Of a stretch of DNA of 32,388 nucleotides, positions 1-32,388 are shown in pieces. Below the pieces are notes generated by a model, which did not search any database, was not told where the DNA came from, and was given only the letters and a program-made list of their open reading frames with translations. Numbering within the stretch: the stretch's first letter is position 1; the number at the start of each line of letters is the position of its first letter. Source of the stretch: Candidatus Altimarinota bacterium (lineage in GTDB: Bacteria; Patescibacteriota; Gracilibacteria; UBA4473); assembly GCA_020631075.1 (NCBI GenBank), contig JAHDHX010000009.1:1-32388 (forward strand), in the 5' to 3' direction. The position numbers were made by a program, and so were the translations under genes.

Positions 1-180
1 CTGGTAAATTGAAAGGAACGGTAAAATATTTGCGAATTGGTCGCCATCAAAAAAGTATCTTTGGGGTGCTTTTTCACTCCAGAACCGTCACGGGGTCGAG
101 AGACCCCGTGAGAACCTGTCGCAAAAAATCTTCCCCAAATCTCTCTTTTTATGATTGGCGAAATTTATCAGTGTTTCCTT
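1..180 (+). repeat. Structured repeat element, copy 1 (left end cut by window)
   Basis: This is a near copy of the element at 3697-3891. Positions 57-121 match 3766-3830 over 65 bases without a difference, and the next 57 bases differ at only about four. The window starts inside the left terminal repeat. A perfect 9 bp stem (CACGGGGTC 89-97 with GACCCCGTG 102-110) closed by a GAGA loop is conserved. So is an outer stem, TCGCCATCA (41-49) with TGATTGGCGA (152-161). It lies directly upstream of the predicted radA promoter, in the same orientation as copy 2 upstream of the SPFH gene. It could be a miniature inverted-repeat element or a structured RNA. Confidence 0.8.
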
Positions 181-210
181 ATGGCGCGGGTGGTGGACTG
201 ACAACTGGGG

Positions 211-238
211 TTGCTGGGAGTGGGGGGGGGCCTAGACT
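211..238 (+). promoter_or_regulatory. Predicted leaderless promoter of radA
   Basis: TTGCTG (211-216) and TAGACT (233-238) are separated by 16 bases, and the ATG of radA begins 8 bases after the -10 box. Transcription would start within a base or two of the start codon. The spacer holds a run of nine G (222-230). The boxes are imperfect, but the geometry matches several other genes in the window. Confidence 0.45.
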
Positions 239-246
239 GGGCGGTG

Positions 247-1617
247 ATGGCCAAGAAACGACCAGTGTATCTGTGTGGGGACTGTGGGGATAGCTTTCCG
301 CAGCCCTATGGCAAGTGCCCGAGCTGTGGCGCGTGGGGGACGGTGAAGCTGGCGCGGGGGCTGGAGGCCCAGACGGGGACGGTGGGGGGGATAAGCGGGG
401 GACTGGGGGTGGGGCAAGACCTGAGCCAGAAGATGCCGTCAGACGCAGATGACCCGACGGCTCCACGAAGCGGGGAAACCCGTCAGCCCACTGGTAACAC
501 CGAGATGGACCGCGTGCTGGGTGGGGGACTGGTGCCCGGGAGTGTGGTGCTGTTTGGTGGGACGCCCGGGGTGGGGAAGTCAACGCTGAGTTTGCAGGTG
601 TTTGCGGGGGTGGAGGGGGCGTTGTATTTCAGTGGGGAGGAGTCGCGCCAGCAGGTGATAGACCGTCTGGGGCGGGTGCATGACTCAGGCGAGCGGTTTG
701 GGGACATTTATGCGACGCATAGTTTAGAAGACATAGTGGCGACCATCACGGCGCAGCGCCCACCGCTGGCGATCATTGACTCGATCCAGATGATTGGGGC
801 GGCGGATAGTAGCTTCGGCACGATGAGCCAGATCCGTCGTAATGCGGAGACGCTGGTGCGCACGGCCAAGGCGGTGGGGACGGCGCTCTTGATCATTGGC
901 CATGTGACGAAAGCCGATGAGCTGGCGGGGCCGCGAGTGCTGGAGCACTTAGTGGACACGGTGCTGTATCTGGAAGGGGAGCGGACGACGGACTTGCGGG
1001 TGCTGCGTAGTGCGAAAAACCGCTACGGGTCGACGTTGGAGGTGGGGGTGTTTCAAATGGTAGAATCGGGTTTGCGGGTGCTCCATTCGCCGTCGGAGTA
1101 CTTCCTCGCGGAGCGAGCCAGTGGAGGGAGCGGCTCAGCCGTGACGGTGGTGCGGGAGGGGGTGCGGAACTTTGTGCTGGAGGTGCAAGCGCTGGTGGTC
1201 AAGAGCCACTTCGGCAACCCGCGCCGTACGGCGCAGGGGGTGGCTGTGGGGCGGTTGCACGTCTTGCTGGCGGTGCTGACGAAATTCACACGGTTGAATT
1301 TCGAGGAATATGATGCGTATGTGAATGTGATCAGCGGGTTGCAGGTGCGGGAGCGGGGGTCTGACCTGGGGCTGTGTGCGGCGCTGGTGAGTAGCAGGCT
1401 GGACCGCCCTGTGCCCGCGGACACGGTGCTGCTGGGGGAAGTGGGGCTGGGGGGGGAAGTCCGAAACGTGCCCCAGCTGAGTAGTCGGATAGCCACGGCG
1501 CGGCAGCTGGGATTCACGCGGCTGGTGGTGCCGCAGTCACACTCAGGGGACGAGCCTGACATAGTGCGGGTGGGGCATATTTGCCAGTTGTCACCTGTGC
1601 TGTGGCCGCAGGCGTAG
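247..1617 (+). CDS. radA: DNA repair protein RadA (Sms)
   Basis: RadA is a RecA-like DnaB-type ATPase that helps process recombination intermediates. The 456-residue protein has the full family layout. An N-terminal zinc finger uses C10, C13, C24 and C27. A RecA-type core follows with Walker A GGTPGVGKST at 104-113 and the diagnostic KNRYG motif at 257-261. The C-terminal third is a Lon-protease-like domain. Length is normal for the family. ATG 247 is chosen because the zinc finger starts at residue 10, and because an in-frame TTG at 211 would lie inside the predicted promoter. There is no Shine-Dalgarno sequence. It ends with TAG and the ABC exporter gene follows after 21 bases, so the two may be co-transcribed. 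Confidence 0.96.
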   Translation: MAKKRPVYLCGDCGDSFPQPYGKCPSCGAWGTVKLARGLEAQTGTVGGISGGLGVGQDLSQKMPSDADDPTAPRSGETRQPTGNTEMDRVLGGGLVPGSVVLFGGTPGVGKSTLSLQVFAGVEGALYFSGEESRQQVIDRLGRVHDSGERFGDIYATHSLEDIVATITAQRPPLAIIDSIQMIGAADSSFGTMSQIRRNAETLVRTAKAVGTALLIIGHVTKADELAGPRVLEHLVDTVLYLEGERTTDLRVLRSAKNRYGSTLEVGVFQMVESGLRVLHSPSEYFLAERASGGSGSAVTVVREGVRNFVLEVQALVVKSHFGNPRRTAQGVAVGRLHVLLAVLTKFTRLNFEEYDAYVNVISGLQVRERGSDLGLCAALVSSRLDRPVPADTVLLGEVGLGGEVRNVPQLSSRIATARQLGFTRLVVPQSHSGDEPDIVRVGHICQLSPVLWPQA

Positions 1618-1638
1618 GTGTAATTTTGATGTAAAAAC

Positions 1639-3405
1639 ATGAAGAAAAGCTCTCAAAAGACGCCCGAAAACCAGCTGACGACCTCGCCGTGGCGGCAATA
1701 TAGCCAGCTGTTGCGGGCGCTGTGGAGGCACCTGCCGACGCGACGCTGGCGGGTGCCGCTGGTGTATGGGGGGCTGGGGGTGGCGCAGGCCTTGTGGGAG
1801 CTGGACGCGGTTTTCCTTGGGTTGGCGGTGGCGGCCTTGCAGCAGGGGGAGGGCTTTGCCACGGTGGCGGGGTGGATCCTCCTCATACCGATCGTCAACA
1901 CGCTGAGCTGGCTCCTGCACGGGCCGTTGCGGCTGGTGGAGCGGCAGATGGCGTTTGAAATATCGGAGGAGTACCGTACGGAGCTCTTCCGTGGGGTGAT
2001 GCACCTGCCGCTGCGCTGGCACCATGACCACCACAGTGGGGACACGATCAGCCGAGCGAGCAAGTCAGCGGAGGCCTTGTTTCAGTTTTCGCAGGGACAG
2101 TTTGAGTACATCCAGCAGATGATGAAAGCGATGATCGGGTTGGGGGCGTTTTTCTTTTTTGACTGGCGGAGTGGACTGTTGGCGGTGGGGTTGCTGCTGC
2201 TGATGGTGTGGGGGCTGCACTGGGTCGACCGTCCGTTGCAGCGGGCCGAGCACGACCACAACGAAGTCTGGCACCGACTGGTGGCGCGGTTTGTCGACAC
2301 GGTTACCAACGCGACGACGGTGATCACGCTGCGGATCGGTGGGCGGATGTATGCGGATTTTGCGGGGCAGGTGCGGGCGATGTGGGAGCCGTTTTGTCGG
2401 AAAATATTTTATAATGAATGGAAGTGGTTTTGGATCAGCTCTTGCGCCAGTGTGGCGGTGGCGGCGGTACTGCTGCCAGAAATCTGGAAGATCGTCCACA
2501 CGCCAGCCCAGACGCTGGGGGTGGCGGGGTTTGTGACCTTAAGTGGGTTCGCGATGCGGTTTACGATGACGTTTTTTCGTTTGGGGGGCATCCTCAATGA
2601 ATTGCTGTTGCGGCACATTGATTACTTTTCGGCGGATGACCTGTGGGAGAGTGTGCGTGCGCTGGGGCAGCCAGACGCAGCGGAAACTGGGGCGGGAGTG
2701 CAGCTGGAAGCTGTAGCAAAAGGTGAGACGCTACGGGTTTCGCAGTTGCGGTTTACCCATGAGCCCGAAACTGACGCGCATGATCTGGCCTTGCGGGGGC
2801 TGGAGCTGCCCGTGGGGGGGCGGGTGGCACTGGTCGGAGAGTCGGGTAGTGGGAAATCAACCCTGTTGCGGGTGCTGCGGGGGCTCTACCCACAGGCGGA
2901 CCTGCAGGGTAGCATTGGGCAGGTGGCGGGGGTGGGGCCGTGGTTGGCGACGCATTCGACGCTGATCCCACAGGATCCTGAAATATTTTCGCAGACGATT
3001 GCCTTTAACCTCACGCTGGGGGCACCCGTGGGTGATGCGCTGGTGGCGCAATGTGTGGAGCTGGCGCGGTTTGCCCCAGTGCTGGGGCGGATACCCAATG
3101 GTTTGGCGGCGGACATCCGCGAGAAGGGGGTGAACCTGTCGGGGGGTGAGCGGCAGCGGCTGGCGCTGGCGCGGGGGCTGGTGGCGGCGGCGGACAGTAC
3201 GGTGGTGCTGATGGATGAGCCGACGTCGAGTGTGGACCTGAAAAATGAGGGGTTGATATATGAAAATCTGTTTGCGGCGTGGCCAGATAAAACCTTTGTG
3301 GTGAGCCTGCACCGACTGAGCCTGCTGAGTCACTTTGACTGGGTGGTGGAGCTGCGCGATGGGGGACTGCACTGGCAGGGGCCAGCGGCGGAGTATGTGT
3401 ATTAG
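1639..3405 (+). CDS. ABC exporter, fused membrane and ATPase domains
   Basis: This 588-residue half-transporter has an N-terminal membrane domain (hydrophobic segments near 40-95, 165-195 and 265-320) followed by an ATP-binding domain. Walker A GESGSGKST is at 400-408, the Q-loop glutamine at 445, signature LSGGE at 500-504, Walker B VVLMDE at 522-527 and the switch histidine at 558. All catalytic positions are present, so an active homodimeric exporter is expected. The sequence does not reveal the substrate. The ATPase domain is typical, but the membrane domain is divergent and rich in Trp and His (for example HHDHH near 128-132). It lies 21 bases after radA without its own clear promoter. 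ATG 1639 is preceded by an A-rich stretch rather than a ribosome-binding site. Confidence 0.9.
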   Translation: MKKSSQKTPENQLTTSPWRQYSQLLRALWRHLPTRRWRVPLVYGGLGVAQALWELDAVFLGLAVAALQQGEGFATVAGWILLIPIVNTLSWLLHGPLRLVERQMAFEISEEYRTELFRGVMHLPLRWHHDHHSGDTISRASKSAEALFQFSQGQFEYIQQMMKAMIGLGAFFFFDWRSGLLAVGLLLLMVWGLHWVDRPLQRAEHDHNEVWHRLVARFVDTVTNATTVITLRIGGRMYADFAGQVRAMWEPFCRKIFYNEWKWFWISSCASVAVAAVLLPEIWKIVHTPAQTLGVAGFVTLSGFAMRFTMTFFRLGGILNELLLRHIDYFSADDLWESVRALGQPDAAETGAGVQLEAVAKGETLRVSQLRFTHEPETDAHDLALRGLELPVGGRVALVGESGSGKSTLLRVLRGLYPQADLQGSIGQVAGVGPWLATHSTLIPQDPEIFSQTIAFNLTLGAPVGDALVAQCVELARFAPVLGRIPNGLAADIREKGVNLSGGERQRLALARGLVAAADSTVVLMDEPTSSVDLKNEGLIYENLFAAWPDKTFVVSLHRLSLLSHFDWVVELRDGGLHWQGPAAEYVY

Positions 3406-3435
3406 GCCGTGTTCACGCTGTAAATGAAGTAGAAG

Positions 3436-3579
3436 CTAGGGCAGGGAGGTGTCCCAGTCTTCGGACATGGCGCTGGGGTCGATGAGGGAGTTGGTCATGG
3501 TGCTGGAATCGGCGCCTGACAGCGCGCGTGAGAGCACCATGAGCCCAAAGATGGCGGCCAAAACGAGGAGGGTGCGCAT
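3436..3579 (-). CDS. Small membrane-anchored or secreted protein, unknown
   Basis: A 47-residue reading frame starts MRTLLVLAAIFGLMVLSRA and ends with an acidic tail. The N-terminal hydrophobic segment looks like a signal peptide or a single membrane anchor. Codon use favours C-ending codons, as in the undoubted minus-strand genes nusA and rsmF, which supports real coding. Longer in-frame extensions upstream run through a poly-C stretch and look non-coding. The gene is convergent with the ABC exporter (30 bases between the stops). A run of 12 G (3600-3611, + strand) lies 20 bases before its start. I recognise no family. Confidence 0.5.
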   Translation of the reverse strand: MRTLLVLAAIFGLMVLSRALSGADSSTMTNSLIDPSAMSEDWDTSLP

Positions 3580-3696
3580 GAGCGGAGTGAAAAAGTGAAG
3601 GGGGGGGGGGGATTGCTGCTGTATGACTGACAGGTGTGGGGGTGGGGGACAAATGTATTGGGCTGAGAACTTGGGCAAAAATTCAGGGAAGAAGGG

Positions 3697-3891
3697 CTAG
3701 GGAAACACTGATAAAATCAAAAGGACGTGAAAATAATTGAGAAAAGTGTCGCCATCAAATAAAGGATCTTTGGGGTGCTTTTTCACTCCAGAACCGTCAC
3801 GGGGTCGAGAGACCCCGTGAGAACCTGTCGTAAAAAATCATCCCCAAATCTCTCTTTTTGTGATTGGCGAGATTTATCAGTGTTTCCCTAG
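3697..3891 (+). repeat. Structured repeat element, copy 2, with terminal inverted repeats
   Basis: This complete 195 bp copy is bounded by inverted repeats. CTAGGGAAACACTGATAAA at the left (from 3697) is matched by its complement at the right end (3871-3891), with one base inserted in the left arm. Inside are a second stem, TCGCCATCA (3749-3757) with TGATTGGCGA (3861-3870), and a third possible stem, TTTGGGG (3769-3775) with CCCCAAA (3842-3848). There are also a hairpin GGGGTG-CTTTTT-CACTCC (3772-3789) and a 9 bp hairpin with a GAGA loop (3798-3819). AGAACC boxes flank the GAGA hairpin on both sides. No reading frame fills it. It may be a MITE-like mobile element, a structured RNA, or both. 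Confidence 0.85.
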
Positions 3892-3911
3892 ATTTGCCAG
3901 AAAATACCTGC

Positions 3912-3917
3912 TATAAT
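3912..3917 (+). promoter_or_regulatory. -10 box upstream of the SPFH gene
   Basis: A perfect TATAAT lies 40 bases before the SPFH start, just beyond the right end of the repeat element. No convincing -35 box sits 16-18 bases upstream. A TTGCCA at 3894-3899 is only 12 bases away. The leader would be about 34 nt, AT-rich, with a CACACAAACACAC stretch before the ATG. Confidence 0.4.
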
Positions 3918-3957
3918 TTTTTTGTAATTTATTATATTTTCACACAAACACACTTTC

Positions 3958-4863
3958 ATGAATTGGATTATATTCGGTGTTATCGCCATTCTTTTTCTCA
4001 TTCTGCTGATGGGGTTTCGCATCGTGCGGCCTATCCAGCGGGGGCTAGTGGAGCGGTTTGGGAACTATACGCGTACTTGCGACCCTGGGTTGACGTGGAT
4101 TATCCCTTTTGTGGACAAGATGATTAAGGTCAATGTGACGGAGATTAACCTCGACGTGACGAAGCAGCAGGTGATCACGAAGGATAATTTGAATTTGGAC
4201 ATTGATGCGGTGGTGTACTTCCGTGTGACGGACCCGCTCAAGGCGGTGTATAAGGTGAATAATTATTGGTCGGCGATTCCTTCGCTGGCGCAGACGACGT
4301 TGCGGTCGATCATCGGGGAGATGTTTTTCACGGAGGTGAACGCCCAACGTCAAACGATCAACACGAAGATCGAGCAAGAACTCGACACGCAGACGCAAAC
4401 ATGGGGGATAGACATCCTTCGGGTGGAGTTGCAGGACGTGCAGCCGTCACGCGAGGTGCAGGCGGCGATGGACAAGGTGGTGACCGCAGAACGGGAAAAA
4501 GAAGCGGCGGTGACGCGGTCGCTGGCGGAAAAGGAGTCAAGTAAGGAGATCGCGGAGGCGACGGTGATCCGCGCGGAGGCGGAAAAACGGTCGTCTATCG
4601 AACGGGCGGAAGGGGACGCGCGGGCGAAAATCCTCAAAGCGCAGGCTGAAGCCGAGTCTATCCGTATGGTGAACCAAGCGGTAGAAGACACTTTTCGGGA
4701 GAATGCGCAGAAATTTAAGTCGCTGGAAGTGGCGGAAAACTCGTTGGTGAATAACTCCAAAATCGTGCTGACGGAGAAAGGGATTAACCCGAGTTTGATC
4801 CTCAACACCGAAGACGCTGGTGGAGGCGTGGTGCCCGTGCGTAGCCGACCCGTGGGGAGCTAG
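3958..4863 (+). CDS. SPFH/stomatin-like membrane protein (slipin/QmcA type)
   Basis: This 301-residue protein begins with one membrane segment (about 3-20). A prohibitin-homology (SPFH) domain follows at about 21-180, with family signatures RGLVERFGNYTRTCDPGLTW and, later, the LRSIIGEM and VELQDVQP segments. A long charged helical region rich in Ala, Glu and Lys (about 180-260) is the usual oligomerising coiled coil. Such proteins form large ring assemblies on the membrane and organise membrane domains or regulate membrane proteases. The partner NfeD gene often found next to slipins is absent here. HtpX, a membrane protease encoded at 20.7 kb, is a possible functional partner by analogy only. 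ATG 3958 is fixed by the membrane segment. Confidence 0.93.
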   Translation: MNWIIFGVIAILFLILLMGFRIVRPIQRGLVERFGNYTRTCDPGLTWIIPFVDKMIKVNVTEINLDVTKQQVITKDNLNLDIDAVVYFRVTDPLKAVYKVNNYWSAIPSLAQTTLRSIIGEMFFTEVNAQRQTINTKIEQELDTQTQTWGIDILRVELQDVQPSREVQAAMDKVVTAEREKEAAVTRSLAEKESSKEIAEATVIRAEAEKRSSIERAEGDARAKILKAQAEAESIRMVNQAVEDTFRENAQKFKSLEVAENSLVNNSKIVLTEKGINPSLILNTEDAGGGVVPVRSRPVGS

Positions 4864-4907
4864 AGAAGGGGGGGGCTTGTATTAAAAGCGTTCGTTTGAA
4901 CAGGAAA

Positions 4908-4940
4908 AAATCCCTGAGAGTCAGAAACTCTTGGGGATTT
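4908..4940. terminator. Terminator-like hairpin after the SPFH gene
   Basis: AAATCCCTGAGAG (4908-4920) pairs with CTCTTGGGGATTT (4928-4940) as a 13 bp stem with two G-T pairs and a 7-base loop. The following + strand bases are only partly T-rich. On the minus strand the stem runs straight into TTTTTT, although no minus-strand gene ends here. The creD -35 box overlaps its right edge. Confidence 0.55.
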
Positions 4941-4967
4941 GCTTTGTAGGGAGGGAGGAGCTATAAA
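4939..4967 (+). promoter_or_regulatory. Predicted leaderless promoter of the creD-like gene
   Basis: TTGCTT (4939-4944) and TATAAA (4962-4967) are 17 bases apart. The ATG at 4976 follows the -10 box after 8 bases, so the transcript should start at or next to the start codon. Confidence 0.6.
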
Positions 4968-4975
4968 AGAGGGTG

Positions 4976-6397
4976 ATGATAAAAAAGTTTCGATCTTCAG
5001 TGACAGCCAAGGTGGGTTTTGTTCTCTTGTTGGTGCTCTTAATGCTGATCCCTGTGGGGATGATAACCGATATGGTGTATGAGCGGTCGTCACGCAGTGA
5101 GACGGTCAAGCGGGAAATCACCGCGAAGTGGGGGAATGACCAGAAGCTGGTGGGGCCGATCGTGGCTATACCCTGGCGGGGGGAGGGGGTGTCAGATAAG
5201 ACGTATTACCTGTTGCCAGAGGTGCTGAATGTGAAGGCGGAGATGCGCCCTGAGGTGCGTCAGCGGGGGATATTTTCTGCGACGGTGTATGACACGGTGC
5301 TGGAAGTGGGGGGGGAGTTTGGTTGGGGGGAGATTAGGGAAAACCTGACCGAAGCGGAGCGGGCGGGGCTGCAGTGGGAAGAGGCGACGCTGTCACTGGG
5401 GTTGCCCGACACGCGGGGGATAAAAGAACAGGTGCAAATGCAGTGGGGCGGTGAGACCAAAGCGCTGAAACCCGGAGCGGCCCAGCCCGCCGTGCGGGGG
5501 AGTGGGCTGCACGCGGTGGGGCTGGGGCTGGGGCTGGGGCCTGCGTCAGCGGCGCAGACCTTTGGGGTGTCCATCCCGTTGCGGGGGTCAGAGAGCCTGT
5601 GGGTGGCGCCGACGGGGAAGTCAAACATGATCGACCTGTCGGGGGCGTGGGGGACACCGAGCTTTGACGGGATATTCCTCCCCGAAGAGCGAACAGTAGA
5701 CCAAGAGGGGGGAAACTTTAGTGCGCGGTGGCAGATATCGTCCTTTGGCCGGGGGTACCCACAGCTGTGGTCACGCCCAGGGGAGGGGAAGCTGGACCTG
5801 TCTGACCGAAGCCAGGTCAACCATTTGTCGCCAGACAAGTTTGGCTGGCGGCGAACGACGGCCAACCCCAACATTGACCTGAGTGCGATCGAGCTGGGGG
5901 ACGCGGCGGTGGGGGTGCGGCTGATACAAACGGTGGATTTTTACACGAAGGTGATCCGCGCGGTGAAGTATGCGGTGCTCTTTATTGGGCTGACTTTTTT
6001 GACGTTCTTTCTGTTTGAGACGCTGATGGCGGGGTTGCGGATTCACCCGATTCAGTATGGGTTGGTGGGGTTGGCGATGTCGATTTTTTACTTGTTGCTG
6101 TTGTCGCTCAGTGAGTATTACGGCTTTCAGTGGGCCTACATTGTTTCGACCTTCGCGACGGTGGGGTTGATCACGCTGTATAGTGTGGCGGTGCTGAAAG
6201 CGCGAAAGCGGGGGCTGGTGATGATGGGGCTCTTGCTCGCGCTGTATGCTTATTTGTATGTGTTGCTCCAAAAAGAGGAGTATGCGTTGATCTCGGGGTC
6301 GTTTCTGCTCTTTGGGGCGGTGGCGGTGGTGATGTGGGTGACGCGGAAGATTGACTGGTATAGTGTGGCGATCGACCAAGGGCCGAAGAAGGGGTAG
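4976..6397 (+). CDS. creD: CreD-like inner membrane protein
   Basis: This 473-residue protein resembles the CreD family of envelope-stress membrane proteins. An N-terminal membrane helix (about 12-32) is followed by the typical start of the external domain, with VKREI and the WG...QKLVGPIVAIPW segment. A large external domain runs to about residue 330, and four or five C-terminal membrane helices fill about 335-455. Length is close to the E. coli protein. In enterobacteria CreD belongs to the CreBC regulon and affects envelope integrity; its biochemical activity is not known. No creB or creC is nearby. ATG 4976 is preferred over the adjacent in-frame GTG 4973 because of the promoter position. 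Confidence 0.85.
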   Translation: MIKKFRSSVTAKVGFVLLLVLLMLIPVGMITDMVYERSSRSETVKREITAKWGNDQKLVGPIVAIPWRGEGVSDKTYYLLPEVLNVKAEMRPEVRQRGIFSATVYDTVLEVGGEFGWGEIRENLTEAERAGLQWEEATLSLGLPDTRGIKEQVQMQWGGETKALKPGAAQPAVRGSGLHAVGLGLGLGPASAAQTFGVSIPLRGSESLWVAPTGKSNMIDLSGAWGTPSFDGIFLPEERTVDQEGGNFSARWQISSFGRGYPQLWSRPGEGKLDLSDRSQVNHLSPDKFGWRRTTANPNIDLSAIELGDAAVGVRLIQTVDFYTKVIRAVKYAVLFIGLTFLTFFLFETLMAGLRIHPIQYGLVGLAMSIFYLLLLSLSEYYGFQWAYIVSTFATVGLITLYSVAVLKARKRGLVMMGLLLALYAYLYVLLQKEEYALISGSFLLFGAVAVVMWVTRKIDWYSVAIDQGPKKG

Positions 6398-6465
6398 AGT
6401 GGTGGGGGGCTGAAATTAGCAAAAGGGGGGGATGGCTGGTGGGGGAATCATTAACAAAAACACAC

Positions 6466-7542
6466 ATGAAAAAGATGTTGCTGTGGGGAATGGGACTGGT
6501 GCTGGGGCTGATGCCGTTGCTGGGGGTGAGTGCGGTCACGGTGCCAGACTGGTTGCGGTCAAAGTATGATGCGCACACGATATTTCCTGATCTGTCGGCG
6601 AATCATCGGTACTATGAAGCGGCGGTGGACCTGAAAAGACAGGGGATAGTGCAGGGGGACAGTGACACGGGGTACATCCGCATAGATGCGCCTGTCAACC
6701 GCGCGGAGGCGGCCAAGATGCTGGCGATCAGCCTGGAAATAAGCGTGAAAACTGACTATGGGATGTCGTATTTCACGGATGTGGAGATGTCGGACTGGTT
6801 TTTCCTTTATGTCCAAAACCTCGTGGATATGGGGGTGTTTAAGGGGTACCAAGATGGGAGCTTTGGCCCAGGGCGGTCGATCAACCTCGGGGAGATGGTG
6901 AAAATCGTGGCGGCGGGGTTTGGGCTGGTGGATCCTGCCCAAGTGGAAGGGAAGGTGGCTGTGTGGCAGCAGCCGTATTATGACGCGATGGTGGCGGCGA
7001 ATCTGGTGCCAGAGGAACTGCTGGGGAAGAGCTATGAGTACACCATGAAGCGGGGGGACGTGTTTGAAATCTTGCGGCGGACGCTGCGGATGAGTGACGC
7101 TGACCGTAGCAAGCACATTGAGCGGGTGTATTTGGACATCGATGACATTAACCTGAGTGGGGTGCCTGCGCCGATGACGCTGCTGTCAGACAGTAGTGTG
7201 TGGCTGACTGACCTGACGACGGAGGGGTTGGGGCACTATTATGACGCGACGAATGATAACTACATTATCTTTGGTCACTCTTCGATCTGGCCCGGTGACC
7301 CGAGCCCGTATGGCCCTGTGTTTGAGCCGTTGCTGGAGGCGAACTATGGGATCGGGGATGAGTTTTCGCTGACGGTGGACGGCGTGGAGCAGCGCTATGA
7401 AATCATTGAAAAGGTGGATGTGGGCCCCAACGACACGGGGGCGCTGGTGGACCCGCGGGTGAGTGTGGATGCGATGTTGTTTTATTGTCAGCCGCAGTAC
7501 TGGGAGGGGCGGACGCTGCTGAAAGCGACCCGTATACAGTAG
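6466..7542 (+). CDS. Exported SLH-domain protein with C-terminal sortase domain
   Basis: This 358-residue protein has a signal peptide (1-23, ending GVSA). SLH-like modules follow at about 40-95, 100-155 and a weaker one at 165-212. The last 140 residues look like a sortase. They contain GLGHYYDATNDNYIIFGHSS with the candidate catalytic His271, a strand-rich middle, then LFYCQP with Cys341 and EGRTLL with Arg349. The Cys-to-Arg spacing of 8 and the order His, Cys, Arg fit sortases, which cleave sorting signals and join proteins to cell-surface nucleophiles. SLH modules usually bind wall polymers, so the enzyme may be wall-bound. No LPXTG-type substrate is evident in the window. ATG 6466 is preceded by ACACAC, and the longer GTG start would spoil the signal peptide. 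Confidence 0.82.
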   Translation: MKKMLLWGMGLVLGLMPLLGVSAVTVPDWLRSKYDAHTIFPDLSANHRYYEAAVDLKRQGIVQGDSDTGYIRIDAPVNRAEAAKMLAISLEISVKTDYGMSYFTDVEMSDWFFLYVQNLVDMGVFKGYQDGSFGPGRSINLGEMVKIVAAGFGLVDPAQVEGKVAVWQQPYYDAMVAANLVPEELLGKSYEYTMKRGDVFEILRRTLRMSDADRSKHIERVYLDIDDINLSGVPAPMTLLSDSSVWLTDLTTEGLGHYYDATNDNYIIFGHSSIWPGDPSPYGPVFEPLLEANYGIGDEFSLTVDGVEQRYEIIEKVDVGPNDTGALVDPRVSVDAMLFYCQPQYWEGRTLLKATRIQ

Positions 7543-7587
7543 GGGGGAGCAGGCAGCTTGTCACCGTCTGACGGTGACATGATGAAG

Positions 7588-7624
7588 TAGCTCTCTCAGT
7601 AGAAAACTGAGGGAGCTATTTTTT
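7588..7624 (+). terminator. Rho-independent terminator
   Basis: TAGCTCTCTCAG pairs with CTGAGGGAGCTA (12 bp, one G-T pair) and runs into TTTTTT. It terminates the SLH-sortase transcript. A second small hairpin (GTCACC with GGTGAC) lies just upstream near 7560-7578. Confidence 0.9.
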
Positions 7625-7725
7625 GTGGGAGAGCTGGTTGGTGGCTTTGTTCTGCAAGGTGAGCTGAGGCCTGTCTGTGTGTACGGGAGGCTATGTCTGG
7701 GGTATGGAGCGCTTGTCAGTGAGTC

Positions 7726-7810
7726 TGGTGCCTGAGGCGGGACTCGAACCCGCACGCCCGAAGGCAAGAGATTTTAAGTCTCTCGTGTCTACCGATTCCA
7801 CCACTCAGGC
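7726..7810 (-). tRNA. tRNA-Leu (anticodon UAA)
   Basis: The 85 nt gene folds as a type II tRNA. The acceptor stem is GCCTGAG with CTCAGGC and the discriminator is A. The D arm includes GTGGTGGAATCGGTAGACAC, typical of tRNA-Leu. The anticodon stem AGAGA/TCTCT closes a CTTAAAA loop, giving anticodon UAA. There is a long variable arm and a standard GGTTCGAGTCC T arm. The 3' CCA is encoded (7726-7728). It would read UUA codons, which are rare in the G-rich genes here. Confidence 0.97.
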
Positions 7811-7897
7811 AAGAGACTGGGGTCATGGTAAAGCTCCACCTGCGGTGAGGCAAATGGAGCGAGGGTTTTTGAAGTGCAGGGGATTCCCTTATGGGGC

Positions 7898-8371
7898 TTA
7901 CACGTCGAGGTTGGTTTTGTTTTCGACGGTTTTTTCAAGTTTGTCGCTTGCTTGGTCGAGCTTGGTTTCGGCTTTATCAAGCAGGTCTTTGCCTTTGGCG
8001 AGGAGGTCGGAGCCTTGGTTTTGGGCGAGGTCGTTGGCGGCGGCTTGGGCGCGTTGGCTGAGCTTCACGAGCTCTTCGCGGGCTTGGGTGATGGACGAAT
8101 TGCCGAGGGTTTTGGCTTTGCTGGTGAGGGCTTCGAGCTCGGTGCTCATCTGGCCGAAGACGGCTTTGATGTTTTCGGGGTTTTGCACTGAGCGCATGAG
8201 GGTGTCGCGGGCGTTTTGCCCGACGCCGAGGACTTCTGACCAAAGGGTTTCGAGGGGGTTGTCGGCGTTTTTGACGTCTTGGCGGAGCTGGTCGCCGCTC
8301 TTTTGCGCAAAGAACAGCCCACCGAGGACTCCAGTGGCGACACCAGCGAGGACACGGACGAGGTTTTTCAT
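7898..8371 (-). CDS. YtxH-like small envelope protein
   Basis: This 157-residue protein opens with a hydrophobic segment of the YtxH type (VRVLAGVATGVLGGLFFAQK, then SGDQLR), which anchors such proteins in the membrane. The rest is a long amphipathic helical stretch rich in Ala, Leu, Lys and Gln (about 60-150), likely coiled coil. YtxH-domain proteins are often stress-induced, but their molecular role is not established. It is divergent from hisS with about 125 bases between the starts. ATG 8371 is chosen because the hydrophobic anchor starts at residue 4. The 40-residue upstream extension would cross the intergenic promoter region. A TATAAA directly abuts the ATG on this strand. Confidence 0.75.
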   Translation of the reverse strand: MKNLVRVLAGVATGVLGGLFFAQKSGDQLRQDVKNADNPLETLWSEVLGVGQNARDTLMRSVQNPENIKAVFGQMSTELEALTSKAKTLGNSSITQAREELVKLSQRAQAAANDLAQNQGSDLLAKGKDLLDKAETKLDQASDKLEKTVENKTNLDV

Positions 8372-8426
8372 TTTATACAGACGATGATGGTAAACAGGGA
8401 AAGATGGTGAGATCACCGTATAAAAA

Positions 8427-8455
8427 TTTACACTCTGGGATGAACCTTGTAAAAT
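8427..8455 (+). promoter_or_regulatory. Predicted promoter of hisS-recR
   Basis: TTTACA (8427-8432) and TAAAAT (8450-8455) are separated by exactly 17 bases. The predicted transcript would begin near 8462, giving a leader of about 35 nt before the hisS ATG. It excludes the upstream in-frame ATG at 8404 as a start. Confidence 0.6.
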
Positions 8456-8496
8456 CCACCCTGAAATTGCTCTTGCTTGCTCTGACTTTCTCATTT

Positions 8497-9804
8497 ATGC
8501 CTAAATCTTATCGTGCGCCGACGGGGACGGCTGACTTCTTGCCAGCTGATCATGATTATTTCACTTTCGTAAAAAAGGTGATTCGTCATCGGTTTCGTCA
8601 GTCGGGGTTTCGGCGGATTTCGCCGCCTGTGTTTGAGTATGCGGACACGTTTGAAACGGCGCTGGGGATGAGTAGTGAGATCACGAAGCGGGAGCTGTAT
8701 ACGTTTGAAGATCGCAGTGGGCGAACGTATGCGCTGCGGCCAGAGCTGACGACGGGGGTGGCGCGGGCGTTTGTGCAGCACGAGATGGACGAAGAGGCGC
8801 TGCCGGTGGAGCTCTATTACATTGAGCCTTGTTTTCGGTTTGAACGCCCACGGAGCCGCACGCAGCGACAGTTTTGGCAGTTTGGGGCGGAGATCCTCGG
8901 GGAGACTGATCCTGCGATCGACGCGCAGATTATGTACCTTGGGTACCAAATATTGCGGGATTTTGGGATCATTGATGCGTGTGAACTGAAGATAAACACG
9001 ATTGGGTCGCCCGAAGACCAGAAGGGGTACTTTCGGGCGTTGGCGGATTACTATAAAGGCAAAGAGCGACACCTGACCCCTGAGTCGCAAGAGAAGCTGA
9101 AACAAGGCAAATTCTTGGATTTGCTCAACCCGAAAAATGAGGATGAGGAAATCTTGGCCAAGATGGCGCCGAAGATCGTGGATCACTTGACGCCAGAGAG
9201 TCGGGAGTTTTTTGATGATACGTTGAACTACCTCAACTCGTTTGGGATAGAGTATGTGATAGACCCGACGCTGGTGCGGCCGGTGGAGTACTATAGCCAG
9301 ACGGTGTTTGAGTACCGTGAGCGGGGGACGCGCAACAAGGTGCTGGTGGGGGGGCGATATGATGGACTGGTCGCCAAGCTGGGGGGTGGGGAGCACGGGG
9401 GGGCGGGGTTTGCCGCGGGGATAGAGCGGATCATCGCGATGATGCGTGACCATGACATCAGCGTGCCGCACAAGGACACGTTGCAGGTCTTTGTCGCGGC
9501 GACCGGGCCCATCGCCAAGAAGCACGCCTTGCCCCAACTGGTGAAGCTGCGTGAGAGGGGATTCCACGCGGTGGGGGTGCTGGGCAAAACCAGCATGACG
9601 GAGCAGCTGTCGCGGGCACAGAAATTTAATGTGCCGTATGCGATCCTGATGGGGGACATAGAAGTGAAAGAAGGTAATGTGATCGTGCGGGATATGAAAA
9701 CGGGCAAATCAGAAACGATTGCCCAAGAGGCCATGATCGACCACATGGTGAAGCTGATCGGGGAAGAGAATCTGGATACGACGACTGATTTCTTGGGTCG
9801 GTGA
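8497..9804 (+). CDS. hisS: Histidyl-tRNA synthetase
   Basis: This class II aminoacyl-tRNA synthetase charges tRNA-His using ATP. The 435-residue protein starts with the family opening YRAPTGTADFLPADHDYF. It contains motif 2 (FRFERPRSRTQRQFWQFGAE at about 113-132), the histidine-specific LVRPVEYYSQTVFEY segment, VGGRYDGL and a C-terminal anticodon-binding domain (about 330-430). Length is usual for bacterial HisS. ATG 8497 is chosen by homology and by the promoter position, although the frame is open to 8404. Its TGA stop shares a base with the ATG of recR, so the two genes are co-transcribed and probably translationally coupled. Confidence 0.97.
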   Translation: MPKSYRAPTGTADFLPADHDYFTFVKKVIRHRFRQSGFRRISPPVFEYADTFETALGMSSEITKRELYTFEDRSGRTYALRPELTTGVARAFVQHEMDEEALPVELYYIEPCFRFERPRSRTQRQFWQFGAEILGETDPAIDAQIMYLGYQILRDFGIIDACELKINTIGSPEDQKGYFRALADYYKGKERHLTPESQEKLKQGKFLDLLNPKNEDEEILAKMAPKIVDHLTPESREFFDDTLNYLNSFGIEYVIDPTLVRPVEYYSQTVFEYRERGTRNKVLVGGRYDGLVAKLGGGEHGGAGFAAGIERIIAMMRDHDISVPHKDTLQVFVAATGPIAKKHALPQLVKLRERGFHAVGVLGKTSMTEQLSRAQKFNVPYAILMGDIEVKEGNVIVRDMKTGKSETIAQEAMIDHMVKLIGEENLDTTTDFLGR

Positions 9805-10448
9805 TGGCGGCCCTGCCCCCAGCTGTGCTGGCGACGATAGAAGCGCTGAGTGATCTGCCGGGGATCGGGCCACGGAGTGCGGAGCGGCTGGTCTTTGGCT
9901 TATTGCGGGGGGACACGGGCCTTGACCAGCGGTTGGCGCGGACGCTGGGGGATTTGCGCGGGGGGGTGGTGGAATGTGGGCGTTGTCACCATTACTGTGA
10001 GCCGCTGCCTGAGGGGGAGTCGCTGTGTGGGATATGCGTGGATGGGCGGCGAGATGAGGGGTGCCTGTGCATAGTGGAGTCGCCAGCGGATCTGATAGCG
10101 CTGGAGCGGACGCATACATACCGCGGGCAGTACCACGTGCTGCACGGGGTGCTGTCGCCTTTGCAGAAGGTGGGGCCGTCACAGCTGCGGATAGCGTCGC
10201 TGGTGCAACGGGTGGGGAAGGGGGAATTCACAGAGGTGGTGCTGGCGTTGTCTGGCTCGACGGAGGCGGATGCGACAAGTCATTACCTGATGGGGCAGTT
10301 GCAGAAGGTGTATGAGGGGCCTGTGACCCGCTTGGCAAGGGGAATCCCGACGGGGGGAAACTTTGATTACCTCGATGCGGGGACCATCAGCCGAGCGATG
10401 CTGGACCGACACGCCGTGCAGCGGACGTCTTTGCCGTTGGGTTTGTGA
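9804..10448 (+). CDS. recR: Recombination mediator RecR
   Basis: RecR acts with RecO, and with RecF in many bacteria, to load RecA on gapped DNA. The 214-residue protein has the helix-hairpin-helix LPGIGPRSAERL (18-29), a four-cysteine zinc site (C58, C61, C75, C78) and a Toprim domain starting LCIVESPADL (88-97). The C-terminal GGNFDYLDAGTISRAM segment matches the conserved end of RecR. Length is slightly above the usual 200. ATG 9804 overlaps the hisS stop in a TGATG arrangement; GTG 9801 is a less likely alternative. With radA and the tyrosine recombinase, the window carries three recombination genes. Confidence 0.96.
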   Translation: MAALPPAVLATIEALSDLPGIGPRSAERLVFGLLRGDTGLDQRLARTLGDLRGGVVECGRCHHYCEPLPEGESLCGICVDGRRDEGCLCIVESPADLIALERTHTYRGQYHVLHGVLSPLQKVGPSQLRIASLVQRVGKGEFTEVVLALSGSTEADATSHYLMGQLQKVYEGPVTRLARGIPTGGNFDYLDAGTISRAMLDRHAVQRTSLPLGL

Positions 10449-10507
10449 TGTTTTTTTTAGCTATTTTGGTGGACTTTTGCGGGGGGGAGAAAGTCGAGTG
10501 GCAGCGA

Positions 10508-10802
10508 ACCGTGGTTCGCTGTCGCAGCTGGGTCACTGCGCTGTGGCTGCTTTGGGCTCAGCCGCCCAAAGTGCGCACTGCTCCGTGATCGCTGCTCTTT
10601 CCTCACGAGTCTGAAATTATCACAGACGGAGCGACTCGCTCGGATGTCTGCATCTGCATTCAGGCATCTTGAATGCTGTCGCCGCGGTTTGTCCTCCTGT
10701 TGGTCGGACGGCACGCTAGCGCCGCATTCGCTGAAATGTTTTGGGGTGGTGGATTTCTCTGTCATTGCGGGGAACTGGTGGACTCGTGCAGCGAACCACG
10801 GT
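10508..10802. other. Hairpin-rich intergenic element closed by a 14 bp inverted repeat
   Basis: The 490 bases between recR and the next gene hold no convincing gene. Within them, 10508-10521 (ACCGTGGTTCGCTG) is the exact reverse complement of 10789-10802. Between lie several perfect local hairpins. These are TTTGGGC/GCCCAAA (10551-10570), GAGCG/CGCTC nested in CAGAC/GTCTG (10623-10650) and GCATTCA/TGAATGC (10656-10676). The left arm can alternatively fold on itself (10502-10521). Base composition is far more balanced than the G-rich surroundings. It could be a structured RNA or a mobile element remnant; no known RNA family was recognised. The remainder to 10936 is G-rich without visible signals. 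Confidence 0.5.
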
Positions 10803-10936
10803 GGGACTGTTTGGGGGGTGTCTGGGGGGTGAAATAGGGGGTTTGGGCTGTGGGGAGGGAAAATGTGTGGTAGCGGGGTGAAATGTGGATGAGTGAAAAA
10901 AGTTTTGGTGGGGGAAAATCAATTTATAAAAAATGG

Positions 10937-11683
10937 TTACTTTTTTAATACTGAAAATAAAATAATTGGAGTAATGGTGATATATGCAATTATTGTTCCG
11001 TATAGAGTCCCAATTTTTGGATAAAAAATCCATATTAGAAATGTGTAAAACACATTAAGGAGAAAGGCAGCTGGAGTGGCTTTTAGAAATGCATTTATTC
11101 CCGAAATATTTGAGTTTTTTTCGATTGCTATTAGTGCAGCTAATGCAGAGATTGGAAGAGCTACCATTTTACCTGCTATGACTTCTGGAAGATAATTACC
11201 AATTAAGGAAATTAATGAAACGAGGAGTGAACCGAGTAGCGCTTGAAATATGATTTCTTTTTGACTAGACATTCCTGTCTTAATTTCTTCTGTAGGTAGA
11301 CTTTGTAGGAAAAAGTGAAAAGCAATTAAACAACTAAAGCCAATGATATGATTTAGAGAAGGAGATAGAACTATTTGTGAAAGTATAAGGCTAGAAAGTA
11401 TAAAAATAGTGCCACAAGAAATTAGAGAAATTGTAATAGGCCATTTTTGGTGCCGTGACCAGAGATAAAAGTAGAGTGAAAGTACAGAAATGGTTGAGCC
11501 AAGAGCATTTTCAGAAGCTGCAAGACTGGCGTATTGAGTGCCTTGTTCAACACTGAGTATAATGTAGCTAATGGCTGCAATTAATGGGATGCCGTAAATG
11601 ATACCTGAGATTTTGGGGCCAAACCGATTTGCTGAAAATAGAAGTAACCAAATGACACCAAAAGCAGTCATGAAATTAACCAT
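10937..11683 (-). CDS. Polytopic membrane protein, unknown, AT-rich
   Basis: This 248-residue protein is almost entirely hydrophobic, with about eight predicted membrane helices spread from residue 3 to the C-terminus. Two glycine/proline-bearing stretches (GPKISGIIYGIPLIAA near 22-37, and a similar ALPISALAALIA near 175-186) hint at an internal repeat. I do not recognise the family; a distant relation to small GlpM/DUF3147-like membrane proteins is only a guess. Composition is AT-rich with AAA, ATT and TTA-type codons, unlike the G-rich neighbours, which suggests recent transfer. A predicted promoter lies directly upstream with the start 7 bases after the -10 box. It is followed on the same strand by the intergenic element. 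Confidence 0.8.
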   Translation of the reverse strand: MVNFMTAFGVIWLLLFSANRFGPKISGIIYGIPLIAAISYIILSVEQGTQYASLAASENALGSTISVLSLYFYLWSRHQKWPITISLISCGTIFILSSLILSQIVLSPSLNHIIGFSCLIAFHFFLQSLPTEEIKTGMSSQKEIIFQALLGSLLVSLISLIGNYLPEVIAGKMVALPISALAALIAIEKNSNISGINAFLKATPAAFLLNVFYTFLIWIFYPKIGTLYGTIIAYITITPIILFSVLKK

Positions 11684-11690
11684 CTTCGTA

Positions 11691-11718
11691 ATTCTACACT
11701 TGTAGTGTTGAAAGACAA
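11691..11718 (-). promoter_or_regulatory. Predicted leaderless promoter of the AT-rich membrane gene
   Basis: On the minus strand TTGTCT (11718-11713) and TAGAAT (11696-11691) are 16 bases apart. The start codon at 11683 follows 7 bases after the -10 box. The geometry resembles radA, creD and the Cys-rich gene. Confidence 0.5.
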
Positions 11719-11730
11719 TTATGACTTTTT

Positions 11731-13242
11731 TTAGTGTTTGCGGAAGGCCTGGCCGTGACCGTAGACCACGGACTGGGACGTGAGATTTTTGGCTTTGGGT
11801 TGGATGGTGAGTGGGCGTTCGAGCATATTTTTAAGGCGGGAGCCGACAACCTTGCCCACGCCCAGGCAGAAGCGGTCGTAGCGGACGAGGAGCTGGTGGT
11901 CGGCGGGGAGGTCGGGGGGAAGTGCTGACAGGGGGATGTCAGTGCCAGCGAGCCAGGTGTCTTTCTGAGACTCTGTGAGGGTGACGAAGCCGCGAGTGGC
12001 GTGCTGGCCGTAGGCGAGGGCCCAGTCGGTGGCGAGGTTGCCGTGCTGGTCGATGACCTTGAGCCCGAGGCGGTCGTGGTGGTTTTTGCCCGCGAAGGCG
12101 GCGGCGGTTTTGTGGGTGAGGTAGAGGTCTTTATTGCGCTGGAGGAGGACGAAGGACCGAAAGAGCTGGCGGTCGAGGCCGTAGCGTTTGCAGAGGCGGA
12201 CGATGTGTTCGGCGGTGTGGTTTTTGGGTAGGGTGCGGAGGTCAACCCGTGGGCGGAGTCGCTGGGCCGTGGGGCGGGGGAGGGGCGCGACCTTTCGCAG
12301 GCGGCAGACGAAGAAAGTTTCGCTGTCCCAGGTGTCGGTGCAGAGATGGGGCCAGAGCCGTCGGGCGTGCTGGGGGATGCTGGGGTGAAATGACTGTTCG
12401 CCCCACTGGCTGAGTGCGGGGGCAAACGGTACGGTGGGGAGGTGGTCAAGGGGCTCCAAGGTGACCTGGGACGGAAACTGGTCGAGGAGGTGCTGGAGGA
12501 TGGCTTCGTTTTCCTCTGGGGCGCCAGTGCAGGTGGAGTAGACCATGACGCCGCCTGGCTCCAGTAGCCGAAAGCCTGCGACAATCAGCTGGCGCTGAAG
12601 TCGTGCGCAGGCGCGGATGTGCCGTGGGGACCAGATGTCGCGCAGGTAGCGGGGGTCGCGCCGAGCGAAGCCTTCGGAGGAGCAGGGGGCGTCAACCAGG
12701 ACGGCGTCGAACTCTTGCCCGAAGCGCTGCGGGAGGCGAGTGCCGTCGGCTTGCAGGAGCATGAGGTTGCTGAGCCCGAGGCGCTGGGCGTTGGCGGAAA
12801 TTTTTTTTAGGCGGGAGGAGCTGAGCTCATTCGCCACGACGTAGCCTCGGCCTGTGAGGGCGGCTTCGGCGAGGGCGGTGGCTTTGGACCCCGGGGCGGC
12901 GCACATGTCGAGGATTTTGAGTCCTGAGACGTCACCGAGCGCTAGCACGGGGAGGAGGGAGCTGAGGCTTAAGCTGTAGACTTCGCCGTGCCAGTGCTCG
13001 AGCCGATGGCCGAAGCCTTTGGTGTGGGTGGATTGCAGGGAGTAGACGTCAGACAGGCCAGCGACGGGGGTGAGACCGTCACCCCAGGCGCTGGGGTCGA
13101 AGTGGGGTTGGCCTTTGGCCGTGACGCGAAAAGTGCGTGGTAATGGCCGTGTGCAGGCGGCCCAGAAGTCCGCGAGCTGGTCGGCGGGGAGGAGCCGCGC
13201 CATGCGTTCGGCGAACTGGGGGGGGCAGTGGGGAGGGGTCAT
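11731..13242 (-). CDS. RsmF-type rRNA cytosine-C5 methyltransferase
   Basis: This 503-residue enzyme belongs to the NOL1/NOP2/Sun family, which makes 5-methylcytosine in RNA using S-adenosylmethionine. The SAM-binding motif DMCAAPGSKA is at 112-121. The two family cysteines lie in DAPCSSEG (C187, release) and YSTCTG (C238, nucleophile). An additional C-terminal region (about 330-503) resembles the accessory domains of RsmF/YebU rather than the shorter RsmB, so the target is probably 16S rRNA, though not proven. ATG 13242 overlaps the TGA of the upstream lipoprotein gene (ATGA), implying translational coupling. The in-frame GTG at 13248 is less likely. Confidence 0.92.
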   Translation of the reverse strand: MTPPHCPPQFAERMARLLPADQLADFWAACTRPLPRTFRVTAKGQPHFDPSAWGDGLTPVAGLSDVYSLQSTHTKGFGHRLEHWHGEVYSLSLSSLLPVLALGDVSGLKILDMCAAPGSKATALAEAALTGRGYVVANELSSSRLKKISANAQRLGLSNLMLLQADGTRLPQRFGQEFDAVLVDAPCSSEGFARRDPRYLRDIWSPRHIRACARLQRQLIVAGFRLLEPGGVMVYSTCTGAPEENEAILQHLLDQFPSQVTLEPLDHLPTVPFAPALSQWGEQSFHPSIPQHARRLWPHLCTDTWDSETFFVCRLRKVAPLPRPTAQRLRPRVDLRTLPKNHTAEHIVRLCKRYGLDRQLFRSFVLLQRNKDLYLTHKTAAAFAGKNHHDRLGLKVIDQHGNLATDWALAYGQHATRGFVTLTESQKDTWLAGTDIPLSALPPDLPADHQLLVRYDRFCLGVGKVVGSRLKNMLERPLTIQPKAKNLTSQSVVYGHGQAFRKH

Positions 13243-13865
13243 GAGCACTGGGACTCACACTCGGCGAGGGACGTGAAGGGGGATTCGACGCGGCACCCCT
13301 GCACTGAGACTTCGCGGCATTTGCCCGCGCTGAACTCAAACCCAGTGTGGAGGGTGGGGCAGTTTTCAACCCCGGTGACGGCTGCGTCGCACTGCTGGGT
13401 GTATTGGGCGGGGGTGTCGGTGCAGAAGCCTTGGTTGACGATTTCGGCGTCGGCTTGCTGGGCGAAGCATTCGTTGAGGTAGATGAGTTTGATGCGGCCC
13501 TTGAGACCGCAGACGGGTTGTTTGGTTTTGTCACAACCAAGTGAGCGTTCATACACTGGCTGGCAGGTGCCTGGCTGGGTGGGGTCGGCGACATTCAACT
13601 GGCACTGAAGCTCTGGGGCGCAGTCGCGCCCAGTGGTGGCGCCACAAGGTTCGCCAGACTGGGAGATGGTGGTGGGCTGGGTGCTGACTTGGTCAGACGA
13701 GACGTCGATGCTGAAGCTGCTAGTGTCGCTGGGTTTTTCTGTGTCAGACTTTTCTGTCAATGTGGGTGGAGGAGTGGGGGACTCGGCGGTGGGTTGCGAG
13801 TGGTTGCAGGCGCTGAGGGTGAGTGGGAGGAGCACGAGGAGGAGGATGCGGGGGAGGGATTTCAT
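13239..13865 (-). CDS. Lipoprotein with Kazal-like and Kunitz-like inhibitor domains
   Basis: This 208-residue protein has a lipoprotein signal with lipobox LSAC (Cys20), so it should be tethered to the membrane outside the cell. A Ser/Thr/Pro-rich linker spans 21-70. A short Cys-rich segment (C74, C82, C88, C101) is followed by a Kazal-like module (C111 to C148, with PVCG and YLNEC). The C-terminus has cysteines at 159, 169, 183, 191, 203 and 207. Their spacing (10, 14, 8, 12, 4) is close to bovine pancreatic trypsin inhibitor (9, 16, 8, 13, 4). The GKC...GC...F.S..EC...C pattern is also conserved. Protease inhibition is inferred; the P1-like residue after C169 is proline, not Lys or Arg. 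Upstream in-frame extension is not coding. It is coupled to the methyltransferase gene. Confidence 0.85.
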   Translation of the reverse strand: MKSLPRILLLVLLPLTLSACNHSQPTAESPTPPPTLTEKSDTEKPSDTSSFSIDVSSDQVSTQPTTISQSGEPCGATTGRDCAPELQCQLNVADPTQPGTCQPVYERSLGCDKTKQPVCGLKGRIKLIYLNECFAQQADAEIVNQGFCTDTPAQYTQQCDAAVTGVENCPTLHTGFEFSAGKCREVSVQGCRVESPFTSLAECESQCS

Positions 13866-13976
13866 AGTAAGGGGGGTGGTGAGGGGGGGTGTCGTGTGGT
13901 AGAATAGGGTGATGGGGTGGGCGGGTAAACCCTGAAATGGGGGGATGGCTGGATTTCTTAAAAATACATACACACG

Positions 13977-14993
13977 ATGGTCAAACCACCGAAGGACTGG
14001 AACCGAGATGCGAGCTGTGCGCTGGAGCTGGAAGAGCATTACCCAGCGGTGCTGGACACGGTGATAGTGGGGGCGGGGCCAGCGGGGCTGACGGCGGCGA
14101 TATACACCGCGAGGCGGAAACTGCGGACGTTGCTGGTGACGGGGGAAACGGGGGGGCAGATGCTGTCGTGCTCGGACATCCAAAACTGGACGGGGGTGGC
14201 CCAAGCGACGGGGCCGCAACTGGTGGGGTCGTTTTTTGACCATGTGCGGCAGGTGGACCGTGACAATGCGCATTTTGACCTGTGGCTGCGGGAAGGGGAA
14301 CGAGTGACGACCATTAAACCGTTGGCGGACAAGCACTATGCGGTGGTGACGGACGGAGGGAAAACATTTGAGACGAAGACGGTGATCATCACCACGGGGA
14401 AGCGGCCGCGGATGCTGGGGATCCCCGGGGAAGCGGTGGCGGTGCGGGGGAATGGGTTGAGTTTTAGTGCGACGTCGGACGCACCGCTGTACCGCGGGAA
14501 AAAGATGCTGGTGATCGGGGGGGGGAACTCGGGGATGGATGTGGCGCTGCAGCTGGCGAAATACACTGATGACATCACGCTGGTGACGAACCTCGACCAC
14601 TTGATCGGGGAGGCGTGCCTGATGGAAAAGGTGAAGCGCGACCCGAAGATTGCGGTGAAATATAACGTTCTGACGCAAGAAATATTGCTGAATGAACACG
14701 ACAAGGTGCGGGGGGTTCTGTGGCACGAAGGCGACGGGGCGCTGACGGAATTTGTGTGTGAGGGGATATTTGAAGAGATCGGGCAAATGCCTGCAACTGA
14801 GTGGCTGGACGGGGTGCTGGACCTGGATGACCGCGGGCAAATAGTGGTCGATAAAGACGGGCGAACGTCTTTGCCTGGAGTGTTTGCGGGGGGGGACTGT
14901 ACGAACGCGACCTATAAACAAGTGGTGATAGCGGCCGGGGCGGGGGCGGTGGCGGCTCTGTCAGCGCATGGGTATTTGTTGGAGGTGCATTGA
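13977..14993 (+). CDS. Thioredoxin-reductase-like flavoprotein lacking the CxxC
   Basis: This 338-residue protein has the low-molecular-weight thioredoxin reductase fold. The FAD-binding VIVGAGPAGLTAA lies near 29-41, GETGGQM at 56-62, the NAD(P)H-binding LVIGGGNSGMDVA near 178-190 and the C-terminal FAD motif VFAGGDCTN. Where active enzymes have the redox pair in a CATCD context, this protein has SATSD, with Ser164 and Ser167. The codons AGT and TCG confirm both replacements. It therefore cannot reduce thioredoxin in the usual way and may be a ferredoxin/flavodoxin reductase-like or other NAD(P)H oxidoreductase. ATG 13977 follows ACACAC; the N-terminus is about 25 residues longer than usual. 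It is divergent from the lipoprotein gene. Confidence 0.9.
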   Translation: MVKPPKDWNRDASCALELEEHYPAVLDTVIVGAGPAGLTAAIYTARRKLRTLLVTGETGGQMLSCSDIQNWTGVAQATGPQLVGSFFDHVRQVDRDNAHFDLWLREGERVTTIKPLADKHYAVVTDGGKTFETKTVIITTGKRPRMLGIPGEAVAVRGNGLSFSATSDAPLYRGKKMLVIGGGNSGMDVALQLAKYTDDITLVTNLDHLIGEACLMEKVKRDPKIAVKYNVLTQEILLNEHDKVRGVLWHEGDGALTEFVCEGIFEEIGQMPATEWLDGVLDLDDRGQIVVDKDGRTSLPGVFAGGDCTNATYKQVVIAAGAGAVAALSAHGYLLEVH

Positions 14994-15016
14994 GGGACTA
15001 CTGACTAATCTGGTTC

Positions 15017-15045
15017 TTGACTTATTTTATTTTTTTGCTTATAAT
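15017..15045 (+). promoter_or_regulatory. Strong promoter of the LRR gene
   Basis: TTGACT (15017-15022) and TATAAT (15040-15045) are 17 bases apart with a T-rich spacer, the closest match to the sigma70 consensus in the window. The start near 15052 gives a leader of about 22 nt without a Shine-Dalgarno sequence. Confidence 0.8.
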
Positions 15046-15073
15046 GCACTTGTTTCTTTATTTTTAAACACAC

Positions 15074-16384
15074 ATGAATAAAATTCACAAAAATTTATTT
15101 CTTAGCATGTTTATTGGCATGCTATTAGGTGTCGGTTTGGGATATGGTTTGTTTAGTGGTACAGTTGACACTGTAGAAGAAGCAGAATTTAAAAACAGTG
15201 CTTCTAAAGATAGTTTTATGAATTTTGGTAATTCCAATAAGGTAGAATCTTCATTTACTAAAGCTGTTTCAGTTAGATCTCATCAAGATGTAAGAAGTGT
15301 TGATGAAAATTTTTCGTTTCCTGGTAAGGCATTGGTTAACTCAGCAGATGAAATGGAATCTGCTAACGATGATGTTGATGAATACTGTCAAGGACTTAGT
15401 TCAGTAGGCCCTGGAGTTAATCCGACAGATTGCTATGCAATGGTGTCAATATTGAATGGTTTTACGAATGGTCATTATCAGTTGAATAATTGGGGAAACT
15501 TTAATCTTCCTATTTCAGAGTGGGAAGGAGTTGAGGTTGTTGGTAATAATGTTTTTCGTCTTAATCTTAGAGAGCAAAATCTCACAGGAGAAGTTTCGCC
15601 TGAAATTGGAAATTTTATGAATTTAACTGATTTAGACTTTTCTCATAACTATATTACTGGAGACTTGCCAGGAGAAATATGGAATTTAGATAAGCTGCGT
15701 GTATTAGCCTTTGGCTTTAATGAAAATCTCTCTTGGGTTATTCCTTCGGAAATTTCTAATTTGAATTTGCTTAAAAGATTAGAAGTTCAGAAGACTGATT
15801 TGACGGGAACTATCCCTTCAGAACTAACTTCTCTTTCAGATTTGGAAACATTAGTTCTTAGTTTTGGTAATCTGACTGGATACTTACCAACTGATATTGG
15901 CAATTTGTCTAAACTTCGTAACATCTGGATTTCTTCTAATCAACTTCAAGGTCCTATTCCAGCAAGTTTTTGGGATCTGAGTGATTTAGAAACGGTGAAT
16001 CTGGGTAATAATAATCTTGTTAGTATTCTTTCACCGCTCATTGAGAATCTGTCGAATATTAGAGAATTTCAGGTGCACAATAATAACTTATCAGGAGTAA
16101 TTCCTGACACCATTGAAAATTTATCTAATTTAGAAGTTCTTGGTTTGTCTCGTAATAATTTTGTTAATTATATTCCAGAATCAATCTCTAACTTAAATCT
16201 TGATAGTTTTTATGTGTATGAAAATTGCTTGCTTAATGCGGAAGAAGGTTCTGAAAATCCTTGGAACTCTAGCAATGTTATTGAATATAATGGATCTGGA
16301 CAAAGAAATGTCTCAGATTGTATAAATCCACCAATAGAAATTGATTTGGATTCTCAAAATCAATCAGAACAAATCATTGATTAG
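15074..16384 (+). CDS. Leucine-rich-repeat surface protein, AT-rich
   Basis: This 436-residue protein has an N-terminal hydrophobic segment (8-28) serving as signal or anchor, then a polar linker. A cap-like region (about 104-160) ends in ISEWEGVEV, and roughly nine leucine-rich repeats of about 24 residues follow (about 160-385). The repeats match the consensus familiar from plant receptor-like proteins (LTGTIPSELTSLSDLETL and similar). Such repeats bind proteins or sugars, so a surface adhesion or recognition role is inferred. The gene is strongly AT-rich with A/T-ending codons, unlike its neighbours, which points to horizontal transfer. It has its own strong promoter and terminator, so it is an independent unit. 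No sortase signal is visible at the C-terminus. Confidence 0.9.
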   Translation: MNKIHKNLFLSMFIGMLLGVGLGYGLFSGTVDTVEEAEFKNSASKDSFMNFGNSNKVESSFTKAVSVRSHQDVRSVDENFSFPGKALVNSADEMESANDDVDEYCQGLSSVGPGVNPTDCYAMVSILNGFTNGHYQLNNWGNFNLPISEWEGVEVVGNNVFRLNLREQNLTGEVSPEIGNFMNLTDLDFSHNYITGDLPGEIWNLDKLRVLAFGFNENLSWVIPSEISNLNLLKRLEVQKTDLTGTIPSELTSLSDLETLVLSFGNLTGYLPTDIGNLSKLRNIWISSNQLQGPIPASFWDLSDLETVNLGNNNLVSILSPLIENLSNIREFQVHNNNLSGVIPDTIENLSNLEVLGLSRNNFVNYIPESISNLNLDSFYVYENCLLNAEEGSENPWNSSNVIEYNGSGQRNVSDCINPPIEIDLDSQNQSEQIID

Positions 16385-16405
16385 TATAGATTTATTTCAA
16401 ATCTT

Positions 16406-16442
16406 ACACAAGATTCACTAATGTGAATCTTGTGTTTTTTTT
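16406..16442 (+). terminator. Rho-independent terminator of the LRR gene
   Basis: A perfect 13 bp stem (ACACAAGATTCAC with its complement, TAAT loop) is followed by seven T. It sits between the convergent LRR and nusA genes. Confidence 0.95.
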
Positions 16443-16452
16443 CTGGAGTCTT

Positions 16453-17751
16453 TTACCCGATGTAGTCGTTGACGGCGGCGATCATGGCTTCGGCTTGTGG
16501 TTTGGTGATGCCAACTTCGGCGAGCTCGTCAGCGGAGAGGCCGTCGAACTGTTTGACCTGTGACAGACCGAGCTCGGTGAGGAGGTCGATGACTTCCTGG
16601 TCGACGCCTTTGAGAACATTGATGGTGGTGTCGTCGGAGAGTTCGCGGCGTTTTTTCTTGGTGCGCTCTGGTTTAGCTTCGCGTTTGAGTGATTCGTCTT
16701 CTTCCGGGGTGCCAGTGAAGGTGATGACGTCGATCTGCATGCCCATGAGGTTGCCAGCGATGCGGACATTTTGCCCGCGCTTACCGATGGTCATGGCGCG
16801 TTCTTCCTCACGCACGTGGACGCGGACGCGCTTGTCGCCGCGGTCGCCGTCATAAAACTCGACTTTGGAGATCTTGGCGGGGGAGAGGGCGGCGAGGAGG
16901 AGCTTCTTGTCGTCGTTAAAGTATTGGATGACGTCGAGGCGCTCATCCCCGACTTCTTCCATGACGGCGTTGATCCTTGAACCGCGCTGACCGACGAAGG
17001 CTCCGACGGGGTCGACGGAGTGGTCGTCTGAGGCGACGGCGATCTTACACCGTGTGCCTGCCTCACGGGCGATCTTGGCCACGCGGACGAGGCCCTCGCG
17101 CATTTCGGGGATTTCGAGCTCGAAGAGGGCGATGATGAACTCGGGGGTCTTACGCGAGATGCGGAGCTGGGGGCCTTTGGTGGTACCTTCGACGCGCTCA
17201 AGCAGGACTTTGATGCGTTGGCCGGTGAAAAATTGTTCACCTGGGATTTGCTCGCGGTAGGGCATGATGGTGGTGATGCCTTCGATCTCGAGCAGGGTGG
17301 AGTCGCGGTCGACCTTCTGCACGCGGGCGGTGAGGAGCTCGCCTTCGCGGTCTTTGAACTTGTGGAAGAGCATTTCGCGTTCGGCTTCTTGGAGTTTTTG
17401 GCCGATGACGTGCTTGGCGGTTTGGGCGGCGATGCGGCCGAAGCTCTCGTGCGGGGGGACGCTGACGTAGACGGTGTCGCCGACGGCGACGTCGGGGCGG
17501 ACTTTTTTGGCGTCTTTGAGGGTGATCTCGGTTTCGTAGTTGTTGACTTTTTCGGCGACTTCGCGGACTTCGAAGATTTGCATATCGGTGATGTCGTCGC
17601 CGAGCTGGACGCGAACATTCATGCCAGCGGTGCCGAAGTCTTTTTTATAGGCGAGGGCGACGGCGTTTTCGATGGCTTCGATGACGATGTCTTTCTGCAG
17701 GTTTTTTTCGGCGCAGAGTTGGTTGATGGCGGCTTGGAGTTTGCTTTGCAT
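16453..17751 (-). CDS. nusA: Transcription termination/antitermination factor NusA
   Basis: NusA binds RNA polymerase and nascent RNA, and modulates pausing, termination and antitermination. The 432-residue protein has the N-terminal polymerase-binding domain (1-125), an S1 domain (about 135-200) and two KH domains. The KH region includes VGAFVGQRGSRINAVMEEV near 250-270 and the second GKRGQNVRIAGNLMG near 325-340. A C-terminal helix-hairpin-helix repeat (about 385-432) follows. Usual neighbours rimP and infB are absent. The start is fixed by the conserved N-terminus; no Shine-Dalgarno sequence precedes it. The upstream 220 bases hold a terminator-like hairpin and an inverted repeat. Confidence 0.97.
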   Translation of the reverse strand: MQSKLQAAINQLCAEKNLQKDIVIEAIENAVALAYKKDFGTAGMNVRVQLGDDITDMQIFEVREVAEKVNNYETEITLKDAKKVRPDVAVGDTVYVSVPPHESFGRIAAQTAKHVIGQKLQEAEREMLFHKFKDREGELLTARVQKVDRDSTLLEIEGITTIMPYREQIPGEQFFTGQRIKVLLERVEGTTKGPQLRISRKTPEFIIALFELEIPEMREGLVRVAKIAREAGTRCKIAVASDDHSVDPVGAFVGQRGSRINAVMEEVGDERLDVIQYFNDDKKLLLAALSPAKISKVEFYDGDRGDKRVRVHVREEERAMTIGKRGQNVRIAGNLMGMQIDVITFTGTPEEDESLKREAKPERTKKKRRELSDDTTINVLKGVDQEVIDLLTELGLSQVKQFDGLSADELAEVGITKPQAEAMIAAVNDYIG

Positions 17752-17829
17752 GAAAAGCGGTGAGAAGAGAAAAGAAATAAAGGCAGCTGACTGAGGCTCT
17801 AGCGTAGATGTAGAAAAAAAACCTAGAGC

Positions 17830-17863
17830 GAAAATCCACCGTAGAAATGATTTCTACCGTGGA
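17830..17863 (-). terminator. Terminator-like hairpin between the SLH gene and nusA
   Basis: On the minus strand a 13 bp stem (17851-17863 with 17835-17847, one G-G mismatch, 3-base loop) runs into TTTTC. It probably ends the SLH transcript. Just downstream, CTAGAGC (17823-17829) and GCTCTAG (17796-17802) form a second inverted repeat enclosing a T-run, in the nusA leader. The rest of 17752-17972 shows nothing else. Confidence 0.6.
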
Positions 17864-17972
17864 GGATTCGTAAGCATTGTGCCGTGGGAGGGCGGTGTGT
17901 CAAAGGAAAATGGGGGGAATGGGGGTTTTGGGCGGTGGGTTTTGAAAAATTGTACGAGGTGGGGCGGGTTGA

Positions 17973-19289
17973 TTACTCCTCAAAACTGAGGGGGACGGGG
18001 GGGAAGTCGTGGGTGGCGACGCTGAAGCGGAGGCCGCGGAAGAGGTAGCCGTCTTCGGTGAAGATGAGGTCAGACGCGTCGGCGTCACGCAGGCGGACAC
18101 GGAGGGTGGTGTTTGCGGGAGAGAGGGTGGTGGGGGCGGAAAATTGGGCTTCGAGGGTGAGGGTCTGGGTGGTTTCGGCGGGGAGGCGCAGAGTGGTGCC
18201 ACTGAAAAGCACGGTGCCGCCGCGGGGCACGGGGCGGACTTCGGGGGCTTGGCCGGGGGCGGTCAGGCGGAGGGAGAAGCTATCGGCGGGGAAAACATTG
18301 GTGTGGTCGAACTTGAATTCGAGGTAGAAATTTTGGGCGCTGACTTCTTGGTCGTATTCGTTGCTGACGTCGATGGTGCCGATGGGGTGCCAGCTGTCAG
18401 GGTCGGGGGTGCTGACAGGAAATGGTGTGACTGGGTCGGCGGGACTGACCGTGGCGGTGACGGCCCGAGCGGTGGACTGGTGGCCTTGATCTTCGGCTTC
18501 AAAGTTGGAGGGGCGGATAGCGTAGCGGTACTTAATGAGTTTGAGGTATTCGCTGTCGGAAAGGGGGGTGTCTGGGGCTGGGTCAGCGGGGGGAGGGGTG
18601 TCGGTGGGGGTGTCACGGATGGCGAGCGCTTTGGTGAGGGCGTCGGACTGGTCGGCTTGGTCGTAGGCGATGAGCTGCGAGATGGCTTCGAGCTGGGTGA
18701 CGATCTGGTGGAGTTGCCAGGCGACCTCGGCGCGGGTCATGGGGGTCTGGGGGCTGTATTGCAGGGAAGGCTCGCGGATGAGGCCTTCGGCAGCGAGGGC
18801 GAGGGCGGAGTCGCGGAACCAGGCGTCGAGCGGGACGTCTGTGAACGGCGTGGGTGAGCTGCTGGGCTGGAGGGAGAGGGTGTTGGCGAGCATTTGGCCC
18901 CACTCGGCGCGGTTGAGCGTGCGGCCTGGGGCGAACGTGCCGTCGGGGTTGCCCGAAACAAAGCCCTGCAGGGTGGCGGTGTGCACGGCGGGGCCGAACC
19001 ACTGGTCAGTGGAGACGTCGGTGTAGAGTGCGTCGGTGGGCTGGTCGGTGGTGGTGGGGTCGTCGAGCTGGGTGAGGCGCAGCAGGAGGGTGACGGCTTC
19101 GGCGCGGTTGAGCGTGGCGTGGGGGCGGAAGGTGCCGCTGGGGTCGCCCTGAATGATGCTGCGCTGGGTGAGGTCAGACACGGGGAGGTCGGCCCAATGG
19201 GGGATGTCGGCGTCGTCGGTGTAGGGGGTGAGGGCGGAAGCGGGCACCGCCCAGAGCAAGGCGAGGAGGGTGAAGAGGCGTGAGGGCAT
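17973..19289 (-). CDS. Exported SLH-domain protein
   Basis: This 438-residue protein has a signal peptide (1-19, ending PASA). Three S-layer-homology modules follow at about 21-75, 85-140 and 145-200, with repeated GDPSGTFRPHATLNRAEAV-type motifs. A Pro/Thr/Asp-rich linker lies at about 225-245. The C-terminal half (about 290-438) is strand-rich and acidic, with alternating hydrophobic and polar residues, perhaps an immunoglobulin-like or CARDB-like domain that I cannot name with confidence. SLH modules attach proteins to wall polymers, so this is a surface-layer or surface-linked protein. It ends with TAA upstream of nusA on the same strand. The 148 bases before its start separate it from the divergent shikimate kinase fusion gene. 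Confidence 0.9.
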   Translation of the reverse strand: MPSRLFTLLALLWAVPASALTPYTDDADIPHWADLPVSDLTQRSIIQGDPSGTFRPHATLNRAEAVTLLLRLTQLDDPTTTDQPTDALYTDVSTDQWFGPAVHTATLQGFVSGNPDGTFAPGRTLNRAEWGQMLANTLSLQPSSSPTPFTDVPLDAWFRDSALALAAEGLIREPSLQYSPQTPMTRAEVAWQLHQIVTQLEAISQLIAYDQADQSDALTKALAIRDTPTDTPPPADPAPDTPLSDSEYLKLIKYRYAIRPSNFEAEDQGHQSTARAVTATVSPADPVTPFPVSTPDPDSWHPIGTIDVSNEYDQEVSAQNFYLEFKFDHTNVFPADSFSLRLTAPGQAPEVRPVPRGGTVLFSGTTLRLPAETTQTLTLEAQFSAPTTLSPANTTLRVRLRDADASDLIFTEDGYLFRGLRFSVATHDFPPVPLSFEE

Positions 19290-19364
19290 AAAATGAGAGG
19301 TCGAGAAGAGAAGAGTCGGTCGGTGGTAAAGTAAAGGATGAGGGGCGGATTGGCGAGGGGGGGC

Positions 19365-19392
19365 TTGCTTTTTTTGCGTTAGGGACTATAAG
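19365..19392 (+). promoter_or_regulatory. Predicted promoter of the shikimate kinase fusion gene
   Basis: TTGCTT (19365-19370) and TATAAG (19387-19392) are 16 bases apart. The leader contains a ten-codon open frame before the gene. Confidence 0.5.
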
Positions 19393-19405
19393 CAATCCAC
19401 AATTT

Positions 19406-19438
19406 ATGACTGTCTGTACTTTCTTAGTGACCAAGTAG
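19406..19438 (+). CDS. Possible ten-codon leader ORF
   Basis: ATG 19406 opens a short frame encoding MTVCTFLVTK and ends with TAG immediately before the ATG of the kinase fusion (TAGATG), in the same frame. It begins 13 bases after the -10 box. It could couple translation or act as a leader peptide, or be chance. No aromatic-codon run typical of attenuators is present. Confidence 0.25.
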   Translation: MTVCTFLVTK

Positions 19439-20560
19439 ATGAAAAAGCAAAACATAGTTTTGGTGGGTTTTAAGGGGGCGGGAAAAACCACCTTTGGCCG
19501 TGCGCTGGCCGAAGTGTCTGGTTTGCCTTTTGCGGACCTCGACCAAGAGGTGGAGTATCTGATCGGGGAGTCGATCTATGAATTTGTCGATAAATATGGC
19601 TGGCAGGTTTTCCGTGAGGTGGAGCAGCGGGTGACGCATGACTTTTGTCGTAACTTCTCGGGCGTGGTCGCGACCGGGGGGGGGACGATCGAAAACAGTA
19701 AAAATCTGCAAAATCTGAAAAAGACGGGGAACTTTATCTTCCTCAACACGGAGTACAGTGATGTGCGGCAGTACTTGCTGCAGTCAGAAGAAGAGAAGAA
19801 GCGACCGCGGATGAACCCTGACATCCCGCTGGCGATGGAACTGGACCAGATGTGGAACCAACGGAAGGGGATATATAGCGCGACGGCGGACGTGGAAGTG
19901 TCGCCGCAGCTGTATGGTGACCCGAAGGAAGAAGCGCAGAAAATCCTCAGTGGGTTGACGCCGATGCAGGTGCCTGACTTGCCGAGCCCGAAGAAAATCG
20001 TGCTGCTGGGCAGTGGAAATGCCCGCGTGCTGGACGAACTGGACGCGATGCAGCAAAAAGGGCGACTGCCCAATGTGACCTGGGCGGGGGTGGTGTGCAA
20101 CCAAGCGGACACGGCGATAGCCCAAAAAGCGACCGCGATGGGTGTGCCCGTGGAAGTGCTGGTGGGGGACAATGGGCCTGGGTCGGAGGACTATGATCGG
20201 GGGCTGATCAATGTGTTGCGGGGGATGGAGACGGATTTGATCTTTTTGGCGGACTGGGAGCGGGAGTTCACGGAGTTGTACCGAGATCAGTTTGGGTCGC
20301 TGACGATCGAAACGCACGAGTGCTTGCTGCCGAATTACCATGATCTGCGGGGGGATGAAATCTATGAAAAGGTGCTGGAGTATGAGGATAAGTACACGGG
20401 GGCGAGCTTGCACCGACTGACCAAGACCCCTGAGGGGTCATATGAACTGATGCTGCAACGAAAGGTGGTGGTGCAGCCAGATGACACGGTCCAGTCGCTG
20501 ACGCAGCGGGTGCGGAAGCAGCAAATCTTAGGGTTCTGTGAGATCCTTGAAAAGCGGTAG
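19439..20560 (+). CDS. Shikimate kinase fused to a PurN-like formyltransferase domain
   Basis: This 373-residue protein joins two domains. Residues 1-172 are shikimate kinase: Walker A GFKGAGKTT (10-18), DLD (33-35), FREVEQR (58-64), GGG (80-82), the lid RPRM (122-125) and the ATP-site RKGIYSATA (142-150). All expected residues are there, so phosphorylation of shikimate is likely. Residues 184-373 resemble glycinamide ribonucleotide formyltransferase (PurN), with the start KIVLLGSGNARVLDEL, a THECLLPNY segment and the C-terminal DDTVQSLTQRVRKQQ. In PurN that segment is NIHPSLLP. The histidine is kept (H293), the asparagine is replaced by Glu291, and the Asp of the DGG motif appears replaced. 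The second domain is therefore probably altered in function. No other shikimate or purine genes are nearby. Confidence 0.85.
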   Translation: MKKQNIVLVGFKGAGKTTFGRALAEVSGLPFADLDQEVEYLIGESIYEFVDKYGWQVFREVEQRVTHDFCRNFSGVVATGGGTIENSKNLQNLKKTGNFIFLNTEYSDVRQYLLQSEEEKKRPRMNPDIPLAMELDQMWNQRKGIYSATADVEVSPQLYGDPKEEAQKILSGLTPMQVPDLPSPKKIVLLGSGNARVLDELDAMQQKGRLPNVTWAGVVCNQADTAIAQKATAMGVPVEVLVGDNGPGSEDYDRGLINVLRGMETDLIFLADWEREFTELYRDQFGSLTIETHECLLPNYHDLRGDEIYEKVLEYEDKYTGASLHRLTKTPEGSYELMLQRKVVVQPDDTVQSLTQRVRKQQILGFCEILEKR

Positions 20561-20615
20561 GGGGTGTGGCTGCGTGGGGGGGAGATTTGCTCTGTGACTC
20601 CTGACGGTATGACTC

Positions 20616-20647
20616 AAAAAAACCGCTGCGTGAAGCAGCGGTTTTTT
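20616..20647. terminator. Bidirectional terminator
   Basis: CCGCTGC pairs with GCAGCGG around a GTGAA loop, with seven A before and six T after. It serves both the kinase fusion (+) and htpX (-), which converge here. Confidence 0.95.
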
Positions 20648-20671
20648 GGTGGGGGGAGATTGGTTTGGAGT

Positions 20672-21589
20672 CTAGACCATTTTTTGCAGAGCGGCGATGC
20701 GCTTCTCAAGCGGGGGGTGGGTGGAGAAGAGGTTGGCCAGGCCGAGGCGGCTGAGCCCAGAGATGCTGAGGGCGGCGGTCTGTTGGTTGCCCCGACTGCC
20801 CGAGACGCGGCCGTAGGTGGTTTGGAGTTTTTGCAGGGCGGCGAGCATTTGCTGTTTGCCGGCCATGCGGGCGGCGCCTGCGTCGGCGCGGTACTCACGC
20901 CAGCGGGAAAACCCAAAGTAGACGAGGGAGGCGAGCGGCCCGACGACCATTTGCACGCCGTAGAAGATGGAGTGGAAGAGCATCCCGCCGCCGTAGTGGC
21001 GGTCGTCGTCGCTGGCCATGCCGCGGCTGATGGCGATGGCGGCGGCGTAGGCGATGATGTAGACAAAAGTGTTTATGCAGCCCTGAATGAGGCCGAGGGT
21101 GACCATGTCGCCATTCTGGATGTGGGCGAGCTCGTGCGCGATGACGCCTTCGATTTCTTCGTCGGTCATCTCACGCAGCATGGCGGTGCTGACGGCCACC
21201 AGCGCGCTGCTGGGTCGCCAGCCAGTGGCGAAGGCGTTGATGGCGGAGGACTCAAAAATGCCGACCTCGGGCAGGGGGAGGCCTGACTTAAGGCAGAGGC
21301 GTTCGGTGATTTTCATCAGTTTGACTTCCAAGTCGGAACGCGGGGTGGTGATGACCTGCACCCCTGCGGAGCGTTTGGCGAGGGATTTGCTCATTAAGAT
21401 GCTCACGAAGGAGCCAACAAAACCGATCACCACCCCCCACGCCACCACCCCAGCCATGGGCACGCCTTTGTCCGCCAGCCAGCCAGCGAGGCCAGTGGCC
21501 TGCAAGATGAAAGAGGCGACGACCATGATGGCGACGTTGGTGAGGATCATAAGCAGGAAGCGTTTGCCGTAGCTGAAGAGGGAGGACAT
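20672..21589 (-). CDS. htpX: Membrane zinc metalloprotease HtpX
   Basis: HtpX degrades misfolded membrane proteins. The 305-residue protein has two N-terminal membrane helices (about 11-32 and 45-66) and the zinc motif HELAH (152-156). Two more hydrophobic segments lie at about 165-215, and the third-ligand region REYRADAGAARM comes before a cytosolic tail containing STHPPLEKRI, which is conserved in the family. Length is normal. ATG 21589 is chosen because the conserved N-terminus starts there. The in-frame extension to 21649 looks non-coding. It is divergent from proB (135 bases between starts). A functional link to the SPFH protein is plausible by analogy with FtsH-HflKC but not shown. Confidence 0.96.
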   Translation of the reverse strand: MSSLFSYGKRFLLMILTNVAIMVVASFILQATGLAGWLADKGVPMAGVVAWGVVIGFVGSFVSILMSKSLAKRSAGVQVITTPRSDLEVKLMKITERLCLKSGLPLPEVGIFESSAINAFATGWRPSSALVAVSTAMLREMTDEEIEGVIAHELAHIQNGDMVTLGLIQGCINTFVYIIAYAAAIAISRGMASDDDRHYGGGMLFHSIFYGVQMVVGPLASLVYFGFSRWREYRADAGAARMAGKQQMLAALQKLQTTYGRVSGSRGNQQTAALSISGLSRLGLANLFSTHPPLEKRIAALQKMV

Positions 21590-21724
21590 GAGAAAGGACT
21601 GAAGAGGGAATTTCACCGTGATAATAGAAAGGGCTGGGGCGGGGGGCAAATTTGCGTGGGGTGGGGTTGGCGAATGGGGGTGGGGGAGGTAGAGTGGGGG
21701 CCCTCATAATAACCCTCAACTGAC

Positions 21725-22774
21725 ATGGCAGAAGCGCGGCCGATATTGATCCTAAAGGTGGGGACGTCGTCGATCACTACCGCGAGTGGGGTGATAGACG
21801 AGACGGTGATTGCTGAAATCTGCCGTCAGGTGGCGGAGCTGTCGCAGAAGTATCGCGTAGCGATCGTGAGCTCGGGCGCGGTGGGGGCGGGCAAAAAGTA
21901 TCTGTCAAACTATGGCGGGGCACTGACCGACAAAAAAGCCGCGGCGGCGGTGGGGAACCCGCTGCTGATAGGGACGTATGCGCGGCACATGGCCCCGCAC
22001 CGACTGGGGGTGGCCCAGACGCTCCACGAGCGGGCGCACTTCGCGCGGCGGCACAAGCTGCAACAGCTGGAGTCAACCTATGCGACGCTGTGGGCCAATG
22101 ACATCGTGCCGATCGCCAATGAAAATGATGTGGTGTCGGACACGGAGTTGAAATTTTCGGATAATGATGAGCTGTCGACGCTGCTGGCGGTGGGGCTGGG
22201 GGCGGAGACGTTGCTGATAGGGACGAGTGTGCCCGGGGTGTATGACGCGTCGGGGGCGGTGGTGGGAGAAATTGCGGAATTTACGGATGAGGTGCTGGGG
22301 CTGGCGAACCTGAAAGAAAAGTCGGAGGTGGGGCTGGGGGGGATGGTGACAAAGCTGGGGTGTGCGCACCTCGCGACGCGGATGGGGGTGCGGGTGGTGA
22401 TATTTGGCACGCAGGGGGAAGACGCCATCGTGCGGGCGGCCGCGGGCGAAACCGGGACGCAGTGCCCACCCGAGGACTGTGAACTGTGTGACCGACGAAA
22501 ATGGCTGGCGAGCGGGTGCGTGAGTGTGGGGCGGATAGTCGTGGACGCGGGGGCGGCGACGGCCCTGCGGGAGCGCAAGAGCCTGCTGGCGGTGGGGGTG
22601 CGAGAGGTGGTGGGGGAATTCACCGCGGGGGACGTGTGTAGTGTGATGGCCGAGGGGCAGCGTCGGCCATTTGCGGTGGGGCGGGTGAAGTTTAGCTCGG
22701 CGAGGATGGCTTCGCTGGTGGGGCAGTCGGACACGGTGATCGCCCATGCGGATGAGATAGTGGTGTTGCGGTAA
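21725..22774 (+). CDS. proB: Glutamate 5-kinase
   Basis: ProB phosphorylates glutamate to gamma-glutamyl phosphate, the first step of proline synthesis. The 349-residue protein has the amino-acid kinase domain: LKVGTSSIT near 10-18, VSSGAVGAGKK near 48-58, the glutamate-site IANENDVVSDTELKFSDND (about 134-152) and GVGGMVTK-like GLGGMVTKL (about 206-214). A C-terminal PUA domain fills about 255-349. The stretch CPPEDCELCDRRKW between the domains carries three cysteines. Length is close to that of E. coli ProB. proA follows after 52 bases; proC is not in the window. ATG 21725 fits the conserved start. Confidence 0.96.
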   Translation: MAEARPILILKVGTSSITTASGVIDETVIAEICRQVAELSQKYRVAIVSSGAVGAGKKYLSNYGGALTDKKAAAAVGNPLLIGTYARHMAPHRLGVAQTLHERAHFARRHKLQQLESTYATLWANDIVPIANENDVVSDTELKFSDNDELSTLLAVGLGAETLLIGTSVPGVYDASGAVVGEIAEFTDEVLGLANLKEKSEVGLGGMVTKLGCAHLATRMGVRVVIFGTQGEDAIVRAAAGETGTQCPPEDCELCDRRKWLASGCVSVGRIVVDAGAATALRERKSLLAVGVREVVGEFTAGDVCSVMAEGQRRPFAVGRVKFSSARMASLVGQSDTVIAHADEIVVLR

Positions 22775-22826
22775 TTCTTCGGTGTGTTTTAAGTATCATT
22801 TTTTCTAGTCTTTTTTCTTCAATATT

Positions 22827-24080
22827 ATGGTGACTGAATCGATCCTTCCCCTGTTGGCTGAGACCGCGGCGGTGCGACACCAGCTGGCGTTGCTGAGTGA
22901 TGACCAACGGCAAGCGCTGGTGCATGACCTAGCGGACGCGGTGCTGGACGCGGTGCCTGAAATATTGGCGGCGAACCAGCGTGACCAAGACCGCATGGCC
23001 GACGACAACCCGAAAAAAGATAGACTGGTGCTGACCCGTGCGCGACTGGAGGCGATAGTGGCGGACACGCACACGGTGGCGGGGCTGACAGACCCGAGTG
23101 GGGTGGTGCTGTCGGCGAGTGAGATCAAACCTGGGTTGCGGTTGCAAAAAGTGACGACGCCGCTGGGGGTGGTGGGGATGATATATGAAGCGCGACCGAA
23201 TGTGACGGTGGATGTGTGTGCGCTGTGCCTGCGGTCGGGGAATGCGGTGGTGCTGCGTGGGGGCTCCGACGCGGAGGAGTCAAACCGAGCGATCGTGGAG
23301 GTGGTGCACGGGGTGCTGGCGCGGCACGGGCTGGCGACAGAACTGGTGCGGCTGTTGCCCGTTGATCGTCAGTATGTGACGGAACTGCTGCAGGCGGACC
23401 AGTATGTGGATATCTTGATCCCGCGGGGTTCGCGGGGGCTGATAGACCATGTGCGGGCCCACGCCACGGTGCCGACCATCGAAACGGGGGCGGGGGTGTG
23501 CCACACGTATGTGACGGCGACGGGGGACCTGGACGCGGGGGCGAACATAGTCGTGAATGCCAAGGTGTCGCGGCCGTCGGTGTGTAATAGCTTGGATACT
23601 ATCCTCGTGGATGGGGCGGTGGTGGCGGAGTTTTTACCCAAGATCGTGGCGGGGATGGGGGCGGCGGAGGTGGAAATATATGCTGATGAGCGGGCGCACG
23701 CGGTGCTGGCGGAGGCGGAGTACCCCCACTTGCAGCGAGCAGCGGAAGGGGCCTGGGGGCGGGAATTTCTGGACTATAAATGCTCGGTGAAGGTGGTGGA
23801 CAGCTATGATGAGGCGCTGGCGCACATTGCGGAGTATTCTTCACGGCACTCGGAGGCGATCGTGACAACGGACGCGGCCCAGGGGGAACGGTTTTTGCAA
23901 GAGGTGGACGCGGCGAATGTGTTTCTGAACGCTTCGACGCGGTTTAGTGATGGGGGGGTGTATGGGCTGGGGGCGGAGATCGGGATCTCGACCCAGAAAC
24001 TGCACGCGCGGGGGCCATTTGCGCTGGAGAAGCTGGTGACGGAGAAGTGGGTCGTGCGCGGGGAAGGGCACGTGCGGTAG
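22827..24080 (+). CDS. proA: Gamma-glutamyl phosphate reductase
   Basis: ProA reduces gamma-glutamyl phosphate to glutamate semialdehyde with NADPH, the second step of proline synthesis. The 417-residue protein has the aldehyde-dehydrogenase-like fold. The family block PLGVVGMIYEARPNVTVDV is at 112-130, LRGGSDAE at 143-150, IPRGSRGLI at 198-206 and the catalytic cysteine is C253 in SVCNSLDTIL. The C-terminal RFSDGGVYGLGAEIGISTQKLHARGP block is intact. Length matches E. coli ProA. It is paired with proB, probably in one transcript. The 52 bases between the genes are T-rich without a clear ribosome-binding site. Confidence 0.97.
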   Translation: MVTESILPLLAETAAVRHQLALLSDDQRQALVHDLADAVLDAVPEILAANQRDQDRMADDNPKKDRLVLTRARLEAIVADTHTVAGLTDPSGVVLSASEIKPGLRLQKVTTPLGVVGMIYEARPNVTVDVCALCLRSGNAVVLRGGSDAEESNRAIVEVVHGVLARHGLATELVRLLPVDRQYVTELLQADQYVDILIPRGSRGLIDHVRAHATVPTIETGAGVCHTYVTATGDLDAGANIVVNAKVSRPSVCNSLDTILVDGAVVAEFLPKIVAGMGAAEVEIYADERAHAVLAEAEYPHLQRAAEGAWGREFLDYKCSVKVVDSYDEALAHIAEYSSRHSEAIVTTDAAQGERFLQEVDAANVFLNASTRFSDGGVYGLGAEIGISTQKLHARGPFALEKLVTEKWVVRGEGHVR

Positions 24081-24091
24081 GGGAAATGAAC

Positions 24092-24118
24092 TTGCAAAAT
24101 GTGGTATAGGTATATAAT
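24092..24118 (+). promoter_or_regulatory. Predicted leaderless promoter of the unknown gene at 24128
   Basis: TATAAT at 24113-24118 is perfect, and the ATG at 24128 follows 9 bases later. TTGCAA (24092-24097) is a -35 candidate with a short 15-base spacer. Transcription would start at about 24125, on the GTGATG at the start. Confidence 0.5.
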
Positions 24119-24127
24119 AAGGGGGTG

Positions 24128-24802
24128 ATGAATACCATACCGACCTATACACGGAGTGAAATAGACGCGATACACAACGCAAAAAATCCGCTGGAGAATG
24201 AGCTGTTTCAAAAAATTTATAGGAAAAATATGGGGAATGTGGTGTTTTTACCGGATGCGGAAAAGAAAATTGGAAAAGATGAATATGGATCAATTGATAT
24301 ATGGGGACCAACCTATGAACGGCCTGCGACTCATTTGATTTGCTTTAATGAGAATCCTGTTGTCAATGAGTACCTCAATAGAGTGCTGTGGACGATAGGG
24401 AGTAGAGATCTGAGGAATCTGAAAAAAAGAAAATTACCTTTGCCTGTCGAAATTGAGCGAATTGGATTTGATGGAAAATTTGAAGACCAAGAAATAAATC
24501 CTTATCGGAAGCCGGTGGCATTTATGAATAAAAAGGGTTCGTTGTCTGTGTTTCAGGGTTACCCTGGGTATTTCTCTAAGTCTATAAGAGGGGTGTTGGA
24601 TTTTGAAAAAATTGGTTTTGATGAGTCTGGGAAGATATTTACCATTGAGCATAAACAGAATATGCAAACGCAGCTAGAGCTGGCACGTCCGTTTGATATC
24701 TATATGGTGGCGTATGTGGACCGAATCAGAAAGAATGCAGCGGAGGTGGGGATAGAATTTGAAAATATTCCCGAGATATTGCCGGTGGATGATCAAGAGT
24801 AA
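24128..24802 (+). CDS. Hypothetical protein, moderately AT-rich
   Basis: This 224-residue soluble protein has no signal peptide or membrane segment and no motif I recognise. It is rich in Lys, Glu, Ile and Asn, with mixed helix and strand propensity. Features of note are RPATHLICFNENPVVNEYLNRVLW (about 60-83) and an aromatic stretch FQGYPGYFSKSIRG near 139-152. Base composition is more AT-rich than proA before it and the Cys-rich gene after it, suggesting a different origin or weak codon adaptation. It has its own -10 box, so it is not simply part of the pro operon. ATG 24128 is preferred over the adjoining GTG 24125, though both fit. Confidence 0.75.
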   Translation: MNTIPTYTRSEIDAIHNAKNPLENELFQKIYRKNMGNVVFLPDAEKKIGKDEYGSIDIWGPTYERPATHLICFNENPVVNEYLNRVLWTIGSRDLRNLKKRKLPLPVEIERIGFDGKFEDQEINPYRKPVAFMNKKGSLSVFQGYPGYFSKSIRGVLDFEKIGFDESGKIFTIEHKQNMQTQLELARPFDIYMVAYVDRIRKNAAEVGIEFENIPEILPVDDQE

Positions 24803-24813
24803 GTGGGAGGGGA

Positions 24814-24842
24814 TTGCTCTGGGGGGGTGAAACGGCTATAAA
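24814..24842 (+). promoter_or_regulatory. Predicted leaderless promoter of the Cys-rich gene
   Basis: TTGCTC (24814-24819) and TATAAA (24837-24842) are 17 bases apart, and ATG 24851 follows 8 bases after the -10 box. The first in-frame ATG (24842) overlaps the -10 box itself, so it is probably not in the mRNA. The spacer contains seven G. Confidence 0.6.
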
Positions 24843-24850
24843 TGGTGGTG

Positions 24851-26479
24851 ATGAAGCGCGTCTGCCCAGTGTCGGGGAAAGAATTTGGGGTGGCGGAAAC
24901 AGATAGGGAGTTTTATGACAAGATGGGGGTGCCCGTGCCGACACTGTGCCCAGAAGAACGGATGCGCCGACGGTTGGCGTGGCGGCCGTCGCGGTTTTTC
25001 TTACGGACGTGTGATGGGTGTGGGGAGCGGGTGTTTAGTTATTTTGACCCGCGGCTGACGACGGTGGTGGCGTATTGTGAGGAGTGCTATCGTAGTGATG
25101 AGTTTGACGCGACGGTGCATGGGCGGAGCTATGACTTTTCGCGGCCGTTTTTTGACCAATTTTCGGAGCTGAGCCGAGTGGTGCCGCGACACACGAGCAA
25201 TGCGATCCAGAATGAAAATAGTGAGTACATCCTGTGTGGGCACCGCAACAAGAACTGTTATATGGCGGATGAGATTGATTTTTCGCGGGAGTGCTTTTAT
25301 GGGTATAACATTCAAAAGTGTCAGGACATAGTGGAGGGGCTGTATGTGCGGGACAGTGAAATAGGGTACCGTTTAGTGAAGGCGGAAAATTGCTATAATG
25401 TGCACTATAGTCGGAATGTGTTTCACTGCTCGGACAGTGCGTTTTTGGCCAATTGTCGGAGTTGTCGGCACTGTTTGTTTTCGACGAATCTGCGCCAGAA
25501 GGAGTACTATGTGTATAACCAACCTGTCAGTAAGGCGGAGTATGAGCGGTTGTGGGGGTTGCTTTTTGGCGGTGATAGGACACTGGTGGCGAAAGCGGAG
25601 CGGGCCTTTGGTGAGTTTGCCCTGCGGCAGCCCGTGCCAGCGGTGCTGCAAAACCAGTGCGAGGACTGTACGGGAAGTTACCTGACGAATAGCAAAAATG
25701 TGCGGGATAGTTTTTGCTGTGATAATTGTCAGGATTGTCGGTATTGCTGGGATATTCACTTTTCGCGGGACTGCATGGATGTGAATATATATGAAGGGGA
25801 GCTGATGTATGAAAGCCTGCACTGTGGGCCGCAAGCGTATGAGAACCGATTTAGTATCTTGACGTGGCACAGCACGCAGGTGACGTATTGTCTGGAGCTG
25901 AATAACTGTTCGCATTTGTTTGGTTGTCGGGGGCTGAAGCGGAAGCAGTACTGTGTGCTGAATAAGCAGTATTCGGCGGCGGAGTATGCGGACCTGTCGG
26001 TGAAGGTGATAGAACACATGAAAAGCACGGGGGAATGGGGGGAGTTTTTTCCCATTGCGATGAGCCCTGTGCCGTATAACCAAACGATGGCGCAGGACTT
26101 GCTGCCGCTGACCCCGACGACGGTGGGGGAATATGGGGCGCGATGGTTGGACCCGCTGGCCCCTGATGCCGTGGTGGCTGGCCGCAAAGCGCCTGAGCGA
26201 TTGCCTGCCAAACGGCCTGTTGAGTTGCTGACTTGTGTAGAGACAGGGCGACCTTACCCCGTGACGGGGCCCGAGTGGCGGTTTTATACGCGGGTGGGGG
26301 TGCCGCTGCCGATGGTGGCGCCAGAGGCGCGAATGCGTCGGCTGTGGCGGACGCTGGGTGAACGGCGGTTGTATGACCGACGGTGTGCGGTGTCAGGGGA
26401 GCCTATGCTCAGTACCTATAGCCCTGAGCGGACAGAGCGGGTGCTGTCGGTGGAGGCGTATTTACAGGAAACTCATTAG
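24851..26479 (+). CDS. Cysteine-rich CPR-type protein of unknown function
   Basis: This 542-residue protein has 30 cysteines, mostly in CxxC or C-x(2-8)-C pairs suggesting several zinc-ribbon-like sites. It has no signal peptide. An N-terminal module (about 1-85: CPVSG...FYDKMGVPVPTLCPEERMRR...CDGCGE...CEEC) is followed by a long central array. That array repeats short units of the NCY..., SR.CF and C..C type (NKNCYMADEIDFSRECFYGY, AENCYNVHYSRNVFHC and others). A degenerate second copy of the N-terminal module closes the protein (about 459-542). I recall large uncharacterised families of this layout in CPR genomes; no function is established. The start is placed at the third-codon downstream ATG because of the promoter. 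Zinc binding is inferred. Confidence 0.85.
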   Translation: MKRVCPVSGKEFGVAETDREFYDKMGVPVPTLCPEERMRRRLAWRPSRFFLRTCDGCGERVFSYFDPRLTTVVAYCEECYRSDEFDATVHGRSYDFSRPFFDQFSELSRVVPRHTSNAIQNENSEYILCGHRNKNCYMADEIDFSRECFYGYNIQKCQDIVEGLYVRDSEIGYRLVKAENCYNVHYSRNVFHCSDSAFLANCRSCRHCLFSTNLRQKEYYVYNQPVSKAEYERLWGLLFGGDRTLVAKAERAFGEFALRQPVPAVLQNQCEDCTGSYLTNSKNVRDSFCCDNCQDCRYCWDIHFSRDCMDVNIYEGELMYESLHCGPQAYENRFSILTWHSTQVTYCLELNNCSHLFGCRGLKRKQYCVLNKQYSAAEYADLSVKVIEHMKSTGEWGEFFPIAMSPVPYNQTMAQDLLPLTPTTVGEYGARWLDPLAPDAVVAGRKAPERLPAKRPVELLTCVETGRPYPVTGPEWRFYTRVGVPLPMVAPEARMRRLWRTLGERRLYDRRCAVSGEPMLSTYSPERTERVLSVEAYLQETH

Positions 26480-26540
26480 AGTAGGGTTGAGTGGGGGGGT
26501 TGTGTGTGGGGGAGGGAGGGGCTAAGGTGGGGGTGAAATT

Positions 26541-26546
26541 TATAAA
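26541..26546 (+). promoter_or_regulatory. -10 box of the fbp-xer operon
   Basis: TATAAA ends 8 bases before the fbp ATG, which again predicts a leaderless transcript. No good -35 box is visible in the G-rich sequence upstream. Confidence 0.5.
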
Positions 26547-26554
26547 AGAAAACG

Positions 26555-27502
26555 ATGGTGAAACACACGACACTGCACCATGTGCTGGATGAACAGGGGA
26601 CGCCGCGGGAGCTGCTGTCGCTGATATATCACATAGCGCGGAGTGCAAAATACATTGACTTTGCGTTGCGGGCGGGGGCGACCGGGACGGTGGAAAACAG
26701 TGCGAATGCTTCGGGGGAGACGCAGTTGCAGCTGGATGTGGTGAGTGATGAAATCATCGAGACGGAGATGCGGAAGTCGGGGTATGCGGCGACTATTATC
26801 TCGGAAGAAAAACGTGAACCAGTGTCGGCGCCTGTGGATGAGGCGCAGCCGCACTTCACCGTGGCGTATGACCCGCTGGATGGGAGCTCTCTGGTGGACG
26901 CGAACCTGGCGGTGGGGTCGATCTTTGCCGTGTGGCCCGGGGCAGACCCCAGCGGGCTGACAGGGCGGGACCTGCTGGCGAGTGCGTATGTGCTGTATGG
27001 GCCGCGGGTGACCCTGACGGTGGCCGTCGCGGGGCAGGGGGTGACGGTGTTTGAACTCAATGATGTGGGGGATTTTGTCCTGACGAAGGAAGGCGTGCGG
27101 GTGGCTGCGGAGTCGAAGTATTTTGCGCCTGGGAACCTGAAAGCGACGAATGAAAACCCGCGGTATGATGCGCTGGTGCGGGGGTACATGGCTCAACCGC
27201 GGACGCTGCGCTACAGCGGGGGGATGGTGCCTGATCTGCACCATATACTGGCCAAGGGGGGTGGGGTGTTTTTGTACCCTGCGGATGAGCAGTACCCGAA
27301 TGGGAAGCTGCGGTTGATGTTTGAGTGTGCGCCGATGGCGCAGATATTTGCCGAGGCGGGGGGACTGGCCCTGACCCAAGCGGGAGAGCCCGTGCTGGAC
27401 CTGCCGTGTGGGGATGTGCATGGGCGGACGACGATCGTGATCGGGGGGGGGGGCGATGTGCGGGAGGCCGTGCGGGTGCTGCGTGGTGAGGCAGTGGCGT
27501 GA
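26555..27502 (+). CDS. fbp: Fructose-1,6-bisphosphatase, class I
   Basis: This enzyme removes the 1-phosphate of fructose 1,6-bisphosphate in gluconeogenesis and related sugar-phosphate routes. The 315-residue protein has the class I metal-site motifs: a glutamate pair at 84-85 (SEE), YDPLDGSS at 105-112, and the substrate segment RYSGGMVPDLHHIL followed by GGGVFLYP and KLRLMFECAPMA. Length is near the usual 330. A run of 11 G (27443-27453) lies within the Gly-rich C-terminal codons. The TGA stop overlaps the ATG of the recombinase gene, so both are expressed together, although no functional link is apparent. Confidence 0.96.
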   Translation: MVKHTTLHHVLDEQGTPRELLSLIYHIARSAKYIDFALRAGATGTVENSANASGETQLQLDVVSDEIIETEMRKSGYAATIISEEKREPVSAPVDEAQPHFTVAYDPLDGSSLVDANLAVGSIFAVWPGADPSGLTGRDLLASAYVLYGPRVTLTVAVAGQGVTVFELNDVGDFVLTKEGVRVAAESKYFAPGNLKATNENPRYDALVRGYMAQPRTLRYSGGMVPDLHHILAKGGGVFLYPADEQYPNGKLRLMFECAPMAQIFAEAGGLALTQAGEPVLDLPCGDVHGRTTIVIGGGGDVREAVRVLRGEAVA

Positions 27503-28431
27503 TGACCATCGAGCAGGCGGTGGCGCGGTATCTGCGGTATTTGCGGCAGGTGCGGCAGGCGTCGCCGTATACGATTCGCAACTATGAGCGGGCGCTGGGT
27601 CTCTTTGCCCAGACGCTGGGGGCGACCCGACCGCTGCGGGAGGTGGGGCTGGGGGAATTGGATGGGTACTATGACGCGGTGTGGGCCCGCCCGACCCGTA
27701 GTGGGGCGCAGATCGCCCCGCGGACACAGCATTTGTATCTGGTCCCTGTGCGTTCGCTGGTGAAGTTTTGCCTGAAGCGAGAGATAGAAACACAGCTGGT
27801 GCCAGAGCAGATAGAGCTGCCGAAGCTGGCCCCGACCGACGTGAAAGGACTGACGGGTGAAGAGCTGGACCGTTTGCGTGGGGTGGGGCACAAAAATGAG
27901 GTGATCGATGCGCGGGATCGGGCGATCGTCGAGACGCTGTATAGCACGGGGATGCGGATAAGCGAGCTGGTGAGCCTGAACCGTGAGCAGATCAACCTGT
28001 CGCTGCGGGAGGTGACGATCGTCGGGAAGGGGGGGAAGCGTCGGACGGTGTATCTGACGGAGCGGGTGTGTGGACTGCTGGAGACGTATTGGGCGCGGCG
28101 AGATGATGCGTGGGGGTGTGCCTTTGCCAATGCGCGACCCCGCCCAGACGAGCACGAAACGAAAGGCGAGTCGCGGCGGCTCTCGCGCACGGCGATAGAG
28201 GTGATGGTGCGCAAACGGGGGCGACTGGCGGGCATTACCCGACCAGTGACCCCGCACCAGCTGCGCCATACCTTTGCCACGCACTTGCTGCGCCATGGTG
28301 CCCAGCTGCGGTCGGTGCAGGAGATGCTGGGGCACTCACACATAGCGACGACGCAGATATACACCCATGTGACGGCGCCTGACCTGAAGCGAACGCATCA
28401 GCAGTATCTGGAGCGGGGAGATGAAGCTTAG
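27502..28431 (+). CDS. Tyrosine recombinase, XerC/XerD family
   Basis: Xer recombinases resolve chromosome dimers at dif sites. The 309-residue protein has the SAM-like N-terminal DNA-binding domain (about 1-95) and a complete catalytic set: R152 (STGMRISEL), K176 (GKGGKRR), H252 and R255 (HQLRHTFATHLL), H278 (LGHSHIATT) and nucleophile Y287 (IYTHV). Length is typical for XerC/D. Whether it is the single chromosomal Xer or an integrase relative cannot be told from sequence alone, but there are no phage genes nearby. ATG 27502 overlaps the fbp stop. The TAG stop lies within the terminator stem. Confidence 0.93.
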   Translation: MTIEQAVARYLRYLRQVRQASPYTIRNYERALGLFAQTLGATRPLREVGLGELDGYYDAVWARPTRSGAQIAPRTQHLYLVPVRSLVKFCLKREIETQLVPEQIELPKLAPTDVKGLTGEELDRLRGVGHKNEVIDARDRAIVETLYSTGMRISELVSLNREQINLSLREVTIVGKGGKRRTVYLTERVCGLLETYWARRDDAWGCAFANARPRPDEHETKGESRRLSRTAIEVMVRKRGRLAGITRPVTPHQLRHTFATHLLRHGAQLRSVQEMLGHSHIATTQIYTHVTAPDLKRTHQQYLERGDEA

Positions 28432-28456
28432 GGAGTATTTACACTCCCTAATTTTT
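28428..28456 (+). terminator. Rho-independent terminator overlapping the recombinase stop codon
   Basis: TTAGGGAGT pairs perfectly with ACTCCCTAA around ATTTAC and runs into TTTTT. The stop codon (28429-28431) is part of the stem. The SNF gene converges from the right. Confidence 0.92.
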
Positions 28457-28464
28457 ACGCCTCT

Positions 28465-29976
28465 TTACGCTTCGATGACGCGGATGGGGTCGTCGGTTTC
28501 GAGCTGGGTGAACCACGCGATGAGCCCACTGACGACAAAGATGCCCACGAGCGGGTAGACGCCCCAGCTGAGGAGGAGTTCGGTGGGGTAGCCTTCATAG
28601 TTGGCGGTGAGGTCGTCACGCAGGCCAGCGACATAGAGCACGGCGATGAGGAGAGGCGCGACGAACTTCATAACAAAGTCGTAGACGGCGCCGAGCTGGA
28701 AGCGTGAGACGGCGTTGAACTGTTGGCGGAGGCGAGCGGCGGGGTAGCCCCAGCCGATGAGGAGGCTCTGGAAAAAGGCGGCGATGAGCACGCCGTGGCC
28801 AAAGACAAAGTGGTCGGTGGTGTCGAGTCGAAAGAGGCCATTCTGGGTGGCGTAGGCCAGTGATGCCAGACAGAAAAGGCCGCAGAAGAGCGCCACGCGG
28901 GTCGAGGTGGAAAACCAGCTGAGGAAGGGGAAGTTGGCCTTGGCGCTGGCGATGATGGTCTCAATGATCGCGAACATGGAGTCGATCGCTAGGGTGAGGA
29001 TGGTCACAAAGAAGAGCACGGCAAACAGCGCCGGGAAGATGGGGAAGGCACTGAGGGCGGCGGGAATAGTGACGAAGGTGAGGACGACCCCTGACTGGAC
29101 CACTTCGGTGAGGGGGGTGCCCTGTGACTGGGCCATAAACCCGAGGGTGCCGAAGACGACCCCTGCGGAGATGAGGCTGACGAGGAGGTCGCCGCCGAGG
29201 ACCCATTTCATGGTGCCGGTGATGTCGGTGTCTTTGGCGTTGTAGGTGGCGTGGAGCACCGTGATGGCGAGCCCTACATTCGCAGAAAAGAAGGCCTGGC
29301 TGAAGGCGTCGCGCCAGAGGCTCAAGCTGGTGAGTTGGGTGAAGTCGGGGGTGAGGAGGTAGGCGAAGCCGTCGCTGGAACCCGGGAGAAAGAAGGCGTT
29401 GATGAACAGGACCACCAGCAAAATGATGGGGAGGGGGACGGTGATGGCGACGACGTTCTCGACGGATTTGATGCCCTTAAACAAGGAAAAGTAGACGGCG
29501 ATGTAGGTGGCGATGAGCCCGAGCACCACAGGGGTGACGTAAGACCCGACGGTGGTGGGGTCGTCGGAGAGTTGGAGGATCTGGCCGAAGAAGAAGGTTT
29601 GGGGGTCGGTGCCCCAACTTAGCGAGAAGCTGTGGTAGAGGTAGTCCCACGTCCAGCCGATGACGGAGGCGTAGTAGGCGGCGAGGAGCATCATGTTGCC
29701 CACGAGGAACAGCCCGACCCAGCGCCCCCATTTGCCGCCGATGCGCGTGAGGGCGCCGGTGATTTCTTGGCGGGTGAACTGGCCGAGGGCGGCCTCCGAC
29801 ACGAGGAAGAAGTACACAAACCCCAGCATGATGATGAGGTAGGCGAGGATGAACGCTGCGCCGCCGTTGTCGTAGACCATGTAGGGGAAACGCCACAAAT
29901 TGCCGAGGCCAGCGGCGGCCCCGATGGTGGCGAGGACAAAGTACCATTTCGAGCGCCAGAGGGAGGATGTATTCAT
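28465..29976 (-). CDS. SNF-family sodium-dependent symporter
   Basis: This 503-residue membrane protein belongs to the neurotransmitter:sodium symporter family (LeuT-like), which imports amino acids or related solutes with Na+. The first helix has the unwound signature AAAGLGNLWRFPYM (about 19-32), followed by NGGAAFILAYLI. About 11-12 helices span the protein. This suits an organism that scavenges amino acids, though the substrate cannot be deduced. ATG 29976 starts directly before the conserved LWRSKWYFVLATIGAA block, and the in-frame extension runs through the promoter and into the tRNA. It is convergent with the recombinase gene. Confidence 0.95.
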   Translation of the reverse strand: MNTSSLWRSKWYFVLATIGAAAGLGNLWRFPYMVYDNGGAAFILAYLIIMLGFVYFFLVSEAALGQFTRQEITGALTRIGGKWGRWVGLFLVGNMMLLAAYYASVIGWTWDYLYHSFSLSWGTDPQTFFFGQILQLSDDPTTVGSYVTPVVLGLIATYIAVYFSLFKGIKSVENVVAITVPLPIILLVVLFINAFFLPGSSDGFAYLLTPDFTQLTSLSLWRDAFSQAFFSANVGLAITVLHATYNAKDTDITGTMKWVLGGDLLVSLISAGVVFGTLGFMAQSQGTPLTEVVQSGVVLTFVTIPAALSAFPIFPALFAVLFFVTILTLAIDSMFAIIETIIASAKANFPFLSWFSTSTRVALFCGLFCLASLAYATQNGLFRLDTTDHFVFGHGVLIAAFFQSLLIGWGYPAARLRQQFNAVSRFQLGAVYDFVMKFVAPLLIAVLYVAGLRDDLTANYEGYPTELLLSWGVYPLVGIFVVSGLIAWFTQLETDDPIRVIEA

Positions 29977-29984
29977 TATTTGGA

Positions 29985-30013
29985 ACTCTAGGGAAAAAAA
30001 GTCGGGAAGGCAA
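29985..30013 (-). promoter_or_regulatory. Predicted leaderless promoter of the SNF gene
   Basis: On the minus strand TTGCCT (30013-30008) and TAGAGT (29990-29985) are 17 bases apart. The ATG follows 8 bases after the -10 box, the same geometry as creD and the Cys-rich gene. Confidence 0.5.
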
Positions 30014-30062
30014 AAAAGGTCACATTCTGGAAGAAATGTGGCTGGTGGTGGAAGTGAAAATG

Positions 30063-30139
30063 TGGTGGAGCATACCAGATTCGAACTGGTGACCTCATGC
30101 ATGCCATGCATGCGCTCTAGCCAACTGAGCTAATGCCCC
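30063..30139 (-). tRNA. tRNA-Ala (anticodon GGC)
   Basis: The 77 nt gene has acceptor stem GGGGCAT/ATGCTCC with one G-T pair and the D arm GCTCAGTTGGCTAGAGC. The anticodon stem CATGC/GCATG has loop ATGGCAT, giving GGC. The T arm is ACCAGTTCGAATCTGGT, the discriminator is A, and CCA is encoded (30063-30065). It reads GCC and GCU codons. Confidence 0.96.
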
Positions 30140-30156
30140 ACAAGCCGACCGATCAT

Positions 30157-30188
30157 AAAAACGCTTGCCAGATGGGCAAGCGTTTTTT
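30157..30188. terminator. Bidirectional terminator-like hairpin
   Basis: CGCTTGCC pairs with GGCAAGCG around AGATG, with five A before and six T after. On the minus strand it would end the LOG-family transcript upstream of tRNA-Ala. Confidence 0.9.
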
Positions 30189-30231
30189 GTTTGAGATTTT
30201 TTGAGGGAATAATTTCTGCCCGTAATTATCG

Positions 30232-30879
30232 CTACTTGTATTTCTCAAAATTAGTACAGATGCGGTTACCGTACTCGTCGTAGAGGGATTTCATGTCCAT
30301 GATGATTTCGTAGGCTTCGTCGATGTTTTTGACGGGGAAGACGTTGTCGAGGTCTTCGGGGCTGGCTTTGCCGCCGCCGATGACGTCTTTTTTGACCCAT
30401 TCGTAGAGGTTGTGCCACATCTCACCCACGAGGATGATGGGGGTGTGGCAGATGTGGCGGACTTGCACGAGCTGCCAGGTGTAGAATAACTCCAGCGCGG
30501 TGCCAATGCCCCCTGGCATGACGACGACGACGTTGCTCAGTCGCATGAAGGTGTCGAGCCGATTGCTGAAGTGCTCACAGTGCTTGTGGATGTCGATATG
30601 GTTGTTTTTTTCGGGTTCCCAGGGGAGCTCGATCGTGAGGCCGATGGAGTGAGACTTTTTACTGACATTGCCTGCCTGGTGGCCTTGGTTGGCGGCGAGC
30701 ATGATGCCCGGGCCACCGCCGCTGACGACGTCGATGTCTTGGCCAGCGAGGCGGTGGGAGAGGTCATAGGTGGCTTGGTAGTATTCGTCGTCTGGCTGGG
30801 TGCGGGCGGAGCCGAATATGGAAACGCGGAAGTCTTTGATGAGGAGTTCTTGCTCGACGGTCAATGTGGTGTGGGCCAT
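30232..30879 (-). CDS. LOG-family (TIGR00730-like) protein
   Basis: This 215-residue cytosolic protein has the Rossmann-like fold motifs of the LOG/lysine-decarboxylase-like family: SIFGSART near 20-27, VVSGGGPGIM (51-60) and PGGIGTALELF (122-132), which carries the family PGGxGTxxE signature. Members characterised elsewhere cleave nucleoside monophosphates to free base and ribose 5-phosphate, including cytokinin activation; the substrate here is unknown. ATG 30879 is preceded by a CA-rich stretch (CACACACACCCCC). The in-frame extension to 31041 looks non-coding. Confidence 0.9.
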   Translation of the reverse strand: MAHTTLTVEQELLIKDFRVSIFGSARTQPDDEYYQATYDLSHRLAGQDIDVVSGGGPGIMLAANQGHQAGNVSKKSHSIGLTIELPWEPEKNNHIDIHKHCEHFSNRLDTFMRLSNVVVVMPGGIGTALELFYTWQLVQVRHICHTPIILVGEMWHNLYEWVKKDVIGGGKASPEDLDNVFPVKNIDEAYEIIMDMKSLYDEYGNRICTNFEKYK

Positions 30880-30919
30880 GGGGGTGTGTGTGTGGAAAAG
30901 TAGAGGCGTGTCAGGAGAC

Positions 30920-30949
30920 AGTATACCGTGGAAAACTGTCGGCTGGCAA
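30920..30949 (-). promoter_or_regulatory. Predicted promoter of the LOG-family gene
   Basis: On the minus strand TTGCCA (30949-30944) and TATACT (30925-30920) are 18 bases apart. The leader would be about 34 nt and CA-rich, without a Shine-Dalgarno sequence. Confidence 0.5.
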
Positions 30950-31033
30950 TGGTGGTGTGTACGGGGTTGGTGGGGAAAATGTGGAAAACTTTTGCACAAA
31001 TAGTGGCAGAGTTTTGCACAGAATTGCCGAGTG

Positions 31034-31774
31034 TTAGTCACATTCTTCGCCGTCGATGTGTTGGGCGATGAGGCAGTCTTCGACCGCGAGGGCGCCCATG
31101 CCCCAGCCGTGTGAGACGAGATAGGCTTCGAATTTTTTGTCGTAGCCTGTCATGAGGCCGACCCCAACGATGATGAAGAGAACGCCGATGGCTTTTTTGA
31201 ACCAGCCGTCGGGGTTGGCCGCGACGCGGAGGGTGCCCATGATGCGCTGGCCGAGGAAGGCGACGAGGAACATGACGAAGGCGAGGCCGAGGGCGTAGGC
31301 GATGAGGTTGATCAAACCGATGGTGAAACTCTGGGGGAGGACGGTGCCGAGGATGATGCCGTAGGTGGGGCTGCAGCTGGTGAAAACGGGGCCGAGTGCC
31401 ATGCCCGTGAGCACCATGCCGCTGAGGCCGTCGCGTTTGCCAGCCTGGGCGAGAGCGCCTTGGGTGGAATTATTGAGTGAGCCGCTGAACTTTTTCCAGA
31501 CGGAGGGAAAGAGGAACGTCAAACCAAAGAGGATGACGAGCACGCCTGAGAAGTATTTCCAGAACCAGTAGGGGATGCCGAGGGCTTGGGAAGAAACCTG
31601 CAGTAGGAGCGTGAACAAGATGACGGACAAAGCCAGCGAAAGAGTGATGACGACGGGGCGCATAATGCTGCGACTCGTCAGGCTGCCGCCGATGATGACG
31701 GGGAGTAGCGGCAACACGCAGGGGGCGAGGACGGTCAAGATGCCAGCGATGAAGGACAGAGGGAGATATTGCAT
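31034..31774 (-). CDS. CcdA/DsbD-type membrane electron transporter
   Basis: This 246-residue protein has about six membrane helices and the two conserved cysteines of the CcdA family, C19 in LAPCVLPLLP and C134 in FTSCSPTYG. CcdA passes electrons from cytosolic thioredoxin to thiol proteins outside the membrane. The C-terminal tail, with further cysteines and acidic residues (DCLIAQHIDGEECD), is unusual and could be a metal- or redox-active end. It lies 139 bases downstream of a thioredoxin-domain gene on the same strand, separated by a terminator, so the pair is functionally but perhaps not transcriptionally linked. ATG 31774 fits the conserved start; the ORF could extend five codons. Confidence 0.9.
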   Translation of the reverse strand: MQYLPLSFIAGILTVLAPCVLPLLPVIIGGSLTSRSIMRPVVITLSLALSVILFTLLLQVSSQALGIPYWFWKYFSGVLVILFGLTFLFPSVWKKFSGSLNNSTQGALAQAGKRDGLSGMVLTGMALGPVFTSCSPTYGIILGTVLPQSFTIGLINLIAYALGLAFVMFLVAFLGQRIMGTLRVAANPDGWFKKAIGVLFIIVGVGLMTGYDKKFEAYLVSHGWGMGALAVEDCLIAQHIDGEECD

Positions 31775-31864
31775 AGTTGTGGGGGGCAAGGGAAGGGACA
31801 GAGAAATTAACTCCGCAGGCTCAGCCGAAGTGTGAGAGAGGCGGGGACTGGGGAGTGAATTTTG

Positions 31865-31899
31865 TAAAAAAAATATGAGCCCAGCGGGGCTGGGCTCAT
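31865..31899 (-). terminator. Rho-independent terminator of the thioredoxin-domain gene
   Basis: On the minus strand ATGAGCCCAGC (31899-31889) pairs with its complement (31885-31875) in an 11 bp stem with a 3-base loop, followed by a run of T after one intervening pair of bases. It lies 15 bases after the stop codon. Confidence 0.92.
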
Positions 31900-31913
31900 G
31901 ATAAAGGAGGGAA

Positions 31914-32387
31914 CTAGCCAGCGAAGAAGTCTGAGATCTTCTTAAACCCAGCGGCGCCAGAGGCGACGGTGGTCACCTTACCAGCGTCGTCAATGAAGAC
32001 GAATGAGTCCTGCCGAGTGACGCCGTACTGAGCGGCGAGGTCGCGGTTGGCGGTGATGTCAACATTGTACACCAAGGTGCCAGCGGGAAAGTCCGCGATG
32101 GTGTCGGTGAGCTGGGCGTCGTGGGCGACGCAGGCGGGGCAGCTGTCGCTGAAGAACGCCAATACCATCGGTTCGTTGCCTTTGAGGGCAGTGACTTCGC
32201 TGGCGTTGTAGGTTTTGTACATAGGGGCGACGGTAGCCATTTCGGTGCCAGCGGCTTGGGCCTCTTTGGCAGAGAAGAAGCTGACGACTTCGTCGACTTT
32301 GGCGCCTTTTTTAGCAGAGGCGGTGTTGCCGTCGATCATGACGAAGGTGTCTTTGACGGGATCAGCCATACCGTACATTTTTTTCAT
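31914..32387 (-). CDS. Thioredoxin-domain protein, probably cut by the window edge
   Basis: The visible 157 residues contain a thioredoxin-like domain at about 62-157 with the redox motif CPAC (C83-C86) in FFSDSCPACVAHD and a later VTRQDSFVF segment in the cis-Pro region. The first 60 residues look like part of another compact domain, perhaps a second thioredoxin-like unit (DTFVMIDGN), rather than a signal peptide. The only ATG available is at the very edge of the window, so the real start is probably further upstream. With CcdA next door, the protein is likely an extracytoplasmic thiol-disulfide protein. Confidence 0.8.
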   Translation of the reverse strand: MKKMYGMADPVKDTFVMIDGNTASAKKGAKVDEVVSFFSAKEAQAAGTEMATVAPMYKTYNASEVTALKGNEPMVLAFFSDSCPACVAHDAQLTDTIADFPAGTLVYNVDITANRDLAAQYGVTRQDSFVFIDDAGKVTTVASGAAGFKKISDFFAG

Positions 32388-32388
32388 G

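Follow-up and report, generated by a model that had tools for sequence, protein, structure and literature searches.

A shikimate kinase-PurN fusion in one Gracilibacteria family, and the probable loss of PurN activity in the window species

Why should a shikimate kinase (SK) be joined in one polypeptide to a PurN-like domain whose active site is altered, and what does that second domain do? The gene that raises this question lies in a 32,388-nucleotide stretch of DNA from a Candidatus Altimarinota bacterium, hereafter the window. An earlier note, made from the sequence alone, suggested that the second domain may act on a different formyl donor or acceptor, or be regulatory. The coordinates of the gene, its parts and its neighbours are collected in Table 1. 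The window genome is called G000 and the other members of its family G001 to G019; these genomes are draft MAGs, so that absence calls depend on their completeness, and the genus of the window is represented by G000 alone.

Table 1. The fusion gene, its domains, the altered PurN residues and the flanking features in the window
Feature	Coordinates	Strand	Basis or remark
Fused SK-PurN gene	19439..20560	+	373 aa, one frame, no internal stop; one ORF in the searched family members too
Shikimate kinase half, residues 1-172	19439..19954	+	Pfam SKI 2.1e-34; residue table
Linker, about residues 173-184, with invariant P179 inside	19955..19990	+	Family alignment
PurN half, residues 185-373	19991..20557	+	Formyl_trans_N 6.5e-18; alignments to E. 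coli GART and relatives; model; Foldseek
Codons of E291-T292-H293, the altered N-x-H motif	20309..20317	+	Alignments
Codon of E332, which aligns with catalytic Asp144	20432..20434	+	Alignments
Two-way terminator-like hairpin separating the fusion gene from the convergent protease gene	20622..20642	.	
Divergent SLH-domain protein gene, synteny marker	17973..19289	-	Same-place homologue at 13 of the 15 family loci whose upstream sequence is available
Convergent M48 (HtpX-like) protease gene	20672..21649	-	Pfam Peptidase_M48 1.9e-35

Both halves of the fusion have the codon bias of real genes. Since a two-way terminator-like hairpin and then the convergent protease gene lie downstream, the fusion gene is probably monocistronic. 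A plus-strand ORF at 20564-21286 (240 aa) was considered as an operon partner and is spurious: it runs antisense to the protease gene and its codon score is negative. Two other features of the window are recorded here. Positions 15074-16384 (+) hold a leucine-rich repeat (LRR) ORF whose GC content at third codon positions is 0.22, whereas core genes have about 0.75, and which weakly matches plant-pathogen LRR effector models; it was possibly acquired horizontally, or its composition is possibly just that of LRRs. A transporter of the sodium:neurotransmitter symporter family (SNF; Pfam 2.7e-84) is encoded at 28468-30111 (-).

The distribution of the fusion was assessed by searching related genomes. 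In a search of 60 genomes it was found in all 20 family genomes searched, 16 times at full length and four times cut by contig ends (split copies in G005, G013 and G019, the last 57 residues only in G007); in the other families the SK and PurN matches were separate. Among 288 genomes of the class, matches to the fusion below 1e-32 were obtained in 19, all of them family members, G007 having missed this line with its copy cut at a contig end, and no fusion was seen outside the family in the other 268 sampled class genomes. The 19 readable fused PurN halves form one clade in a PurN tree (support 100), apart from the stand-alone PurNs of the class, and since the divergent SLH-domain gene lies directly upstream in 13 of the 15 loci with enough sequence, the locus is orthologous across the family. 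The joining of an SK and a PurN-like domain in one gene, as the earlier note had it, is therefore that of a single, clade-specific ORF, and the homologues, in which the same domain pair recurs throughout the family, are not two separate genes. That an assembly or sequencing error joined two genes has a negligible probability, given full-length copies in one frame in 16 independent genomes. One relative with the fusion has a named entry in the public databases, the Candidatus Gracilibacteria bacterium isolate MAG-122 RZ_580. A pattern search of genome contigs yielded one locus alone, whose contig is apparently that of G008. No published description of an SK-PurN fusion was found in the open-access papers searched, and in that literature it appears to be undescribed.

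The kinase motifs attributed to residues 1-172 proved to be complete. Pfam SKI covers residues 13-170 (E 2.1e-34, 119.4 bits against a cut-off of 22.1), and the window copy has the P-loop G10-x4-G15-K16-T17, D33/D35, R59, G80-G81-G82, the lid arginine R122, and R142. The reference positions tabulated for SK are, in the numbering of the Mycobacterium tuberculosis enzyme (MtSK), the P-loop Lys, Asp34, Arg58, Gly79-81, Arg117 and Arg136 (PMC2593004); the ATP- and shikimate-binding positions of MtSK are all there in the window copy, as K16, D35, R59, G80-82, R122 and R142. The half thus resembles AroK and AroL (EC 2.7.1.71, PF01202) in its whole domain, its full set of residues and its Foldseek matches to solved SKs, and it is the sole SK found in a genome that has aroA, aroB and aroC, all three detected in the family searches; the genome search of G000 found no second SK. 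It differs from them in bearing a C-terminal PurN domain and in its score of 96.5 bits, which falls short of the NCBIfam equivalog cut-offs (161).

The C-terminal half resembles the PurN GAR transformylase (EC 2.1.2.2; TIGR00639, PF00551) in fold and descent, and its canonical fused relatives possess the N-H-S-D set; the window copy differs in lacking the catalytic Asn, the Asp and the folate loop, and in scoring only 70-73 bits. Formyl_trans_N matched residues 185-365 (E 6.5e-18, 65.5 bits against a cut-off of 26.1). AlphaFold2 modelled the whole 373-residue chain with a pLDDT of 87.4 and a pTM of 0.84, values obtained from an input of 19 aligned sequences that included canonical relatives, so that the model may overstate how well the G000 half folds. 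Among the structures returned by Foldseek were solved SKs as well as GAR transformylases (E about 1e-10 to 1e-13, TMt about 0.7-0.86). The Pfam and Foldseek matches bear out the PurN-like half that had been placed at residues 184-373, and the structural match was found as well. With the TIGR00639 PurN model, whose cut-off is 150.1, the window copy scored 70.5 bits as a protein and 72.6 in the genome search, and the fused PurN halves of canonical relatives scored 138-163 bits, several of them above the cut-off. The half is not a formyltetrahydrofolate deformylase (PurU): it has no ACT domain, and TIGR00655 gave 26.3 bits against 285.95.

In E. coli GART, His108 and Asp144 are named as catalytic in PMC3261824, and the triad Asn106-His108-Asp144 in PMC4786211. 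A HMMER alignment to this enzyme (PDB 2gar) places E291 at Asn106, H293 at His108 and E332 at Asp144. What the earlier note had read at the residue level is hence correct: the histidine is kept, a Glu replaces the catalytic Asn, and a clear Asp is absent, its position being occupied by another Glu. Alignment to the relatives revealed that the fused half of G000 has also changed in its folate loop (GWMRILS to DWEREFT) and in its phosphate loop (SSSNGTT to GSGNARV); its SLLP motif has gone from HPSLLP to HECLLP.

Is the altered active site a trait of the family? The N-H-S-D set is kept in 17 of the 19 readable fused halves and lost only in G000 (E-H-C-E) and G001 (G-H-S-Q). The altered active site is therefore real in the window copy and is not a trait of the family. 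G000 and G001 are also the only two of the 20 family genomes with a stand-alone PurN, the PurN-model search having found none in the other 18. The stand-alone gene of G000 directly follows purL, purQ and purM on contig C35 (purL-Q-M-N), that of G001 directly follows purM, and N-H-S-D is intact in both products. Residue loss in the fused half and possession of a stand-alone PurN are associated with a Fisher p of 0.006 over the 19 readable halves, of which those of G000 and G001 may share history. Since purD was matched in all 20 family genomes (at E 0.001 or better, mostly over the cut-off), purM and purH were each matched in 19, and stand-alone PurN is absent from 18, the fused half is, judged by gene content, the sole PurN-type enzyme of a purine-making cell in most members.

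Other formyltransferase-like genes were sorted in the same searches. Extra PurN matches of 282-284 aa in G003 and G014 are PurU, over its cut-off, and matches of 275-320 aa (L132, L133, L134, L135) fit PurN and PurU neither in length nor in sequence. The 275-320 aa protein is conserved in family members, adjoins pyrH in at least two and looks like a different formyltransferase, and the other matches of roughly 300 aa look Fmt-like, these assignments coming from the part of the matches that was checked. At the purM loci of most members (L056, L058-L067, L070, L071, L073), purM lies between two conserved genes, one of about 295 aa before it, together with a purF-like stretch, and one of about 104 aa (MIFHFQTGDVTFF...) after it. 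The PurM tree was unresolved and was left out of the branching order. PurT, a second type of GAR transformylase that depends on formate, passed its cut-off in G008 and G010, with a partial match in G007; the fused PurN half is unreadable in G007 and intact in G008 and G010 despite PurT, and redundancy alone therefore does not force decay.

The weight of the stand-alone purN of G000 depends on C35 belonging to this organism. Were the contig a contaminant, the cell would rely on its degenerate half or lack a GAR transformylase altogether. The sampled part of C35 does have a higher GC content than the window contig (62.8% against 57%), but its tetranucleotide correlation with that contig is 0.88, compared with at most 0.71 for other family members, it carries the only purM of the genome together with an AroA-NUDIX fusion of the family type, and the estimated contamination of the genome is 0.74%. 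I consider contamination very unlikely. Slightly harder still to credit is that the fused PurN half of G000 remains an active GAR transformylase, with Glu in place of both Asn and Asp, the stand-alone PurN serving as a spare. In favour of this, the half retains the catalytic His, and both replacements are acidic; Glu can serve as an acid or base, and some residual activity may for that reason be conceivable. However, the equivalents of Asn106 and Asp144 are kept in every other aligned PurN besides the fused halves of G000 and G001, the substrate-binding loops have changed as well, and the other purN, in the pur cluster, has canonical residues.

The rate of change was then compared between the two halves. 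On the G000 branch, with the topology fixed, the PurN half has accumulated 1.32 substitutions per site against 0.32 for the SK half (4-fold), and 18 of 54 otherwise invariant positions are changed in the former against 2 of 51 in the latter. The corresponding counts in G001 are 11 of 54 and 3 of 51, and none of the other 14 genomes has more than six such losses in either half. The decay is specific to one half and is not a general effect of the unusual GC content of the genome (57%). G000 and G001 are joined on the PurN-half tree (88) and apart on the SK-half tree; a one-clade test for their decay was not rejected (p 0.07 and 0.33), and the two decayed copies may share one event.

Action on a different formyl donor or acceptor, as proposed in the earlier note, is not favoured by these data: 17 of the 19 readable homologues are canonical, and the change is specific to one lineage. 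Because it comes with the loss of the folate and phosphate motifs, with a 4-fold rate limited to one half and with a separate, canonical purN in purLQMN, I read it as decay of a redundant activity and not as new chemistry. A wider form of the idea is that the PurN half has been repurposed, as a domain that binds a ligand (folate, GAR/FGAR, a nucleotide) or as a formyltransferase for some other acceptor, and that it thereby regulates the SK half or adds to its function. The half is in frame and is predicted to be folded after extensive change; many invariant positions of the fused clade, such as C367, L370 and E371 in the C-terminal helix, are kept in G000 and G001; and G001 has retained the fusion though it has separate SK and PurN genes. 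A regulatory link is also conceivable along the route from chorismate through p-aminobenzoate to folate, which PurN uses. Against this, the folate-loop, phosphate-loop and catalytic positions have all been lost together, no new motif is common to enough genomes to define a site, and a canonical purN sits in the operon, all of which makes repurposing unlikely. A regulatory role for what remains of the PurN fold is possible, and in its most specific version the former PurN half would be a ligand-sensing pseudoenzyme that regulates the SK half, for example via folate or a purine intermediate. This version is a little less probable again; if true, it would amount to a cross-pathway control absent in the relatives.

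The mirror image of this decay is found within the family. G002, G006, G009 and G015 yielded no aroB or aroC, and at most a MurA-like match to aroA; G011 and G017 have a second SK. All six have Tyr, His, Ile or Thr in place of the lid arginine of the fused SK, together with a canonical PurN half. The equivalent arginine of M. tuberculosis SK, Arg117, is listed as a substrate residue within the conserved RPLL motif (PMC2593004) and is described as contacting the gamma-phosphate of ATP (PMC3646032). The lid arginine is lost in six of the seven genomes in which the pathway is gone or a second SK is present, and in none of the 11 in which the SK is needed (Fisher p 0.0004, over species that are not independent and represent about three or four events); G001 has kept it despite its second SK. 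A second, stand-alone SK is also encoded directly downstream of the end of the fusion gene in G007 (L041:4082-4648). No readable genome has lost the catalytic residues of the two halves together. Since the PurN residues have been lost in G000 and G001 and the SK lid arginine in the six mirror genomes, each half, as far as the sequences tell, decays once its own task is lost or taken over.

The sequences thus document a conserved fusion, changes in its residues, an additional purN gene, and both the half-specific and the mirror decay. The account that I prefer, with a probability of roughly 0.75, is that SK-PurN is ancestrally bifunctional and that in the window species the SK works while the PurN half is dead but folded, its task having passed to a stand-alone PurN. 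The simplest reading is that an enzyme acting both as shikimate kinase and as GAR transformylase had a single origin, in the common ancestor of this Gracilibacteria family, and that both activities would persist in most members. What I infer from these comparisons is which activities the enzymes have, that the PurN half is inactive, and that it has been retained for a structural reason. In the window species, the SK half would be the sole shikimate kinase of the cell, presumably with normal activity on shikimate; the PurN half, without its Asn, its Asp and its folate and phosphate motifs, would be catalytically dead; and formylation of GAR would be expected from the stand-alone PurN encoded after purL-purQ-purM. 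This agrees with the other aro and pur genes found in G000, namely aroA, aroB and aroC, and purL-purQ-purM-purN.

Why, then, is a dead half retained? One answer would be that it is a pure relic, free of selection and simply not lost yet. Its long branch and the loss of a third of its otherwise invariant positions fit such a relic, but two thirds of these positions are kept, and at about 1.3 substitutions per site an unconstrained stretch of 190 codons almost always gains stops. In a simulation with a simple model lacking indels, 1.2% of the runs at 0.4 hits per site left a neutral copy of the PurN half (a 190-codon stretch) without a stop, and 0.1% did so at 1.5. Since an unconstrained copy so rarely stays open, and since the codon use of the PurN half is that of core genes, some selection still keeps it in frame, and I regard the pure relic as improbable. 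Under the preferred account, the dead half would be kept as a folded part, the likeliest reason being co-evolution of the SK half with its partner, be it for stability, packing or oligomerisation. Dependence between fused domains has been reported for another chimera of the aromatic pathway, DAH7PS-CM (PMC12202928). That G001 keeps the fusion while having separate copies of both activities hints at a further value of the fusion.

The SK-PurN protein can be set beside several known fusions. SK-AroB (NF010627, NF010556), fungal AROM and the AroA-SK proteins of the class also join SK to another enzyme in one chain, but their partners belong to the same pathway, whereas here the partner is a purine enzyme. 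Likewise, vertebrate trifunctional GART and haloarchaeal PurN-PurH1 (PMC3261824) join PurN to another enzyme; unlike SK, their partners belong to the purine pathway. In the plant proteins SKL1 and SKL2 (PMC2593004), too, a redundant or duplicated enzyme fold has been kept after loss of its catalytic residues, but there it is SK itself that is lost, whereas in the window protein the SK half is intact and its partner lost. AroA-SK fusions (EPSP_synthase plus SKI) were seen in two other class families tested (L083:3443-5203, L087:4314-6101), and since other families have this arrangement, SK would seem to change its fusion partner between families of the class. The window's family has a second odd aro fusion, of AroA (EPSP synthase) with a C-terminal NUDIX domain: G000 encodes it on C35, outside the window (L136:975-2867 (-), Pfam 8e-17), at least three further members have it (L137, L138, L140), and in G012 a DUF559 domain lies between the two. 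No description of AroA-NUDIX was found in the papers searched.

For the biology of this family, the SK-PurN fusion would be an enzyme fixed across one small-genome bacterial lineage as the sole source of PurN and usually the sole source of SK. The family may be seen as a natural experiment in which loss of a pathway, or takeover by a second gene, goes with decay of the matching half alone and the fusion stays. The window species, with a dead PurN and a live SK, and the species without aro genes, with a damaged SK and a live PurN, would then be matched cases, with which one could ask, in a testable manner, why fused enzymes persist once one of their halves has become useless.
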